From Catalimonadaceae bacterium JC749 (lineage in GTDB: Bacteria > Bacteroidota > Bacteroidia > Cytophagales > Cyclobacteriaceae): a stretch of DNA of 64,000 nucleotides. The notes beneath the pieces were generated by a model. The model worked only from the letters and a program-made list of their open reading frames with translations. It had not been told where the DNA came from and ran no database searches. The position numbers were made by a program, and so were the translations under genes. The DNA is taken from contig JAJNNC010000001.1 in NCBI GenBank assembly GCA_021730635.1, forward strand, positions 806,001 to 870,000, written 5' to 3'. Shown here piece by piece: positions 1 through 64,000 of the stretch. Positions within the stretch are counted from its first letter, which is position 1; the number at the start of each line of letters is the position of its first letter.

Positions 1-2022
1 CTTAGAATTCAAAACCCTGACGGCCTGGGCGATATTCGAATCAGGATTTTTAATGGCCTGTGACTCATCCAGTATTACATAGTTGAAATAATACTCTTTC
101 AGGATATCAATGTCGAGACGCACAATGCCGTAAGAGGTCAGGACCAAATCATAATCCTGAAACTGCTCTACGTTTTTCTCCCGGTTGGTACCCGTATAGG
201 TAAATACCTTAAGCGATGGGGTAAACTTAACAGCCTCCATTTCCCAATTATAGATCAGGGATGTTGGCATCACCAGTAGAGAAGTACGGGGATGCTTCGG
301 ATCATGTCCCCATAGTTCCTGTTGTTTTTGCAACAGGGCCAAGGTTTGTACGGTCTTCCCCAAGCCCATATCATCAGCCAGGCAACCGCCAAAATGGTAG
401 GTATGCAGAAAGTTCATCCAGTTATAGCCTGCCTTCTGATAGGGCCGTAAGGTGCCTACAAACCTACCAGGCAAGCCATAATCATCTATTTTATCAAAAT
501 CTTTCAGCCGGCCCAGTTTACGATCCATGGTCACTTTGGCCAGACTACCGTTCTGCAGGTCCTGTACCAAAGCCAAATGATATTTTTTCAACCGCATGTC
601 CCCATCGGCTATTTTTACCTGCTCTGTGAAAGCAAACAGTTCTGAGTATTCGGTAAACCATACTTCCGGAATAACAGCAATTTCACCGTTAGGCAACGGA
701 AACTCCCGCTGCTTATTCAGAATCAGTGTCCGTATCTTTCGGAAAGGGATTTCGTAATCTCCAAACTTCACCTGGGCATAGATATCAAACCAATCAATAT
801 TTTCTTTGATCTCAATGTCTATAGAAGACTCGCCCAGAAAATATCTCTTATCATGATCAATCCGCTGCCGCAGCAAGATGCCATTATTTTCCAGTTCTTT
901 TTTATACCGGTTAATCCACTCAAAGGCAAGCGGTTTTGGCAACACTGCCTGGGATTTCTTTATTTCAATAGACTGGTTTCTCAACCATAGTAAAACCTTC
1001 TTTTCTCTTTGTGGGTCTCTGACCACACGGTGAAAAGTGTAGTGGTCTTCCTGTTTCTTGACAATAACACTCACCGGACAATTTTTTTCATAATTGAATG
1101 AGTAATGTCCATAGTGAAAAGTAAGCTCAAAACATATCCTGTCGGAAACAGACAGCATTTCTTTTCCAGCTACCAGCGTTTCACTGTCATCGTCGAATAA
1201 ATCAGCCTGCTCAGTATTCTGCAACTCATAGAAATTGAGCTGAACTTCCGGTTCATATTTTTCAGTCTGTATGGTGAAGCCCTTGGCGTATACATCAAAA
1301 GATGCGACCATGGGTGCCACAAACTTCTGATAGTAAGAGTCTTCTACTTTTTTGGGAATAATAATAAACTTCTTTTGGAGGAAAGGTTGCAGTTTGTTTC
1401 CATCTACTTCTTTCTCGAAGTGATAGAGTTTGCCCTCGAGTACCATCCAGGCTGGTTGTTTACAGATGATATAGGCATTCTTATATTGAAAGTCCAGCTT
1501 CTCACCATCATACTTCATGGTAGGAAAATACAGCGTACTTTCTTCATTGCGGCGAAAATGGAACAAAACGCTGGCTTTCCGGGTCAACACCTCTATCTGT
1601 TTTCCTACCGGCTCACCGTCATTGCTCATCTCAAACAGCAGTTTGCCTTGCAGCAGGGGTAAGATTTTTGAACGTATATCTTCCAGGTATTGCTCTATCT
1701 CTTCCTGTATCTGCTGTGACTTTTCACTTCCGTTCTCATAAATTTTGTAGAAGAACTCATGGGTTTTAACTTTTTTCTTATGGAATTTATTGATGACAGC
1801 ATCTTGCTGCATAGCATCCATCAGCCGAATCAGTTCAAAATCCCGATCGTCCATTTCTTTGGCAAACTCACAGGCATTTTTAGAAGAAATATTCTGATGT
1901 TCAAAGGTAAACCGGCCCTGATCATCCAGTTGTACGGCAAAGGACTCGAACAGAAAGCCGAGATACTCATGCGCAAAAAGGGAATAAATAATTTTAAAGG
2001 GTTTGAGGGTGGATACTTTCAT
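1..2022 (-). CDS. SNF2-family DEAD/DEAH-like helicase, 3' part outside window
   Basis: The ATG at 2022 opens a frame that stays open to base 1, giving 674 codons with the C-terminus missing. The first ~520 residues are the poorly conserved N-terminal region of bacterial SNF2 proteins. A Swi2/Snf2 ATPase then starts: an 'LRPYQKAGYNW' motif, Walker A 'DDMGLGKT' at about residues 550-557, motif Ia 'LVMPTSLIYNWE', and the motif II variant 'LDESQAIKN' near residue 650. The second RecA lobe lies outside the window. Bacterial members (RapA/HepA relatives) are ATP-driven DNA translocases that remodel protein-DNA complexes; the specific partner cannot be told from sequence. It is transcribed in the same direction as the permease upstream, 78 bp away. 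Confidence 0.9.
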   Translation of the reverse strand, partial: MKVSTLKPFKIIYSLFAHEYLGFLFESFAVQLDDQGRFTFEHQNISSKNACEFAKEMDDRDFELIRLMDAMQQDAVINKFHKKKVKTHEFFYKIYENGSEKSQQIQEEIEQYLEDIRSKILPLLQGKLLFEMSNDGEPVGKQIEVLTRKASVLFHFRRNEESTLYFPTMKYDGEKLDFQYKNAYIICKQPAWMVLEGKLYHFEKEVDGNKLQPFLQKKFIIIPKKVEDSYYQKFVAPMVASFDVYAKGFTIQTEKYEPEVQLNFYELQNTEQADLFDDDSETLVAGKEMLSVSDRICFELTFHYGHYSFNYEKNCPVSVIVKKQEDHYTFHRVVRDPQREKKVLLWLRNQSIEIKKSQAVLPKPLAFEWINRYKKELENNGILLRQRIDHDKRYFLGESSIDIEIKENIDWFDIYAQVKFGDYEIPFRKIRTLILNKQREFPLPNGEIAVIPEVWFTEYSELFAFTEQVKIADGDMRLKKYHLALVQDLQNGSLAKVTMDRKLGRLKDFDKIDDYGLPGRFVGTLRPYQKAGYNWMNFLHTYHFGGCLADDMGLGKTVQTLALLQKQQELWGHDPKHPRTSLLVMPTSLIYNWEMEAVKFTPSLKVFTYTGTNREKNVEQFQDYDLVLTSYGIVRLDIDILKEYYFNYVILDESQAIKNPDSNIAQAVRVLNSK

Positions 2023-2100
2023 AGGCCAGATAAAAACAACAGAAAAAAAGCGCTGCGCGCTACTTTGGTTTATGTTAGTGAATCTTTAAATAAATATCAT

Positions 2101-3333
2101 TTATAAAAAACTCTTTACATCCGTACGGGCAGCAATCGCAGCAGGCCGATAAGAAGCTACAAACGTGATGACCGTTATGCTAAGTGCCGTATAGAGAAAG
2201 TCAGCGAATTGCATTTTGACCGGGTAAGCATCCACAATGGCAGTCTGCATGCCCATAGAAACAATCCCAAATTTCTGCTGTGCCCAGCAGACCAATAAAC
2301 CACCTAGTAAACCCGTCAACGCGCCGGAAAATGCGATGATTGCCCCTTCATACAAAAACACCCATTTTACTGTTTTTTTGTTAGCACCCATGGCATATAA
2401 CATAGCCACATCTTTCTGCTTATCGATAGCTAACATGGATAAAGAGAAAAATATATTGAAAGAAGCAACTGCCAAAATAAAGGAAAAAGTTAAATAAACG
2501 AATAGCTTTTCAATTTTTATTGCTTTGAGCAGGCTGGCATGCTGTTCATCACTGTCTAACACGGTGAAATCTCCACCCAAAGACTCTTTCAACCTTCGCT
2601 GCACCGTGGAGACGCCGACATTCTCGTCAGTTTTAATTTCCAGAGCAGTTCTTTCCTGATGATACTCAAAAAGGTCGGCAGCAAAATCCAACGGGACAAT
2701 CACATAGCTGGCATCAAATTGTTTTTCTATAGCAAAGACCCCACCCGGCATGATGTTTTTACGGTTGACATAACTTTGCATGGGGTTGGGATTAAACCCT
2801 GTTTTCAGATTTCTTTTGGGAGTAAATATCTGCAACATGTAGAAATCGTTGGAAGGAGAAACAGAGAGCGTATATTGCACTCCTCTTCCCAGAATGGCAT
2901 AATCCTTACCGTTCTTCTCCAAAGCAACACTGCCATGCACCATAGCTCTGTCTAGCCGCTGCTGCTCTACAAAATTTCCACTCACCCCCTTCAACCTGAT
3001 ATTCATTTGGGCATCCTGATACCGGGCCATCGCATTGTCTTCAATCACTTCCGTCACCAGGCTGACCCCTTCTATCTGCCTCACCCTTTGCATGAGAGAA
3101 TCGTTGACAACAAAAGTTTTTCCGGTGGCAGGCACCACTTTTATTTCAGGGTCAAAAGTATTATATGAATCCCGGATGAGTTCTTCTAAACCGTTGAAGA
3201 CAGAAAGGACAACAACCAGGGCCATGGTTCCTATTCCTACACCGATCATAGAAATATTGGAAATGACCTGGATAAAATTTCTTTTTTTCTTGGATCGGAA
3301 GTATCGTCTGGCGATATAAAATGGAAAATTCAA
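2101..3333 (-). CDS. FtsX-like ABC transporter permease, LolC/LolE type
   Basis: A 410-residue inner-membrane permease of the lipoprotein-releasing LolC/E or MacB class. It has one N-terminal transmembrane helix (about residues 25-47), a large periplasmic domain, then three C-terminal helices (about 275-300, 325-350, 375-395) typical of FtsX folds. The start is TTG: the opening 'MNFPFYIARRYF' followed by a Lys-rich stretch is the normal family N-terminus, and the nearest upstream ATG is followed at once by a stop. The partner ATPase (LolD) is not in the window. The gene lies 104 bp downstream of rbfA, probably in the same transcript. The inferred role is extraction of lipoproteins from the inner membrane; a macrolide or peptide exporter is the alternative. 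Confidence 0.85.
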   Translation of the reverse strand: MNFPFYIARRYFRSKKKRNFIQVISNISMIGVGIGTMALVVVLSVFNGLEELIRDSYNTFDPEIKVVPATGKTFVVNDSLMQRVRQIEGVSLVTEVIEDNAMARYQDAQMNIRLKGVSGNFVEQQRLDRAMVHGSVALEKNGKDYAILGRGVQYTLSVSPSNDFYMLQIFTPKRNLKTGFNPNPMQSYVNRKNIMPGGVFAIEKQFDASYVIVPLDFAADLFEYHQERTALEIKTDENVGVSTVQRRLKESLGGDFTVLDSDEQHASLLKAIKIEKLFVYLTFSFILAVASFNIFFSLSMLAIDKQKDVAMLYAMGANKKTVKWVFLYEGAIIAFSGALTGLLGGLLVCWAQQKFGIVSMGMQTAIVDAYPVKMQFADFLYTALSITVITFVASYRPAAIAARTDVKSFL

Positions 3334-3437
3334 CTCATTACATTTTAGAGGTTAGAGGCTGAACAGCAACATTATTATCATCTTTTACACCTATCCAGCA
3401 TACTGCTTTGATCAAAAGTTACAAAAGCCCACTGATG

Positions 3438-3821
3438 TTAGTTTTCATCGTCACTTTCTTCTTCAGGAGGGATGTCCAGATCTGCCAGGATAGCATCAAT
3501 CCGGGCGGCATATTCCGCACTGTCGTCTAAATAAAAAATAAGTTCGGGAACTACCCGTACTACTTTCCCGATCCGGTTACCCAACAACCGGCGAATTTCG
3601 CTCTTTTTCATGGTTATATGGTCCAGCAGCGTTTGTTTGTTTTCACTGAGCATAAAACTTAAATATACCTTGGCTACACTCAAGTCCGGACTCATATGTA
3701 CCTGGGTTACTGTAATAAATGCTTTACTTCCAGCCAGGCTGCTTCCATTACGCTGGAAGATTTCGCTTAGATCTTTTTGAATGAGGCTTGAAAACTGCTT
3801 TTGCCTTTTACTTTCTTTCAT
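3438..3821 (-). CDS. rbfA: ribosome-binding factor A
   Basis: A 127-residue RbfA, a KH-fold protein that binds pre-30S particles and helps mature the 5' end of 16S rRNA, important at low temperature. The start at 3821 gives the usual N-terminus 'MKESKRQKQFSSLIQKDLS'; the longer frame from 3872 adds 17 unconserved residues. The core contains 'VTQVHMSPDLSVAKVYLS' and 'IGKVVRVVPELIFYLDDS', which are RbfA signature stretches. The tail is acidic (EEESDDEN). It is divergent from the membrane-protein gene at 4018 and upstream of the LolC/E-type permease. Confidence 0.93.
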   Translation of the reverse strand: MKESKRQKQFSSLIQKDLSEIFQRNGSSLAGSKAFITVTQVHMSPDLSVAKVYLSFMLSENKQTLLDHITMKKSEIRRLLGNRIGKVVRVVPELIFYLDDSAEYAARIDAILADLDIPPEEESDDEN

Positions 3822-4017
3822 CTTTTTTAAGTTAATGGTTCCCGGCTGTATACCGGAACAATAAAAACACACTATAGGAACACGACATGAATTAAAATTA
3901 TTTCTAATTTCACAAAATAGTACACATCATTGCGAATACCAAAGCGTATGCTTTTTTTTACGTAAAAATAAATAGGAATACCACAGTCTCAGACCATCAT
4001 AAACGTATCATAAAACT

Positions 4018-5424
4018 TTGCTGACATATTTTAGAGTGAATGATCCCTATCGGATTATAGGAATCTTTGCATTGGTGATATTGACAAGGTTACCTTTTCT
4101 GCTGTCGGGCGAACACCTTACCGTTCCTGAATTGAGTTGGATGCTGGTAGGAGAGAAAATGGCCGAAGGTCATCGTCTGTATGTGGGCGTATGGGATAAT
4201 ATTGGCCCTTTGTCTGCGCTTGTTTATCAGATCATTGAATTCTTTTTCAACAGAAATCAATGGATATATGTTGTCATCGCTTCCCTGCTCATCACTTTTC
4301 AGTCATTGATTTTCAACAATTTTCTGCTTAACAAAAAGGCCTATAATGAGAGCACCTATGTTCCGGCATTGATATATATATTGCTATCCTGTTTTTCTTT
4401 TGATTTCTACATATTGTCACCGGTACTACTATCGCTTACCTGGGTATTGCTGGCGATGCGTAACGTATTTTACCGCGTAGAAAGTCAGTCTCGCGATTCC
4501 CGCGTTTTAAGCACAGGACTTTACTTAGGCATTGCTGCCCTCTTTTATCTCCCCAATGTGCTCTACCTGGCTTCTACTTTTGTTTCTTATCTGTTGTTTG
4601 CCAGCATTTCCCCCCGCCGGTATTTGTTGTTATTCTATGGTTTTGCACTGCCTTTTCTCTTGGCATTTACCTATTTCTTTTTCTTTGATGCGTTGGATCC
4701 TTTTATCAACCAGTATCTGACTTCATTCCAGCTGATCGATAGTCACCACTTTATCACCCTGGGAGTGGCTGGCCTCATCAGTATCGTGCCTCTCCTCTTT
4801 TTGGTCGTTTCTATCTATCGCCTCTCGCAATACCGCCGGTTTACCAATCAGCAGTCCAAGCTACAACAAATTATGTTGCTTAAACTGATGGCGGCTATCC
4901 TGACTATTGTACTGGTAAAAGAGCGGGCGCCCTATCATTTGTTGCTGCTCGTTCCTCCTATAGCCTTTTTTGCGACTTATTTCCTGTTGATGATACACCG
5001 TATTCTGATTGCCGAACTGGTAACATTGGCATTTGCAGTATTATTAGTGCTCAACGGTTATGCTTTTCTGTTTGGGTTCTTCTCTATGGATAAGGCTGTC
5101 AATACTGCTAATCTTTTAGTCAGGCCCACTGCCTACGACAAAGTGGTCGAAGGAAAAAAAACATTGCTACTGGGAGATGATATCAATGTATACCGCCGTG
5201 CGCAGCTCGCTACACCTTATCTGGACTGGCAACTATCTTCGCAGCAACTTGAAGAGATCAAATATTTTGAAAACCTCTCCCAGATTTACGTAAACTTCAC
5301 CAAAGATATGCCCGATGTAATCATTGATGAAGCAGATCTGATGCCCCAGCTCAGTGAACGCATACCGGTTATTAAGCAGGGTTATAAAAAAGTACCTCAT
5401 CAGCCTATTTATATCCGACAATAG
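4018..5424 (+). CDS. multi-pass membrane protein, DUF6427-like
   Basis: A 468-residue very hydrophobic protein with roughly nine or ten predicted membrane helices up to residue ~365, then a soluble C-terminal tail of about 100 residues. The first cytoplasmic or periplasmic loop carries an acidic 'LTVPELSW' and 'VWDNIGPLSALVY' pattern, reminiscent of GT-C-like membrane proteins and, I believe, of the Bacteroidetes DUF6427 family. I cannot confirm this without a profile search. No enzymatic motif is certain. The start is TTG, because no in-frame ATG precedes the first membrane helix. It stands alone and is divergent from rbfA. Confidence 0.7.
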   Translation: MLTYFRVNDPYRIIGIFALVILTRLPFLLSGEHLTVPELSWMLVGEKMAEGHRLYVGVWDNIGPLSALVYQIIEFFFNRNQWIYVVIASLLITFQSLIFNNFLLNKKAYNESTYVPALIYILLSCFSFDFYILSPVLLSLTWVLLAMRNVFYRVESQSRDSRVLSTGLYLGIAALFYLPNVLYLASTFVSYLLFASISPRRYLLLFYGFALPFLLAFTYFFFFDALDPFINQYLTSFQLIDSHHFITLGVAGLISIVPLLFLVVSIYRLSQYRRFTNQQSKLQQIMLLKLMAAILTIVLVKERAPYHLLLLVPPIAFFATYFLLMIHRILIAELVTLAFAVLLVLNGYAFLFGFFSMDKAVNTANLLVRPTAYDKVVEGKKTLLLGDDINVYRRAQLATPYLDWQLSSQQLEEIKYFENLSQIYVNFTKDMPDVIIDEADLMPQLSERIPVIKQGYKKVPHQPIYIRQ

Positions 5425-5893
5425 TATATGGCATAAATTGTACAGGAACTTTGCGTACTTACATAATCACAGGAATATTATCTAAAAAATGACAAAAGGC
5501 CGCTACAATTTTTACTATGCCCAATTTCTATCCTATAATGAACAAGCAGTTGAAATGAGCGTTTCAAACCGCTAGTGATAATTCTCACACAATAATATAC
5601 TCCGTATAAAGGGCAACGAGGCTGTCCAGCGTTTTGGAATAATCTAACTGATAGGCATGTAATAGTGTAAGAAGGTTTAAAAGCATTTCCATGATTTCCT
5701 GGGTTTACGTGGTACATCAGCAACCTCACAAAATTGAAAGGAAAAACAGACCAACTCAATAAGGCCTTGACCTGATCTTTCTACCGAATTGACTGTATTT
5801 TCTCTACCTTCCCGAGGGTAATTTATCCGGCTTTGCCCTGTCTTATATTTTGCCACAAAACACCTTCTCCCGATTTTGTGTTAATCAAAAAAC
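5425..5893. other. intergenic region with possible gene remnant
   Basis: 469 bases without a convincing gene. On the minus strand a 35-codon ATG frame (5692 to 5585) encodes a leucine-rich peptide ending 'LVALYTEYIIV', and a second minus frame of 93 codons overlaps it. Neither looks like a complete protein. The leucine-rich piece reads like the C-terminus of a decayed gene. The last 40 bases form the AT-rich leader of the metallo-hydrolase at 5894. Confidence 0.35.
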
Positions 5894-6640
5894 ATGCACA
5901 TGAAATATCTCTTATCAATAATCGTCTGCGCCTTTTTCGGGCAGGCTTTGGCACAAGATGCCATAACTACTAACCAGGGAGAAATACAAGTACATCCTGT
6001 CAATCATGCTTCACTGGTGCTGGAGTGGGATGAAAAGACGATCTATGTAGATCCTAATGGAGATGTAGCACAGTTTGAAGGGATTTCTTCGCCGGATTTA
6101 ATTCTCATTACAGACATCCATGGCGACCATTTCAATAAGGAGACGCTGGAAAAACTTGACCTGCAAAATGCGGAATTTATTGTGCCAGCTGCTGTTCAGC
6201 AGATGATGGAGGGGATGAAAGTAAAAAAGGTACAAACCCTGGGCAACGGAAAACAAACCACTTGGCAAAAGATTCAGATTGATGCAATTCCTATGTATAA
6301 TTTGCCAGAATCGCCTGATGCCCGTCACACAAAAGGCCGGGGCAATGGTTATGTGCTCACTATAGGAGGCAAAAAACTTTATATATCAGGTGATACAGAA
6401 GATATTCCTGAAATGAGGCAGCTGCAGCAAATTGATGTGGCTTTTGTATGTATGAATCTGCCCTATACCATGAGTGTGGAACAGGCCGCGGACGCGGTAC
6501 TGGCATTCAAACCCAAGATAGTGTACCCTTACCATTTCAGAGGAGGGGACGGCCAGTTCAGCGATGTAGAAGCCTTTAAGAACATGGTTGAAAGCAAGAA
6601 TAACACTATTGAAGTCAGGCTGAGAGATTGGTATCAATAG
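5894..6640 (+). CDS. secreted MBL-fold metallo-hydrolase (UlaG-like)
   Basis: A 248-residue beta-lactamase-fold hydrolase with an N-terminal signal peptide ending 'GQALAQ'. The metal motif appears as 'TDIHGDHFN' (HxxDH type, about residues 74-82), followed by a second acidic site in 'YISGDTEDIP' and a C-terminal His in 'YPYHFRGG'. The compact size and the early 'VHPVNHASLVLEWDEKTIYVDP' strand pair match the UlaG-like/YtnP branch (beta-lactamase superfamily domain 2), which includes lactonases and phosphodiesterases. The substrate is unknown. Location is probably periplasmic. The start could equally be the Met codon at 5900, which gives a cleaner signal peptide. No operon partner is close. Confidence 0.85.
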   Translation: MHMKYLLSIIVCAFFGQALAQDAITTNQGEIQVHPVNHASLVLEWDEKTIYVDPNGDVAQFEGISSPDLILITDIHGDHFNKETLEKLDLQNAEFIVPAAVQQMMEGMKVKKVQTLGNGKQTTWQKIQIDAIPMYNLPESPDARHTKGRGNGYVLTIGGKKLYISGDTEDIPEMRQLQQIDVAFVCMNLPYTMSVEQAADAVLAFKPKIVYPYHFRGGDGQFSDVEAFKNMVESKNNTIEVRLRDWYQ

Positions 6641-6834
6641 CCATTACTTTATCAAAGAATCCCCGAGGTTGCGCTTTTTACTGAATCCGCTGTTTGTCAG
6701 AACACTCATGCCTCCACCATCATTTTATCAAAGTGCCATTGTTTCATCTTCTATCATACGCGGCTGTCAGCATTGTTTTACAACAAAATAATGCCTTTTC
6801 ACTTTCTTGCTTTACCTTAAAATGACCGACCCCA

Positions 6835-7410
6835 ATGGCTAAAAAAATTTCTGATGAATTGAAAAAGGCAATCAAAGATTTACCTGTTGTGCAGAAAGAT
6901 AAACTACTGCTTCGGCTAGTTGCCAAAGACTCTCTGCTGGTAGAAAAACTTCAGCATCAACTACTGGAAAGCGCAGCGGATGTAGAAGAACGAAGGGAGG
7001 CCTTAGCCTCTCACATTCATGCTCATTTTTCTTCTGATAACATGGGCTTTTGGAGTCACTCACCCGGACTGATGATGATGGATCTACGCAGTTTCAGTGG
7101 AGCTGTCACCCGTCATGTGAAAATCACCGGAGACAAATACGGAGAAGTTCAGCTGTTGCTTCTGCTCGTCAATATACCTTTTGTTTATCAGCAAAAGATT
7201 TTAAACAACAACCTGCACCGAGCCGACAAGTTTGCAAAATATGTGGTTCAAAAAGCCCAGATGATATTTAAAAAACTGAGCGCTTTGGATCCTGATTATT
7301 ACCTTGAATTTGAGCAGGATGTCAACAAAATGTTGCAACACCTGCAGCACTATCCTCCCACGGCTACCCTGATGACTACCTATGGCTTACCCCTCATTTG
7401 GGAGTATTAG
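6835..7410 (+). CDS. conserved hypothetical protein, helical
   Basis: 191 residues with no signal peptide or membrane segment. The sequence is mostly helical, with a basic N-terminus ('MAKKISDELKKAIKDLP'), a central 'ADVEERREALASHIHAHF' helix and a conserved-looking C-terminal half. I do not recognise a family; it resembles small uncharacterised cytoplasmic proteins seen in Cytophagales. The last 17 bases overlap the end of the convergent MocR gene, so the two transcripts must share antisense 3' ends. Confidence 0.7.
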   Translation: MAKKISDELKKAIKDLPVVQKDKLLLRLVAKDSLLVEKLQHQLLESAADVEERREALASHIHAHFSSDNMGFWSHSPGLMMMDLRSFSGAVTRHVKITGDKYGEVQLLLLLVNIPFVYQQKILNNNLHRADKFAKYVVQKAQMIFKKLSALDPDYYLEFEQDVNKMLQHLQHYPPTATLMTTYGLPLIWEY

Positions 7411-8923
7411 ACTTTCCTGATAAGTGATCTAATAAAGATTGAAGAGCCGTGGCTAATCGCCTGACTCCCTGCTGAATTTCTGATTCACTGGAAGAAGTAT
7501 AGCCTAACAGTAAACCTGACCGGACTTTATGCTGAATGGTATAGTCAGAAATCGGATGCGCGATGACATCCCATTTAGCTGCATATTGGGAGGCTAACTG
7601 GTCGCTCACGGGCGCTGGTAACCACCCCACCAGATGCATGCCAGCGTCTGAAGGTTCCAGCATGAGCAGGTCTGATAAGTATTGGGAAGATGCGTCCAGA
7701 AGATTTTTTTGTTTTTCCTGATAGAGTACACGCATCCTGCGAATATGACGGGCAAAATGCCCTCCACGGATAAATTCTGCCAAGATTACCTGTTCTATGA
7801 TAGAATTCTGACGGTCCATCATGGCTTTGGCAGAAGTAAAGAGATCAAACAACTCGGGCGTTGGTAATACCAGGTACCCTATCCGCAACGCGGGATATAA
7901 TACTTTACTGAAGGTACCCAGATAAAGCACTCTTTTACCTTCATCAAGCCCATACAGAGAAGCAACTGGTCGGCCATTATACCGTAACTCACTGTCATAA
8001 TCATCCTCCAGAATCCACACTTTTTTCCGGTACGCCCATTGAAGCAACTTAAGCCTTTCTGATAAAGGAAGGGTACCTCCCAGTGGATATTGATGAGAAG
8101 GAGTAAGATAGACCAGTTTAGCGTGAGGAAAATGCTGTATTCCGTAGTCTATGTTAATCCCTTGCGTGCCCACAGGTACAGGACAAAGTTTTGCACCTGC
8201 TTTCATGAAAGCTGTACGGGCACCATGATAACCCGGATCTTCAATCCACATCTCCTCTCCGGAATGCATCAGTACTTCTGCTACCATATTCAGCCCTTGC
8301 TGTGAACCCGTTGTAATGAGAATGTTGTCGGCCTCACATTGCACAGCCCTGGCTATACGAAGATACTCCGCAATGGCTTCTCTGAGCGGATAATAACCGG
8401 CTGCTTCATTATAGCTCAGGGGCAGATGCGACATATCGCGATAAACTTTACTGGCCAGGCTGGCCCACACACGATAAGGAAAAGCCTCAAAGGCTGGAGT
8501 AGCCGTTTGAAAGGGTGCAATGGATTCGTGACTTTTATTACGCCCTAAAAGGTTCTCATTCAAACCGTATTGTGGTAATACCTTATTCAGTTTCTGCCGG
8601 GTTAAGGGCTTAAGCGAAATGGGAGTAGCGCTGGAATGAAGTAATTCTTCAGGAATCTGGTCGGCCACAAAGGTTCCCGAACCTGTCCTTCCCTGTAGGT
8701 ATCCTTCAATCATCAATTGGTCGAAGGCAAGCGTCACGGTATTGCGTGAGACATGAAGCGAGGCAGCCAGAGAACGGCTGGCCGGCAATTTTTGCCCTGG
8801 CCTCAATCTCCCCTGTAAAATATCTCGCCTGATATGCTCATACAATTGAATATGAAGCGGAGTAGCAATATTCTTCTCCAATGCTAAACCGGCTATGGGA
8901 AATTCTGTGGCGATTTTTGACAT
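7394..8923 (-). CDS. MocR/PdxR-type GntR regulator with aminotransferase-like domain
   Basis: A 509-residue fusion. The N-terminal winged helix (about residues 20-90) carries the GntR signature 'LPASRSLAASLHVSRNTV'. It is followed by a fold-type I aminotransferase domain with 'EDDYDSELRY' (about 306-314) and the PLP-binding lysine in 'GTFSKVLYPALRIGY' (Lys340). MocR proteins are PLP- or amino-acid-responsive transcription factors, commonly regulating vitamin B6, GABA or amino-acid genes. The nearest catalytic relatives of the C-terminal domain are 2-aminoadipate aminotransferases, relevant because lysine-degradation genes lie 5-13 kb away, although that link is only inference. The upstream region has dyads suited to autoregulation. 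It overlaps the convergent gene at 6835-7410 by 17 bp. Confidence 0.92.
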   Translation of the reverse strand: MSKIATEFPIAGLALEKNIATPLHIQLYEHIRRDILQGRLRPGQKLPASRSLAASLHVSRNTVTLAFDQLMIEGYLQGRTGSGTFVADQIPEELLHSSATPISLKPLTRQKLNKVLPQYGLNENLLGRNKSHESIAPFQTATPAFEAFPYRVWASLASKVYRDMSHLPLSYNEAAGYYPLREAIAEYLRIARAVQCEADNILITTGSQQGLNMVAEVLMHSGEEMWIEDPGYHGARTAFMKAGAKLCPVPVGTQGINIDYGIQHFPHAKLVYLTPSHQYPLGGTLPLSERLKLLQWAYRKKVWILEDDYDSELRYNGRPVASLYGLDEGKRVLYLGTFSKVLYPALRIGYLVLPTPELFDLFTSAKAMMDRQNSIIEQVILAEFIRGGHFARHIRRMRVLYQEKQKNLLDASSQYLSDLLMLEPSDAGMHLVGWLPAPVSDQLASQYAAKWDVIAHPISDYTIQHKVRSGLLLGYTSSSESEIQQGVRRLATALQSLLDHLSGKSNTPK

Positions 8924-9257
8924 AACGATGTCCTTTTATCTATATAAATTGGCACCATAAAATTAAACAAAAATGGATCTTTGAACAGGTCCGATTTACC
9001 TTTATTTTAGGACAAAAATTGTGTAGTAAGCTGTCATTTATCAGGATTACCACTTTGGTATATACGATGAACACATTACAGGGAAAAAATAGAGCAAGCA
9101 TCGGGTTGAACAGAAGAAAAAGCCAAGATAATTTTATGATGCACGCATCTATACGGTTGAATGACCGGGTATTATAGTATATGAGAAAAGAAGATTGAGG
9201 GTAGTTTCAATATCTACCGTCGATGCTGCTGACAAAACAAAAAGAAATTACAATGCT
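8924..9257. promoter_or_regulatory. divergent control region of mocR-like gene and response regulator
   Basis: A 334-base gap between divergent genes. Reading on the minus strand, a TTTTTG (-33-like) element is followed after 21 bases by TATATAG, which could drive the MocR gene. A TGGTGCCA half-palindrome (8950-8957) lies between the two elements. Further right, TACCA-ctt-TGGTA (9048-9060) is a perfect 5-bp dyad of similar TGG/CCA character. Such sites inside the promoter are what an autorepressing MocR protein would use; this is inference. Confidence 0.4.
9048..9060. promoter_or_regulatory. candidate MocR operator dyad
   Basis: TACCA and TGGTA arms separated by three bases, between the divergent MocR and response-regulator genes. 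A related TGG..CCA site lies at 8950-8957. Binding is not demonstrated. Confidence 0.3.
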
Positions 9258-9932
9258 ATGTTAAACTTTGCAGCCCCTACTCCTTCGCCAGCCATCAGGA
9301 TCAGTATTGTAGAGGAAAACGATACAATCAAAAAGAGTCTGGCAGTCATTATAGACAGTGCATATGGTTATCAAACGATGAGTACTTACCAGACGTGGCA
9401 TCAGCTCACTGAGCATTTTTTGAAAGAAAGAGCCCAGGTTATTATTGCCAGCATTTCCGAAGCTAATCGGAGATTACAACTCCATTTGGAAAAGAATATC
9501 CAACAATTTAAAAAGTTGTTTCCGGAAACAAAGATTTTAGTTTTTTCTGTATTTGAAGAAGAAAAAGATATTTTCCCTATCCTCAGAGCGGGTGCCGACG
9601 GTTATCTGGTAAAACAAACTTCTTATGCAGACCTGATAGAAGCCATTAAAGAAGTTCATACGGGAGGTGCCCCTTTGAGCTTTTCTGTAGCCCGAAAAAT
9701 AGTGAACTCTTTTCACAGAACTACCCACCCCTACCTGACCTCTCGTGAAGAAGAGGTGCTCCGACTGCTGGCCATGGGTAAAACCTATTCGCAGATAGCA
9801 CAAGACCTGTTTCTAAGCGGAGAAACCATCAAAACACATATAAAAAATATTTATACCAAACTGAATGTCCGAAGCAAATCGGAAGCCATACGGAAGGGAA
9901 TCAGAGCGGAAGCTTTTCCTATGGTCTTTTAA
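9258..9932 (+). CDS. LuxR/NarL-family response regulator with degenerate receiver
   Basis: The ATG at 9258 gives 224 residues and places 'AIRISIVEEN' twelve residues from the start, as in normal receivers; a TTG at 9195 would add 21 unconserved residues. The C-terminal third is a clear GerE/LuxR helix-turn-helix: 'LTSREEEVLRLLAMGKTYSQIA', then 'GETIKTHIKNIYTKLNVRSK'. The receiver keeps the acidic pocket (E-E-N), the conserved lysine ('GYLVKQ') and the 'ILRAGADGY' helix. The strand that should end in the phospho-accepting Asp reads 'VIIASISEAN', so the Asp appears lost and the usual MP loop is absent. It may act without phosphorylation. No histidine kinase is adjacent. Confidence 0.85.
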   Translation: MLNFAAPTPSPAIRISIVEENDTIKKSLAVIIDSAYGYQTMSTYQTWHQLTEHFLKERAQVIIASISEANRRLQLHLEKNIQQFKKLFPETKILVFSVFEEEKDIFPILRAGADGYLVKQTSYADLIEAIKEVHTGGAPLSFSVARKIVNSFHRTTHPYLTSREEEVLRLLAMGKTYSQIAQDLFLSGETIKTHIKNIYTKLNVRSKSEAIRKGIRAEAFPMVF

Positions 9933-10117
9933 GCAAGCTGATCATCACACCTGATAGCGCCTGTTTTGCTGTCCGCTATTAGCCATTTTTGTCCGAAGGC
10001 GAACAATTGCCTTTCTCAAAAAAGGCCTGAATTGCTTATCAAAGCTATTTTTCAAGCTGGCATACCTTTAGGATAAGGCTTACATCAAATTTAGAAGTTC
10101 ATTAAGTCTTTCCATAT

Positions 10118-10639
10118 ATGTATTACTATCGTCACATACTTTTTACCTTGCTTGTTAGCGGTTGCCTTACGCTGACTTCCTATGCTGCTCATATTGTTGT
10201 ATTGGGTAGTCATGACAGAGAAGAGGTGCAGCGGCAAATTCAGTTTTATGCTGACTTATTTGCCTTTGATTCTACTGTCAGCCTGCTGGTGACCTTTACC
10301 AAAGACATCCCTCAAAACTTAGCAGCCTTTACCCAATTTCAGGAAGCATCGGGAAGCAAACAGATTCACATCAAAATTCATAAATATACCAGCCCTTCAG
10401 AAGTAGGAATTACCCTGGCGCATGAGATGGTGCATGCCCGTCAGTTTGTACAGCAGGATCTTCAGCACAAGGGCGGTAATTTTTATGAGTGGAAAGGAAA
10501 AGACTTTACTAACATAAAGAAAATACCTTATAGGCAAAGAGGGTGGGAACAGGAAGCCCTTCAGCAAGCACATCGTCTTTATTACCAGTATAAAAAACAA
10601 AAACGGCAGGATGTGCTGATCGCAGGAAAAGTAAAGTAA
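10118..10639 (+). CDS. small secreted HExxH metallopeptidase-like protein
   Basis: 173 residues with an N-terminal signal peptide (hydrophobic residues ~5-22, cleavage probably after 'SYA'). The core has a zinc-protease helix 'ITLAHEMVHARQF' (HExxH, near residues 106-110) and a downstream 'RGWEQEALQQA' helix that could supply a Glu as third ligand, the arrangement of gluzincin-like minimal metallopeptidases. I do not recognise a named family. Location would be periplasmic or extracellular. It is monocistronic, with ~200-base gaps on both sides. Confidence 0.65.
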   Translation: MYYYRHILFTLLVSGCLTLTSYAAHIVVLGSHDREEVQRQIQFYADLFAFDSTVSLLVTFTKDIPQNLAAFTQFQEASGSKQIHIKIHKYTSPSEVGITLAHEMVHARQFVQQDLQHKGGNFYEWKGKDFTNIKKIPYRQRGWEQEALQQAHRLYYQYKKQKRQDVLIAGKVK

Positions 10640-10843
10640 ACCCCTATCCGAAAAACATGATAAATTTCTGAGTGCAGTAAATCATCTGTGCAGCGTATAC
10701 CTTTCGATATCTTACCCAGTAATTTACATTCCATGCAAACAATACAGACAAAGGTAAAGGCTCCCGAACTGCTGATTTCCTAACCTTTGATGACGAAGAG
10801 GAGTTAAATAAAAAATATATCATTACCTATTATACCCCTGATT

Positions 10844-11257
10844 ATGGAAGAAAAAGAATCTGTATTGAAGTTTCATACCCGTCGATGGATTAAACCGGAA
10901 GATCTGAATCCTAACGGTAGTTTGTTTGGAGGCAGTTTGTTGAAGTGGATAGATGAAGAAGCTGTAATTTATGCTATTATCCAACTGGAGAACCCCAAAG
11001 TAGTGACCCGCCATATGTCTGAAATCAATTTTCTAAGTTCTGCCAAACAGGGCGATATCATCGAATTGGGCATTGTGGCGACTAACTTTGGCCGTACCTC
11101 CCTTACTTTACGCTGTGAAGTAAGAAACAAGCTAACCCAACAGCCTATTCTGAATATAGACAAAATTGTATTTGTCAATCTAAATGAGCAAGGTGAACCT
11201 GCCCCCCATGGAAAAACAGAAATTACGTATGTCAAAGACAGAATTGCCAATAGATAG
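10844..11257 (+). CDS. acyl-CoA thioesterase, hotdog fold (YciA/BACH type)
   Basis: A 137-residue single hotdog domain. 'DLNPNGSLFGGSLLKWIDEEA' contains the N/GxxxGG...D active-site pattern of cytosolic acyl-CoA thioesterases of the YciA/BFIT/BACH group. It is followed by 'SEINFLSSAKQGDIIEL', which forms the substrate-tunnel strand. These enzymes hydrolyse acyl-CoA to free acid and CoA. There is no signal peptide, so it is cytoplasmic. No obvious operon partner. Confidence 0.88.
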   Translation: MEEKESVLKFHTRRWIKPEDLNPNGSLFGGSLLKWIDEEAVIYAIIQLENPKVVTRHMSEINFLSSAKQGDIIELGIVATNFGRTSLTLRCEVRNKLTQQPILNIDKIVFVNLNEQGEPAPHGKTEITYVKDRIANR

Positions 11258-11382
11258 CGTTCAGTAAGCAGCCATTGCGCATTCACAGAACGCTAGTACT
11301 TTGTACAGCACGAAGCCAGGCTGCAGCTTATTAGCATTAATCTGCTCCTTTTACTTTGAACATCCCTTTCTTCAGAAGTGCA

Positions 11383-11406
11383 TGAGCCAAAAAGCACCTT
11401 GGCTCA
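11383..11406. other. perfect 8-bp inverted repeat
   Basis: TGAGCCAA and TTGGCTCA separated by eight bases. No T-tract follows on either strand, so it is not a typical terminator. It lies 137 bp before the S9 peptidase start and may be an operator or an mRNA leader hairpin. Confidence 0.35.
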
Positions 11407-11542
11407 AGACATTACAGACGCTTGTCTCATTATCAATTCATGAATGTTTGTCAGCCCCCTGGAATTTAACACGGATAAAGTTTATCAGAAAGTAATGAAA
11501 TCCATTAGCTTTACACTGAATTGATTTTAAGTATTTGCATTT

Positions 11543-13948
11543 ATGACTCATTCAGTATTGACACAAAAGAACCTGGGCTATCAAACACCTCCTTCAGCAA
11601 TAGCAGATTTAGCCAATGCCCCTCAGACACCCCTGGTCAGTGTCAATAACCAGGGTGACTGGATGCTGATATTAGAACGTCCGGGATATCCTACTATTGA
11701 GGAATTGGCGCAGCCGGAACTTAAGCTGGCTGGTATCCGCATCAATCCGCAAGTCAATGGTACCAGTCGTACTTTCTATTTTACACACTTAAAGATCAAA
11801 AGACTGCAAGAAAAACAGGAATATCCTATAACAGGCTTGCCGGAAGGAGCCCGTATTGAAAATGTAAGCTGGTCTCCCAATGGACAAAGTATCGCCTTTA
11901 CCCTAACCGAAACAGAGGGAATAGCCCTGTGGATCGCGCATCTGAACGACCGCCAGGCACAAAAAATAACATCCGCCATCATCAACGATGCTATGCCAGG
12001 CCTTCCTTATAATTGGTTATCAGACAGCAAAACAATTATTTTCAAAGCGATCAATGAAAATAGAGGAAAGGTACCTGAAAAATCTTTAGTGCCTGCAGGC
12101 CCTGTGATACAGGAGTCTACCGGCAAAAAATCACCGGCCCGAACCTATCAGGATTTGCTGGAAAATACATACGACGAAGCACTGTTTGAGTATTACTGTA
12201 CCTCCCAATTAGTATCTGTTAATCTGGCAACCCAAGAACAGCAGCAGTTTGGTGTCGCCGGCATCATCGACGAAGTATCTCCTTCTCCTGATGGTAACTA
12301 TATACTGGTTACTACTATTCACCAACCTTATTCTTACTTCGTTCCCTATCAGCGGTTTCCTATGCGGGCAGAGATTTGGAACAGAAAAGGGCGGTTGATA
12401 CAAACTGTAGCCGATCTTCCGCTGGCGGATACTATTTCTGTAAGTTTTGGTGCCGTACGGGAAGGTCCCCGCGAATTTTCCTGGAGAGCCGATCAACCTG
12501 CCACCCTCTATTGGGTGGAAGCCCAGGATGGCGGTGACCCCAACAGGGCAGCGGAAACCCGAGATCAGCTTTTTTATATACAGGCACCCTTTGAAGGCAA
12601 AAAACAGGAAAGTATCCGTTTCTCCCTTCGGTTGAGCGGAGTACTCTGGGGCCATGCCGACTTGGCGATTACCTATGAATGGTGGTGGAACAACAGGAAA
12701 TTAATCACCAGCGCCTTTCATCCGGAAAAAGGGGACAAGAAAATTCTTTTCGATCGTTCCTTTGAAGATCGCTATAACAATCCCGGCACCTTTGAAACGC
12801 AAGCCAATGTATTTGGAAGGCGGGTATTGCTTACAGATAAGAATCATCAGATGCTCTACCTGAAAGGGGATGGTGCTTCCCCGGAAGGGAATCGTCCATT
12901 TGTAGACGAACTCAACTTGTCGACACTGGAAACCAAGCGGCTATGGCAATCAGAAGCTCCTTATTATGAGTCTCCGATCCAAGTGCTGGATATCGAGAAG
13001 CAACATATACTAACCCGTAGAGAGTCTAAAGCTGAACCGCCTAACTATTATGTACGAGACCTTTCTGCAAATGAACTGATTCCTCTGACCAGTTTTCCTC
13101 ATCCTTATCCTGAGTTGAAAGGCGTAGAAAAGCAGGTTGTTCGATACCAAAGAAAAGATGGGGTCGCTTTGCAGGGAAATCTGTATGTACCCAGAGGTTT
13201 TAAAGAAGGAGATCCACCATTGCCTGCGTTGCTATGGGCTTATCCCAATGAATTCAAAAGCGCCGATGCTGCTAGCCAGGTAGCGGGCTCTCCCTATGAG
13301 TTTATCCGCATCGGCTGGCCTTCTCCTTTATTCTGGGTCACCCGGGGGTACGCGGTGCTGGATAATCCCAGCATGCCTATTGTAGCAGCAGATGATCGGG
13401 AACCCAACGATACTTTCACGGAGCAGTTGGTAAGCAATGCCGCTGCCGCCATTGACAAGCTGGCTGAGTTGGGGGTTGCCGACAGAAACAGAATAGCGGT
13501 AGGCGGGCATTCCTATGGTGCCTTCATGACAGCCAATCTGTTAGCACATTCTGATTTGTTTGCAGCGGGTATTGCCCGGAGTGGTGCTTATAATCGCACG
13601 CTGACTCCTTTTGGATTTCAAGCGGAAGAACGTACCCTTTGGGAAGCCCCAGAGGTGTATCAAGCGATGTCGCCCTTCATGCATGCCGACAAAATCAAAG
13701 TTCCTATTTTATTCATTCATGGTGAGGCTGACAACAATGCCGGCACCTTTCCCCTACAAAGTCAGCGTTTCTATCAGGCGATCAAGGGATTGGGAGGTAT
13801 TACCCGCCTGGTGATGCTCCCCCATGAAAGCCACGGATATCAGGCAAAGGAATCTATTCTGCATATGCTCTGGGAAATGGATCAATGGCTGGAGAAATAT
13901 GTTAAGCATAAAGAAGGCATAACAGACGTTCATTCTGAGAAAGGATAA
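11543..13948 (+). CDS. S9 family serine peptidase, glutamyl-endopeptidase-like (S9D)
   Basis: 801 residues: an N-terminal seven-bladed beta-propeller region (about 30-530) followed by an alpha/beta-hydrolase domain. The catalytic triad is visible: Ser657 in 'GGHSYGAF', Asp730 in 'HGEADNNAG' and His764 in 'LPHESHGY'. The segments 'ARSGAYNRTLTPFGFQAEERTLWEA' (quoted in part: 'GAYNRTLTPFGF') and 'MLPHESHGY' closely resemble chloroplast glutamyl endopeptidase (S9D) rather than dipeptidyl peptidase IV or prolyl oligopeptidase. There is no signal peptide, so the enzyme should be cytoplasmic and cleave short peptides or disordered stretches after acidic residues. The aldehyde dehydrogenase gene follows 66 bp downstream and may be co-transcribed. 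Confidence 0.88.
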   Translation: MTHSVLTQKNLGYQTPPSAIADLANAPQTPLVSVNNQGDWMLILERPGYPTIEELAQPELKLAGIRINPQVNGTSRTFYFTHLKIKRLQEKQEYPITGLPEGARIENVSWSPNGQSIAFTLTETEGIALWIAHLNDRQAQKITSAIINDAMPGLPYNWLSDSKTIIFKAINENRGKVPEKSLVPAGPVIQESTGKKSPARTYQDLLENTYDEALFEYYCTSQLVSVNLATQEQQQFGVAGIIDEVSPSPDGNYILVTTIHQPYSYFVPYQRFPMRAEIWNRKGRLIQTVADLPLADTISVSFGAVREGPREFSWRADQPATLYWVEAQDGGDPNRAAETRDQLFYIQAPFEGKKQESIRFSLRLSGVLWGHADLAITYEWWWNNRKLITSAFHPEKGDKKILFDRSFEDRYNNPGTFETQANVFGRRVLLTDKNHQMLYLKGDGASPEGNRPFVDELNLSTLETKRLWQSEAPYYESPIQVLDIEKQHILTRRESKAEPPNYYVRDLSANELIPLTSFPHPYPELKGVEKQVVRYQRKDGVALQGNLYVPRGFKEGDPPLPALLWAYPNEFKSADAASQVAGSPYEFIRIGWPSPLFWVTRGYAVLDNPSMPIVAADDREPNDTFTEQLVSNAAAAIDKLAELGVADRNRIAVGGHSYGAFMTANLLAHSDLFAAGIARSGAYNRTLTPFGFQAEERTLWEAPEVYQAMSPFMHADKIKVPILFIHGEADNNAGTFPLQSQRFYQAIKGLGGITRLVMLPHESHGYQAKESILHMLWEMDQWLEKYVKHKEGITDVHSEKG

Positions 13949-14014
13949 ACCAATATAGCAGGATTTAGCCTTTGGTTACTATGAAATGATATTGATTAAT
14001 AAAAATTACCGCTT

Positions 14015-15580
14015 ATGGCAGTTACACAAACATTAACGCAGGAAATACAGCAGATCTTAGAAAAGCTAAGCATCAAAGAAGAGAATCCTTCCTACAGCAC
14101 CGGACAGCAGTTTGGCAGCACCCATGAGGGAAGTGAGGCGAAAGAAATTTTTTCACCCGTAGATGGGGCGCTGATAGCCAATGTGAAAATGGCCGATGAA
14201 GCCGCTTACCATAAGGTGATTGAGCAGGCGCAGCAGGCTTTTGAGACCTGGCGGATGGTGCCAGCGCCCAGGCGGGGAGAAATTGTCCGGCAGATTGGCC
14301 AGAAACTGCGGGAATATAAAGAGCCCCTAGGAAAACTGGTAACGTACGAAATGGGCAAAATCTATCAGGAAGGTCTGGGAGAAGTACAGGAAATGATAGA
14401 CATCTGTGATTTTGCTGTAGGGCAATCGAGGCAATTGTACGGATTCACTATGCACTCTGAACGTCCCAGTCATCGCATGTACGACCAGTATCATCCTTTG
14501 GGTATTGTAGGCATTATTTCCGCCTTTAATTTTCCGGTGGCTGTTTGGTCGTGGAATGCCATGCTTGCTGCTGTTTGTGGGAACGTGTGTGTCTGGAAGC
14601 CTTCTGAGAAAACACCCCTTACGGCTATCGCCTGCCAGCATATTGTGGCGCAGGTGTTGCAGGAGAACAACCTTCCGGAAGGTATTTTTAACCTAATCAT
14701 AGGCGATGCCAAGATAGGTGCGCTAATGTCGAATGACCGCCGTATCCCACTCATATCAGCTACCGGATCTACCCGTATGGGTAAAAAAGTAGGAGAAGCA
14801 GTAGGTGCTCGTTTAGGCAGATCATTGCTGGAGTTAGGGGGCAACAATGCCATTATTCTTACAGAGAATGCCAATCTTGAGATGGCCATTCGGGCGACTG
14901 TCTTTGGAGCGGTTGGCACCTGTGGCCAGCGATGCACTTCTACCCGACGCCTGATTGTTCATGAGAATGTCTATGAAGAAGTAAAGAACCGTTTGCTTAA
15001 AATCTATCCCAATTTGCCAATCGGTAATCCATTAGATGAAAAAATCTTGGTAGGTCCCCTGATCGACCAGCAGGCGGCAGAAAACTTTACAGCCGCTCTG
15101 CAAAAAGTACAGCAAGAAGGCGGAAGACTGTTAACAGGCGGTGAGATACTACAGGGAGAAGCCTATCGGGGTGGGCACTATGTGACACCAGCGATTGTGG
15201 AGGCAGAAGCACACTACGAAACGGTGCAGGAAGAAACATTTGCTCCTATTTTATATCTGATTCGCTATCAGGGAAGTGTAGAAGAAGCAATCCAACTGCA
15301 CAACGCGGTCAGCCAGGGACTTTCTTCAGCTATCTTTACAACCAATATGCTGGAGGCAGAGACCTTCTTATCGCACCGGGGTTCAGACTGCGGCATTGCC
15401 AATGTAAATATTGGTACTTCAGGCGCTGAGATTGGAGGCGCTTTTGGCGGAGAAAAAGATACCGGGGGTGGCCGTGAGTCTGGTTCTGATGCCTGGAAAG
15501 TGTATATGCGGCGACAGACCAACACGATCAATTATAGCACAGCCCTTCCACTGGCACAAGGTATTAAATTTGAATTCTAA
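14015..15580 (+). CDS. amaB: L-2-aminoadipate-6-semialdehyde dehydrogenase, ALDH7 family
   Basis: A 521-residue NAD-dependent aldehyde dehydrogenase. It has the general-base Glu273 in 'ELGGNNAI', the nucleophile Cys307 in 'CGQRCTSTRR', and the ALDH7-specific context 'GSTRMGKKVGEAVGARLGRSLLELG'-like region (quoted in part: 'GSTRMGKKVG') and 'GEKDTGGGRESGSDAWK'. The family (antiquitin, AmaB) oxidises aminoadipate semialdehyde or its cyclic form piperideine-6-carboxylate to 2-aminoadipate. Genes for both saccharopine dehydrogenases and for HglS lie within 7 kb, which supports a role in lysine catabolism. No signal peptide, so cytoplasmic. A GC-rich hairpin follows the stop. Confidence 0.9.
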   Translation: MAVTQTLTQEIQQILEKLSIKEENPSYSTGQQFGSTHEGSEAKEIFSPVDGALIANVKMADEAAYHKVIEQAQQAFETWRMVPAPRRGEIVRQIGQKLREYKEPLGKLVTYEMGKIYQEGLGEVQEMIDICDFAVGQSRQLYGFTMHSERPSHRMYDQYHPLGIVGIISAFNFPVAVWSWNAMLAAVCGNVCVWKPSEKTPLTAIACQHIVAQVLQENNLPEGIFNLIIGDAKIGALMSNDRRIPLISATGSTRMGKKVGEAVGARLGRSLLELGGNNAIILTENANLEMAIRATVFGAVGTCGQRCTSTRRLIVHENVYEEVKNRLLKIYPNLPIGNPLDEKILVGPLIDQQAAENFTAALQKVQQEGGRLLTGGEILQGEAYRGGHYVTPAIVEAEAHYETVQEETFAPILYLIRYQGSVEEAIQLHNAVSQGLSSAIFTTNMLEAETFLSHRGSDCGIANVNIGTSGAEIGGAFGGEKDTGGGRESGSDAWKVYMRRQTNTINYSTALPLAQGIKFEF

Positions 15581-15590
15581 GCCTTGTCAG

Positions 15591-15628
15591 CCGCAGCTGG
15601 CGGACTTCTTTAAATATCCGCCCTGCGG
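15591..15628. other. GC-rich 3'-UTR hairpin (REP-like)
   Basis: Arms CCGCAGctGGCGGA and TCCGCCCTGCGG pair over 12 bp with a two-base bulge. Outer GCCT/AGGC pairs may extend it to about 15581-15640. It lies 10 bp after the aldehyde dehydrogenase stop and has no T-tract, so it may stabilise the mRNA end or be a dispersed palindromic repeat rather than an intrinsic terminator. Confidence 0.5.
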
Positions 15629-15701
15629 AGCCGTTCAGGCAAAATATCGCTGAATTTTTTTGCAAAAATTCCAGAAATTTAAGGGGTTTTATATACTTAA
15701 A

Positions 15702-15739
15702 TTAAGAATTTTTTCTTAAATTGTACTTAAAAAAAGTAC
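15702..15739. promoter_or_regulatory. paired AT-rich dyads upstream of SRPBCC gene
   Basis: Two adjacent perfect inverted repeats: TTAAGAA-tttt-TTCTTAA (15702-15719) and GTACTT-aaaaa-AAGTAC (15723-15739). The second ends five bases before the start codon at 15745. TACTTAA also occurs at 15694 and 15724. This looks like a repressor operator array or a structured leader; no regulator is assigned. Confidence 0.4.
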
Positions 15740-15744
15740 TAACC

Positions 15745-16275
15745 ATGAAGTTACTCAAAACTATCTTCCTGGGACTGGTTACAGCGGTTAGCTTGGTCCT
15801 GTTAATTGCCCGTTTACTACCCTCTACCTATCATGTAGAGCGTTCTATCGTCATTTACGAACCTGCCAGTCAGGTCTATCCACAGGTGAGCAATTTGAAG
15901 AATTGGGCCCACTGGAACCCTTGGACCACCACAGACCCCACCGCCAAAAATTTTATCAATGGATCAGGTAAGGACATTGGCTCAAGTTGGTCTTGGGAAG
16001 GCAAGAAGATAGGAACGGGTAGTCTGACACTGCACCGCTTACGGGAAAACAGGCTGGTACATTCTCATCTGGTATTCAAAGAACCTCAAACCATGGAAGC
16101 AGAAAACATTTGGAGATTTGAACCTGTGCCGGAAGGTACCCGGGTCATCTGGTACAATGAAGGGAAACTGGATTACCCAGTAGGAAGGATATTTGGCCTT
16201 TTCCTAGACAATATATTAGGCCCAGATTTTGAGAAAGGGCTCACCAATCTTAAACAACTATCAGAAAATTCTTAA
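15745..16275 (+). CDS. membrane-anchored SRPBCC/polyketide-cyclase-like protein
   Basis: The start at 15745 gives 176 residues; the upstream TTG frame adds eight residues that overlap the operator-like dyads. Residues ~5-25 form one membrane anchor or uncleaved signal. The rest is a START/SRPBCC helix-grip domain ('ERSIVIYEPASQVYPQVSNLKNWAHWNPW', in part 'NLKNWAHWNPW'), the pattern of polyketide_cyc2 proteins that bind hydrophobic ligands. No catalytic residues can be assigned. It sits between the lysine-catabolic genes amaB and hglS but has its own leader and terminator, so a metabolic link is doubtful. Confidence 0.8.
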   Translation: MKLLKTIFLGLVTAVSLVLLIARLLPSTYHVERSIVIYEPASQVYPQVSNLKNWAHWNPWTTTDPTAKNFINGSGKDIGSSWSWEGKKIGTGSLTLHRLRENRLVHSHLVFKEPQTMEAENIWRFEPVPEGTRVIWYNEGKLDYPVGRIFGLFLDNILGPDFEKGLTNLKQLSENS

Positions 16276-16346
16276 AGTGAAACAGGTTAAAAAAGTTATT
16301 TTAAGGAAATACAAAATTAGCAACTCTTTTATTGACAGATCCTAAT

Positions 16347-16379
16347 AAAAAAAGCCCGGCTACAGGCCAGGCTTTTTTT
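16347..16379. terminator. bidirectional intrinsic terminator
   Basis: The stem AAAAAAGCCCGGC pairs with GCCAGGCTTTTTT around a short loop, with a single C-A mismatch and T-tracts on both strands. It separates the convergent SRPBCC gene (ends 16275) and hglS (ends 16457). Confidence 0.9.
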
Positions 16380-16456
16380 CATTTTTATATTAATCAACCA
16401 CAAAAAGAAATTAAATTTTTTGAAGATAATACTTCTTCTACCAGATAAACAAAAAT

Positions 16457-17263
16457 TTATTGACTTTTGTCTGTACTTTCGAAAATTTTATCTGCAGAAG
16501 TTGCTACAAACCCCTGATATAACTTACCATTGGGTAGTGAATACCGCTGAGCGAACTCATAATAACAAGCCGGCACCTTATGTTTCCCATCCGTAAAATC
16601 TACTTCCACCGTATCAGCCAGGGTAGAAGATTGCTCCAGGTATACCTCTTTTGAACCCTTCACTTCGCCCCCACTGTCGTTTAATTTAAAACCATATTGT
16701 TTTATAAATTCATTCACCTCCCTGATATCTTTCAGACTGGTTAACGTATTAACGAATACGGTAAAGTGATTGGGCCGGTAACCATGTGCAGCCATCCAGG
16801 CAGCGTACTCGCTTTTCTCTCTCAGTTTTTCGTAAGCTTCATAACTCACTTCCCAGGGACGTCCCAAAGAACAGAAATCATACTGTTGAGGTAGGCCTTC
16901 GGGGATCTGCTCGATAAGATTATTAACTACAGATTGCAATTCTTTATCAAATTCTTCCAGTTTCAGTTCGCTGATAAATATTTTAGGCATTTGCTCATCG
17001 GGATGCTCAAAATGTTTAGCATAGAGCTTTTTGTCGGGGAAATGGTAATCCTGCCGGTATTCGTAACCACCTTCTACAAAAGGCCTGGCTAACACCTCTA
17101 TGTTTACTTTCGGATGATTGAAAGTACGAAGCGCTATATGGTCATTTTGTACTTGGTCACCTCTCTCTATGAATAAAGTATAGATTTTCAAAGCTTGTGG
17201 ATTCATGCTTGTATAATCTTTCCACATCTTGTCCAGTAACTCAGGTAATGTTGTAATATTCAT
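16457..17263 (-). CDS. hglS: 2-oxoadipate dioxygenase/decarboxylase, DUF1338
   Basis: A 268-residue DUF1338 protein of the HglS/YdcJ/FLO7 family. Characterised members are Fe(II) enzymes that convert 2-oxoadipate to D-2-hydroxyglutarate, releasing CO2. The metal ligands expected from the family are visible: His42 in 'NDHIALRTF', His166 in 'RPNHFTVF' and Glu236 in 'ACYYEFAQRY'. The substrate arginine follows the first His at +4 (Arg46). It is shorter than the ~460-residue proteobacterial enzymes. Location cytoplasmic. Its presence with ALDH7 and two saccharopine dehydrogenases points to the last steps of lysine degradation. Divergent from the outer-membrane protein at 17398. Confidence 0.85.
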   Translation of the reverse strand: MNITTLPELLDKMWKDYTSMNPQALKIYTLFIERGDQVQNDHIALRTFNHPKVNIEVLARPFVEGGYEYRQDYHFPDKKLYAKHFEHPDEQMPKIFISELKLEEFDKELQSVVNNLIEQIPEGLPQQYDFCSLGRPWEVSYEAYEKLREKSEYAAWMAAHGYRPNHFTVFVNTLTSLKDIREVNEFIKQYGFKLNDSGGEVKGSKEVYLEQSSTLADTVEVDFTDGKHKVPACYYEFAQRYSLPNGKLYQGFVATSADKIFESTDKSQ

Positions 17264-17351
17264 AATCTCTACATTTTAATGGCACTTATCAATATTATAT
17301 ACATACGTAAGGAAGCCTTTTATTGGTATCAGGGTAAAATATGATCGCTGT

Positions 17352-17359
17352 TAACTTTG
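17352..17359 (+). promoter_or_regulatory. candidate Bacteroidetes -7 element
   Basis: TAACTTTG fits the TAnnTTTG consensus of the Bacteroidetes primary sigma factor, 38 bp before the start of the outer-membrane protein gene. I see no good TTTG -33 element at normal spacing. Confidence 0.35.
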
Positions 17360-17397
17360 GATTAGTAAAAGTACAAGAAATTTGACGAACAGCGACG

Positions 17398-17988
17398 ATG
17401 AGATATGCATTATTATTCCTGAGCTTCTTTACAATCAGTGTGGGAAGTTTCGCTCAGCATAAAACATGGGGTATAGGATTCCGATTAGGAGACCCTATGG
17501 GAGTAAGCGTTAAAAAGTACCTGGCTAACCAAAGAGCTTTTGAACTCAACTTGGGGCGTACAGGGGTATGGGGCTATAATTATAAAAATTCCTTTTACCG
17601 ACATCAAAAGTTCAATGATTACGATTACGGATGGCATAAAGTACGTTCTGCCATTAGTTTGCAAGGACATTACCTTTTTCAGCGAGGGGTTAAAGGAAAG
17701 GATTTTAAGGGGCTGGATTGGTATTATGGATTTGGAGGACAGTTACGCACTTTCACTGTTGATTATCAATATAAATATTACTATGGCCCGGGCAAACATG
17801 ACTGGACTACTCGTTGGGAAAAGGTGAACGATATTGATCTGGGAATAGATGGAATGATAGGACTGGAATATTCCTGGCGGGAAGTCCCCCTCACTGTTTT
17901 TGTAGATATGAATCTGTTTGTAGAAATAGCTGACAATCCATTCCACTTATTTTTACAGGGAGGAACAGGAATCAGATATTATTTCTGA
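17398..17988 (+). CDS. outer-membrane beta-barrel protein, hypothetical
   Basis: 196 residues with a signal peptide cleaved after 'GSFAQ'. The mature part is rich in alternating aromatic strands ('GIGFRLGDPMGVSVKKYL', 'GLDWYYGFGGQLRTFTVDY', 'MIGLEYSWREVPLTVFVDM') and ends in 'GTGIRYYF', a terminal Phe recognised by the BAM complex. The size fits an eight-stranded barrel. The function is unknown. Its 3' end is 18 bp from the convergent saccharopine dehydrogenase gene. Confidence 0.75.
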   Translation: MRYALLFLSFFTISVGSFAQHKTWGIGFRLGDPMGVSVKKYLANQRAFELNLGRTGVWGYNYKNSFYRHQKFNDYDYGWHKVRSAISLQGHYLFQRGVKGKDFKGLDWYYGFGGQLRTFTVDYQYKYYYGPGKHDWTTRWEKVNDIDLGIDGMIGLEYSWREVPLTVFVDMNLFVEIADNPFHLFLQGGTGIRYYF

Positions 17989-18006
17989 TAAAGAAAGCAA
18001 CGTCTC

Positions 18007-19356
18007 TTAAGAAGGAGCTACTTCCATCAAGGCTCCTGATTCTATAAAGCGGATCCCCATAGACTGTAATTCAGAAAGAATAGGCTGATAGATTTCCTTG
18101 TGAATGGGAATCAGTAATCCCTTTGTGGTGATTTTGTTTTCCAGTATAAGCTTGGCAGCAATTCCTATAGGGTACCCTACTGTTTTGGCCATGGCCGATA
18201 GCCCTGAAATTTCACCTGTTGCCACCAGAGAGGATATAATCTTTTTTTGTTCTCCCCGTAACCTATAATCAATCTGATGTTGCATAACCACCATATCTTT
18301 GTCGTCCGGTTTCGCTTTCCACTTTTCTTCCAGAATTTTTTGAACCACCTGAGCAGGGGTAGCTTCTTTCAGACCAATTAATTTATCTTCCAAAATGCCT
18401 AACCACCGTATTTTCTGCATGATCTCGGAAGAAATGTCAGTGTTCACATACCGGCAAAAATTAGTCACTAAATCATCTTCACTATAGGGCAAATACGCTT
18501 TGACAAAATCAGCGTAAGTCATATTTTCCACATTACGCACCGGATACGTATCATCTGTTAAGCCGAGTTGTACAAAGGTATGCCAGGCAGCACAGTAGCC
18601 AGGACGCCGCAAGGTGCCTCGTAAAATTGTATCTGCTTCATGGAGCCCGTACAAATCCCGGTATTGCAGTGAGTCTCGGTTAGGGTAAGATTCAAACTCT
18701 CCATAACCCGGGATTTCAATCATGGTCAACCGCTTAAACAACTGATGATGAGGAATATTTTTATAGCGCCCCTTGTAGATATATTGTGCTGTGGCCCCTT
18801 TTCCGGCCAATACCACATTGCGCGGGTTCCAGGTAATTTTATATTTCCATGGGTTGTTGTCCGAACCAGGTGCCATCAGCCCGCCACAAAATGACTGAAA
18901 AGAAGTGACCGTTCCTCCTTGAATTTTGATGTTATCAATGACCTGCATCGCCGACATATGATCGATGCCTGGGTCTAACCCACACTCGTAAAGGAAAATC
19001 AATCCTTTTTCTTTGATCTGCGGAGTTAGTTTGCTTACTTCTTTATCCACATAGGAAGCAGTAATTAACGGTTTTTGTAATGCAAGGCAGGAGAGGGCAA
19101 TGTGGATATGAAAATGGGCAGGTAACATGGAAATCACAAGATCTGCCTGTTGTATCAACTGCTCTCTGGCTTGGGCATCAAATATATCTAACTGGAGCGC
19201 TTTTACATTAGCATATGCCCGGGCATAACTTTGCACAATATCAGGCAATGCATCGACCACAGTAAGCGCCCAATGATGGGTATTGCCTTCCTTGCTAAGA
19301 TAGTCAATTAATGCAGCCGAAGAACGACCTGCTCCTATGATTAATATATGCTTCAT
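18007..19356 (-). CDS. saccharopine dehydrogenase, glutamate-forming (LYS9/AASS-C type)
   Basis: The start at 19356 gives 449 residues opening directly with the Rossmann strand 'MKHILIIGAGRSSAALIDYL'; a longer frame from 19497 adds 47 residues that overlap creD and are not conserved in type. The middle contains 'YECGLDPGIDHMSAM' and 'SFCGGLMAPGSDNNPWKYKITWNPRNV' (in part), signatures of the saccharopine reductase C-terminal domain. The enzyme oxidises saccharopine to aminoadipate semialdehyde plus glutamate with NAD(P)+, or the reverse. With the lysine-forming type at 20979 it makes up both halves of the animal/plant bifunctional AASS as separate genes. Here the ALDH7 and HglS neighbours favour the catabolic direction. 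Confidence 0.9.
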   Translation of the reverse strand: MKHILIIGAGRSSAALIDYLSKEGNTHHWALTVVDALPDIVQSYARAYANVKALQLDIFDAQAREQLIQQADLVISMLPAHFHIHIALSCLALQKPLITASYVDKEVSKLTPQIKEKGLIFLYECGLDPGIDHMSAMQVIDNIKIQGGTVTSFQSFCGGLMAPGSDNNPWKYKITWNPRNVVLAGKGATAQYIYKGRYKNIPHHQLFKRLTMIEIPGYGEFESYPNRDSLQYRDLYGLHEADTILRGTLRRPGYCAAWHTFVQLGLTDDTYPVRNVENMTYADFVKAYLPYSEDDLVTNFCRYVNTDISSEIMQKIRWLGILEDKLIGLKEATPAQVVQKILEEKWKAKPDDKDMVVMQHQIDYRLRGEQKKIISSLVATGEISGLSAMAKTVGYPIGIAAKLILENKITTKGLLIPIHKEIYQPILSELQSMGIRFIESGALMEVAPS

Positions 19357-19447
19357 ACATTCATACTTGCAATAAGAAAGCCAGATGTAGCCTGTAGCCG
19401 AAGTATATTTGCCTCTATTATTGCATACGATGAGGATTGCTGGAAGA

Positions 19448-20872
19448 TCATGAGGAAGTATACTCTTTTTTATCTTCTGAAAAAGCGTACCAGTCAATGT
19501 TACGGGATAAATACATCACTACGGCCAATATTAAAAACAAGCCTATACTACCCATCAACAAAGCATAATCCTGCAATTGTAAAAGGGTAAAGATAAATCC
19601 GTACATCAAGAGAAGTAAGAGGCTCATCAACAATGTTAGCTTGATGTTTTTAAATACAGCGCTTATATATAATGCGATGAGCAGCGTAACAGCGAGGCTG
19701 GATATAATAAAAGCCCAGTTAAAATTAAGCTGCTCAGAAATTGACAATAGCAAAGCATAAAATATACAAAGTGCCAACCCCACCAGGATGTACTGAACGG
19801 GATGAATACGTTTTTTATTTAATATTTCTACAAAAAAGAAGATCAGGAAAGTAAGAGAGATAAACATGATGGCATACTTAGCAGATCGTGTCGCTTTCTG
19901 ATATTCATCCACTGGCTGAAGTAAATCTACACCGAAAGCATAATTTTGAATACCGCCGGGAGGTGCTTCCGGGTTTCTATAGGCGTAATCTGGTTCCGGC
20001 ACAACATTTTTGGTCAGGCTGAAGCGATACTGATCTCCCTTCCAGGCTTGGGGAAAATTACGATTGAGATGTAAAACCTTCCAGGTCGCTTCAAAACCTT
20101 TTTCATTGACCTGCCGGTCATCGGGTAAAAAAGCGCCGGAAAAACTTGGATCAGGCCAATCGGAGCTTACTTTTATCTGAGTCATTTTTCCAAAAGGAAG
20201 GAAGGCAAGCGATCCGCTGCCGTTTAATTTGAGTGTAAAACGAAAGCTAAAGCCTGTTTGCAGAGAGTCCAAAGCCACATGGGTACTAATGCCCGAAGGA
20301 AGCACTTCCTGGGAGGGAATTCCCGGATTAAAAGAGAAAGACTGATCGTTTAGCTGAAAATCAACGCCCTCTTCTATGCCCCGCATATCGGGTATTCCTA
20401 GCGCGATATACACATCTTTCCAAAGAACATCGTCGGGATCAATAGTGAGTTCTTCCAAATCAGGAAACTGAAAGTGACCGTCAAACTGAATTAAGGAGTT
20501 ATAGACCACTGCTTCGTAAAGACCCCGATAGCGAAGCTCTGGCGTAAGATCTGCCGATATGTTTAATGCTTCCGGTAAAAAGTGAGCATAAGCTGTGGTA
20601 GCAATAGCCTGGCCTGCCTCATTTTTAAAATAAGTCCGGTAAGGGAGAGTGAGGATCGGCCCTGCCAGCGTCTGCGCTTCTCCCCAGCTGCTGCTCACTT
20701 CCCGGACCGCTTCCTGACGATAAAATTCCCGTTCCCGTATAAGACTTTCAATCATACTGGTGGGTATTAGTAATAAAAGCACCAGAACGGCGATTGAAAC
20801 CATCCGGAGTGTGATGGAGTTTTTGGTCCATTCGCTGAAACGTTCGTAAAAATTTCTGTTTTTATCTGACAT
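19448..20872 (-). CDS. creD: cell envelope integrity protein, CreD family
   Basis: 474 residues from the ATG at 20872; a TTG six codons earlier is possible. One N-terminal membrane helix ('ITLRMVSIAVLVLLLLIPTSMI') is followed by a ~290-residue periplasmic domain starting 'EREFYRQEAVREVSSSWG', a CreD signature. Five to six closely spaced helices lie at the C-terminus. CreD is an inner-membrane protein of the CreBC regulon linked to envelope stress and beta-lactam response; the mechanism is unknown. No CreBC genes are nearby. It lies 91 bp upstream of the saccharopine dehydrogenase gene and may be co-transcribed with it. Confidence 0.88.
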   Translation of the reverse strand: MSDKNRNFYERFSEWTKNSITLRMVSIAVLVLLLLIPTSMIESLIREREFYRQEAVREVSSSWGEAQTLAGPILTLPYRTYFKNEAGQAIATTAYAHFLPEALNISADLTPELRYRGLYEAVVYNSLIQFDGHFQFPDLEELTIDPDDVLWKDVYIALGIPDMRGIEEGVDFQLNDQSFSFNPGIPSQEVLPSGISTHVALDSLQTGFSFRFTLKLNGSGSLAFLPFGKMTQIKVSSDWPDPSFSGAFLPDDRQVNEKGFEATWKVLHLNRNFPQAWKGDQYRFSLTKNVVPEPDYAYRNPEAPPGGIQNYAFGVDLLQPVDEYQKATRSAKYAIMFISLTFLIFFFVEILNKKRIHPVQYILVGLALCIFYALLLSISEQLNFNWAFIISSLAVTLLIALYISAVFKNIKLTLLMSLLLLLMYGFIFTLLQLQDYALLMGSIGLFLILAVVMYLSRNIDWYAFSEDKKEYTSS

Positions 20873-20978
20873 GTTGGAGGTATCTGGCAAGAATTAAACG
20901 GAGAAATTGAGAAATTATTAACAAATTTACTCGTTTAACACAAAATATCATCGTTGAAGTAATTCATAGAAGCATAGT

Positions 20979-22202
20979 ATGCAGCAAACTAGAATAGTGT
21001 TGATTCGGGAAGAAAAAGTGCCTGTTGACCGTCGTGTGCCGCTCACACCTGCACAAGCTTTGAAAGTGCAGCAGCTTTTTCCAAATGTCAGGGTGTTATG
21101 TCAGAAAAGTGAATTCAGGTGCTTCCCCGACCAGGCATACGCAGATCTGGGAATATCTGTAGTAGAAGATATTCATGACGGTGATATACTAATGGGAGTA
21201 AAAGAAGTACCTATACAGGCGCTGATACCTGGCAAGACCTACCTGTTTTTTTCTCATACCATCAAAAAACAACCTTATAACAGAAAGCTGCTACAAAATA
21301 TCTTGGAGAAAAACATCCGTTTGATTGATTATGAGCGATTGACAGACACCAAAGGAAAACGTATCGTCGCTTTTGGAAGATTTGCCGGCATTGTAGGCGC
21401 TTACAATGGATTATATACCTATGGTAAAAAGTATGATCTGTATCATTTACAGCGTGCCAAAGACTGTTATGATCTTGAGGCTCTGAAGAAAGAGTATAAG
21501 AAAGTATGCCTGCCTCCTATTAAGATTGCCCTGACGGGGGGAGGGAGAGTGGCCAAAGGAGCAATGGAAGTATTGAATGGAGTGGGTATCCGGAAAGTCA
21601 CACCCTCTCTATACTTATCGCAAAACTTTGATGAGCCCGTCTATACGCAACTGGAAGTAACTGATTATAACCGGAAAAAAGATGGGATGCCTTTTAACAA
21701 GGCAGAATTTTATCATCATCCGGAGCGGTTTGTCCCAGGTTTCATGCCTTATGCACAGGTAACTGATCTTTTTATTGCAGGAGCTTACTGGGACAACAAA
21801 GCACCTGTTTTATTTACAAAGGAAGACATGTTGAAAAATACGTTCAACATCAAAGTGATTGCTGACGTAACCTGCGACATCGACGGTTCAATACCTTCTA
21901 CTAAAAAACCTTCTACCATCAGTGACCCCATTTATGATTACAACCCTCAACAGGATAAAATCAGTAATCAACCTTTTACAGATAAAAGTTTAGTATCCGT
22001 TATGGCCATTGATAATCTGCCATCGGAGTTGCCCAGAGATGCTTCCAAGGCTTTCGGAGAGAAGCTCATCAGATATGTTTTACCTAGCCTTCTGGGCGAA
22101 GATGCAGAAAATATCATCAAAAGGGCTACTATCGCAGCGCATGGACAACTGACCACTGCTTACCAATATTTACAAGACTATGTGGGCGAAGCCAGTGTAT
22201 AA
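20979..22202 (+). CDS. saccharopine dehydrogenase, lysine-forming type (LYS1/LKR-like)
   Basis: 407 residues with the alanine-dehydrogenase/PNT-type N-terminal domain ('IREEKVPVDRRVPLTPAQA', then 'LMGVKEVPIQALIPGKTYLFFSHT', in part) and a nucleotide-binding motif 'ALTGGGRVAKGAMEVL'. The family interconverts lysine + 2-oxoglutarate and saccharopine. It is monocistronic and divergent from creD, so the two saccharopine enzymes sit in facing transcription units. The C-terminal half ('VIADVTCDIDGSIPST', 'MAIDNLPSELPRDAS') matches the LOR/SDH family. Direction is inferred to be catabolic from neighbours, since I see no aminoadipate-type lysine synthesis genes. Confidence 0.88.
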   Translation: MQQTRIVLIREEKVPVDRRVPLTPAQALKVQQLFPNVRVLCQKSEFRCFPDQAYADLGISVVEDIHDGDILMGVKEVPIQALIPGKTYLFFSHTIKKQPYNRKLLQNILEKNIRLIDYERLTDTKGKRIVAFGRFAGIVGAYNGLYTYGKKYDLYHLQRAKDCYDLEALKKEYKKVCLPPIKIALTGGGRVAKGAMEVLNGVGIRKVTPSLYLSQNFDEPVYTQLEVTDYNRKKDGMPFNKAEFYHHPERFVPGFMPYAQVTDLFIAGAYWDNKAPVLFTKEDMLKNTFNIKVIADVTCDIDGSIPSTKKPSTISDPIYDYNPQQDKISNQPFTDKSLVSVMAIDNLPSELPRDASKAFGEKLIRYVLPSLLGEDAENIIKRATIAAHGQLTTAYQYLQDYVGEASV

Positions 22203-22253
22203 ATCAATGACTTGCAAACGCTCTGAAAGCTAAAAAAGGATAAAAGTTGGTAT

Positions 22254-22287
22254 AAAAAAAGCGATCTGCTTATGATGACAGATCGCT
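22254..22287 (-). terminator. intrinsic terminator of rho
   Basis: A perfect 9-bp stem AGCGATCTG/CAGATCGCT with a ten-base loop, followed on the minus strand by seven T residues, 26 bp after the rho stop codon. Confidence 0.9.
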
Positions 22288-22312
22288 CTTCTCCTATCAT
22301 TAGATAGTTTAA

Positions 22313-24067
22313 TTAACCATTCATTGATACCAGGAATTCATCATTATCCTGTGTTCCTTTCATTCTTTCCAATAAGAACTCGATGGCCTCTTGGGAGGTC
22401 ATATCTGCCATAAGTTTACGCAAGATCCATACGCGGCTCAACTCCTCTTTTTCCATCAGCAGTTCTTCACGTCGTGTACCGGAAGCCGGAACATCAATGG
22501 CAGGATAAATACGCTTATTAGCCAGTTTTCTATCCAGTTGGAGTTCCATATTACCGGTACCTTTAAATTCTTCAAAGATAACTTCATCCATTTTGGAACC
22601 TGTTTCAATCAGGGCAGTGGCTATGATAGTCAATGATCCACCATTTTCTACATTTCTAGCAGCCCCGAAAAAACGTTTAGGTTTATGAAGTGCATTGGCA
22701 TCAACCCCACCAGAAAGAATTTTACCCGATGAGGGTACCGTGGTATTGTAAGCACGTGCCAGACGGGTAATAGAATCTAGTAAAATGACCACATCATGCC
22801 CGGATTCTACCATACGCTTGGCTTTTTCAAGCACAATGCTGGATACTTTTACGTGTTTTTCCGCCTGCTCATCAAAGGTAGAGGCAACCACCTCCGCATT
22901 CACACTTCTGGCCATATCGGTTACTTCTTCCGGACGCTCATCAATCAACAATACAATCAGAAAAACTTCGGGATGGTTTTCAGCAATAGCATTGGCAAGT
23001 TCTTTTAACAAAACGGTCTTTCCAGACTTAGGCTGAGATACGATCATACCACGCTGCCCTTTGCCAATAGGCGAAAAAAGATCTAATATCCGGGTAGAGT
23101 AATGCCCCGCTTTTGTTTGAAGATTCAACCGCTCATTGGGGAAAAGCGGTGTTAGATATTCAAAAGGCACCCGATCTCGTATATCATCGGTAGTTTTACC
23201 GTTTACGGACTCAACTCTTAACAGGGCAAAATATTTTTCACCTTCTTTAGGGGGCCGGATTTGTCCACGAACGGTATCACCTGTTTTCAGTCCGAAAAGT
23301 TTGATTTGAGAGGGAGAAACATATATGTCGTCAGGACTGGCTAGATAATGATAATCTGAAGAGCGAAGGAAGCCGTAGCCATCTTGCATGATCTCCAATA
23401 CGCCTTCATTTTCTATAAGGCCATCAAACTCCTTGATATTAGCCGCTTGTCCATTATTGGTGACTTCTTGCTTTTTCTTTTGATCTCTGTTCTCTTTGCT
23501 CTCTCTGTTATCTCTACTGTCCTTGCTATCTCTACTGTCTCTGTTCTCTCTATTCTCTTTATTATCTTTCTTTTGGTCTCTGGGATCTTTCTTTTTATTG
23601 ATTTCTTTGTGCTCTACTTTTTCCTTTTCCTGGGCAGGAGGTTTGTTGGCAGCCTGGCTACTGGTTTCTTCTACTTCTATATTGAATGACTGAAGTAAAT
23701 CGGTGGTAGTAGAGCTTTCCGTTTCTGTAACCTCTTCAGTGTCTTTGTCATTATCCTGAAGAGCCACATTCTCTCGCTTGATCCGCCTACGCTTTTGCCG
23801 GTCTCTATCTTCTCTTTTAGAGTTTCCATTATTAGTTTCAACGGCAGCAGGCTTTTCTTCTTCAGATTTTTGGGGAGTTACTTTGCCCTCAGTATCGGTC
23901 GCCTTCTTTTTGGGAAGTTTTTCTTCAGGCAGAATGGCTTGTTGATCTAATATCTTATAGATTAGGTCTTTTTTATTGTATTTCTTGTAATTTTTTACAT
24001 TTAATTCTTCAGCAATCTCCCTCAGCTCGGAGAGCAGTCTTACTTGTAGTTCCTCAATATTGTACAT
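22313..24067 (-). CDS. rho: transcription termination factor Rho with long disordered insert
   Basis: A 584-residue hexameric RNA helicase that ends untranslated transcripts. Order: a Rho_N SAP-like domain (1-42), a highly charged disordered region (about 45-210), a cold-shock RNA-binding domain ('[15 protein letters not shown]', about 222-290), then a RecA-type ATPase. The ATPase has Walker A 'SQPKSGKT', Walker B '[11 protein letters not shown]' and R-loop '[13 protein letters not shown]'. The insert is absent from E. coli Rho (419 residues). It starts acidic/mixed and ends in an Arg-Asp-Ser-rich low-complexity stretch (about 155-200). Insert regions of Bacteroidetes Rho proteins are reported to promote RNA binding and condensate formation. 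It is monocistronic, with an intrinsic terminator. Confidence 0.95.
23470..23605 (-). repeat. low-complexity codon repeat in rho
   Basis: Near-tandem short units encode alternating R-D-S, R-E-N and K-D-S triplets of the Rho insert (residues ~155-200). The DNA is a purine-rich run on the coding strand, seen as CTCT-rich on the plus strand, and is prone to slippage in steps that could keep frame. Confidence 0.6.
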
Positions 24068-24303
24068 ATGAAAAATTAAGTGGTGCTAAAAATTAATATC
24101 TAGCATGGATTAACAAATCGGAATGGTTAAAAGTCAAAATGATATTCAAAAGGACAACGCAGTGTAGTGAAGCGGTTTAGGATGTCAACACCCAACTGTT
24201 TGATTTGTGATGCAATTATATATCAACTGCATATTATTGTCAAGAAAAATAGTATAATTTTGCTTCCTGCAAAGCGCAACTTCCAACAACTTCTTTTTTT
24301 ACG

Positions 24304-24311
24304 TAGTTTTG
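24304..24311 (+). promoter_or_regulatory. candidate -7 element of serS
   Basis: TAGTTTTG matches TAnnTTTG 33 bp before the serS start. A second match, TAATTTTG, lies at 24255-24262. Neither has a clear -33 TTTG at 19-21 bp. Confidence 0.35.
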
Positions 24312-24344
24312 TGTTTTGTAGCTATAACAAAGTTTAAAGCCATA

Positions 24345-25619
24345 ATGTTACAAATTGCTTATATCAGAGAAAATAAAGAGCAACTTATTAAAGGATTAAA
24401 TAAAAGATTTTATCCAAATGCCGATGCTGTTATTGAGGCAGTATTAGAAAAAGACCAGCAACGCCGCAATACCCAAGCGGCCCTGGACGAGGTACTGGCA
24501 GCCGCCAATGTTGCAGCAAGAGAAATAGGTAGCCTTATCAAGGAGGGAAAAAAAGAACAAGCAGAGAATGCTAAAAAACAGAGTGCTGACCTCAAAAACA
24601 AAAGCAAGGATTTGAGCATTGAACTGCGCCAATGGGAAACAGAACTGACACAGCTGCTTTATAACATTCCTAATATTCCACACCCTACTGTTCCGGAAGG
24701 AAGAACTGCGGAGGATAATGAAGTTATGTATCAGTATGGAAAGTTATTAGAGTTATTTCCTGGGGCCTTACCCCATTGGGAGCTGATAGAGAAATATGAT
24801 ATTATAGATTTTAGTTTAGGCAATAAGATAACAGGCGCAGGCTTTCCTGTATACAAAGGAAAAGGGGCTAAACTGCAAAGGGCTTTGATTAACTTTTTTC
24901 TGGATGAAGCCTATCAGGCAGGCTATCTAGAAATACAGCCTCCTATTGTCATAAACGAAGAATCTGGTTATGGAACCGGACAGCTTCCGGATAAAGAAGG
25001 GCAGATGTACCATATTACGGAAGAGAAGTTATATTTAATTCCTACAGCCGAGGTACCTATTACCAATCTCTACAGGGATGTTATACTCAGAGAGGATCAG
25101 CTGCCCATCAAGAATACAGGTTATACACCCTGTTTTCGAAGGGAGGCTGGATCATGGGGGGCTCATGTGCGTGGACTCAATCGCTTGCACCAGTTCGACA
25201 AAGTTGAAATTGTACAAATTCAGCATCCTGAGAAATCCTATGCTGCCTTGGAGGAAATGGCCGTTCATATCAGGCAATTACTCGAAAAACTGGAGCTTCC
25301 TTACCGGGTAGTGAAGCTTTGCGGAGGTGATCTAGGCTTCACATCTGCCATGACTTATGATATGGAAGTTTATTCTGCTGCTCAGAAAAAATGGCTGGAA
25401 GTGAGTTCTGTCAGTAATTTTGAAACTTACCAGGCCAATAGATTGAAACTCAGGTTCAAGGATAGTAAGAATCAAACACGTCTTCTACATACACTTAATG
25501 GGAGTGCCCTGGCTTTGCCCAGAATTGTAGCTGCTATTTTAGAGAATAACCAAAGCCAGGAGGGTATTATTTTGCCTAAAGTACTTTGGCCATACACAGG
25601 TTTTGAAAAAATTAGTTAG
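24345..25619 (+). CDS. serS: seryl-tRNA synthetase
   Basis: The ATG at 24345 gives 424 residues beginning 'MLQIAYIRENKEQLIKGLN', the family N-terminus; the longer frame from 24309 is not supported. Residues ~30-110 form the antiparallel coiled-coil tRNA-binding arm. The class II catalytic core has motif 2 'CFRREAGSWGAHVRGL' and motif 3 'NGSALALPRIVAAILEN', with 'TAEVPITNLYRD' in the serine/adenylate pocket. It charges tRNA-Ser and tRNA-Sec with serine in the cytoplasm. A solitary gene, divergent from rho across 277 bp. Confidence 0.97.
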   Translation: MLQIAYIRENKEQLIKGLNKRFYPNADAVIEAVLEKDQQRRNTQAALDEVLAAANVAAREIGSLIKEGKKEQAENAKKQSADLKNKSKDLSIELRQWETELTQLLYNIPNIPHPTVPEGRTAEDNEVMYQYGKLLELFPGALPHWELIEKYDIIDFSLGNKITGAGFPVYKGKGAKLQRALINFFLDEAYQAGYLEIQPPIVINEESGYGTGQLPDKEGQMYHITEEKLYLIPTAEVPITNLYRDVILREDQLPIKNTGYTPCFRREAGSWGAHVRGLNRLHQFDKVEIVQIQHPEKSYAALEEMAVHIRQLLEKLELPYRVVKLCGGDLGFTSAMTYDMEVYSAAQKKWLEVSSVSNFETYQANRLKLRFKDSKNQTRLLHTLNGSALALPRIVAAILENNQSQEGIILPKVLWPYTGFEKIS

Positions 25620-25703
25620 TGGATATTTTAATGAGAAGAAAATACCCCTTGATAATCCCACCTAGAGTGATAGGATTCTCTCAGTCAAAGAAAATATGAT
25701 CTA

Positions 25704-26765
25704 ATGAAATATATACATTTTACTGTAGGACTTCTTTTTATTGCTATTACACTTTTACCTCTAGTAAGAAAAGATCATTGGATTGTTCGGGGATTCGACT
25801 TTCCTCATGTACAAATCACGATTGTCAATCTCGCCCTCTTGGCTATATTCTTCATATTTTTTGAACTAGACTCCACAATAGATATTGTATTCGTTACCCT
25901 CCTAACAGGTTGTATTGTTTACCAGGGCGTGATCATTTTTCCCTATACTCCTTTGGCAGGCGTAAAGGTTAAGAAGAGCCGACATCCTGACAACGATTCC
26001 AGATTGAGCCTGATGGTCACCAATGTATTGATGGATAACAAAAACGTAGATAAGTGTCTGAAGATTATTGAGGAAACCGATCCTGATTTATTACTGATGG
26101 TAGAAACCAACAAATGGTGGCAGGCACGCGTGGAGGAAACCGTGAAAAAGAAGTTCGACTTCTGGATAGAATACCCCCTAGAAAACACTTATGGCATGCT
26201 GCTCTATTCTAAATACGAATTGAAAGACAGTGACATAAAATTCCTGGTAAAAAAAGATATTCCTTCCATCCATACTACTGTAGTATTAAAATCTGGCAAG
26301 GAAATTCATTTACATTGTATACATCCTGAGCCTCCTGCTCCTACACAAAGTGAGACCTCCACAGAAAGAGATGCTGAATTGCTTATTGTAGGAAAGGAAA
26401 TTGTTGATCCAGATGTACCTACAATAGTAGCAGGAGACCTCAACGATGTCGCCTGGTCATATACTACCCGATTGTTTATTAAAATCAGCGGATTATTGGA
26501 TCCAAGGATGGGTAGAGGTTTCTTCAGCACCTTTCATGCTGAATATCCCATGATGCGCTGGCCACTTGATCACGTTTTTATTTCAAACCATTTTAAGCTT
26601 TCGCACCTTAAAAGACTACCTTACTACGGATCGGATCACTTTCCTATATTCTTAGAAGTGAATTATGAACCAGATGCTATTCAACAGCAGGAACAACCAA
26701 GCGCTGATGAAGAAGAAAAAGAGTTGGCAGAGGAAAAAATTGAAAAAGTTGATCAAAAGGAATAG
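25704..26765 (+). CDS. membrane-anchored endonuclease/exonuclease/phosphatase family protein
   Basis: 353 residues. The first ~90 carry three hydrophobic helices (about 5-20, 35-55, 60-80). An EEP domain follows: 'LMVTNVLMDNKN' and 'DPDLLLMVET' supply metal-binding Asn and Glu, 'VAGDLNDVAWS' the GDxN site, and 'YYGSDHFPIFLEV' the SDH motif. The architecture resembles YafD-like and EndA-adjacent EEP proteins tethered to the inner membrane with the catalytic domain outside. Substrate unknown: nucleic acid, phospholipid headgroup or sugar phosphate are all possible. The C-terminal 30 residues are a Glu/Lys-rich charged tail. It follows serS by 84 bp. Confidence 0.85.
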   Translation: MKYIHFTVGLLFIAITLLPLVRKDHWIVRGFDFPHVQITIVNLALLAIFFIFFELDSTIDIVFVTLLTGCIVYQGVIIFPYTPLAGVKVKKSRHPDNDSRLSLMVTNVLMDNKNVDKCLKIIEETDPDLLLMVETNKWWQARVEETVKKKFDFWIEYPLENTYGMLLYSKYELKDSDIKFLVKKDIPSIHTTVVLKSGKEIHLHCIHPEPPAPTQSETSTERDAELLIVGKEIVDPDVPTIVAGDLNDVAWSYTTRLFIKISGLLDPRMGRGFFSTFHAEYPMMRWPLDHVFISNHFKLSHLKRLPYYGSDHFPIFLEVNYEPDAIQQQEQPSADEEEKELAEEKIEKVDQKE

Positions 26766-26782
26766 CAAAAACTTTTAGAAGC

Positions 26783-26818
26783 GGTCTGATCCTTTTCTAT
26801 TTATGGATTGATCAGACC
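26783..26818. terminator. hairpin overlapping end of Hpt-like gene
   Basis: Perfect 9-bp arms GGTCTGATC (26783-26791) and GATCAGACC (26810-26818). The loop contains the stop codon of the minus-strand Hpt-like gene. On the minus strand it is followed, after about ten bases, by GTTTTT. It could terminate the exopolysaccharide operon, although the T-tract is displaced. Confidence 0.45.
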
Positions 26819-27184
26819 ACGGCTATAAGACACAATTTCTACTTCATGCAACTCACTTAAAATTTCATCACAGGATTTTTCTACATTGCTAATTAACTGA
26901 TGCATTTCCAACGCATTGATTGTAGTGGTTTCCAACAGTTTTTTCCCTTTTTCAACCTCTGTGGCCAACTCCATAAGATCAAACATAAGAAAAGTTGTAC
27001 GGTACTTGTGATGCATAAAAGCCAATGCTTGTTGATCCTGATCAAGCATAATCATTCTGAAGTTGTGCCTTAACTCCTGAAAATTAATGATATACAGACG
27101 CGTGAGTTCTTTCACAAAAAGTTTATCCCCTTCAGCTAATACTGACAACTTTCTTTGAAAATCATATTTTTTTTGAATGTACAT
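26801..27184 (-). CDS. Hpt-domain-like phosphotransfer protein
   Basis: The ATG at 27184 gives 127 residues; a GTG at 27220 would overlap the glycosyltransferase stop. The protein is all-helical. The helix 'DQDQQALAFMHHKYRTTFLMFDLMEL' (in part 'FMHHKYRTTFLMF') matches the Hpt pattern, where a His followed by Lys sits mid-helix and receives phosphate. The flanking 'ATEVEKGKKLLE' resembles the following Hpt helix. I infer that it relays phosphate to or from the single-domain response regulator at the head of the same operon. No histidine kinase is in the window. It is the last gene of a six-gene minus-strand operon, 28 bp after the glycosyltransferase stop. Confidence 0.6.
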   Translation of the reverse strand: MYIQKKYDFQRKLSVLAEGDKLFVKELTRLYIINFQELRHNFRMIMLDQDQQALAFMHHKYRTTFLMFDLMELATEVEKGKKLLETTTINALEMHQLISNVEKSCDEILSELHEVEIVSYSRGLINP

Positions 27185-27212
27185 ACCTTTATAGCATTTA
27201 ACCCGGAGAAAC

Positions 27213-28664
27213 TTAAGCACCCACTTTTTTCTTTTCCTTCTTTGCTTCTTCTCTGAAACCTTTCCTTTTCATTTCACCCCAATTTTTCTTACCAATTAGT
27301 AATGCTACATTTCCTTGAAGAGAGTAAAATAAAATGATAGGATGGTAGATAATAGGTTCCAGAAAAGCGGTAAGAATTAATTTAAGTGTATCTGATTTCT
27401 TAGCATATTTATAATAGGAAAATTCTTCTGCTATCAAAGCAAGCATAGACAACAGTACCGCGAAAAAATATACTACCATTAGTAAAGAAAAGAATTCCAC
27501 CCAGTGGATATTACCCAGAATCGCCAATGTTGTAAAGTATAAAATGCCCGTAGTTTCAACAAAGGGTGCCAGAAACTCCAGGAAAAACCAATAAGGATAA
27601 CTTAGCATTCCCATTAATCCGTATTTCGGATTGAAGAATAGTCCCCGGTGCTTGAACAAAGTTTCACTGGTTCCTCTGGCCCAACGATTCCTTTGTCTTC
27701 CCAGTATTTTTAGCGTAGAAGGAGCTTCAGTCCAGCATAAAGGATCAGGGATGTAACATACTTTATACTTTAGGCCCTTCTCCTGCATATACCTGCGCAT
27801 ACGAACAATGAGTTCCATGTCCTCTCCTACCGTTTTTGTGTAATACCCCCCTGCTTTGATGGCGATTTCCCGGTCGAATAAACCAAAAGCTCCTGACACA
27901 ATCAGCAATCCATTGAGTTTACTCCAGGCTAATCGGGAGAGTAAAAATACCCTGAGATATTCCAATGCTTGAAATCTTGCCAGAAAACCAGAAGGTAAGT
28001 GTACCTTCACCAAGTTGCCATCCTCAATAATACAAGAATTGGCGATTCTTACAACCCCTCCTGTGGCTATCACAGGGGTGGTAGATTGAAGATAGGGCAC
28101 TACCATTTTTAGCAGTGCATCGGGAGCAAGAATTGAATCTGCATCCAAAGTTGCTACCAAGCGGTTTCGGGAGATATTCAACCCGGCATTAAGTGCATCT
28201 GCTTTACCTCCATTCGCTTTATCTACCACAATGAGCTTACTGAATGCCTTGTTTCGAGATTTATAAATCCCTCTGATTGTTTTTGTAGGGATTCGGTATG
28301 AAATAGTTTGATCAGTAGAGATAAGATCAAAATGTTCAATAAGTTTTCTTAAAGAGTCGTCCTGACTACCATCGTTGACAACAATTACATTATAGTTATT
28401 GTACCGAAGGGATAGTAGAGAACGGGTACTGTCAAGAATGGTTTGCCCTTCATTGTACATAGGGACAATCAATGATATGGGAGGGGCTAAGGGAGAAGAG
28501 AGAACAGCTTTATAATCAGTAAAACGGCTTTTCTTAATATAATGGCGTGTATAAAAGAACGAGACGATAGCTAAAGCCAGATAAGAGATACCTATTACCA
28601 GGGCATAAAAGAAAACCACCTTTTCGGCAACAAATTCAATCACATCGATAAATACTGATTCCAT
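27213..28664 (-). CDS. processive family 2 glycosyltransferase, polysaccharide synthase
   Basis: A 483-residue membrane GT2 of the PgaC/HasA/NfrB-like class. Membrane helices flank the catalytic domain: one or two near 15-40, then about four between 345 and 470. Catalytic signatures in order: 'VPMYNEG' (~67), 'VVNDGS' with Asp98, 'DADS' (174-177), 'VGEDMEL' (Asp282) and the processivity motif 'QRNRW' (324-328). It should polymerise a sugar from a UDP- or GDP-donor and push the chain across the inner membrane. The start follows the HEAT-protein stop after one base, so translation is coupled. No PilZ domain is visible. The product cannot be named; beta-1,6-GlcNAc-like or hyaluronan-like chains are possible. 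Confidence 0.88.
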   Translation of the reverse strand: MESVFIDVIEFVAEKVVFFYALVIGISYLALAIVSFFYTRHYIKKSRFTDYKAVLSSPLAPPISLIVPMYNEGQTILDSTRSLLSLRYNNYNVIVVNDGSQDDSLRKLIEHFDLISTDQTISYRIPTKTIRGIYKSRNKAFSKLIVVDKANGGKADALNAGLNISRNRLVATLDADSILAPDALLKMVVPYLQSTTPVIATGGVVRIANSCIIEDGNLVKVHLPSGFLARFQALEYLRVFLLSRLAWSKLNGLLIVSGAFGLFDREIAIKAGGYYTKTVGEDMELIVRMRRYMQEKGLKYKVCYIPDPLCWTEAPSTLKILGRQRNRWARGTSETLFKHRGLFFNPKYGLMGMLSYPYWFFLEFLAPFVETTGILYFTTLAILGNIHWVEFFSLLMVVYFFAVLLSMLALIAEEFSYYKYAKKSDTLKLILTAFLEPIIYHPIILFYSLQGNVALLIGKKNWGEMKRKGFREEAKKEKKKVGA

Positions 28665-28665
28665 G

Positions 28666-29778
28666 CTATTTCACTATTATGTCTTTTGTAAATAATGGTT
28701 TCAATGCTTTTTGCTGAGAAAGCCTATCTATGGTATGCCTCACCATTTGGTTTACCAGGGCAGAAGGATGCTGCAAGAGAGATTCCAGTAAAATAATATG
28801 ATCGGGATCTCTCCACTGATCCACAACTTCTATCGTTTCCAGATACATTTGTTCGTGGCAATGCTGGCAGGTTGCCAGAATTTGCGGAAGCGCCTTTTTT
28901 ACTTCAAGTTTCAATAAAGACCGTATTGCTTCTTCTTTCACTGATACAGAAGGATGTTCTAAACAATCAATGACTGATGGCTCAGCCTGTTTTTGCTCAA
29001 AATCAGCAATCATTTTGAGGGCAAACTGTACTACACTCTCGTTTTCAGAAGATAACCACTGGGTAAAATCAGGAATAAATTTTCTATCCAGCTTCAATAA
29101 AAAATGATGTAAATTAATCTGCTCCCATTCATTCAATGGTTTTTGCAGGTCATAAAGGAAGAGTAAGGGTTTTTTTTCTATTCTGACTGAGGCAATTTGT
29201 GCTTCCTGTGCTACAGTTTTATTTTTGACATATCTTAATCCCATAATGGCTACCTGGGTTTTATAATACTCATAATCCATCTCTGCTAATTCTCTAATCC
29301 CCTTAGCCTGCGCATCCCAACGAGAAGTATGCAATTTCTTAAAAGAAAAATCAGATAGGCCCAAGGCCTGATACAGTTGAATGAATTGCTGCTCTGCTTC
29401 TCCCGAAAAATTCTGTTTCAGATCAATGATCAGATCAGCCAATACTTGTTTATGCAATTTGGTTTTCAGCACCTCTTTTTTAAGCTTTTCTATCATTAGC
29501 CGCTCAACAGTATCTTCTTTGTCTGTCTGGCTTTCTACCATTGCGTCATATATGAGGTATTGAAACCTGAACTTTAAGTAGTCAATCTTTTTGTTTCTGG
29601 CATTAATAATGGTGCGGCGGATGTAGAGAATAAGAATAAACAGAAAGCTCGCGAGAGCTAAAGAAATTGCCAATCCGAAAAACATATAGTTTTCAGTAAC
29701 AGACTGTTGTGGAATCCAACACACATAGTTTTGCTGCCAGGATATATATAGTATTGGATTGATCAATAATAGCTTCAT
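28666..29778 (-). CDS. membrane-anchored HEAT-repeat protein
   Basis: 370 residues. A hydrophobic N-terminus leads to one clear transmembrane helix ('MFFGLAISLALASFLFILIL', about 32-51) and a basic stop-transfer segment. The cytoplasmic remainder is helical. Several HEAT/armadillo-like units lie toward the C-terminus (about 215-350), for example 'SVVQFALKMIADFEQ' and 'VSVKEEAIRSLLKLE', each with a buried hydrophobic pattern and a conserved Asp/Glu-Ala turn. There is no enzymatic motif. The likely role is a scaffold that couples the synthase encoded next (one-base gap) to other envelope components or to the phosphorelay. Confidence 0.75.
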   Translation of the reverse strand: MKLLLINPILYISWQQNYVCWIPQQSVTENYMFFGLAISLALASFLFILILYIRRTIINARNKKIDYLKFRFQYLIYDAMVESQTDKEDTVERLMIEKLKKEVLKTKLHKQVLADLIIDLKQNFSGEAEQQFIQLYQALGLSDFSFKKLHTSRWDAQAKGIRELAEMDYEYYKTQVAIMGLRYVKNKTVAQEAQIASVRIEKKPLLFLYDLQKPLNEWEQINLHHFLLKLDRKFIPDFTQWLSSENESVVQFALKMIADFEQKQAEPSVIDCLEHPSVSVKEEAIRSLLKLEVKKALPQILATCQHCHEQMYLETIEVVDQWRDPDHIILLESLLQHPSALVNQMVRHTIDRLSQQKALKPLFTKDIIVK

Positions 29779-29781
29779 ACC

Positions 29782-30999
29782 TTAAAATCTTTTTTCTACA
29801 GAGAATGAGACGGTCATACGATCGGTCTCTCTGATCTCCTCATAAAATTCTTTTTGATAACCTGCACCGGCTTTTAAAAGCAGCTTCCTCTTGAAAGTGG
29901 AATGTTGGTAATCCAGCGCAAAACTACTGGCCTGCAATCTTCTCATTTCATTAAGAGAAACAATATGTAAGGGTGTGCTACCAGTATTCACATAGAAAGT
30001 CAGATAACGGTCTGGGTTATCAAAATATCGCCTTAGCGTAAGAGCACCTGTCATCTCATACACATTATCAATAACGGCTGTATATCCCCGAGCAGAAACC
30101 CAATATTGATTAAAATAATGGCCCAGTTGTGCAGTATAGATCATTACTTGTGCCTGATCGAAATGCAGATACCGAAATCCACCAGACAATTCTATTTGCC
30201 TGGGGAATAGTCTGAAATACTCTGCCCCACCCCGAAACAAAGGAAAGATATGCCTATCAGAAGTGCCTATATTCAGGTTACCATATGATTTTTTACTGAT
30301 CTTGGGATAAGCATCCACTTCAAATTGGTTACCCGACTGATCAAACATAAAAGCATGTGTTACCCTTCCAATGACTGGGCCCAATTGCGTATTTCTGCGA
30401 TAGCTTACTGCTGCTGTATGCCAGGGAGAAAATGTGTTGGTAAAGCGGGCGTAACTATACTCTACTGTGACAGCGTTTTTAAGTTTTTGATATTGTAGCT
30501 GCTCTATCAAGCCTTGAACTTCCCTGAGACTACTGTCCTTCGCCATAATTTGATGCAGTAAATCCAGGGCTGTATCCACCTGGTATTGATTAGCAAGTGC
30601 CTGAGCTTTGATAAATTGTAAGGGTATATGATCCGGAAATAGATGCAGGCCTGTTTGACACACCTCCAGACAGGATGGATAAGCTTCTTGCCACAGTTTT
30701 ACACGGGCCAACATTTCGTAGGCTTCTGCGCTAGGAGCATGATGCTGAATGATTTCAGATAGTAAAGGCACTGAAAGTTCGTACTCCTTTTTCCAGGCAT
30801 ATACCTGCGCTAATAGTAATTGGGCGTCATAGTGGTGAGGGCTGGATGAAAGTAGAGTGATTAATGTTTCTTTGGCCTGATCGTATTTTTTTGTATAAGC
30901 AGAGGCTTTGGCAGAATCAAGTAAACTTTCCGTATGCTGCGCCTTTATTGAAAAGGTCACACAGAAAAGGAAATAAAGAAAAGTGAAGAGTACTTTCAC
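29782..30999 (-). CDS. TPR plus YaiO-family outer-membrane beta-barrel protein
   Basis: 405 residues from a GTG start that overlaps the preceding TGA (GTGA). A signal peptide (to about 'SIKAQ') is followed by four or five TPR units (about 25-165, for example 'YDAQLLLAQVYAWKKEYELSV'), then a YaiO-type barrel of about 230 residues ending 'MTVSFSVEKRF', with a terminal Phe. The layout copies PgaA and BcsC/AlgK-AlgE: periplasmic TPRs feeding an outer-membrane pore. I infer that it exports the polymer made by the GT2 two genes downstream. YaiO itself is an outer-membrane protein next to a glycosyltransferase gene in E. coli. Confidence 0.82.
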   Translation of the reverse strand: MKVLFTFLYFLFCVTFSIKAQHTESLLDSAKASAYTKKYDQAKETLITLLSSSPHHYDAQLLLAQVYAWKKEYELSVPLLSEIIQHHAPSAEAYEMLARVKLWQEAYPSCLEVCQTGLHLFPDHIPLQFIKAQALANQYQVDTALDLLHQIMAKDSSLREVQGLIEQLQYQKLKNAVTVEYSYARFTNTFSPWHTAAVSYRRNTQLGPVIGRVTHAFMFDQSGNQFEVDAYPKISKKSYGNLNIGTSDRHIFPLFRGGAEYFRLFPRQIELSGGFRYLHFDQAQVMIYTAQLGHYFNQYWVSARGYTAVIDNVYEMTGALTLRRYFDNPDRYLTFYVNTGSTPLHIVSLNEMRRLQASSFALDYQHSTFKRKLLLKAGAGYQKEFYEEIRETDRMTVSFSVEKRF

Positions 31000-31382
31000 G
31001 ATTTAGAATAATTGATATGAGATAAATTCCGAACCTTTAAAAGCATTTCTTCCAGATTAAAGGGCTTTCCCATAAAATCATCAGCCCCCATGTCATAAGC
31101 CTCCTGCATGGCTGATTCAAGGCCTACGGCAGAAATCGCAATGATAAAAGTAGACAACTTCAGTTCATTCCGTATAAATCCAATTAACTCTAATCCAGAG
31201 GCAAATGGCATTAGTACATCTGTAATGAGTATATCTGGTTGAATTTCTCTGGCTTTTTGTTTAGCCGTTTTTCCATTTGAAGCGGTAAATATCTGATAAC
31301 TACCTTCTTTTTTTAGTTTAAAGGCAATCAGGTTCATAAATATTTCATCGTCATCTGCAATCAGTATTTTTATTCTTTTCAT
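30996..31382 (-). CDS. single-domain response regulator (CheY-like)
   Basis: 128 residues with every receiver residue in place: acidic triad Asp10-12 ('IADDDE'), phospho-Asp55 in 'LITDVLMP', Ser84 in 'AISAVG' and Lys106 in 'MGKPFN'. There is no output domain, so it must signal by protein-protein contact or pass phosphate to an Hpt protein. An Hpt-like protein is encoded at the end of the same operon. Its TGA overlaps the GTG of the TPR-YaiO gene, which forces translational coupling. The upstream gene is 17 bp away. Confidence 0.92.
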   Translation of the reverse strand: MKRIKILIADDDEIFMNLIAFKLKKEGSYQIFTASNGKTAKQKAREIQPDILITDVLMPFASGLELIGFIRNELKLSTFIIAISAVGLESAMQEAYDMGADDFMGKPFNLEEMLLKVRNLSHINYSKS

Positions 31383-31399
31383 ATTGTCTACAGGTTTTG

Positions 31400-31834
31400 T
31401 TAATAACGGATAATAGGTTGGGAATACACCTTTCCGTTGACGACCAAACAGGCCATAAAAACTCCTCTCATTGAATAATTTTGAAGAATGGAGAATTCGT
31501 AGAATCCACTTTTCAACTCTGCTTCCAATGGAATATCTATGGTATTCCCGAACATATCAGTAATGAAAAGTTGTGCGTTAAAAACAGGGGCTTTTAGATG
31601 AAGCAGCAAAGTAGAATTTCTATCGTATGCACTGGGATAAACTCTAAACTGCACTTCTGAAACGATGTTTTTCCTGTTAGGTTCTAGTGTTACTTCCTCC
31701 GTAGATACTATTTCCGCAAAGATGTGTAATCGTTCTGGATCTGTAATTTCGCTAAAGTAGGGTTGTGCCAAAGCACTTTGAACCATTGACTGTACAAAAA
31801 TCACTATAGCAGCGTATATTAGCTTTGATTTCAT
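31400..31834 (-). CDS. secreted protein consisting mainly of a T9SS sorting-domain-like fold
   Basis: 144 residues. A signal peptide ends 'SALAQ'. After about 45 residues of linker, the remainder follows the Por/T9SS C-terminal domain pattern: 'FRVYPSAYDRNSTLLLHL' (VYPNP-like), 'AQLFITDMFGNTID', 'LKSGFYEFSI' and 'MACLVVNGKVYSQPIIRY'. There is no recognisable cargo. It is the first gene of the exopolysaccharide operon. It may be a small surface-anchored accessory factor, or a CTD-fold domain recruited as a structural part of the exporter. The VYPNP core is degenerate (VYPSA), so secretion through T9SS is not certain. Confidence 0.6.
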   Translation of the reverse strand: MKSKLIYAAIVIFVQSMVQSALAQPYFSEITDPERLHIFAEIVSTEEVTLEPNRKNIVSEVQFRVYPSAYDRNSTLLLHLKAPVFNAQLFITDMFGNTIDIPLEAELKSGFYEFSILQNYSMRGVFMACLVVNGKVYSQPIIRY

Positions 31835-31926
31835 TCAATTAGTAAAATAATTATACTTATTCATGATATAATATTATAACTAAAACCATGCTAAAGTGCT
31901 CGCAAGGCCCTGGAGGGTATTATTAT

Positions 31927-31978
31927 TAGCGTTTTTCCAAGAAATGTGTCCCATTTTGGGAAAAGCGTGCTATTTTTG
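31927..31978. promoter_or_regulatory. dyad and -7-like element between divergent units
   Basis: TAGC-GTTTTTCC pairs with GGAAAAGC-GT-GCTA over 12 positions (one G-T, one two-base bulge). A CCCA-ttt-TGGG dyad nests inside (31950-31960). TATTTTTG at 31971-31978 fits the Bacteroidetes -7 for the gene at 32025. The dyad lies upstream of the exopolysaccharide operon as well, so it may control both. Confidence 0.4.
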
Positions 31979-32024
31979 GAGAGGTATTAGTATGCAAAAA
32001 AACTCTTTATAAAGGAAAAAGTAC

Positions 32025-32267
32025 ATGCGTATTGTCAGTGAAATCTTTCATCCTCAATGTAAAATCACTGTATTTGCCTGGAATGGTAAATATCTGATAA
32101 AGTTGGAAAGAGGCTTGCTGGAGCAGACGTATAAGATACCTGAAATGGACCTTAGTGGTGAGGAGGATATCAAGAAACTAGTCCAAGGAAAGTTTTTACA
32201 GGGCGTATTATCCCGTTTCGATGAAATGGAAAAAGATTTACTACAAGCACTACATACACTAGAATAA
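32025..32267 (+). CDS. small conserved hypothetical protein
   Basis: 80 residues, no signal peptide. Strand-rich start ('CKITVFAWNGKYLIKLERG') and helical end ('GVLSRFDEMEKDLLQALHTLE'). The look of a small cytoplasmic alpha/beta protein; I do not recognise a family. It faces away from the exopolysaccharide operon across a dyad-bearing gap, and its stop is one base from the convergent folA stop. Confidence 0.65.
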   Translation: MRIVSEIFHPQCKITVFAWNGKYLIKLERGLLEQTYKIPEMDLSGEEDIKKLVQGKFLQGVLSRFDEMEKDLLQALHTLE

Positions 32268-32268
32268 T

Positions 32269-32760
32269 TTATTTTCTTACCAAATCCACAAAAGCATAGG
32301 GATAAGGATTTTTTTCATCCGGTTCATATTCATCCCGACGCACTTCCCGCCATTCCTGCCTATTGATTTCAGGAAAAAAAGCATCCCCTTCAAAAGTAGC
32401 TTTGATTTCCGTGAGATATATCTTATCGGCCAGATGGAGGGTAATTTTGTAAATCTCAGCACCTCCTAAAATAAATACTTCCTCCTGTTTATTTTCTTCT
32501 GCTATCTGAAAAGCATCGTTTACATCATGCACAATAAGACAGCCTTCCGCCTTGTAATGCTTGTTTCTGGTAACTACTATGGTAGTGCGGCCAGGTAAAG
32601 GTTTATCCATAGACTCTAGCGTTTTCCTTCCCATGATAATATAGTGCCCCATTGTTTTATTTTTAAAGTGCTTGAGATCAGCAGGCATATGCCAAACCAG
32701 ATCATTCTCTTTTCCAATGACATTATTATCAGATTTGGCCACAATAATAGATTTAATCAT
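32269..32760 (-). CDS. folA: dihydrofolate reductase
   Basis: A 163-residue chromosomal-type DHFR. 'SIIVAKSDNNVIGKENDLVWHMPADLKHFK' (in part 'NDLVWHMPADLKHFK') holds the catalytic Asp/Glu-region helix, 'YIIMGRKTLESM' the NADPH-binding loop, and 'VFILGGAEIYK' the GG nucleotide motif. It reduces dihydrofolate to tetrahydrofolate with NADPH. Its ATG overlaps the fmt stop by four bases (ATGA), which links the two one-carbon genes in one transcript: fmt uses 10-formyl-tetrahydrofolate, which FolA's product supplies. Confidence 0.95.
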   Translation of the reverse strand: MIKSIIVAKSDNNVIGKENDLVWHMPADLKHFKNKTMGHYIIMGRKTLESMDKPLPGRTTIVVTRNKHYKAEGCLIVHDVNDAFQIAEENKQEEVFILGGAEIYKITLHLADKIYLTEIKATFEGDAFFPEINRQEWREVRRDEYEPDEKNPYPYAFVDLVRK

Positions 32761-33698
32761 AAAATATTTCCTCGTAAAAATTCCTGAACAGAAAGTCTTT
32801 TTTTTCCTTCCAGCTGCAATTCTTCTATAGCCAACAAGAAATCTTGCGTCTGAACATAGATATAGTTTTTATTGTCTGTGGTAACATCACCGGGCTTCAA
32901 AGTTTTCTCTTGCTGGCCGGTATTGCGTACAGCATAGATTTTACAATTTTTCTCTCCTGCCTGAGTCTTCAGTAAAGTCCAGGCAGCCGGATAGGGAGAA
33001 AGCCCCCGTATAAAGTTTCTGACTTGTTCGGCTGTCTGATTCCAATTGATCTGGCAGGTTTCGCGATGAATTTTTGGCGCTGCTTTCCATTCTTGCTGTG
33101 CCTCAGGTTGAGGCAACGGCTGGTAGTGGCCGGTGACAATAGCGTTTACTGTCTTCAGGACTAACTGGCTTCCTCTGTGCATCAGACGCTCATAGAGGGT
33201 TTCTGCAGTATCTTCCGCATCAATGGGTTCTTTCTCCTGGAAAAGAATATTTCCTGTATCTATTTCCTGCTGAATCATAAAGGTAGTTACTCCGGTCTCC
33301 GTTTCTCCATTAATGATAGCCCAGTTGATAGGAGCCGCACCTCGATATTGGGGAAGCAGGGAAGCATGCAGGTTGAAGGTTCCTTTCGGCGGCATATTCC
33401 ATACTACTTCGGGTAACATCCTGAATGCAACAACTACCTGTAAATCCGCTTGATAAGCACGTAACTCCTCCAGAAAGTCAGTATTTTTCAAATTGGTAGG
33501 TTGAAGTACGGGAATACCCTTTTCCAAAGCTAACTGCTTTACAGGAGAAGCTTGAATTTGCCTGCCCCTACCCTGGGGTTTGTCTGGAGCAGTCACAACA
33601 GCTACTACAGCATATCCATTGTCTACTAAAATCTGAAGAGAAGGCACCGCAAATTCTGGTGTTCCCATAAAAATAATGCGGAAGTTTTCTTTCAACAT
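32757..33698 (-). CDS. fmt: methionyl-tRNA formyltransferase
   Basis: 313 residues. 'IIFMGTPEFAVPSL' opens the formyltransferase Rossmann-like domain; 'FNLHASLLPQYRGAAPINWAI' (in part 'HASLLPQYRGAAP') is the SLLP folate and catalytic signature with His and Asn nearby. The C-terminal OB-like tRNA-binding domain starts about residue 205. It formylates initiator Met-tRNA using 10-formyl-THF. It is translationally coupled to folA. Confidence 0.95.
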   Translation of the reverse strand: MLKENFRIIFMGTPEFAVPSLQILVDNGYAVVAVVTAPDKPQGRGRQIQASPVKQLALEKGIPVLQPTNLKNTDFLEELRAYQADLQVVVAFRMLPEVVWNMPPKGTFNLHASLLPQYRGAAPINWAIINGETETGVTTFMIQQEIDTGNILFQEKEPIDAEDTAETLYERLMHRGSQLVLKTVNAIVTGHYQPLPQPEAQQEWKAAPKIHRETCQINWNQTAEQVRNFIRGLSPYPAAWTLLKTQAGEKNCKIYAVRNTGQQEKTLKPGDVTTDNKNYIYVQTQDFLLAIEELQLEGKKRLSVQEFLRGNIL

Positions 33699-34124
33699 AC
33701 CGAAAAATAGAAATAATCAGCTAATGTTGAAAGTATCATCATAAATTATACAAAAGACTTTTGAGGGTATTAAGTTTCGCTGGTGATAAACAGACTATGG
33801 TAAAGTATTCATTTGCCCAGGCTGGCGACTTCAGTATCAACCGCAGGGCCTCAGCTTTCGACTTAGGCGCTGGGTTTACCCTACTCGTTCATGCAGCAAT
33901 GATCTCAATATTTGCATTTAGGCTGACAATATCCGCTTTATATGCTCTTTCGTACTGTTATGCCGACTGCCTTTGTGCGTGACTTTCTTATGAAAGAAAT
34001 GTATCTTTCAGTGCTAAATAACAGTCATTCCGCTTTTCGATCATCAAGATGGAATTAGTCCTATAGTCCCGCTCATTCATACCCAATAGCCGCTTCTGTG
34101 AAGCTTCAACTAAGGAGGTGAACC
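33699..34124. other. intergenic region before giant surface protein
   Basis: 426 bases. Composition is closer to the following surface-protein gene than to fmt. It holds CTTTC-GAAAG-CTTTC stretches at 33983-34009 that could form alternative hairpins, and a perfect Shine-Dalgarno sequence at its end. No convincing gene; a 73-codon plus frame at 33761 lacks family-like features. Confidence 0.4.
34111..34121 (+). promoter_or_regulatory. exceptionally strong ribosome binding site
   Basis: TAAGGAGGTGA is fully complementary to the common 16S anti-Shine-Dalgarno tail, 3 bases before the ATG at 34125. Bacteroidetes genes rarely carry such sites and no other gene in the window has one. It supports 34125 as the start. 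Confidence 0.6.
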
Positions 34125-37100
34125 ATGAACGCCTTTTCACTATGTACCTCGCTTTTCTCGACAGTCTCCAACTATTGTCAGAAAGGCCAACGCTTAGGGC
34201 TGCTGCAATCTATAAGGTTAAGCATACCCACAAGCGCTTTCGTTGCCTCGCTAAGATTTCTTATGAGGCGACAGCTTTTATCAGCTACTCTGTTTCTGGC
34301 CTTTCCGCTTTCACTATTTTTACTTCTACCCGTCGATCAGGTTGCTGCCCAAAAAACATTCATCGTCAACTCTCTTGGCGATGCAGAGGATCCTAACGCA
34401 CTCAAACCTGGAGACGACAAAATATGTAATACTGGAAATACCATGCCTTCTGGGGAGCCGGAGTGTACACTGCGTGCAGCGATTCAGAATCACAACGCCC
34501 AACAATCCGTAAATGATGTCTTAGTGCGCAACGAGATCATATTCAACATTGATTTGCAGCAACTGGGCGTATCAACTCCGGTTATTGAAGTTGGCAGCGC
34601 AACCAACGAAGGGCTTCCGTTCGTTTTGGGAATCGTGACAATTGATGGCACTACACAACTCGATCCGTCAGGAAATCCCCTTATGGTCGTACTGGAGGGA
34701 AGTCAAGCCGGAACCTTTGCCTCTGGCTTGGAGCTTCGAACTGGCGGAGGAGCATTCCAAGAACCTGGTGAGGGTACTATCATACGAGGGTTTGCGATTC
34801 ACAGTTTCGACTTATACGGGATTGTGATCGGGGGTACTGGTTCGCCTGGATTGGGAGGACACGTTATCGAAGGCTGCCACATCGGCACTGACCCGGAAAA
34901 TAGTCCGGGTCTAGGCAACGGTGGCCACGGCATCTATATTGAAGACACTCCAAACAACACCATTGGTGGGGAAACTGTTGGAGCAAGCAATGTCATTTCA
35001 GGTAATACAGGCGATGGTATTCGCATTGAAGATACCTTTCAGCAATCGGACGATAACCTGGCGACAAACAACAGAATACTTGGCAACTTTATTGGTACCG
35101 ATGCCGGAGGTGCAAGCGTATTACTCGGCAATGGCGGAGATGGCGTGCACATTGTCAATGCTGCCAGTAACTCTGTGGGATCTCCGATATTTGAGCTGGA
35201 AGAAAGACCCAGTAATCTCATCTCGGGCAACGCAGGAGCTGGCGTGCATGTCGAGGGTACTAAGGCCATAAACAATGCCATAATAGCCAATTTCATTGGA
35301 ACCAACGGCGAAGGAGGCCTGAGCAGTGAACTTGGCAATGGTAGCCATGGAGTGTTGATAAGCAATGCCCCGGCTAACACCATTGGGGGACTTCTCAACA
35401 CAGAAGGAAATGTCATTGGAGGCAATAAGGGAAACGGAGTACATGTCGTAGGTACTAGCGCCAGTGATAATGTTATTGAAGGCAATGAAATCGGTATCAA
35501 CCGGCCCGATGATATTCTCGTGCCCAATGAGGGCGACGGCGTGCACATTGCCAATGCACCAGGCAACACTATTGGGGCTCCACGCGATGAGTTTATGGTC
35601 ATCACTCGCGGCAACCTCATCTCTGGCAACCAGGGAGATGGTGTACACATTGAGGGTAGCAGCGCAACAAACAATATTGTTTTGGGCAATCACATCGGCA
35701 CCAATCTGGTAGGTGGCGTTGCAGGCAGCAGTCCTCGCCCGAATGAGGGAAACGGTGTATTCATTTCAGATGCACCCGACAACATCATTGGAGGAATGGC
35801 AAGCGAAGCCCGTAATCTCATTTCCGGTAATCAGGCAAATGGCATCAGCATTGAAAATGCCTTGGCTACAAGTAATAAGATTGGATCCAACTTTATCGGT
35901 ACCGATGCTGAAGGAAGTCCGGACAACGAACTTGGCAATGGTGGCGATGGGGTGTTGATCACTAATGCACCTGACAACACTATCGGTGGGACTATCACAG
36001 TCGGCCAAGCGGGGACTCCGCCCGGAAACCTTATTTCTGGCAACCAGGGAAACGGCATACAGATCAGCGGTTTGGCAGCCTCAGGTAACAAAGTGGAGGG
36101 AAACATCGTAGGCCTTGACGCCAACAGCAACGTAGCCCTTCCTAATGCTCTCATCGGGGTGTTTCTCAATGACGCACCCAATAACTCAATAGGAGGCCCT
36201 TCTACACCTATAACAGGAGAAAAGGGTAATGTCATTTCGAGCAACTTAGGCCATGGCATCGAACTCAACGGAGCCAATGCCAATAACAATATCATTCAAT
36301 CTAACTTGATTGGAACTAACGGAGCGGAAACCGAAGAGCGAGGCAACCAGGGCGACGGGATACACTTACTCGATGCACCCAGTAATACGGTTGGTGGTGG
36401 GGGGCTCCTATTGGGTGAAGTAAACATCATTTCTGGTAATATTGGCAATGGGGTAAGCATCCAAGGTATTGGTGCAATCAACAACAATATTCGAGGCAAC
36501 TTAATCGGCCTCAATACTGCAGGTAAAGCCTTATCAAATGGACAAGATGGTATCCTTATCAATGGAGCATCTAACAATGTTATCGGAGGAAACCAGGTAG
36601 ACCAAAACACCATTGCTGGCAATGACGGAAATGGTATTCAGATTACCGGATTGAATGCCCGGGATAATTTTGTTTTCAACAACCTGATCGGTCTTCACAG
36701 CCGAATCTTTCCTCTCGGCGAGCCCCTACCCAACGGACTGCATGGTGTGCTCATTAGCAATGCTCCGGCTAACACCATCGGCGGGCTTGTCTTCACGCCT
36801 GCTGGCCTCATACAAGCTGGCAATATTATCTCAGGAAACAATGGTGATGGCATTCATATTACCGGTGTTAACGCGACGGGCAACATCATACAACTTAACC
36901 GTATTGGTACCGATTTGGCTGGTCTTGCAGCAATCCCAAATGAGGATGGCGTACAGATCAGTGATGCCCCTACTAACCTCATCGGAGGAGTTCCTGCTAA
37001 TGATGGCAATCTCATTTCCGGTAATCTTTTCAGTGGTGTTCGAATTACCGGTACCGGAGCGACAGGTAATCGTATTGAGGGAAACATCATTGGCCTCAAT

Positions 37101-38762
37101 ACTAAATTAGACGACCAATTATCTAATCTCACCAATGGTGTACACATCACGGGCGCATCTAATAACATCATCGGGGCCGCCGGCAGTAGAAACATCATTG
37201 CGGGAAATGGTGGAAGCGGTGTTGTGGTAGAAGGAAACACAGCAACAGGCAATGCTATTCGGTTTAACCTCATCACACGGAACGGTGGAAGTGGCGTTGT
37301 GGTAGAGGGAAACACTACAACGGGCAATGCTATCCGGTTCAACTCCATCTTTGACAATAGCCAGTTAGGCATCGACCTTGGCGACAACGACGTCACTCCT
37401 AATGATCCGCTTGATCCGGACCCCGGCCCGAATAACCTTCAAAATTTTCCGGTGCTGACGTCGGCCTTAATATTTTCTGAAGCACCTCCCCGATTTAGTA
37501 TTACAGGATCCTTCAATGGTACACCCAATACCAACTTTATCATCGATTTTTACGCCAATACGCTTCCTGACCCGTCCGGATTTGGAGAGGGGCAGATATC
37601 GCTTGGCACAACGACAGTAACTACCGATGGCAGCGGCAATGTTATCTTTACGTTTGGAGTACCTGGAGTTCCTCCCCTCCCTTTCGTTTCTGCTACGGCC
37701 ACCGACCCGAACAATAACACAAGTGAGTTCTCTAATACCATAGGCTTTGATAGCCTACCGCAACTGGCCGACCTGGAACTGACTAAGAAGGTGGATCAAG
37801 CTTCGCCCACAGTGGGAGAGCAGATTACCTTTACTGTTACACTGCTGAATAAAGGTCCCAACATAGCCACCGGCATCGCGGTCACTGATGCTGAACCTAC
37901 TGGCCTAACTTTCGATATGGTTACTCCCAGTACTGGAAGCTACAATAAGAGCACAGGTATCTGGACAGTGGGCACTCTTGCTATTGGAGACAGTGCCAAG
38001 TTGACCATTCTGGCGACGGTTAATCAGGCTGGAACACTCACCAATACAGCAGAAGTAACCTCCGCCGATCAGCTTGATCCGGACTCATCTCCAGGCAACA
38101 ACGCCGCAGATGAAGATGACCAGGATAGCACCGAGGTCGAAGCAACAGAAGTATTGACTGTTGAAGAACAGATTGCCAGACTCATCAATCAGGTAGACAG
38201 CCTCATGAAAGCGGGAACACTTACCCCAGGTGAGGCGCGAAGCTTGAAAGCCACGCTCATTACAGCACTGAAACTCGTCAAAAAAGAGAAAAACAAAGCT
38301 GCTGCCAATGTTCTCAAATCTTTCGTACTCAGAGTACAAGTGCTTATATTTAAAAACCGTTTGCCGGATGAAGAGGGTCAAAAGCTCATTGCAGCCGCCC
38401 AGGCTATTATCAAACAAATACGATCGAATGTCCCGATAGCGACCGTTGAAGGAGAAGTATGGGAGTCGTCATCGCTTCCCATGGAACCTTCATTTTCAGA
38501 GGACTATAGTCTATACCAGAACTATCCCAATCCTTTTACTGTATCCACGATCATTCACTATGAGCTACCAGAACCCGGGCAGGTCCGGCTCGTAGTGTAT
38601 GACGCTCTCGGTTGGGAAATTGCCCGACTGGTGGATAGCTACCACCATGCAGGACGCTATCAGATAACCCTGGATGGACAAACACTCAGCGCCGGACATT
38701 ACCTCTATGTGCTACAGGCTGGTGGGCGCATCATCGCACGAAAGATGATTCTGAAGAAGTAA
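34125..38762 (+). CDS. giant T9SS-secreted beta-helix surface protein (CSLREA, DUF11, FIMAH)
   Basis: 1545 residues from the ATG behind a perfect Shine-Dalgarno. A classical signal peptide starts only at Met47 ('MRRQLLSATLFLAF', codon 34263), so the first 46 residues are an odd extension or the true start is 34263. A CSLREA-type region ('ECTLRAAIQNHN', ~115) precedes about 12 beta-helix units (~150-1100), each built on 'NTIGG' and 'NLISGN' turns of ~55-75 residues. Then come one DUF11 domain (~1213-1330), a FIMAH domain (~1344-1425) and a type A T9SS sorting tail ('NYPNPF', 'ARKMILKK', ~1460-1545). Probably a surface adhesin or polysaccharide-binding protein; a lyase is possible. It has its own terminator. 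Confidence 0.88.
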   Translation: MNAFSLCTSLFSTVSNYCQKGQRLGLLQSIRLSIPTSAFVASLRFLMRRQLLSATLFLAFPLSLFLLLPVDQVAAQKTFIVNSLGDAEDPNALKPGDDKICNTGNTMPSGEPECTLRAAIQNHNAQQSVNDVLVRNEIIFNIDLQQLGVSTPVIEVGSATNEGLPFVLGIVTIDGTTQLDPSGNPLMVVLEGSQAGTFASGLELRTGGGAFQEPGEGTIIRGFAIHSFDLYGIVIGGTGSPGLGGHVIEGCHIGTDPENSPGLGNGGHGIYIEDTPNNTIGGETVGASNVISGNTGDGIRIEDTFQQSDDNLATNNRILGNFIGTDAGGASVLLGNGGDGVHIVNAASNSVGSPIFELEERPSNLISGNAGAGVHVEGTKAINNAIIANFIGTNGEGGLSSELGNGSHGVLISNAPANTIGGLLNTEGNVIGGNKGNGVHVVGTSASDNVIEGNEIGINRPDDILVPNEGDGVHIANAPGNTIGAPRDEFMVITRGNLISGNQGDGVHIEGSSATNNIVLGNHIGTNLVGGVAGSSPRPNEGNGVFISDAPDNIIGGMASEARNLISGNQANGISIENALATSNKIGSNFIGTDAEGSPDNELGNGGDGVLITNAPDNTIGGTITVGQAGTPPGNLISGNQGNGIQISGLAASGNKVEGNIVGLDANSNVALPNALIGVFLNDAPNNSIGGPSTPITGEKGNVISSNLGHGIELNGANANNNIIQSNLIGTNGAETEERGNQGDGIHLLDAPSNTVGGGGLLLGEVNIISGNIGNGVSIQGIGAINNNIRGNLIGLNTAGKALSNGQDGILINGASNNVIGGNQVDQNTIAGNDGNGIQITGLNARDNFVFNNLIGLHSRIFPLGEPLPNGLHGVLISNAPANTIGGLVFTPAGLIQAGNIISGNNGDGIHITGVNATGNIIQLNRIGTDLAGLAAIPNEDGVQISDAPTNLIGGVPANDGNLISGNLFSGVRITGTGATGNRIEGNIIGLNTKLDDQLSNLTNGVHITGASNNIIGAAGSRNIIAGNGGSGVVVEGNTATGNAIRFNLITRNGGSGVVVEGNTTTGNAIRFNSIFDNSQLGIDLGDNDVTPNDPLDPDPGPNNLQNFPVLTSALIFSEAPPRFSITGSFNGTPNTNFIIDFYANTLPDPSGFGEGQISLGTTTVTTDGSGNVIFTFGVPGVPPLPFVSATATDPNNNTSEFSNTIGFDSLPQLADLELTKKVDQASPTVGEQITFTVTLLNKGPNIATGIAVTDAEPTGLTFDMVTPSTGSYNKSTGIWTVGTLAIGDSAKLTILATVNQAGTLTNTAEVTSADQLDPDSSPGNNAADEDDQDSTEVEATEVLTVEEQIARLINQVDSLMKAGTLTPGEARSLKATLITALKLVKKEKNKAAANVLKSFVLRVQVLIFKNRLPDEEGQKLIAAAQAIIKQIRSNVPIATVEGEVWESSSLPMEPSFSEDYSLYQNYPNPFTVSTIIHYELPEPGQVRLVVYDALGWEIARLVDSYHHAGRYQITLDGQTLSAGHYLYVLQAGGRIIARKMILKK
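37206..37355 (+). repeat. tandem 75-bp direct repeat in beta-helix gene
   Basis: Two copies of a 25-codon unit (37206-37280 and 37281-37355) encode 'NGGSGVVVEGNT-TGNAIRFN' with few silent or conservative differences. It marks a recent duplication of a single beta-helix coil at the end of the repeat array. Confidence 0.8.
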
Positions 38763-38784
38763 TGCTCCTGACTATCTGTAAGAA

Positions 38785-38832
38785 AAAAACCGAACTGTCG
38801 GGTGTTCCTATTATCCCGGCAGTTCTTTTTTA
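38785..38832 (+). terminator. intrinsic terminator of giant surface-protein gene
   Basis: GAACTGTCGGG pairs with CCCGGCAGTTC (one T-G) around a short loop, followed by TTTTTT and preceded by an A-tract, 25 bp after the stop codon. The flanking A/T runs make it potentially bidirectional. Confidence 0.88.
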
Positions 38833-39093
38833 CAGTAAGAAGGTACGGCTACAAACAGGACAAAATCATGGACGCTCGTCCGGTGTATTTCAGTTAACTA
38901 CTACTTTGCCAAAAAATTAAGTGGAGAATTTGTGCGGCACTTATGCGGATAGCATATGATTGATACTTCTGAAATATTTATCTCATCCTTTGTAGCGTCT
39001 TTCTAAAAAGGAGATGAAAAATTAAAACATTTCTGAATTTATTGAAGATAATTGCAATACTGTTTTTCTTGTTTAAAGAGGATGTAACCTATT

Positions 39094-40857
39094 ATGCAAT
39101 TACTTCAGCTTTTTCCCTTCACTTCTTTGCTAAAAAAATACAGTCCGATCCTGACGCTACGGCTGCTTTTCATCATTCTTGCAAGCCATGCTCCGCTTTG
39201 TTTTTCGCAAGCCTCTACTACTGTGAAAGCGCCCCATCCTGCAGATCTTGTCTTGAAAGATGCAGTGATATACACAGTGGATGCTTCGCGCAGTTGGGCA
39301 GAAGCTATTGCCATTGACGAAGGCCGTATTGTCTACGTGGGCACCAATGAGGGAGTTGTATCCTGGATTGGTCAGGAAACGAATGTACTATCGCTCAATG
39401 GTAAGATGATTTTACCAGGCTTCCACGACGCTCATGTACATTTGGTATCGGGTGGGATCGAGCTCAGTGAGTGTAACTTATTGGGATTCGAGACGCAGGA
39501 AGCAATCCTGGATGCCGTTGGTGACTATGCGGCAGCACATTCTGAAGAGGAATGGATACGGGGAGGCGGTTGGGAATTACCTATTTTTCCCGGTGCCAAT
39601 CCCCACAAGAGTCTGTTGGACGCTGTGGTAAAGGATCGCCCTGTTTTTCTCACGGCTGCTGACGGGCACTCTGCCTGGGTCAACAGTGCAGCACTTGCCC
39701 GTGCAGGAATTAACCGGACTACGCCCGATCCGCCTTATGGGCGTATCGAGAGAGAACCAACCACAGGAGAGCCTACAGGTACACTACGGGAAGAAGCTAT
39801 GCATTTAGTTACAAAGCATATGCCCCCTTATACTACGGAAGATTATCTTGAAGGGCTACGCCAGGGCTTAGCCATGGCAAATCGTTTCGGTATAACCTCC
39901 ATCCAGGAAGCCAGTGCCAGCCGGGAAATTCTGGAAGCCTATCAGACGCTCGACCTGCAGGGTAAACTGACAGCACGGGTAGTCGCCTCGATGAAAGCAG
40001 ATCTTTCCAGGGGAGTAGCACAGCTTCCACAACTCTTAGCCTGGCGAGATACCTATCATAGCTCTCATTTACGCACCCATACTGTCAAAATCTTTGCCGA
40101 TGGTGTGATTGAAGCACGTACGGCAGCTATGCTTGAACCCTATCTTGACCAGCAAACCAGCCGGGGTACCTTGAATCTGGAACCAGAATCACTCACTCAA
40201 CTCATTACCGCTTTAGACAGCGCTAATTTTCAGATCCATGTTCACGCCATCGGCGACCGGGCTATCCGGACCACGCTGGATGCTTTTGCGGAAGCCCAAA
40301 GTCAGAATGGCATTCGTGATAGTCGCCACCATATGGCACATATTCAGTTGATCGACTCTATTGATGTATTACGTTTTCGCCCTCTTGGCGTAATTGCTAA
40401 CTTTCAGCCGTTGTGGGCGTATGCAGACACCTACATCACAGCGCTTACTGAGCCAACACTGGGTCCCGCACGCTCACGCTGGCTCTATCCCATCGCCAGT
40501 GTGATGAGGACGGGCGCCATGGTCGTTTTCGGTAGCGACTGGTCTGTCTCTTCTATGAACCCGCTTGATGGGATGCAGGTGGGCATTACCCGCCTGGGAT
40601 TAAAAGATAGTACAGGACTCTCCTGGATCCCGCAGGAAAAAGTTGAGCTGGCTACTATGATTGAGGGCTATACCATCAATGGTGCCTATCTTAATTTTGA
40701 GGAACAGGAAACCGGCTCCCTTGAAGTTGGTAAAGCGGCTGACCTGGTGGTGCTTGACCGTAATCTCTTTGATGTGTCACCTCAAGACATTCACCAGGTG
40801 CGTGTTATGCTAACCCTTCTGGAAGGAAAAACAGTCTATAAAGCAGAAGACTGGTAA
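39094..40857 (+). CDS. secreted amidohydrolase, YtcJ-like (amidohydrolase_3)
   Basis: 587 residues with a hydrophobic signal sequence up to 'LCFSQAS'. The TIM-barrel metal-dependent hydrolase features are 'LPGFHDAHVHLVSGG' (metal HxH, ~107), 'TVKIFADGVIEARTAAML', 'IHVHAIGDRAIRTTLDA' (His-His) and 'FGSDWSVSSMNPL' (catalytic Asp). A small beta-sandwich is built from both ends. Relatives include N-substituted formamide deformylase and imidazolone-like hydrolases, but most YtcJ-like enzymes are uncharacterised. Export suggests a scavenged substrate. It lies 331 bp after the giant surface protein and its codon use looks similar, so the two may share a history. Confidence 0.85.
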   Translation: MQLLQLFPFTSLLKKYSPILTLRLLFIILASHAPLCFSQASTTVKAPHPADLVLKDAVIYTVDASRSWAEAIAIDEGRIVYVGTNEGVVSWIGQETNVLSLNGKMILPGFHDAHVHLVSGGIELSECNLLGFETQEAILDAVGDYAAAHSEEEWIRGGGWELPIFPGANPHKSLLDAVVKDRPVFLTAADGHSAWVNSAALARAGINRTTPDPPYGRIEREPTTGEPTGTLREEAMHLVTKHMPPYTTEDYLEGLRQGLAMANRFGITSIQEASASREILEAYQTLDLQGKLTARVVASMKADLSRGVAQLPQLLAWRDTYHSSHLRTHTVKIFADGVIEARTAAMLEPYLDQQTSRGTLNLEPESLTQLITALDSANFQIHVHAIGDRAIRTTLDAFAEAQSQNGIRDSRHHMAHIQLIDSIDVLRFRPLGVIANFQPLWAYADTYITALTEPTLGPARSRWLYPIASVMRTGAMVVFGSDWSVSSMNPLDGMQVGITRLGLKDSTGLSWIPQEKVELATMIEGYTINGAYLNFEEQETGSLEVGKAADLVVLDRNLFDVSPQDIHQVRVMLTLLEGKTVYKAEDW

Positions 40858-41180
40858 CTGACCCTAATTTTTAACAGCTTGCTAGCAATGTATCTGATTT
40901 GGCGTGAATAGAATGGCAAATCTTCAGCGCCTGTGTGTGCACTTTGCTGTCATGCAGCCTTACAAGGTCAACCCCTTGACATCGTGTGAAATAGCAAGTA
41001 TATTAATGTTAATAACCGGATAAATCCAGGAAAGAACGTACCCATGCAAAAAAGGCATGTGGTTGCATAAAAAATGTGGAAAGCACAGTTGAGCAAAACA
41101 ACCATGCGCGCTCCCAAAAAGAAGTTAATCTGCTGCTTGTATAGAACAACATTTATCAAACACCCATAAATAAAAAAATT
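40858..41180. other. intergenic region without a clear gene
   Basis: 323 bases. Contains an ATGCAA/TTGCAT dyad (41044-41068) and a GTCAA-cccc-TTGAC palindrome near 40968-40981. A minus-strand frame here overlaps the start of the NmrA-like gene and has no protein-like character. No terminator found. Confidence 0.4.
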
Positions 41181-42044
41181 ATGAAGACTCTTGTTATTGG
41201 CGGCACTGGTCAAGTAGGTTCTCTGGTTGTACAAGAACTGCTTGCCCGTGAGTCAGAAGTGCACGTACTCACGCGTAGTGATGAAAAAAAACAAAAATTA
41301 CCAGCGGGCGTAAAAGGCATTGTCGGTGACCTGCTCAACCCCGATACCATACGGTCTGTATTTAAAGAGATGGACGCTGCCTTCATTCTCAATCCGGTAA
41401 GCCCTACTGAAACGCACGAAGGCCTTATGGCTGTCAATGGTGCCCGTATGTCTGATGTCAAACGACTGGTATACATGTCGGTTCATCATGTAGATGAAGC
41501 TCCGTATTTGCCTCATTTTGGAGCCAAGATCCCTATTGAAATAGCTATTAAAGCCTCCGGTATTCCTTACACCATCCTTCGTCCTAACAATTTTTATCAG
41601 AATGATTATATGCTTCAGGAAGCCTTGCTTCAATATGGTGTATATCCTCAGCCTATAGGCGATGCCGGAGTCTCCCGGGTAGATACAAGGGATATTGCGG
41701 AAGCGGCAGCCATTGCGTTGACCATCGATGGCCACGAAGGAAAGACTTATAACCTGGTGGGACCAGAAGAACATACCGGAGAAAGTACCGCTGAGATCTG
41801 GGGAAAAGCACTTAACAAACCCATCACCTACGCCGGTAATGACCTGGAGGCCTGGGAGCAGCAATTTCTTCCATTTATGCCCGCCTGGATGGTATTTGAC
41901 TTTAAACATATGTTCGCCTTCTTCCAGCAGAACGGGCTAAAAGCAACACCTACTGACATCGAACGCATGACAGTATTGCTGGGGCATGCTCCCAGAGGCT
42001 TTGAGGATTTTGCCAGAGAGACAGCCGCACAATGGCATCAATAA
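41181..42044 (+). CDS. NmrA/QorB-like NAD(P)-binding protein
   Basis: 287 residues of the atypical short-chain dehydrogenase group. 'TLVIGGTGQVGSLVVQEL' is the GxxGxxG nucleotide site; 'PYTILRPNNFYQNDYM' and 'YNLVGPEEHTG' are typical of NmrA/azoreductase-like members. There is no conserved YxxxK pair at the usual place, so it may be a redox sensor or a quinone or flavin-type reductase. The start codon follows an AT-rich leader. The cupin gene follows 56 bp later and is probably co-transcribed. Confidence 0.85.
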   Translation: MKTLVIGGTGQVGSLVVQELLARESEVHVLTRSDEKKQKLPAGVKGIVGDLLNPDTIRSVFKEMDAAFILNPVSPTETHEGLMAVNGARMSDVKRLVYMSVHHVDEAPYLPHFGAKIPIEIAIKASGIPYTILRPNNFYQNDYMLQEALLQYGVYPQPIGDAGVSRVDTRDIAEAAAIALTIDGHEGKTYNLVGPEEHTGESTAEIWGKALNKPITYAGNDLEAWEQQFLPFMPAWMVFDFKHMFAFFQQNGLKATPTDIERMTVLLGHAPRGFEDFARETAAQWHQ

Positions 42045-42100
42045 TTTTGCTTTTTCGCCCTAAAATTTGTAACTGGTATCATTAATGAACTTATCATCCT

Positions 42101-42628
42101 ATGATTGAAGAGAAACAAGAGAGAATACTTGACCTCCGCTCTGTTTTTGGCGTAGAAGCACGGATCACCGCTTCTTCTTCTGAAACCGATGGCGAATACG
42201 TTGAGATGGACTGCACGGCCACACAGGGCAGTGGAACTATGATCCATTATCATCCTCAACAAGAGGAAACCTTCCAGGTTCTGGAAGGGACTCTCGACAT
42301 ATTCTCAAACCAGCAGTGGAAGAGCATACAAGCAGGTGAATCGTTTACTGTGCCCAGAGGAACCGTACATGCATGGCGGAATGCAAGTGGGGCTCCCATC
42401 CGCTTTATGAATGTACATCGACCTGCCCTTGGCTTTCAAAGCCAGATGGAAACGTTAGATCACTTAATTAAGGTAGGAAAGGTTCGGGGAACGAAAGATC
42501 CGCGCTCACTGATATACATGTCGATGTCGGCGGTCAAACACCGGCCAGATGTAACCGTGAAGCCTCCTCAATGGGTCATCAATACATTGGCCTTCATAGG
42601 ACGTCGCCTGGGTTATACCTTAGACTAA
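42101..42628 (+). CDS. cupin-domain protein
   Basis: 175 residues with a single cupin_2 barrel. 'MIHYHPQQEETFQVLEGTLD' (part) gives the first metal motif with two His and a Glu, and 'VPRGTVHAWRNAS' the second with a His. Family members are small dioxygenases, isomerases or ligand-binding domains; the substrate cannot be assigned. The C-terminal 50 residues are helical and hydrophobic near 'VINTLAFIGRRLGY'. Probably in one operon with the NmrA-like gene. Confidence 0.85.
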   Translation: MIEEKQERILDLRSVFGVEARITASSSETDGEYVEMDCTATQGSGTMIHYHPQQEETFQVLEGTLDIFSNQQWKSIQAGESFTVPRGTVHAWRNASGAPIRFMNVHRPALGFQSQMETLDHLIKVGKVRGTKDPRSLIYMSMSAVKHRPDVTVKPPQWVINTLAFIGRRLGYTLD

Positions 42629-42739
42629 CAACAACGCCTTACAGGAAGCTAAGTTGGTGCTATTAACCAAGATGTTCAAATACTTGGTTTTATCATTGCT
42701 GCACAGCTACGGCTTTCGTATACACACAGAAGAAATCAA

Positions 42740-43954
42740 TTACTCAAAATCTTCATAGAGCAAATACTTCTTTCGCATGCGCTTATATTGATTCAAGCCC
42801 TCCTCCCAGGATTTTCTGATTTCTTCCTCACTAAGCCCTGCTTCAATCTGCTTTCTCAATTCCTTCGTGCCGGCCAGGGTATTGAAAAAGTTGTTGAAAA
42901 AGTCTTGAACACCAGCTTTTTTAGCCTGCACATAAAAATCCATCACATACTGTAGAGAAATACGATTGAGCCTTTCTTCATTTCTCAGATCCAGGCCATA
43001 GCAACGTTTACCTTCCTGTGGTGGATTCATGGCTACCCCCGGCATATCTTTTGGAATAAAGCTGATGGTATCTGCCACATCAGGCTTCCCTGCCAGGGCG
43101 GTAGCCAGAGAAGGGTCAGGATATCCCACCACCTGAAAAGGAAAGGGAGTGCCCCTCCCTAAACTGGCAACAGTGCCCTCAAAAAGGCAAAGAGAAGGAT
43201 ACAGATTAATAGCCTGATCGTTGGGAAGATTAGGAGAAGGACGTACTGGTAAGTGATAGGAATCCTGATGCGTATAATTTTTTGCTTTGATCACCGTCAC
43301 ATCACACTGAACCCGATTAGCCAGCCAGCCTTCTCCATTGATCATATGTGCCAGTTCTCCTATAGTAAGGCCATGTACCACCGGAATAGGATGCATACCC
43401 ACAAACGATTGCAGCTCTGGCTGAAGTATTGGCCCATCTACATAGTGCCCATTAGGATTAGGGCGATCTAAAATAAGCAAAGATTTACCCTGTTCGGCAC
43501 AGGCTTCCATGACGTAATGCATGGTGCTGATGTAGGTATAGAAACGGGCACCCACATCCTGAATATCGAATACAACAATATCCACGTTGTGAAGCTGTTC
43601 GGGCAGAGGCTTCTTGTTTTTTCCATACAGGGAGACAATAGGCAGGCCAGTTTTGGTATCTACCGAGCTGTTGATGGTTTCGCCAGCGGCAGCTTCTCCA
43701 CGAAAACCATGCTCAGGCGCAAAAATTTGTGTGACATTAACACCAGAAGACAAAAGAGAATCTACCAGATGAGTATCGTTAATCAGGGAAGTATGATTGA
43801 CCACTAATGCCACTTTTTTATTTTGCAACAATGGTAAATACTCCTGTGGGGAAGCAGCGCCTACCTGAATATCAGTGGCCTGAACATCTGCCTGGGAACG
43901 GCAGGAGGAAGATCCAGCGATAATTAAGAAAAATATTAGTGTGATGAGATGCAT
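42740..43954 (-). CDS. namZ: exo-beta-N-acetylmuramidase NamZ family (DUF1343, GH171)
   Basis: The ATG at 43954 gives 404 residues with a signal peptide ('MHLITLIFFLIIAGSSSC') that may be a lipoprotein signal with Cys18 as acceptor. The longer frame from 44002 adds 16 polar residues that would spoil it. Family marks: 'IFAPEHGFRGEAAAGE', 'VFDIQDVGARFYTY', 'LDRPNPNG' and 'LFEGTVASLGRGTPFPFQ'. NamZ removes terminal MurNAc from peptidoglycan fragments in the periplasm, feeding MurNAc salvage. The muropeptide peptide-salvage genes lie 12 kb away at 56-59 kb. Divergent from the LolC/E-type gene. Confidence 0.9.
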   Translation of the reverse strand: MHLITLIFFLIIAGSSSCRSQADVQATDIQVGAASPQEYLPLLQNKKVALVVNHTSLINDTHLVDSLLSSGVNVTQIFAPEHGFRGEAAAGETINSSVDTKTGLPIVSLYGKNKKPLPEQLHNVDIVVFDIQDVGARFYTYISTMHYVMEACAEQGKSLLILDRPNPNGHYVDGPILQPELQSFVGMHPIPVVHGLTIGELAHMINGEGWLANRVQCDVTVIKAKNYTHQDSYHLPVRPSPNLPNDQAINLYPSLCLFEGTVASLGRGTPFPFQVVGYPDPSLATALAGKPDVADTISFIPKDMPGVAMNPPQEGKRCYGLDLRNEERLNRISLQYVMDFYVQAKKAGVQDFFNNFFNTLAGTKELRKQIEAGLSEEEIRKSWEEGLNQYKRMRKKYLLYEDFE

Positions 43955-44082
43955 AAAGTTTTTTAATTTGCAAGCGGTTAATTCACTAGATAAGTGTATC
44001 ACTACTGGACAGAGATGTCAATCTAAATCTATTTTGTACAACTATAAAGTAACAACATTATTTTAAATCTGCCTTTTTTCCT

Positions 44083-45318
44083 TTGAATCTCCCCTATTTT
44101 ATATCAAAAAAAATAAGCAAGGCTGAAAAAAACTCATTTTCGGCTACCATTAACAAAATTGCTATTGCCAGTATTGCGCTTGGTCTGGCAACGATGCTGG
44201 TTTCTTTTCTAATCCTGGGTGGTTTTCGTAAAGAGGTGAAAGACAAAATTTTTGCCTTTAGCGGACACATCCAAATCACTAAATACTCTCTGGATAACAC
44301 CTTGCAGGAAGAGCCTATTTCTATCCTTAATCCTGCTTATCAACATCCGGAAACCTATGACTTTATTGATCGGGTAGAAGTTTTCAGTCATAAAGGAGGT
44401 TTATTACAAACCGATGAGGAAGTATACGGGGCGTTTATCAAAGGAGTCAGCCGGGATGCGGATAGTATCCGGTTTCAGGCAAATCTGGAAGAAGGAGGGT
44501 TTATCAGATTTCCGGAAAAGGAAAGTAGTGCCAATAATTATTCGCTGGATATTTTAATCAGCCGTAAAATTGCCAATACCTTGAAGCTGGATACTGGCGA
44601 TGATGTCCGTATGTATTTTATTGATCCACCGAACATCAGGGTAAGAAAATTACATGTGCGGGGTATTTATAACACAGGTATTGAAGAATTTGACGAGCAG
44701 GTCATTATTGGAGATATTGGACTGATACAGCGGCTGAATAACTGGCCAGATACACTGGTGGGTGGATTTGAGGTTTTTCTGAAGGATTATCAGGGAATGG
44801 ACAAAGCCGCAGAGCAGTTGCAAAATGAGCTGGATTATGACTTATATGTGGAGAAAATCAGTGATAAGTATGTGCAAATGTTTGAATGGCTTGAGCTAAT
44901 TAATAATAATGTAGTGATTTTTCTGGCTTTAATCCTCTTTGTCGCTTGTTTTAACATTGTCAGTATCCTATTGATTCTGATTATGGAAAGAACACAGATG
45001 ATTGGCATTTTGAAAGCTCTGGGAGCCAGAAACAAACAGATCCGAAGGATCTTCACCTACAATGGCCTGATTTTAATTACCAAAGGAATGCTGATAGGAA
45101 ATTTGATAGGTATAGGATTCGGCGCACTTCAGTATTACTTTAAAATTATCCCGCTCGATCCGGAAAATTATTATATGGAATTTGTGCCAATTCAGTGGGA
45201 CTTTATGGTCATTCTTTTACTCAATCTCCTCACATTCATGATTGTTGCTTTGGTACTCAATATCCCCACAGCCATCATAATGCGTATCAATCCGATTCGC
45301 GCGATCCGGTTTGATTAA
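44083..45318 (+). CDS. FtsX-like ABC permease, second LolC/LolE-type protein
   Basis: 411 residues. N-terminal helix (about 25-48, 'IAIASIALGLATMLVSFLIL'), a periplasmic domain of ~230 residues and three C-terminal helices. 'MNLPYFISKKISKAEKNSF' is the family start, and it begins with TTG. It is only distantly similar to the permease at 2101-3333, so the genome has at least two subtypes. LolC and LolE form a heterodimer in proteobacteria; these two could be partners although 41 kb apart. The ATPase is elsewhere. Its last 32 bases overlap the convergent glycosyltransferase gene. Confidence 0.86.
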   Translation: MNLPYFISKKISKAEKNSFSATINKIAIASIALGLATMLVSFLILGGFRKEVKDKIFAFSGHIQITKYSLDNTLQEEPISILNPAYQHPETYDFIDRVEVFSHKGGLLQTDEEVYGAFIKGVSRDADSIRFQANLEEGGFIRFPEKESSANNYSLDILISRKIANTLKLDTGDDVRMYFIDPPNIRVRKLHVRGIYNTGIEEFDEQVIIGDIGLIQRLNNWPDTLVGGFEVFLKDYQGMDKAAEQLQNELDYDLYVEKISDKYVQMFEWLELINNNVVIFLALILFVACFNIVSILLILIMERTQMIGILKALGARNKQIRRIFTYNGLILITKGMLIGNLIGIGFGALQYYFKIIPLDPENYYMEFVPIQWDFMVILLLNLLTFMIVALVLNIPTAIIMRINPIRAIRFD

Positions 45319-46054
45319 TCACAGGGCGGTGGTATTTTCTAAATAGGCTGCGAATCTTCATACGAATCACGCCCGTAAATGCTTCCCAGAAAATCTTACT
45401 GGACATTTTGGACTCTCCCCGGATTCTTTCCGTAAAAATGATGGGAATTTCTTTGATCTTAAAACCATACATCCAGGCAGTAAATTTCATTTCAATCTGA
45501 AAGGCGTAGCCCACAAAACGTATCTTATCCAGTTCTATGGTCTGAAGCACACTTTTGTGATAGCACTTAAATCCGGCGGTAGCATCCTTCACGGGCATAC
45601 CTGTTACAAGTTGAACATAAACACTGGCAAAATAAGAAACCAGTACCCGGTTGATCGGCCAGTTGACTACATTAACCCCCTGCACATAACGTGAGCCTAT
45701 GGCCAGGTCATATCCTTCGTTGACGCAAGTGCGATATAGCCGGACCAGGTCTTCAGGATTATGAGAAAAATCTGCGTCCATCTCAAAGATATAATCATAA
45801 CGATGATTGAGCGCATAATGAAACCCACTGATATAAGCCGTACCCAAACCTAATTTTCCGGTTCGACGGATCAGGTGAATACGTTCAGGATACCCTTTTT
45901 GCATCTCTTCTACCAGGTCACCTGTGCCATCGGGTGAATTATCATCTACAATCAGGATATCAAAAGTGACAGGTAATGAAAAAATACTGCTGATGAGAGC
46001 CGCGATATTTTCTCTCTCATTATATGTTGGTATGATGACAATGCTATTGCTCAC
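45287..46054 (-). CDS. polyprenol monophosphomannose synthase, DPM1-like GT2
   Basis: 255 residues with the DPM1 core: 'IIPTYNERENIAALI' and 'DILIVDDNSPDGTGDLV' (metal Asp pair), 'YIFEMDADFSHNPEDL' (DxD), 'YRTCVNEGYDLAIGSRYV', and 'ATAGFKCYHKSVL'. It transfers a sugar, usually mannose from GDP-mannose, to undecaprenyl or dolichyl phosphate on the inner face of the membrane. There is no long C-terminal membrane region, as in the soluble DPM1 type. GDP-mannose is made by the manC product encoded 2 kb away. It overlaps the convergent permease gene by 32 bp. Confidence 0.88.
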   Translation of the reverse strand: MSNSIVIIPTYNERENIAALISSIFSLPVTFDILIVDDNSPDGTGDLVEEMQKGYPERIHLIRRTGKLGLGTAYISGFHYALNHRYDYIFEMDADFSHNPEDLVRLYRTCVNEGYDLAIGSRYVQGVNVVNWPINRVLVSYFASVYVQLVTGMPVKDATAGFKCYHKSVLQTIELDKIRFVGYAFQIEMKFTAWMYGFKIKEIPIIFTERIRGESKMSSKIFWEAFTGVIRMKIRSLFRKYHRPVINQTGSRESD

Positions 46055-46171
46055 AGAAATTTTGTAAAAGCCCCAAAAATAGAGATGTTTGTCGGATGAT
46101 AAAAGTATTTGTAGATCCTTCTATCAAGTATCCGATGGGTGCAGTAGTAGTAGGCTGTTTTAGCATAAGTT

Positions 46172-46687
46172 ATGAAAAATAAATGTATTTTCCTGGACCG
46201 GGACGGTGTTATCAACCGGGACCTGGCCGGTTATGCTTATCGTCTGGAAGATTTTGAGATATTGCCTGGCGTGGCGGAGGCATTGTGGCAGCTAAAACAG
46301 GCCGGTTACCTGTTAGTAGTTGTGACCAATCAGTCCGGCATTGCGCAGGGTATTTATACCAGGGAACAAATGCAGCTATGTCATGACTATATGCAGGAAC
46401 AAATGGGCGATGTCATGGACGCGATTTACTATGCTCCTCACCATCCTTCTGTGACAGAATCCTTGACCCGCAAACCGGACAGTCTTATGTTTGAAAAAGC
46501 CATTGCAAAATTTGATATTGATGTCCGGCGCTCCTGGATGATAGGCGATAAGGAAAGGGATATGATACCCGCTGTCAAATTAGGGATAGCTTCTATTCTG
46601 ATAGATACCGGAACACCCCAGACCAAGGCGCTTCACATCGTAAAGGATTTACCGGAAGCGGTTCGAAAAATTTTAAAACCAGATTAG
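46172..46687 (+). CDS. HAD-IIIA phosphatase, GmhB/HisB-N-like
   Basis: 171 residues. 'IFLDRDGVINRD' holds the nucleophile and acid Asp pair, 'VVTNQSGIAQG' motif II, and 'WMIGDKERDMIPA' motifs III/IV. This is the D-glycero-D-manno-heptose-1,7-bisphosphate 7-phosphatase group. The structural zinc site of GmhB (CxH...CxC) is missing: the loop reads 'YYAPHHPSVTESLTRKPDS' with no Cys. Loss of the zinc loop occurs in some members with other sugar-bisphosphate substrates. Its stop overlaps the convergent hypothetical gene by four bases. Confidence 0.82.
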   Translation: MKNKCIFLDRDGVINRDLAGYAYRLEDFEILPGVAEALWQLKQAGYLLVVVTNQSGIAQGIYTREQMQLCHDYMQEQMGDVMDAIYYAPHHPSVTESLTRKPDSLMFEKAIAKFDIDVRRSWMIGDKERDMIPAVKLGIASILIDTGTPQTKALHIVKDLPEAVRKILKPD

Positions 46688-47205
46688 CGGAGAATGCTTT
46701 TGAGATGTTCTATTCCTTCCTCACTTACCTTGTAATGGCCCTGCCTCATTTTAAACACTTTTTTATATTCCTGATTGAGTTTGATAAAATGTGCCGGGTT
46801 AGACAAATCGAGGCCATGGTCTTTTAAAAGCTTGGTCACTTCCCGAGTAGTAAAGACACCATCTTCATTTTTAGACTGAATATAATAGCTGGCCATGAGC
46901 ACAATATCAGTCTTACTCACGTTTTTAGGGCGACGGTGATAAAATTCACCGAAAGATTCTACAGCGCTTATAGAACCATTTTCCTGTTTTTGGGGCGTAA
47001 CCACAGGAGAGCCATCGAATAAGTTAATTTGTTCACCTGAATTAGAACGCGAACTATCATTCTTTTTAGATTGGGAGGCTCCTTTTTGCAATATGGAAAC
47101 AAAATTTTTAATAGATTCTGCATAGGAATTTACAAATTCTTCCGAGCCTTCAATCTCAAATTCTCCTCCCGTCATGGTAATCTTAATTCTAGCTTTTTGT
47201 TCCAT
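46684..47205 (-). CDS. conserved hypothetical protein with C-terminal winged-helix-like region
   Basis: 173 residues. The N-terminal ~35 residues form a small beta unit ('ARIKITMTGGEFEIEGSEEF'), then a Ser/Gln-rich linker (40-90), then a helical region of ~75 residues ('KTDIVLMASYYIQSKNEDGVFTTREVTKLLKDHGLD') that looks like a winged helix, with 'VFKMRQGHYKVSEEGIEHL' as wing and last helix. I do not recognise the family. It could be a DNA-binding or adaptor protein. No signal peptide. Confidence 0.65.
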   Translation of the reverse strand: MEQKARIKITMTGGEFEIEGSEEFVNSYAESIKNFVSILQKGASQSKKNDSSRSNSGEQINLFDGSPVVTPQKQENGSISAVESFGEFYHRRPKNVSKTDIVLMASYYIQSKNEDGVFTTREVTKLLKDHGLDLSNPAHFIKLNQEYKKVFKMRQGHYKVSEEGIEHLKSILR

Positions 47206-47286
47206 AGGTCTTTAGGCTGTAGCAATTCCTGTATACGAATGTACCGAAAACTGGCAATATATGCTTTTTTATAATAGATAAACAAT

Positions 47287-47294
47287 TACTTTTG
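47287..47294 (+). promoter_or_regulatory. candidate -7 element of cysQ
   Basis: TACTTTTG fits TAnnTTTG and lies 49 bp before the cysQ start at 47344. An AT-rich run precedes it but lacks a clear TTTG. Confidence 0.35.
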
Positions 47295-47343
47295 CTTCCG
47301 AAAATTGAGCTGTGTCAGAAAGCCTGCAAAACACATAGATAAA

Positions 47344-48138
47344 ATGACTAAAAAAATCAATATCAATATTCTTAAGGAGATTGCCATTGATGCCGGAAAA
47401 GAGATTTTAAAGATCTATAATGATGGCGACTTTTCAAAAGTGGTAGACTTTAAAGCTGATAATTCTCCTCTCACACTGGCTGATGAAGCATCACATCAGG
47501 TAATTATGGCAGCTTTACAAAAAAAATATCCTGATATCCCCGCTATTTCTGAAGAAGGCAAAAACATAGCCTATGAGATCAGAAAATCCTGGGAATATTT
47601 CTGGCTTATAGACCCGCTGGATGGTACCAAGGAGTTTATCAAACGGAATGGACAGTTTACGGTAAACATAGCCCTCATTCATCAACACAAGCCTGTAGCA
47701 GGTATTATCTATACCCCCGTTACCGAAGAACTTTATTTTGCCGGTAAGGAGGGATATGTTGAGGATATACAGCCCGGTGCTTACAAGCAGGATCAAACAA
47801 AAGACCCTGTTCGTTTACAGGTACAGCGAAGAAAGGAAAATTTGGTGGCTGTAAGAAGCAGCAGTCATGCTTCCGAAGAGGAAGAAAAAGTACTGTCTGA
47901 TTATGGGGTCACTGAGAGCATATCTAAAGGAAGTTCCCTGAAGTTTTGCATGGTGGCAGAAGGGAAAGCTGATATATATTACCGACATGGCCCTACCATG
48001 GAATGGGATACGGCCGCTGGCCAGGCACTGGTAGAATGCGCCGGTGGGCAAGTATATCAGGGAACTAGCCGAACCCCCTTTTCTTACAACAAAGAATCAC
48101 TGCTCAACGGAAGTTTCCTGGTTCTCTCAAGCATATAA
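47344..48138 (+). CDS. cysQ: 3'(2'),5'-bisphosphate nucleotidase
   Basis: The ATG at 47344 gives 264 residues; the frame from 47305 adds 13 residues without support. It is an inositol-monophosphatase-fold enzyme: 'SPLTLADEASHQVI' , 'ISEEGKNIAY' (metal Glu), 'LIDPLDGTKEFI' (DPxDGT) and 'MEWDTAAGQALVECAGG'. The 'DGTKEF' variant is characteristic of CysQ, which removes the 3'-phosphate from PAP/PAPS and protects sulfur assimilation and RNA turnover. Upstream of the GDP-fucose genes by 80 bp but with a separate promoter motif between them. Confidence 0.92.
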   Translation: MTKKININILKEIAIDAGKEILKIYNDGDFSKVVDFKADNSPLTLADEASHQVIMAALQKKYPDIPAISEEGKNIAYEIRKSWEYFWLIDPLDGTKEFIKRNGQFTVNIALIHQHKPVAGIIYTPVTEELYFAGKEGYVEDIQPGAYKQDQTKDPVRLQVQRRKENLVAVRSSSHASEEEEKVLSDYGVTESISKGSSLKFCMVAEGKADIYYRHGPTMEWDTAAGQALVECAGGQVYQGTSRTPFSYNKESLLNGSFLVLSSI

Positions 48139-48169
48139 TTTTTTATTTTATTTTTTACCCAAAGGGAAG

Positions 48170-48177
48170 TATCTTTG
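48170..48177 (+). promoter_or_regulatory. candidate -7 element of manC-gmd-fcl
   Basis: TATCTTTG matches TAnnTTTG, 42 bp upstream of the manC start, in a T-rich leader. Confidence 0.45.
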
Positions 48178-48218
48178 TATTAGATTTTTCTAAAAAATTA
48201 TTTGACAAGTTCAAGCTT

Positions 48219-49295
48219 ATGGAGAATAATTTCGCACTGATCATGGCAGGTGGGGTCGGTACCCGTCTTTGGCCGGTAAGTCGACAGCAGTTTCCTAAAC
48301 AATTTCATGATGTGTTAGGCATAGGAGAATCCCTTTTACAGCTTACTTTTAACCGCCTGCTTGATATTTGCCCCAGTGAAAACATTTATATCATTTCCAA
48401 TAGAGAATACAAAGAGTTGATCAAAAAGCAACTTCCTTTGCTGACAGACGATCAGATCTTATTGGAACCCCAACTTAGAAACACGGCTCCTTGCGTGGCT
48501 TATGCCTCCTACAAAATTGCTCAAAAGAATCCACAGGCAAACCTGATCGTATGCCCTGCTGACCACCTCATTGTAAAACAGGAACAGTTTGCTAAATTAG
48601 CCAAACAAGCTCTGGAGATTGCCGGACAAGATGACAAACTCATTACTTTTGGCATTAACCCCACCCGGGCCGATACAGGCTATGGATATATTGAGTTTGA
48701 TAAAAGTATAGGCCAACAAAGCATTTATCAAGTAAAAGCCTTTAAGGAAAAACCAGACCAAGCTACCGCACAAGCGTTCCTGGCAGCCGGAAATTATGCC
48801 TGGAATTCAGGTATCTTTGTTTGGAGTGTTGCTGCCATTCAGAAAAGCTTTCAAAAATACCTGCCAGCAGTAAACGAATTATTTGCTCAAGACACCAACC
48901 TTTACTATTCTGATCAGGAAGAGGCTTTTATAGAACAGGTATATCATAACTGCATCAATATTTCTATTGACTATGGTATTATGGAAAGGGCAGATAATGT
49001 ATACGTAATGCCCGCTAACTTTGGGTGGACAGATTTGGGAACCTGGAAATCTATTGATGAGCAACAGGACAAAGATCAACAGGGCAATTGCATTCAGGGG
49101 ACAGCCCTACTATACCAAACCCGTAATTCTTTTATTAAAGTGGCAGATCATAAATTAGCTGTATTACAGGGATTGGATAACTATATTGTCATTGTAGAGG
49201 AGGATGCAGTAATGATTTGCAGTAAGGATGAAGAGCAAATGGTAAAACAATTTCTACAGGATATCAAAGAAAAAGGATTTAAAGCATACATATAA
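48219..49295 (+). CDS. manC: mannose-1-phosphate guanylyltransferase
   Basis: 358 residues. '[23 protein letters not shown]' (part) is the nucleotide-sugar pyrophosphorylase signature, and '[26 protein letters not shown]' (part 'NYAWNSGIF') and '[16 protein letters not shown]' are ManC/GMP-specific. It makes GDP-mannose from mannose-1-phosphate and GTP. It has only the pyrophosphorylase domain, with no phosphomannose-isomerase extension. First gene of a three-gene GDP-L-fucose set; the gmd start is 11 bp after its stop. Confidence 0.94.
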
Positions 49296-49306
49296 TATTT
49301 GAGCAT

Positions 49307-50419
49307 ATGAAAAAGGCATTAATAACCGGAATCACAGGACAGGACGGAGCCTACCTTGCCGAATTCCTTCTAAAAAAAGGATATGAGGTACACGGTATCA
49401 AAAGAAGAACTTCTTTGTTCAATACGGATCGTATTGACCATCTATATCAGGATCCCCATGAGCAGGATTTAAAGTTTAAGTTGCACTACGGCGACCTGAC
49501 TGATTCTACAAACATCATTCGGATCGTGCAGGAAGTACAACCTGATGAAATTTACAATTTAGGTGCTATGTCACATGTAAAAGTAAGTTTCGACGAACCG
49601 GAATATACCGCTAATGTGGATGGTTTGGGAACTTTAAGAATTTTAGAAGCGGTGAGAATTTTGGGCTTACAGGATAAAACCAAAATTTACCAGGCTTCTA
49701 CTTCAGAATTGTATGGTCTGGTACAAGAAGTACCGCAAAGTGAAAAAACACCCTTTTATCCGCGTTCTCCCTATGCTGTTGCAAAATTATATGGCTTCTG
49801 GATTACCGTGAACTATCGGGAAGCTTACAATATGTTTGCAGTCAATGGGATCTTATTCAATCACGAATCCCCTATCCGTGGAGAAACTTTTGTGACCCGA
49901 AAGATTACACGTGCCGCAGCCCGTATCGCTTTGGGGTTACAAGACATCTGTTATTTGGGAAATTTAGACGCCAAGCGCGACTGGGGACATGCCAAAGATT
50001 ACGTGCAGGCAATGTGGCTTATTTTACAGCAAGACACCCCTGAAGATTATGTGATCGCAACCGGTATGACCACTACGGTACGGGATTTTGTAAAAATGAG
50101 TTTTGGTGAGCTAGGCATTGAGTTGAGTTTCGAAGGAAAAGATAAAGAAGAAGTGGGAAAAGTCGCCAGTTGCACCAACCCGGAATATCAATTACCGGAA
50201 GGGAAAGAAATTATTAAAGTAGATCCTGCTTATTACAGGCCAACAGAGGTAGATCTTTTGATTGGAGATCCCACCAAGGCCAAAGAAAAGCTCGGATGGA
50301 AGCTTCAGTATGACCTTGCTGCCTTGGTTAAGGATATGGTGCAGTCTGATGTTGCTCTGTTTAAAAAAGACAAGTTCTTGCTCAAGGGCGGGCACAAAGT
50401 ATTTAGCTATCACGAGTAA
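49307..50419 (+). CDS. gmd: GDP-mannose 4,6-dehydratase
   Basis: A 370-residue SDR enzyme: '[19 protein letters not shown]' (nucleotide-binding GxxGxxG), '[17 protein letters not shown]' (substrate loop), '[19 protein letters not shown]' (catalytic Thr/Ser-Glu) and '[21 protein letters not shown]' (YxxxK). It converts GDP-mannose to GDP-4-keto-6-deoxymannose. Eleven bp downstream of manC and 73 bp upstream of fcl. Confidence 0.95.
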
Positions 50420-50492
50420 GCTTATAGAATAGAGTAGCACAACATGATATCTGATGGTATCGTATGAATGGAAAAGATAAAAAGGATTAATT

Positions 50493-51425
50493 TTGGAAAA
50501 GAACGCTAAAATATACATCGCCGGCCACCGGGGCATGGTAGGTTCTGCCATTTTGCGGAACCTACAGAGCAAAGGTTATGAAAATTTCGTTTTAAGAACC
50601 TCCCGGGAGTTAGATTTACGCAGTCAGCAAGAGGTTGCTGAATTTTTTGCTGCTGAGAAACCCGACTACGTTTTTCTGGCGGCGGCCAAAGTAGGAGGTA
50701 TCCATGCCAATAATACTTACAGAGCCGAGTTTTTGTATGATAACCTGATGATCCAAAATAATATTATCCATCAGAGTTATGTGCATAAAGTAAAAAAGCT
50801 GCAATTTCTGGGTTCCTCTTGCATTTATCCTAAAATGGCTCCCCAGCCTTTAAAAGAAGAGTACCTGTTGACCGGTCCGCTGGAGGCGACCAACGAACCT
50901 TATGCGATTGCCAAGATTGCTGGCATCAAGATGTGTGAAGCTTATCGTGCACAATATGGGTGTCATTTTATTTCTGTGATGCCTACCAATCTGTATGGTC
51001 CTCATGATAACTATGACCTTAACAACTCGCATGTGTTACCGGCCCTGCTCCGGAAATTTCATGAGGCGAAAGTTAAGCAAGATGAATCTGTTGAAATATG
51101 GGGCACAGGCAGTCCAAAGCGGGAGTTCTTACATGTTGATGATCTGGCAGAAGCCTGTGTTTTCCTGATGGAAAACTATGATGAAGCAGAGCTGGTCAAT
51201 GTAGGGACTGGAGAGGATATCAGTATCAAAGATCTGGCTTTGCTGATCAAAGACATCGTAGGTTTCGAAGGAGCCTTGCGTTTTGATGCTTCCAAACCAG
51301 ATGGCACTCCCCGGAAACTGATGGATGTTAGCAAACTGCATAATTATGGATGGCGCCATCAGATTGAGCTACGCGAAGGAATTGCCTCTGTTTATCAACT
51401 GTATGTAAAAGAAGCAGTAGTCTGA
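50493..51425 (+). CDS. fcl: GDP-L-fucose synthase
   Basis: 310 residues: '[19 protein letters not shown]' (nucleotide site), '[23 protein letters not shown]' (part), '[18 protein letters not shown]' (catalytic Ser/Cys), and '[19 protein letters not shown]' (YxxxK). The start is TTG, giving '[11 protein letters not shown]'. It epimerises and reduces GDP-4-keto-6-deoxymannose to GDP-L-fucose with NADPH, completing the pathway begun by manC and gmd. The fucose probably goes into O-antigen, capsule or glycoprotein O-glycans, which Bacteroidetes commonly fucosylate. Confidence 0.95.
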
Positions 51426-51495
51426 TTTGTTTTCAGGTGTTTTAGTGTTTTCTTATTATTTTTACCTTATCTAAACACCAAAATCACATCAAATT

Positions 51496-51678
51496 ATGGC
51501 TAAGCTAATCCTTTCTCAAAGCAATAAAGTTATTCTGGGCGTATGTGGAGGGCTGGCGGAATATTTTGGATGGGATGCCACTATGATACGCATCCTGTTT
51601 GTAATTGCCGCTATTGTCGGTATGGGTTCTCCAGGTATTGTATATCTGGTCTTGTTTTTGGTGATGAAGTTTCAATAA
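51496..51678 (+). CDS. PspC-domain membrane protein
   Basis: 60 residues. Cytoplasmic N-terminal half with 'NKVILGVCGGLAEYFGWDAT', the PspC core, then one transmembrane helix ('MIRILFVIAAIVGMGSPGIVYLVLFLVM', in part). PspC-type proteins sense envelope stress in the Psp system; short stand-alone versions are common in Bacteroidetes, and their role is unclear. It lies 70 bp after fcl and is convergent with dxs. Confidence 0.9.
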   Translation: MAKLILSQSNKVILGVCGGLAEYFGWDATMIRILFVIAAIVGMGSPGIVYLVLFLVMKFQ

Positions 51679-51719
51679 ACTCGGTCGTTGCATCGTGAGC
51701 AAACGCTATTCTTTGCTGG

Positions 51720-53633
51720 TCAGATTGCCGTAACACCCAGCATGGCTCTTATTTCCTGCGCAATGCTTTCCGGATCATAACCGCACTCCTGATGCAGTTC
51801 CTGCTGCTCTCCGTGTTCAATGACTTTGTCAGAAATTCCCAGTCGCTTTACAGAAGATGTATATCCATGATCAACCATAAATTCCAGCACAGCACTCCCA
51901 AAACCTCCCATCAGGCAACCATCTTCTACTGTAATTACTTTGTCAAATTTTGTAAACACTTCATGCAATAATTTACTATCCAGAGGTTTTACAAAGCGCA
52001 TATCATAATGGGCCGGATGAATATCTTCTTTGGCTAGTGTCTGGCAGGCTTCTATGGCGTAATTTCCAATATGGCCTATGGTCAGAATAGCTATTTCTTC
52101 ACCTTCACAAACGATTCTACCTGTCCCTACCTGCACTTCTTGCATAGGCGTGCGCCACTCCGGCATCACCCCTTGCCCACGGGGATAGCGGATCGTAAAC
52201 GGGCCTTCCCGATGTAGCGTGGCCGTATACATGAGGTTACGCAACTCCGCTTCATTCATAGGAGCAGCTACTACCATATGGGGTATACATCGCATATAAG
52301 CCAGATCATAAGCACCATGATGGGTAGGCCCATCCGCTCCGGCTACACCAGCACGATCCAGACAGAATATGACTGGCAGTTTCTGAATAGCCACATCGTG
52401 GATCACCTGGTCATACGCCCGTTGCATAAAAGTACTATAAATATTACAGAAGGGAATCAGGCCCTGAGTAGCCAGACCGGCAGAAAAGGTGACAGCATGC
52501 TGCTCGGCAATACCGACATCAAATGCCCGATCGGGCATAGCTTTCATCATAATATTCATGGAAGAGCCTGAAGGCATGGCTGGTGTAATGCCTACAATTT
52601 TCTCGTTTTGCTCTGCCAGTTCTACAATGGTGTGACCAAAAACCTGCTGGTATTTGGGAGGCTGAGGTCTATCATATATCTTTTTCCTGATCTCTCCCGT
52701 AACTTTATCAAACTTACCGGGTGCGTGCCACTTGGTTTGATCCATTTCTGCCAGCGAAAACCCTTTGCCCTTAACGGTAATACAGTGAAGAATTTTAGGG
52801 CCGGGAATCTTTTTCAAATCATCCAAAATACTCACCAGATGATTCACATCGTGTCCATCTACCGGACCAAAGTAACGCAGATTAAGCGACTCGAAAAGAT
52901 TACTATGCTTGAGTAGAAAAGCCTTAATGCTGGTCTCTAATTTAGAAACGATATCCTGAGCACTTTTACCAAAAGTGCTGATTTTTCCCAGTAGTTTCCA
53001 CACATCTTCTCTTACTTTATTATAGGTCCGAGAGGTGGTGATATCAGTCAGATAATCTTTCAGGGCTCCCACATTGGGGTCAATAGACATACAATTGTCG
53101 TTCAGGATAATGAGCAGGTTAGTATCTGAGACACCAGCATGGTTCATTGCCTCAAAAGCAATACCGCCCGTCATAGCGCCATCTCCAATCACGGCAATAT
53201 GTTGTTTATCCTGAAAACCCTGATATTTGGAAGCAACAGCCATACCCAAGGCAGCAGAAACCGAGGTAGAGGAATGACCTACCCCAAAGGTATCGTATTC
53301 ACTTTCACTGCGTTTCGGAAACCCTGAAATTCCTTTATACATCCGGTTAGTGTGGAAAACATCCCGGCGGCCTGTCAGAATTTTATGGCCATAAGCCTGG
53401 TGCCCGACATCCCACACCAACTGATCATAGGGCGTATTGAATACATAATGAAGGGCTACCGTCAGCTCCACCACCCCTAAACTGGCGCCAAAATGACCAC
53501 CATACACCGATACAATATCAATAATGTATTGTCTTAATTCTTCGGAAAGCTGTACGAGTTGGGCGGGCTCAAGCTTTTTTAGGTCGGCAGGACTGTTGAT
53601 GTGAGAAAGTAATCGGCCGGGCTTAATTAACAT
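51720..53633 (-). CDS. dxs: 1-deoxy-D-xylulose-5-phosphate synthase
   Basis: 637 residues. 'DVGHQAYGHKILTGRR' and 'SGFPKRSESEYDTFGVGHSSTS' (part) form the N-terminal cofactor pocket. 'GDGAMTGGIAFEAMNHAG' to 'ILNDNCMSI' is the thiamine-diphosphate motif (GDG...NDN). The transketolase pyrimidine domain carries 'DVGIAEQHAVTFSAG' (catalytic Glu) and 'DRAGVAGADGPTHHGAYD'. It condenses pyruvate and glyceraldehyde-3-phosphate to start the non-mevalonate isoprenoid pathway. Monocistronic, divergent from scpA. Confidence 0.97.
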   Translation of the reverse strand: MLIKPGRLLSHINSPADLKKLEPAQLVQLSEELRQYIIDIVSVYGGHFGASLGVVELTVALHYVFNTPYDQLVWDVGHQAYGHKILTGRRDVFHTNRMYKGISGFPKRSESEYDTFGVGHSSTSVSAALGMAVASKYQGFQDKQHIAVIGDGAMTGGIAFEAMNHAGVSDTNLLIILNDNCMSIDPNVGALKDYLTDITTSRTYNKVREDVWKLLGKISTFGKSAQDIVSKLETSIKAFLLKHSNLFESLNLRYFGPVDGHDVNHLVSILDDLKKIPGPKILHCITVKGKGFSLAEMDQTKWHAPGKFDKVTGEIRKKIYDRPQPPKYQQVFGHTIVELAEQNEKIVGITPAMPSGSSMNIMMKAMPDRAFDVGIAEQHAVTFSAGLATQGLIPFCNIYSTFMQRAYDQVIHDVAIQKLPVIFCLDRAGVAGADGPTHHGAYDLAYMRCIPHMVVAAPMNEAELRNLMYTATLHREGPFTIRYPRGQGVMPEWRTPMQEVQVGTGRIVCEGEEIAILTIGHIGNYAIEACQTLAKEDIHPAHYDMRFVKPLDSKLLHEVFTKFDKVITVEDGCLMGGFGSAVLEFMVDHGYTSSVKRLGISDKVIEHGEQQELHQECGYDPESIAQEIRAMLGVTAI

Positions 53634-53837
53634 AGATGTATAGGAAATTTGCTTGTCGTCTTCTAAGAAACTATTATATATTCTGAATGTTTAACAAAAT
53701 AAATCCTTTGGTTAAACATTCCAAAGAATCATCTTTTTTATAAAGTTAAGTCCTAATTCAGGATAATATGTCATAAATTTGTTAACATTTATCTTCATAA
53801 AAAAATTTATTTCCACCACTTTCAGATAAAGATAAAT

Positions 53838-54575
53838 TTGAGTTTCGAGATAAAACTGCCATTATTTGAAGGTCCTTTTGACCTATTACTCTTCTTTATA
53901 GAGCGTGATGAGTTAGATATTCACGACATTCCTATCCATACTATCACTGCTGATTTTTTAAAATATTTATATGAGCTCGAACAAATGAACATTGAGGTAG
54001 CTAGTGAGTTCATACTAGTAGCAGCTACTTTAATGCGGATTAAAGCGAAAATGCTGTTGCCAAGGCCGGTATTGAATGAAGCAGGAGAAGAAGTAGATCC
54101 CAGAGAAGAATTGGTAAAACACCTGCTTGAATACAAAAAGTATAAATCCGTAATCCAGGAACTTGTCATGCTGGAAGAGGAAAGAGCGCAGAAACACGAC
54201 CGGGGCAATTTGATAGAAGAAATCAGGAAACTGGCTGAAACAAACAATGTAGAGGCAGAATTACAAGATATTGACCTCTATAAATTGTTGAAAGTGTTTG
54301 AAAGAGTGACACAGAAATTTGCTGATAAGCAAAAGGTTAAACCTCATGCTGTAGTACAGTATCCCTATACAGTGGAGGGACAAAAGGCTTATCTGTGTAA
54401 ACTCGTGTCAGAAAAAGAGCATATTTCTTTTATCAGTATTATTCAGGAAAATCCGCAGAAGATAGCTGTCATTTTTAATTTTTTAGCCGTCCTGGAGTTG
54501 TTACAGCTAAGCGAAATCCGTATACGGATAGGAGAAGGATTTAATAACTTCTGGATTAGCCATCATGAAGTGTAA
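53838..54575 (+). CDS. scpA: segregation and condensation protein A
   Basis: A 245-residue kleisin that links SMC heads in the SMC-ScpAB condensin. The N-terminus 'FEIKLPLFEGPFDLLLFFIERDELDIHDI' (part 'FEGPFDLLLFFIERDE') is the ScpA signature, and the start is TTG because no other start fits. 'ATLMRIKAKMLLPRP' follows, and a C-terminal winged helix covers the last ~80 residues. It is upstream of the flippase-like gene by 8 bp, so the two are co-transcribed. The TTG lies inside a TAAATTTG string. Confidence 0.93.
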   Translation: MSFEIKLPLFEGPFDLLLFFIERDELDIHDIPIHTITADFLKYLYELEQMNIEVASEFILVAATLMRIKAKMLLPRPVLNEAGEEVDPREELVKHLLEYKKYKSVIQELVMLEEERAQKHDRGNLIEEIRKLAETNNVEAELQDIDLYKLLKVFERVTQKFADKQKVKPHAVVQYPYTVEGQKAYLCKLVSEKEHISFISIIQENPQKIAVIFNFLAVLELLQLSEIRIRIGEGFNNFWISHHEV

Positions 54576-54583
54576 AGGGAGTA

Positions 54584-55654
54584 ATGGAGATCAATTCCAA
54601 AGAAATTTTCAAAACACTGAATCCTAACAAGATATGGATACCGATATTGATCGGGTTAGGTATTGTGTTTTATTTGTTTTACAGTGATCCGGATCTTACC
54701 GCTGATAAGTTATCCCTTATTTTCAATGCTGCCCCTGTCCCTATCCTGCTGGCTATCCTGGTTATTTTAGCCAGAGATGTAGGGTACGTGTACCGGATAA
54801 AAACGATTACCAATGGTGAACTCAGCTGGCTCAGCAGTATCTATGTGATTATCTTTTGGGAATTCGCCTCTGCTGTTACTCCTTCAGTGGTAGGAGGCAC
54901 TTCGGTAGTGGTTTTTATATTGATGAAGGAAGGCATCAAATTAGGAAAAGCTTTGGCCTACGTGATGCTGACGGCGATCCTGGACAACCTCTTTTTCGTA
55001 TTAATGGCCCCCTTGGCTTTATTGTACTCGAAAGAGGAGCTCTTTCCTAGTGGTGAATACATCGAAATAGAGCTGGGAAACAGCCTGCAGGTGCTGTTTA
55101 TCGTCAGCTATGTACTCATTGCCTTGTACACTTTTCTTATGTTTTATGCCATTTTTATTCGTCCTCGCGGATTTAAATGGCTGCTACTTAAAATTACTTC
55201 AATTGGTATTTTGAGAAAATGGCGACATGCCGCACAAGGCCATGGTGATGAAATTATGCGGGCTTCGGAAGAACTGAGGGGAAAAGACGTTTCTTACTGG
55301 TTGAAAATTTGTGTTACTACTTTTTTTGTCTGGTGCGCCCGTTATTTTATGCTCAATTGCCTGATTGCGGCTTTCACCCATGTGAGTCTGAGCGATCATT
55401 TACTCATTTTTTGCCGGCATCTGATGATGTGGATCACCATGCTTATTTCACCCACTCCGGGCAGTAGTGGTACAGCAGAATTTTTCTTTACCCAGTTCTT
55501 TACCTACTTTCTGGGTGATTATACGTTTGTCACCAATATTTTATGGCGTATGCTTTCCTATTATCCTTATCTGATACTAGGTGCTATTTTCTTACCAAAA
55601 TGGGTTCGGCGAGTTTTCTTTGTCAAAAAAAATCCAGAAGCTATTAAGGGGTAG
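54584..55654 (+). CDS. flippase-like / lysylphosphatidylglycerol synthase TM-region family protein
   Basis: 356 residues with about eight membrane helices (UPF0104/AglD-like). 'EFASAVTPSVVGGTSVVVFILMKEG' (part 'VTPSVVGGTSV') and 'ISPTPGSSGTAEFFFTQFF' match the core pattern of this family. Members include the membrane part of MprF, which flips lipids, and archaeal AglD. The function here is likely lipid or polyprenyl-sugar transport. The gene begins 8 bp after scpA. Confidence 0.88.
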   Translation: MEINSKEIFKTLNPNKIWIPILIGLGIVFYLFYSDPDLTADKLSLIFNAAPVPILLAILVILARDVGYVYRIKTITNGELSWLSSIYVIIFWEFASAVTPSVVGGTSVVVFILMKEGIKLGKALAYVMLTAILDNLFFVLMAPLALLYSKEELFPSGEYIEIELGNSLQVLFIVSYVLIALYTFLMFYAIFIRPRGFKWLLLKITSIGILRKWRHAAQGHGDEIMRASEELRGKDVSYWLKICVTTFFVWCARYFMLNCLIAAFTHVSLSDHLLIFCRHLMMWITMLISPTPGSSGTAEFFFTQFFTYFLGDYTFVTNILWRMLSYYPYLILGAIFLPKWVRRVFFVKKNPEAIKG

Positions 55655-55735
55655 GGTTAAAAGAGCAATCAGGACACAGACAAACATTTATTTTTCTGTT
55701 TGTGGCTATCTGTGCCCTGCGATACTACAAAAAGA

Positions 55736-56155
55736 TCAGAAGCGTTCGGTATGAGAAAAGAAGAAACTTCCTTCATTTTCTGCCGTTTCATCCGCATCAG
55801 ACCCATGCACGGCATTGGCTTCAATGGATTTAGCAAATAACTTACGAATGGTTCCTTCTTCTGCCTTGGCAGGATCCGTTGCACCAATAAGTTTTCTGAA
55901 ATCGGCTACTGCATTTTCTTTTTCCAGAATCAAAGCTACAATAGGACCGGAAGACATATAGCTGCGCAAGTCTTCATAAAAAGGACGCTCTTTGTGTACT
56001 TCATAAAATTGGCCGGCTCTCTCTTTGGTCAGCAATGTTTTTTTCATAGCCACTATCTTAAAGCCAGCGTCCTCTATCATTTTTAAAATAGCCCCGGTAT
56101 TTCCTTCTGCCACTGCATCGGGCTTAATCATAGAAAATGTTTTGTTTCCTGCCAT
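55736..56155 (-). CDS. ndk: nucleoside diphosphate kinase
   Basis: The ATG at 56155 gives 139 residues ('[19 protein letters not shown]'); the frame from 56176 adds seven residues without support. Family marks are '[19 protein letters not shown]' and the active-site region '[21 protein letters not shown]', whose His carries the phosphate. It balances NTP and dNTP pools. It stands alone, convergent with the flippase-like gene across about 80 bp that include a TGTTTGT-type hairpin. Confidence 0.97.
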
Positions 56156-56321
56156 CTTGTGTTTCTTTTCAATCAAAAATTAATTTTCTGCAAAGCTAAA
56201 AGAATATTCCAATAGCGCCCAATTTTCCTCATCACTTGCCTATTGAATACCCAGACTTTTTCCATGCTTGGCAAAGGTGGCATTACTTATTTTGCCTTTC
56301 ATTCTCTAATTTAGCAGGGTC

Positions 56322-57422
56322 ATGAACAGAAGAAAATTTATCAACCACCTGAGCAGCACGGCTACCCTGCCTTTACTTCCTGATACCTTCTACACCCAGG
56401 TAAAAAAAGCGGAAACTCCGGCTTTGATCAAACCTCCCTCTCTGAAACCAGGTGATACGATCGGCTTGGTAACACCCGCTACCTTCCTGACAGAAACGGA
56501 ACTGCGGCAAGCAGAAGAAAAATTGCATACACTGGGTCTTAAAGTATATTACTCTCCCAATATGCTTGTGCGCAAAGGGCATCTGGCTGGCACCGACGAA
56601 CAGCGGGCCGCTGATTTGAATCAGATGTTTGCCCAGGAAACTGTAGACGGTATCTGGTGTGGCAGAGGAGGCTACGGTAGTGCCCGTATCCTGCCTTTGC
56701 TGGATTACGATCTGATCCGCCATAATCCAAAGCCTTTTATTGGTTACAGTGATATCACTTCTCTGCATTATGGTATTCATGCCCGCACGGGTCTGGTCAC
56801 TTTTCATGGGCCTGTTGCCAAAGAAATGTTAAACCCTTTTGCTGAGCGGTATTTGCGGGAAGTGCTCATGGAAGAAACTTCAAAAATTGTATATCGGTAT
56901 GAAGCGGAAGATCCGGCACCTGTGGCACCCATCAAGCCTGCAGCAGTAACGGCTATAGAAAATGATCAAATGCAGGATATGAACCGTGATATACCCAGAA
57001 CTATTACCCCAGGAATAGCCGAAGGCCCCTTGGTAGGAGGTAATCTGTCTTTAGTTACGGCTCTTTCCGGCACCTCTTACGATATTGATATGAGGGATAA
57101 GATTGTTTTTTTGGAAGATGTAGGAGAAAGTCCGGCCCGACTGGATCGCATGCTGACACAACTCCTGCTCACAGAAGATAAGCTCCCGTCGGCGGCAGGG
57201 GTTGTGTTGGGCATTTTTACGGACTGTGAGCCTGAAGATCCTGAAAAATCATTCTCGCTGAGAGAAATATTGTTCGACAGACTTTCTGTGCTTGGAGTTC
57301 CTGTCGTCTACGGATTACCTTTTGGCCATATCAAACGTAACATTACGCTTCCCTTTGGCGTTCAGGCCAGATTGGACGCTACAGCACACACGTTGACCTT
57401 ATTGGAAAAACCTGTACTATAA
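56322..57422 (+). CDS. LD-carboxypeptidase (S66 family)
   Basis: 366 residues. The N-terminus 'MNRRKFINHLSSTATL' is a twin-arginine-like signal, so the enzyme is probably exported. The S66 triad is visible: Ser in 'FIGYSDITSLHYG' , Glu in 'IVFLEDVGESPARLDRM' and His in 'VVYGLPFGHIKRN'. The family removes the terminal D-Ala from tetrapeptides of peptidoglycan or cleaves microcin C7-like conjugates (MccF). The dipeptide epimerase gene that follows (73 bp) argues for murein-peptide recycling. Confidence 0.9.
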   Translation: MNRRKFINHLSSTATLPLLPDTFYTQVKKAETPALIKPPSLKPGDTIGLVTPATFLTETELRQAEEKLHTLGLKVYYSPNMLVRKGHLAGTDEQRAADLNQMFAQETVDGIWCGRGGYGSARILPLLDYDLIRHNPKPFIGYSDITSLHYGIHARTGLVTFHGPVAKEMLNPFAERYLREVLMEETSKIVYRYEAEDPAPVAPIKPAAVTAIENDQMQDMNRDIPRTITPGIAEGPLVGGNLSLVTALSGTSYDIDMRDKIVFLEDVGESPARLDRMLTQLLLTEDKLPSAAGVVLGIFTDCEPEDPEKSFSLREILFDRLSVLGVPVVYGLPFGHIKRNITLPFGVQARLDATAHTLTLLEKPVL

Positions 57423-57495
57423 GCCAGGAGGGCACCTTAGTGCTCTTTAACCAAATGATGAGTATATTTATAATTCGCTTAATTTTTTTTATCTG

Positions 57496-58569
57496 ATGAA
57501 ATTATACCTGCACGCCGTTGATCTCAAAATAAGAGAAACTTTCAGAATTGCCCGGGAAGTCCGGGACATTCAGGAAGCCCTGATTGTAGAGTTACAGGAA
57601 AACCAGAACGGAACCCTGCTCAGTGGATTAGGAGAAACCACTGCTAATCCTTATTACGGTTTTGATATTCATACCATGCAGCAGGAACTAGAGCAGTTGC
57701 GTGAATTGATCGAGACCTATCAGATAGGCGACAAAGGACACACTGCCGGAAAGCCGGAAGATTTCTGGCAGTATCTGTATCCCCATTTAAAAGGAAGGTT
57801 ATTTACACTTTGCGCTGTAGATATAGCCGCTCATGATCTTTATGGCAAAAAAACAGGAAAACCTTTATACAAAATCTGGGGACTGAATCCAAAAGAGGCG
57901 CCTGTCTCTAATTATACCATCGGCATAGATACCATTGACAAGATGGTGCGTAAAATGAAAGCGACCCCCTGGCCTATCTATAAAATCAAGCTGGGTACCC
58001 GCGAAGATCTGGATATTGTCAGGACCTTAAGAAAACAGACGGATGCGGTTTTCAGAGTGGACGCCAACTGTGCCTGGGGTGTAGAAGAGACCATAGAAAA
58101 TGCCAGGGAGCTTAAAAAACTGGGTGTAGAATTTATTGAACAGCCACTGCGGGCTGATGACATGGAAGGGATGAAAGAAGTATTTAAAAATGCTGTACTA
58201 CCCCTCATAGCTGACGAAAGCTGCATTACAGAAGATGATGTCAGGAAATGCCATCGCCACTTTCATGGGATCAATATAAAACTCACCAAGTGTGGAGGCA
58301 TTACGCCTGCCTTGCGTATGATTCGTGAAGCCCGTGCCTTGGGCATGAAAGTAATGGTAGGCTGTATGACAGAATCTACGGTAGGCATTTCAGCCATTGC
58401 ACACCTGGCCCCTATGCTGGACTTTGTTGATATGGATGGCGCCATGTTGCTGGCAGAAGATGTAGCTACAGGTGTGACTGTAAAAGAAGATGGTATCCTG
58501 TTTCCCCAGGAAAATGGAACAGGCGCGCGTTTGCTACCTTCTGAGGCCTTTCAGAAAAATAAGCTGTGA
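57496..58569 (+). CDS. L-Ala-D/L-Glu (dipeptide) epimerase
   Basis: A 357-residue enolase-superfamily enzyme. The KxK motif is in 'WPIYKIKLGTRED', metal ligands in 'RVDANCAW', 'EFIEQPLRADD' and 'LIADESCITEDDV', and the second base lysine in 'GINIKLTKCGG'. The C-terminal 'MVGCMTESTVGISAIAH' is typical of AE epimerases (YcjG/YkfB), which invert the Glu of L-Ala-D-Glu from murein so that it can be degraded. Located between the LD-carboxypeptidase and PLP-enzyme genes, it fits a murein tripeptide salvage cassette. Confidence 0.92.
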   Translation: MKLYLHAVDLKIRETFRIAREVRDIQEALIVELQENQNGTLLSGLGETTANPYYGFDIHTMQQELEQLRELIETYQIGDKGHTAGKPEDFWQYLYPHLKGRLFTLCAVDIAAHDLYGKKTGKPLYKIWGLNPKEAPVSNYTIGIDTIDKMVRKMKATPWPIYKIKLGTREDLDIVRTLRKQTDAVFRVDANCAWGVEETIENARELKKLGVEFIEQPLRADDMEGMKEVFKNAVLPLIADESCITEDDVRKCHRHFHGINIKLTKCGGITPALRMIREARALGMKVMVGCMTESTVGISAIAHLAPMLDFVDMDGAMLLAEDVATGVTVKEDGILFPQENGTGARLLPSEAFQKNKL

Positions 58570-58630
58570 TAAAAGTTCATTCCAGCTATTACAACCTGTA
58601 CGATCAACATTTTTAATCACTATTCTGACC

Positions 58631-59692
58631 ATGCCAGTGACAGAGCAACTTCCGGGAAGAACTGTTATTATTGAAGGACAAGAACGCTTATACTTCAGTG
58701 GCACCTCCTACCTGGGCATTCATAAAAATCCTGAGTTTCAACAATTGCTTATGGAGGGTATCCGGCGCTACGGTACTCACTATGGGAGTTCACGCGCTTC
58801 CAACCTGCAAGTGGATGTGTTTGACAAGGCAGAAAAATTACTGGCTGACATGACCGGAGCAAAGGCTGCCCTCACGCTTTCTTCAGGATTTCTAGCAGGG
58901 CAGGCCGCTATCCGAACATTAGACCAGGAGCAAACCTTCCTGTATGCACCGGAAGCGCATCCCGCAGTCTGGCGCCATACTACCGATGGGTGGCATGGTG
59001 ACTATTCCAGTTGGGTGTTGGCCTTACCGGCCGCAGTCGCTGCCGCACCAACCAAGAAATTAGTGATTGTCACTAATTCGCTGGACCCGTTGCTGGCTAA
59101 AAAATATAAATTTGATTGGGTAGACCATCTACCGGAAGAAAAAGATATTATTTTATTGATCGATGATTCACACGGGCTGGGGATCATCGGACAGCACGGT
59201 GCTGGTATCTATCCGGCCATAGCGTCTCGCTTAAAACCTCATATTAAGTTGATAGTAGTCAGCTCGCTTGGCAAAGCATATGGAATTCCTGGAGGAGTCG
59301 TACTGGGAGATAACGAGTTTGTGGATCAGCTTAAAAAAAGTGCATTTTTTACGGCTGGATCCCCAGCTTCCGCGGCGCATTTATACGCTTTCCTGCATGC
59401 ACAAAAACTGTATGATACATCCAGACAACAGCTATTCAATAATGTCGTCTATTTTCAGCAACAGATAAAAGAGAGCAACCTTTTCCATTACTTCGACACT
59501 TACCCCGTTTTCTATACACCGGAAAATGGGTTGGCCACTATGCTGGAAACACAATGCCTGCTGTCCAGTTTTCCTTATCCTGATCCGGATAGCCATGCGA
59601 TTACACGGATAGTCATCAGCAGTTTGCATACGATGGAAGACATAGATACCTTGTCTTTACTGATCAACCGCTATGCCGAATACACGGCTTAG
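58631..59692 (+). CDS. PLP-dependent alpha-oxoamine-synthase-like enzyme (BioF/KBL fold)
   Basis: The ATG at 58631 gives 353 residues; an upstream frame overlaps the epimerase gene and is not supported. It is a fold-type I aminotransferase-like protein: 'YLGIHKNPEFQQLL', 'GTHYGSSRASNLQVDVFDKAE', 'LLIDDSHGLGIIGQHG' (Asp-His pair) and the PLP lysine in 'VVSSLGKAYGIPGGVV'. It belongs to the BioF, KBL, SPT and HemA group but lacks the usual full-length C-terminal domain features of any of them. The substrate is unknown. Next to the murein-peptide salvage genes, a role in breaking down or joining an amino acid from that route is possible. Confidence 0.78.
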   Translation: MPVTEQLPGRTVIIEGQERLYFSGTSYLGIHKNPEFQQLLMEGIRRYGTHYGSSRASNLQVDVFDKAEKLLADMTGAKAALTLSSGFLAGQAAIRTLDQEQTFLYAPEAHPAVWRHTTDGWHGDYSSWVLALPAAVAAAPTKKLVIVTNSLDPLLAKKYKFDWVDHLPEEKDIILLIDDSHGLGIIGQHGAGIYPAIASRLKPHIKLIVVSSLGKAYGIPGGVVLGDNEFVDQLKKSAFFTAGSPASAAHLYAFLHAQKLYDTSRQQLFNNVVYFQQQIKESNLFHYFDTYPVFYTPENGLATMLETQCLLSSFPYPDPDSHAITRIVISSLHTMEDIDTLSLLINRYAEYTA

Positions 59693-60008
59693 TGAACGCA
59701 AGCACAAGAGGTCTCTCTAAACCTGAATGATGGCTATCTGACATACCTACTGACTAAAGTTTAGAGAAATACCACAAATATTTAATCATTTTGTATGATA
59801 TGCTTTTTACAGCATTATATTTTGATTTTTAATTCATGAAATCGATTAGAATAAAATTTCTTAGGAATTACCAATTATTATTGTATATTAATAAAGGCAA
59901 ATATCTGTTTTTATTAATCAATTCATTTATTTCCCAATAAATATCTGTTAAATTCGCAGTCAATTTGTCTTTGGGTTTCATTTGAAAACATAATTTACAC
60001 ATCTTCTC
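59693..60008. promoter_or_regulatory. AT-rich control region upstream of carB
   Basis: 316 bases with no gene. It has a 9-bp perfect dyad ATTAATAAA (59887-59895) and TTTATTAAT (59910-59918) with a 14-base spacer. An 11-base direct repeat AAATATCTGTT occurs at 59899-59909 and 59939-59949, 40 bp apart (about four helical turns). Both suggest a repressor or ArgR-like operator, or a structured leader, controlling carB. No terminator is visible after the PLP gene. Confidence 0.45.
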
Positions 60009-62822
60009 ATGCCAAGAGATCACAGCATCCAGTCAGTACTTATCATTGGTAGCGGACCTATTATCATCGGACAAGCTTGTGAATTTGATTATTCCGGCTC
60101 TCAGGCCGCCCGTTCTTTGAGAGAAGAAGGTATTGAAGTAACACTCATCAACTCCAACCCGGCCACCATTATGACAGACCCGGTTACGGCTGATCATATA
60201 TACCTGAAACCGCTGGAAAAGAAATACATCGTTGAGATTCTTGAGAAACACAAAATAGATGCGGTGTTACCCACTATGGGTGGACAAACGGCCTTGAATC
60301 TAGCGATTGACTGCGAAAAAGCCGGGGTCTGGAAAAAATATGGAGTCCGTATGATTGGCGTTGATATCAATGCCATTGAAACGACTGAAGACCGGGAGAA
60401 GTTCAGGCTGAAAATGAAAGAGCTGAACGTTAATGTATGTGACGGACATATTGCTACTTCTTTCCTGCAAGGCAAAGAAATAGCCCAGGAAATAGGATAC
60501 CCTTTAGTGATCCGGCCTTCGTATACGCTGGGAGGCACCGGAGGAGGATTTGTAGAAACACCCGATAAATTCGAAAAGGCTTTAACCGCCGGGCTACATG
60601 CATCCCCCATCCACGAAGTATTGATAGAACAGAGCATCATGGGCTGGAAAGAGTACGAGTTGGAGTTGCTGCGCGACAGTATTGGTAATATCATCATTAT
60701 CTGCTCCATTGAGAACTTTGATCCTATGGGAGTTCATACGGGTGATTCTGTCACTGTGGCCCCGGCCATGACCTTGCCAGATACAGTATATCAGGAGATG
60801 CGAGATCTGGCCAAGAAAATGATGAATGGTATAGGCCAGTTTGCCGGTGGGTGTAATGTACAGTTTGCCGTGAATCCGGATGATGACTCTATCATTGGCA
60901 TTGAGATCAATCCAAGGGTATCACGCTCTTCAGCTCTGGCTTCAAAAGCGACGGGTTACCCTATTGCCAAAGTGGCTGCCAAACTTGCGATCGGTTACAA
61001 TCTGGATGAACTGAAAAACCAGATTACCGGCAATACTTCCGCTTTCTTTGAACCGGCCCTGGACTATGTGATTGTTAAAATCCCTCGTTGGAATTTTGAG
61101 AAATTTCAGGGAGCCGATGCTCATTTAGGCCTGCAGATGAAGTCGGTCGGTGAAGTGATGGGTATTGGGCGCACCTTCCAGGAAGCTTTGCAAAAAGCCT
61201 GTCAGTCATTGGAAATCAAACGCAATGGACTAGGAGCCGACGGAAAAGAGGAAACAGACCAGGAAAAGATATTATATAATTTGAAGCACCCTAGTGGCGA
61301 CCGGTTATTCAGAATTTACGATGCTTTCAAACTTGGTATTTCTTTCTCCACCATTCAGAAGCTGACTAAAATAGATAAATGGTTTCTGCAACAGATAGAA
61401 GATCTGATTGAAGTAGAAAAAGAAATTGAGCAATACACCCTGGATACCATTCCAAAGGAACTCATGCACACAGCTAAAAAAATGGGGTATGCCGACCGGC
61501 AAATTGCCCATCTGCTGCGCTGTTTGGAAAGCCAGGTGTATGAAAAACGCCGGGACATGGGTATCCATAGGGTTTATAAGCTGGTAGATACCTGTGCTGC
61601 AGAGTTTGAGGCCAACACACCTTATTATTACTCCACCTTCCAGGATGAAAACGAATCTGTCTCTTCAGACCTGAAAAAAATTGTTGTCCTAGGGTCCGGT
61701 CCAAACCGTATCGGCCAGGGTATTGAATTCGATTATTCCTGTGTACATGGCATTCTGGCTGCTAAAGAATGTGGCTATGAAACCATCATGATTAACTGTA
61801 ATCCGGAAACGGTATCTACGGATTTTGATGTGGCCCATAAACTCTATTTTGAACCGGTTTTCTGGGAACATATTTACGACATCATCCAGCATGAAAAGCC
61901 CGAAGGTGTTATTGTTCAGCTAGGGGGCCAAACTGCTCTGAAGCTGGCTGAAAAGTTACACCGTTACGGTATTAAAATACTGGGCACTGATTTTAAGTCG
62001 CTCGACCTGGCAGAAGACAGGGGGCGTTTCTCCACTTTGCTCAAAGAAAATGACATACCTTATCCTGAGTTTGGCGTCATCAAAGATGCAGCATCTGCTT
62101 TAGAACTCTCCAAAGAGATCGGATTTCCGCTGCTGGTACGTCCTTCTTATGTATTAGGTGGTCAGAGCATGAAGATTGTGATTAATGAAAGAGAACTGGA
62201 ATCACATGTGGTAGAAATCTTAAAAGAGATGCCAGGCAACCAGATCCTGTTGGATCACTTTCTGGATGGAGCTATAGAAGCAGAGGCCGATGCGATCTGC
62301 GACGGCGAGCAGGTATATATCATTGGGGTGATGCAACATATAGAACCGGCTGGTATTCATTCCGGGGATTCTTACGCTGTATTACCTCCTTATAATCTGG
62401 GTGATTTTGTGATGCAGCAGATTGAAGCCCATACTAAAAAAATTGCCCTTGCCCTCCATACAGTAGGTCTGATTAACATACAGTTTGCTATTAAAAACGA
62501 TAAAGTGTTTGTCATAGAGGCTAATCCACGGGCTTCCCGCACAGTACCCTTCATATGTAAAGCTTATGAAGAGCCTTATGTCAATTATGCTACCAAGATT
62601 ATGTTAGGAGAGAAGAAATTAAAAGACTTTAATTTTAATCCTAAACGTCATGGCTATGCCATTAAGGAACCCGTATTTTCCTTCAACAAATTCCCTAACG
62701 TTAACAAAGAGCTAGGTCCTGAAATGAAATCTACCGGGGAATCTATCTATTTTATTGATGACCTGATGGACGACTATTTCCTGAAGATTTACAGCGAGCG
62801 AAACTTATATCTGAGTAAGTAA
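60009..62822 (+). CDS. carB: carbamoyl-phosphate synthase large subunit, short form
   Basis: 937 residues. Both ATP-grasp halves are intact: 'VLIIGSGPIIIGQACEFDYSG' and 'VVLGSGPNRIGQGIEFDYSC' (parts) open each half. 'PLVIRPSYTLGGTGGGF' and 'PLLVRPSYVLGGQSMKIV' are the ATP-binding loops. It converts glutamine-derived ammonia, bicarbonate and two ATP to carbamoyl phosphate for pyrimidine and arginine synthesis. The C-terminal MGS-like allosteric domain of E. coli CarB (1073 residues) is missing: the protein ends right after 'MKSTGESIYFIDDLMDDYF'. carA is not in the window. Confidence 0.96.
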   Translation: MPRDHSIQSVLIIGSGPIIIGQACEFDYSGSQAARSLREEGIEVTLINSNPATIMTDPVTADHIYLKPLEKKYIVEILEKHKIDAVLPTMGGQTALNLAIDCEKAGVWKKYGVRMIGVDINAIETTEDREKFRLKMKELNVNVCDGHIATSFLQGKEIAQEIGYPLVIRPSYTLGGTGGGFVETPDKFEKALTAGLHASPIHEVLIEQSIMGWKEYELELLRDSIGNIIIICSIENFDPMGVHTGDSVTVAPAMTLPDTVYQEMRDLAKKMMNGIGQFAGGCNVQFAVNPDDDSIIGIEINPRVSRSSALASKATGYPIAKVAAKLAIGYNLDELKNQITGNTSAFFEPALDYVIVKIPRWNFEKFQGADAHLGLQMKSVGEVMGIGRTFQEALQKACQSLEIKRNGLGADGKEETDQEKILYNLKHPSGDRLFRIYDAFKLGISFSTIQKLTKIDKWFLQQIEDLIEVEKEIEQYTLDTIPKELMHTAKKMGYADRQIAHLLRCLESQVYEKRRDMGIHRVYKLVDTCAAEFEANTPYYYSTFQDENESVSSDLKKIVVLGSGPNRIGQGIEFDYSCVHGILAAKECGYETIMINCNPETVSTDFDVAHKLYFEPVFWEHIYDIIQHEKPEGVIVQLGGQTALKLAEKLHRYGIKILGTDFKSLDLAEDRGRFSTLLKENDIPYPEFGVIKDAASALELSKEIGFPLLVRPSYVLGGQSMKIVINERELESHVVEILKEMPGNQILLDHFLDGAIEAEADAICDGEQVYIIGVMQHIEPAGIHSGDSYAVLPPYNLGDFVMQQIEAHTKKIALALHTVGLINIQFAIKNDKVFVIEANPRASRTVPFICKAYEEPYVNYATKIMLGEKKLKDFNFNPKRHGYAIKEPVFSFNKFPNVNKELGPEMKSTGESIYFIDDLMDDYFLKIYSERNLYLSK

Positions 62823-62852
62823 GTTTTTATTAATAGATATTAATGAATAGCT

Positions 62853-63128
62853 ATGCTGAAATTTATTTTATTTACTATCATTTTCATTTACGTTGTCTTT
62901 AAAGTTAGCGGGTTTATTCTAAAGATTGTTGATACATTGTTAGGCAGAACGGATGGCGGCTCCAATGCAAGGCAAAGAAATTTTGGCCCGGAATATCGCC
63001 GGCAAAAATATCGCCAGCCGACCAATGGTAATGTCCACATCGATTATATTCCTGAAGAAGACAAGAAAGGCACCGCTCCAAAAGACTTCAGAGGGGGAGA
63101 ATATGTAGATTACGAAGAGGTAAAATAA
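62853..63128 (+). CDS. DUF4834 family membrane protein
   Basis: 91 residues: one N-terminal transmembrane helix ('FILFTIIFIYVVFKVSGFIL') followed by a polar tail with 'EEDKKGTAPKDFRGGEYVDYEEVK', the DUF4834 signature restricted to Bacteroidetes. The function is unknown. It starts 30 bp after carB. Confidence 0.85.
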   Translation: MLKFILFTIIFIYVVFKVSGFILKIVDTLLGRTDGGSNARQRNFGPEYRRQKYRQPTNGNVHIDYIPEEDKKGTAPKDFRGGEYVDYEEVK

Positions 63129-63230
63129 GTATTAACATTCCTATTGACAATTTACCCTTCAGGTGATAGCTCATAACGAGAAAATTGCCTGTTGGCCTGG
63201 TAAGTGGAAATTACAGAATAGCAGATACGA

Positions 63231-63271
63231 AAAAGAGGCTGAATGCTGGTTATGCGCTTTCAGCCTCTTTT
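63231..63271. terminator. strong bidirectional terminator
   Basis: A perfect 13-bp stem AAAAGAGGCTGAA/TTCAGCCTCTTTT with a 15-base loop and A/T-tracts on both ends. It lies between the DUF4834 gene (plus) and the inositol monophosphatase gene (minus). Confidence 0.95.
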
Positions 63272-63347
63272 CTCTTATGGCTCTACTCCAAAAACAATAC
63301 GCACTTTAACTATAGGAGCAGGATGAGTAAAATTCACTACAAAACCT

Positions 63348-64000
63348 TTAATAATCCTTCCCCTGATACCAGCGATTTTCTATCACTTCCCTTAACTGAG
63401 GCTGAATAGCACAACCCGCTACCAGTTCGCCTCCGAAGATATAATTCTTTGTGCCACTAAAAGTAGTGATGAAACCTCCTGCTTTTTGCACCAAAAAGGC
63501 TCCTGCCGCTACATCCCAGGGTTTCAGATTGTATTCAAAAAAACCTTCAAACCTGCCACAGGCCACATATGCCAGATCGAGTGCGGCACTACCCATACGG
63601 CGCAGCCCATGCGTTTTCTGCATCAAGTCCTCTATGACTTTCAGGTAAGCGGGCATTTCTATAAATTTAGAATAAGGAAAACCTGTGGCGAGAAGACTCT
63701 CCGATAGGTTCTGAATGGGAGAGACACTTATTTCTTCTGCATTCAGATAGGCTTTGGTACCCTCACAACCATAAAAATATTCGTCGCGGGTAGGTTCATA
63801 GATAACACCCAATACCACTTTATCCTGCTGCATGAGCCCTACACTAATAGCATAAAAGGGAAGTCCATGCACAAAATTAGTAGTGCCGTCTACGGGGTCT
63901 ATCACCCAATTGTACTGCTCGGCTTTGCCTATATCAGAAGCGGTACCTTCTTCTGTGATATAGCCTGCTTCCGGCAGTATTTCTTTGAGACGACTGACCA
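63348..64000 (-). CDS. inositol monophosphatase family protein, 5' part outside window
   Basis: 217 codons are visible; the coding frame runs off the right edge without a start, so the N-terminus is missing (a GTG at 63905 is internal). 'LKEILPEAGYITEEGTAS' and 'VIDPVDGTTNFVHG' (DPxDGT) are metal-binding motifs, and 'PWDVAAGAFLVQKAGGFI' is motif B with its Asp. This is the SuhB/IMPase group, acting on inositol or sugar monophosphates, with a possible RNA-regulatory role in the SuhB branch. CysQ at 47344 is a distant paralog with a different specificity motif. Confidence 0.93.
   Translation of the reverse strand, partial: VSRLKEILPEAGYITEEGTASDIGKAEQYNWVIDPVDGTTNFVHGLPFYAISVGLMQQDKVVLGVIYEPTRDEYFYGCEGTKAYLNAEEISVSPIQNLSESLLATGFPYSKFIEMPAYLKVIEDLMQKTHGLRRMGSAALDLAYVACGRFEGFFEYNLKPWDVAAGAFLVQKAGGFITTFSGTKNYIFGGELVAGCAIQPQLREVIENRWYQGKDY

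Follow-up and report, generated by a model that had tools for sequence, protein, structure and literature searches.

A conserved HEAT-glycosyltransferase core in a candidate exopolysaccharide secretion operon of Catalimonadaceae bacterium JC749, with a proposed phosphorelay input

Within the genome of Catalimonadaceae bacterium JC749, an operon of six genes was found to carry a conserved unit composed of a HEAT-GT2 pair and a regulator, the core being a membrane-anchored HEAT solenoid encoded directly 5' of a processive glycosyltransferase (GT2). The operon probably specifies a synthase-dependent exopolysaccharide secretion system, the synthase of which would be switched post-translationally through a phosphorelay. 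In its six-gene form, the set represents a local variant, present in five genomes, of a wider, unnamed system. The stretch of DNA analyzed, referred to as the window, comprises 64,000 nucleotides (assembly GCA_021730635.1, contig JAJNNC010000001.1, positions 806,001 to 870,000, forward strand) and features the following elements:

31400..31834, minus strand: first gene, putative secreted protein of 144 aa with a hydrophobic N-terminus
30996..31382, minus strand: single-domain response regulator of 128 aa (PF00072, 79.5 bits)
29782..30999, minus strand: TPR + YaiO outer-membrane beta-barrel of 405 aa, putative exporter (PF19413, TIGR04390)
28666..29778, minus strand: membrane-anchored HEAT alpha-solenoid protein of 370 aa (PF13646, 48.9 bits)
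27213..28664, minus strand: GT2 of the processive type, 483 aa (PF00535/PF13641, motifs, helices)
26801..27184, minus strand: free-standing Hpt protein of 127 aa (independent Hpt model)
26781..26820, minus strand: hairpin with T-rich tail, likely terminator (-19.6 kcal/mol, z -4.11)

All six minus-strand ORFs that the first-pass annotation had placed between 26801 and 31834 were recovered, as were the coupled or near-coupled junctions it described: the receiver and YaiO genes overlap by GTGA, the GTG start of the latter overlapping the receiver stop codon, and a single base separates HEAT from GT2. The remaining gaps measure 17 bp between the first gene and the receiver, 3 bp between YaiO and HEAT, and 28 bp between GT2 and Hpt (counted from the Hpt ATG at 27184, which also underlies the length of 127 aa). 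The Hpt ORF extends to a GTG at 27220, a start considered less likely because residues 1-14 of this reading were modeled with pLDDT values below 50. The hairpin was spotted by eye; it overlaps the Hpt stop codon, faces a convergent gene and, together with its T-rich tail, fits an operon end at this position. It was not listed by the terminator scan, which returned counts near those of shuffled sequences (7 vs. a mean of 4.2, sd 2.2), and the promoter scan was no better than shuffles (20 vs. a mean of 17.3, sd 3.3).

The domain content proposed in the first-pass annotation was largely borne out by profile searches, in which the receiver, HEAT, YaiO and GT2 exceeded their cut-offs, but the Hpt label was recovered by an independent model and not by Pfam. 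The GT2 scores 81.2 bits with Glycos_transf_2 (cut-off 23.3). Its processive type, previously read from the QRNRW motif, is in line with the presence of DxD, ED and QRNRW and with hydrophobic helices flanking the GT domain; these motifs are kept in 53-54 of 54 loci. Its best NCBIfam match is PgaC, and assignment as a PgaC/IcaA poly-GlcNAc synthase was rejected at 139.9 bits against a cut-off of 422.3 (TIGR03937), as were the bacterial cellulose synthase BcsA (TIGR03030, 33 vs. 699.1 bits) and the NodC type (far below cut-off). A Pga system was likewise rejected based on the PgaA exporter model (TIGR03939, 13.1 vs. a cut-off of 366.65 bits). Searching the GT2 against the PDB with phmmer returned five weak matches to parts of GT2 enzymes, the best being a chondroitin synthase (1.1e-7). 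The TPR + YaiO barrel matches PF19413 with 174 bits (cut-off 23.9) and TIGR04390 with 152.9 bits (cut-off 32), in addition to TPRs. YaiO barrels are frequent among the cassette loci.

The protein described earlier as a membrane HEAT protein exceeds the HEAT_2 cut-off of 27.7 bits and contains a hydrophobic helix (residues 33-51) with a net charge of -1 before and +4 after it. Since the charge after the first helix is likewise higher than before it in 46 of 54 loci, the solenoid probably resides on the cytoplasmic side of the membrane. Its AlphaFold model (pLDDT 90.5) retrieved only other solenoids in Foldseek (designed Armadillo, alphaRep, importin-alpha), without a functional hint. A role as non-catalytic subunit of the synthase and as docking platform is proposed for this protein.

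In order to follow the cassette beyond the window, 296 Bacteroidota genomes were searched, of which 70 contained the GT2 in a patchy distribution; most relatives lack it: of 39 close relatives, 7 had a match, as did 9 of the 148 genomes from the order, own genome included. HEAT profile matches were located directly upstream of a GT2 match in 72 of 74 cases, and 72 of 78 GT2 matches were paired with HEAT, a linkage far beyond chance. Conservation elsewhere extends to HEAT-GT2 with a receiver, but the full set of six genes occurs in only five genomes read. Altogether, 74 loci were read, comprising 59 of the 78 GT2 matches, three and six loci from separate searches of relatives and of the order, five from one further search, and G150 (HEAT match only). 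Within these, L115 has a HEAT protein but no GT2 match, L116 conversely has a GT2 but no HEAT, and in L110 only fragments of the GT2 are present, at the end of a contig. Of the loci read, a second batch of 20 was partly picked for GGDEF neighbors, so that counts over all 74 do not represent a random sample. Three rows were dropped before counting: L015 shares its contig with L062, L022 lies on a truncated contig, and L021 is unrelated (28%, partial); the tree leaves out L110 and L115. The domain map was built on cleaned profiles, freed of multidomain kinases and TPR-sulfatase proteins.

The response regulator had been called a complete single-domain receiver, in agreement with its match to PF00072 over residues 6-117 of 128 (cut-off 30.2 bits) and the presence of the phospho-acceptor Asp55 and Lys106. 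In 48 of the 54 first loci and in 57 of all 74, a receiver domain is encoded upstream in the same orientation, and nearly all of these receivers are bare. The column of Asp55 holds D in 44 of 48 (exceptions: L029, L071, L075 and L097), and that of Lys106 holds K in 46 of 48.

The window Hpt protein has no Pfam or NCBIfam match above cut-off, and the curated model PF01627 matched neither it nor three of its homologues at E<=10, nor the L062 homologue at E<=0.01. A model built from nine Hpt proteins of other loci detected the window protein at E 4.5e-4 and its homologues in L062 (8e-10), L016 (2.3e-7) and L017 (3e-4); the L063 homologue was not found. Among six of the nine seeds examined with Pfam, L018, L069, L071 and L077 exceeded the Hpt cut-off, and L023 and L074 were just below it. 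Within HHKYRTT, the second H is the predicted phospho-His, and it is kept in four of five genomes (window, L062, L016, L017), L063 having Glu. This independent profile and the phospho-His uphold the Hpt label, to which the fold adds weaker support: the AlphaFold model is helical (pLDDT 85.6), and its top four PDB matches in Foldseek are Hpt chains (three of 3myf and 7c1i; probability 0.95-1.00), which are statistically weak at E 0.12-0.22, none reaching E<=0.001, and TM-scores of 0.42-0.53 by query. The core takes several inputs, a free-standing Hpt being one of them.

Regarding c-di-GMP, no GGDEF match was obtained in the window genome (completeness 100) at E<=0.001, the same search being positive in 8 of 14 control genomes. 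Control by c-di-GMP is therefore unlikely in this organism, which agrees with the earlier proposal of a different switch. None of 32 carriers of the window's own class had a GGDEF match at E<=1e-6; within the sample, only two genomes of this class did, neither of them a carrier. GGDEF is hence rare in the class with or without the cassette, and its absence is not specific to carriers. Among other-class carriers, 23 of 38 featured a GGDEF match. The regulatory part of the cassette differs between lineages. Receivers serve in the window's class, in some cases together with kinase or Hpt parts; in other lineages the receiver can be joined in one protein to a degenerate GGDEF domain (motif degenerate in L095 and L112-L115), preceded by a GGDEF-EAL protein, or missing, with an intact GGDEF protein downstream. 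GGDEF genes directly precede the receiver in L097 and L098; they directly follow GT2 in L107-L110 and lie 1.6 kb behind it in L100.

Based on these observations, the following route is proposed. Judging from family and motifs, the GT2 would polymerize a polysaccharide and extrude it across the inner membrane, and the YaiO/TPR protein, by its domains, would conduct the polymer through periplasm and outer membrane. The HEAT protein, a near-constant partner of GT2 held by one membrane helix, may dock the single-domain receiver on its solenoid. A kinase encoded elsewhere in the genome would phosphorylate the free-standing Hpt, which would pass the phosphoryl group to Asp55, and the phosphorylated receiver would bind HEAT or GT2, turning synthesis on or off. 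We infer that the receiver acts by protein contact and not on transcription; on the best reading, the HEAT subunit would mediate this gating, the parallel being the control of EpsZ by EpsW in Myxococcus. In other lineages, the input to the core seems to come from a kinase carrying an Hpt of its own, a receiver-degenerate GGDEF fusion, or an intact diguanylate cyclase. More tentatively, and short of an even chance, the loci may represent a Bacteroidota-wide synthase class in which the HEAT solenoid serves as regulator socket, the window's class using an Hpt-fed phospho-receiver in the role of c-di-GMP and sister classes being rewired to degenerate or intact GGDEF proteins.

Phosphorelay gating is argued for by the HEAT-GT2 linkage, the conserved phospho-Asp of upstream receivers, kinase or Hpt genes close to the cassette in 21 of 54 loci, the Hpt profile with its phospho-His, the lack of GGDEF in the window genome and the 32 own-class carriers, GGDEF proteins beside, fused to or replacing the receiver in other lineages, and the EpsW-EpsZ precedent. 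Counted against it are 33 of 54 loci having neither an Hpt nor, within 0.9 kb around the receiver, a kinase, the four receivers devoid of Asp, the Glu of L063, 13 of 74 loci, three of which lie at contig edges, showing no receiver, YaiO being absent from the stretch read in 9 of the 54 first loci and on the opposite strand in 9 more, and the duplicated cassettes L030, L071 and L075, in which the receiver does not have the same nearest relatives as GT2 and HEAT. This last discordance would also fit a receiver and Hpt that serve a cell-wide phosphorelay as sink or side branch, are placed in the operon by convenience and act on a transcription factor elsewhere, with the synthase constitutive or transcriptionally controlled. 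Such a sink is rather unlikely, even though the window genome encodes 110 receiver matches and five other Hpt matches, its locus lacks a known kinase, and single-domain receivers can function in phosphorelays regulating gene expression (passages of PMC12802240). Receiver-bearing cassettes are found under 17 distinct family labels in the tree, and in the duplicated cassettes L024, L085, L079 and L096 receiver, HEAT and GT2 share their nearest relatives, both of which speak against a sink; moreover, the GGDEF proteins that in some lineages adjoin the receiver, are fused to it or substitute for it fit control of the synthase better.

That the GT2 produces a periplasmic or surface glycan or glycolipid instead of a secreted matrix polysaccharide, YaiO not being the exporter, is unlikely. 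The loci without a co-directional YaiO and the low PgaC score are compatible with it, as are the relatives of LtaS/OpgB-type phosphotransferases in 19 of 54 stretches (fused to GT2 in five), which would be expectable for a membrane-derived oligosaccharide. It is opposed by the processive-type motifs, by the hydrophobic helices before and after the GT domain and by the TPR-barrel architecture, the window YaiO being the sole PF19413 match of the genome and located within the operon. Finally, a c-di-GMP-responsive synthase like PgaC-PgaD or BcsA, with the receiver as auxiliary input, is improbable: in some loci of other classes GGDEF genes lie near GT2 or receiver, and most other-class carriers have a GGDEF match, but the window genome and all 32 own-class carriers have none, which largely refutes this explanation for the window genome, PilZ is absent from the Pfam results of HEAT and GT2, and the motif is degenerate in the L095 group.

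Compared to known systems, the phosphorelay-gated synthase proposed here resembles PgaABCD/IcaA, the poly-GlcNAc architecture, in combining a TPR-barrel exporter with a processive GT2; unlike it, the window adds HEAT and receiver, has no deacetylase domain (PgaB-type) in Pfam among its six genes, and lies in a genome without GGDEF. E. coli YaiO is an outer-membrane barrel of the same family, but in the window TPRs precede the barrel and the gene is set among GT2, HEAT and receiver genes. In BcsA-BcsB, Alg8-Alg44 and Pel, a GT2 is accompanied by a non-catalytic partner able to receive a regulatory signal, whereas the window partner is a HEAT solenoid and the input gene in its class a receiver. 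The window receiver is bare and no SypA-like partner was seen, in contrast to Vibrio fischeri SypE, which reportedly acts through effector domains on SypA. For SypF-SypE, kinases are described as dictating the activity of response regulators that control a symbiosis polysaccharide. Synthase-dependent exopolysaccharides are frequently under post-translational c-di-GMP control. With GGDEF being rare in the window's class, a HEAT-partnered synthase receiving a phospho-receiver signal is a concrete candidate for post-translational matrix gating.

Passages of PMC12802240 report c-di-GMP control for the BcsA-BcsB, Alg8-Alg44 and Pel synthases, and a title in its reference list describes PelD as a degenerate diguanylate cyclase serving as receptor, to which the degenerate GGDEF of the L095 group might be similar. 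EpsW-EpsZ of Myxococcus xanthus (PMC12802240) is a precedent, from a different pathway, for a single-domain receiver controlling an enzyme by contact. There, the phospho-receiver binds and activates EpsZ, the phosphoglycosyl transferase that initiates a Wzx/Wzy pathway (a large monotopic PGT); the proposed window counterpart involves a GT2 with HEAT partner, belongs to another phylum and has an Hpt in the operon. No published description of a HEAT-GT2-YaiO-receiver system or of the HEAT-GT2 pair was found in a search to which most subscription papers were external. Furthermore, among the matches listed for papers containing 'YaiO', no title or abstract start concerned a Bacteroidota polysaccharide locus, and a word search of the main text of the operon survey PMC7112194 gave no occurrence of HEAT, Bacteroid, YaiO, Flavobacteri or response regulator. 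Comparing the different regulators that accompany one core could reveal the contact site, the series comprising kinase-Hpt-receiver, free Hpt, receiver-degenerate GGDEF-receiver and intact GGDEF.

The first gene had been described as T9SS-tail-like, a label that was not confirmed: none of 82 Por_Secre_tail (PF18962) matches in the genome at E<=0.001 is the first gene, and the T9SS cargo reading was dropped, there being no profile support and the resemblance of a short domain having been noted by eye only. It has no Pfam match at E<=10 and no NCBIfam match above cut-off. Its hydrophobic stretch (residues 5-23) suggests that the protein is probably secreted. The gene is lineage-specific, with homologues in only four other genomes among the loci read; two homologues match DUF3244 weakly, below cut-off.

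All six genes of the proposed phosphorelay-equipped exopolysaccharide operon were confirmed in the window, where they are arranged, in order of transcription, as follows:

31400-31834, minus strand, probably secreted protein of 144 amino acids, first gene
30996-31382, minus strand, single-domain response regulator, second gene, Pfam match above the curated cut-off
29782-30999, minus strand, TPR domain and YaiO barrel, third gene, Pfam match above the curated cut-off
28666-29778, minus strand, HEAT protein, fourth gene, Pfam match above the curated cut-off
27213-28664, minus strand, GT2 of the processive type, fifth gene, Pfam match above the curated cut-off
26801-27220, minus strand, ORF of the putative Hpt protein (probable ATG at 27184), sixth gene

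Overlapping the Hpt stop codon is a hairpin followed by a T-rich stretch (z -4.11), which probably represents the operon end, facing a convergent gene. Within the 8.0-Mb genome, the next-best GT2 match shows 28% identity over only part of the query, and YaiO is represented by a single match. The first gene product, called T9SS-tail-like in the first-pass annotation, is no demonstrated T9SS cargo. A 1545-aa protein featuring a C-terminal T9SS Por_Secre_tail (about 38523-38750) is encoded at 34125-38762, approximately 2.3 kb beyond this gene. Furthermore, a divergent 80-aa ORF without Pfam match is located at 32025-32267, and a related small ORF also adjoins the operon in loci L016, L017 and L062 of other genomes.

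GT2 relatives (E<=1e-60, own genome included in every sample) were detected in 9 of 148 genomes of the order, 7 of 39 close relatives and 70 of 296 genomes of the phylum; their distribution is patchy. Within a first batch of 54 loci including the window (L015, L021 and L022 left out), conservation of the operon was retained for the HEAT-GT2 linkage, with the HEAT gene 5' of GT2 on the same strand in 54/54 loci, whereas the complete six-gene set was confined to five genomes (window, L062, L016, L017 and L063; L016 and L017 are close kin). A HEAT profile applied to the 296 genomes yielded 74 matches in 66 genomes. For 72 of these, a same-strand GT2 match followed downstream, at up to 221 bases in 68 cases and at 1.05-1.7 kb in four, and 72 of the 78 GT2 matches possessed such an upstream HEAT match. 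The two HEAT exceptions were genome G339, in which GT2 lies on a different contig, and G150, for which reading revealed no GT2. Among the six GT2 exceptions, a HEAT gene was present on reading in L119 (G225), L120 (G185) and L101 (G278); L116 (G324) is devoid of HEAT, L110 (G339) represents a contig end and G244 lies outside the loci read. Such linkage would be expected for two subunits of one enzyme; common descent also preserves neighbours. In L018 (Fluviicola MAG), a second receiver-HEAT pair was observed directly 3' of the cassette (9517-10754), with no second GT2 mapped there.

The AlphaFold model of the window HEAT protein (46 rows; pLDDT 90.5) features a long helix (residues 27-83) holding a hydrophobic stretch, followed by an all-helical solenoid, and the PDB matches listed were other solenoids. 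A hydrophobic helix was predicted in 53 of 54 HEAT proteins. In 46 of 54, the residues following the first helix carry a higher net charge than those preceding it, an arrangement that puts the solenoid in the cytoplasm. The HEAT subunit would there share a compartment with the GT2 active site and the receiver; several of the eight exceptions have an additional helix close to the N-terminus, which then counts as the first. Some relatives (L020, L026-L028, L030, L065, L066 and L077) carry about 130-290 extra residues before the HEAT-side helix, which are probably periplasmic. Weak, sub-cut-off matches to LysM (L077) and SPOR (L030) suggest that these extensions may contact the cell wall.

In 48 of 54 loci, a same-strand receiver domain was encoded upstream; addition of a second batch of 20 loci partly picked for GGDEF neighbours brought the count to 57 of 74 (including one 73-aa partial ORF, L123). 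In L084, L122 and L126 the receiver lies 3.5-6 kb 3' of GT2, in L070 it is located on the opposite strand, and none was seen in 13 of the 74 loci, three of them at contig edges (L094, L110, L119). Most cassette receivers are bare (about 120 aa). The Asp55 column contains Asp in 44 of 48 receivers (Glu in L029, L075 and L097; Asn in L071), and the Lys106 column Lys in 46 of 48. For duplicate cassettes within one genome, nearest relatives of receiver, HEAT and GT2 agree for L024, L085, L079 and L096 and disagree for L030, L071 and L075. Spearman correlations of distances, uncorrected for species relatedness, were 0.68 (GT2-HEAT), 0.52 (GT2-receiver) and 0.51 (HEAT-receiver).

In 12/54 loci, a histidine kinase gene precedes the receiver by no more than 0.9 kb on the same strand (farther away in L019), and Hpt was encoded, free or within a larger protein, in 19/54, nine of which supplied the seeds of the Hpt model itself, L063 being counted via its own family. 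Overall, relay parts (kinase or Hpt) were present in 21 loci, and neither was found in the remaining 33 of 54.

Curated Pfam and NCBIfam models did not match the window Hpt protein. An independent model seeded with nine Hpt domains of other cassettes, with the window family left out, matched it at E 4.5e-4 and its homologues in L062, L016 and L017 at 8e-10, 2.3e-7 and 3e-4, respectively; the L063 homologue gave no match. Pfam scans of six among these nine seeds placed L018, L069, L071 and L077 above the Hpt cut-off and L023 and L074 just below. The phospho-His, i.e., the second His of HHKYRTT, is aligned in four of five genomes; L063 carries Glu at this position, which counts against a strictly conserved relay. 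AlphaFold predicted a helical bundle (pLDDT 85.6), whose four best PDB matches were Hpt chains (three from 3myf and one from 7c1i, Pseudomonas HptB) with probabilities of 0.95-1.00, yet E-values of 0.12-0.22 and TM-scores of 0.42-0.53. The Hpt label given at first pass is thus supported by profile and phospho-His, with statistically weak fold matches pointing the same way.

Switching independent of c-di-GMP, also suggested at first pass, fits this genome, in which no GGDEF match was detected; by this test, the window system is predicted not to be controlled by c-di-GMP. Within the 296-genome sample, GGDEF (E<=1e-6) was found in 0/32 carriers of the cassette GT2 from the window genome's own class vs. 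23/38 from other classes. Its absence is largely a class trait, since only G030 and G184, both non-carriers, have any GGDEF match within the own class.

In some other lineages, the regulator position is occupied differently. In L107-L110, one family group, the receiver is absent and an intact-motif GGDEF protein follows GT2 after 17-92 bases. L100, also of this family, encodes a shorter GGDEF ORF 1.6 kb after GT2; L117 has one 1.9 kb before HEAT, and L111 none. Pfam assigned GAF and GGDEF in L100, L107, L109 and L110 (L108 left out); the three longer proteins additionally contain CHASE3 and PAS. L097 and L098 encode a GGDEF-EAL protein directly 5' of the receiver, which carries Glu in L097. 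In five further loci, a single protein directly 5' of or overlapping the HEAT ORF combines a receiver (Glu for Asp), a degenerate GGDEF and a second receiver (Asp kept):

L095, 5133-6695, receiver-GGDEF-receiver protein
L112, 5907-7532, receiver-GGDEF-receiver protein
L113, 5667-7454, receiver-GGDEF-receiver protein
L114, 5895-7535, receiver-GGDEF-receiver protein
L115, 6049-7671, receiver-GGDEF-receiver protein

The corresponding genomes contain one GGDEF match apiece, and the fusion resembles a diguanylate cyclase that has become a device for protein contact. In the GT2 tree (72 rows), receiver-less GGDEF cassettes form one long-branch clade (100/97) and fusion cassettes another (100/100), indicating at least two regulator rewirings in a few lineages and no phylum-wide rule.

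The analysis established the parts, their families, their linkage and the mostly conserved phospho-sites, as well as the lack of GGDEF in this genome. In the proposed mechanism, GT2 would extrude a polymer exported by YaiO, while the relay would phosphorylate the receiver, which may act on HEAT or GT2 by contact. This contact step is putative. A close precedent for it is available from Myxococcus, where EpsW~P, a single-domain receiver, acts post-translationally to stimulate EpsZ, a phosphoglycosyl transferase, with proximity labelling and activity data in support (PMC12802240). The present system would represent the synthase-pathway counterpart of EpsW-EpsZ in a GGDEF-poor lineage. Pga, Bcs or NodC membership was ruled out by curated scores. 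Neither the HEAT-GT2 pair nor its receiver was found described in openly accessible literature, including a word search of one operon survey. Within synthase-dependent secretion, itself of an already known kind, the novelty seems to lie in the HEAT subunit and the phospho-receiver input.

Relatives of an LtaS/OpgB-like PF00884 protein, absent from the window operon, occur in 19/54 loci stretches, not always on the shared strand. They are fused to GT2 in L070, L071, L076, L079 and L084 and separate (about 800 aa) in L064, L073, L078, L086 and L087, the L064 protein possessing terminal TPRs by Pfam. The two members scanned with NCBIfam fell far short of the cut-offs of the LtaS and phosphoglycerol transferase models that they matched. 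These proteins hint that the polymer may be phospho-decorated in some lineages. Moreover, a family of about 393 aa, without Pfam match at E<=0.1 in three members, was found in 12/54 loci:

L019, 11399-12565, member of the family
L020, 5990-7183, member of the family
L023, 6467-7636, member of the family
L025, 10495-11715, member of the family
eight more loci, members of the family

Its gene is located directly after YaiO in L020 and L025 and after GT2 in L023, and the family is a candidate export-path part of unknown kind.
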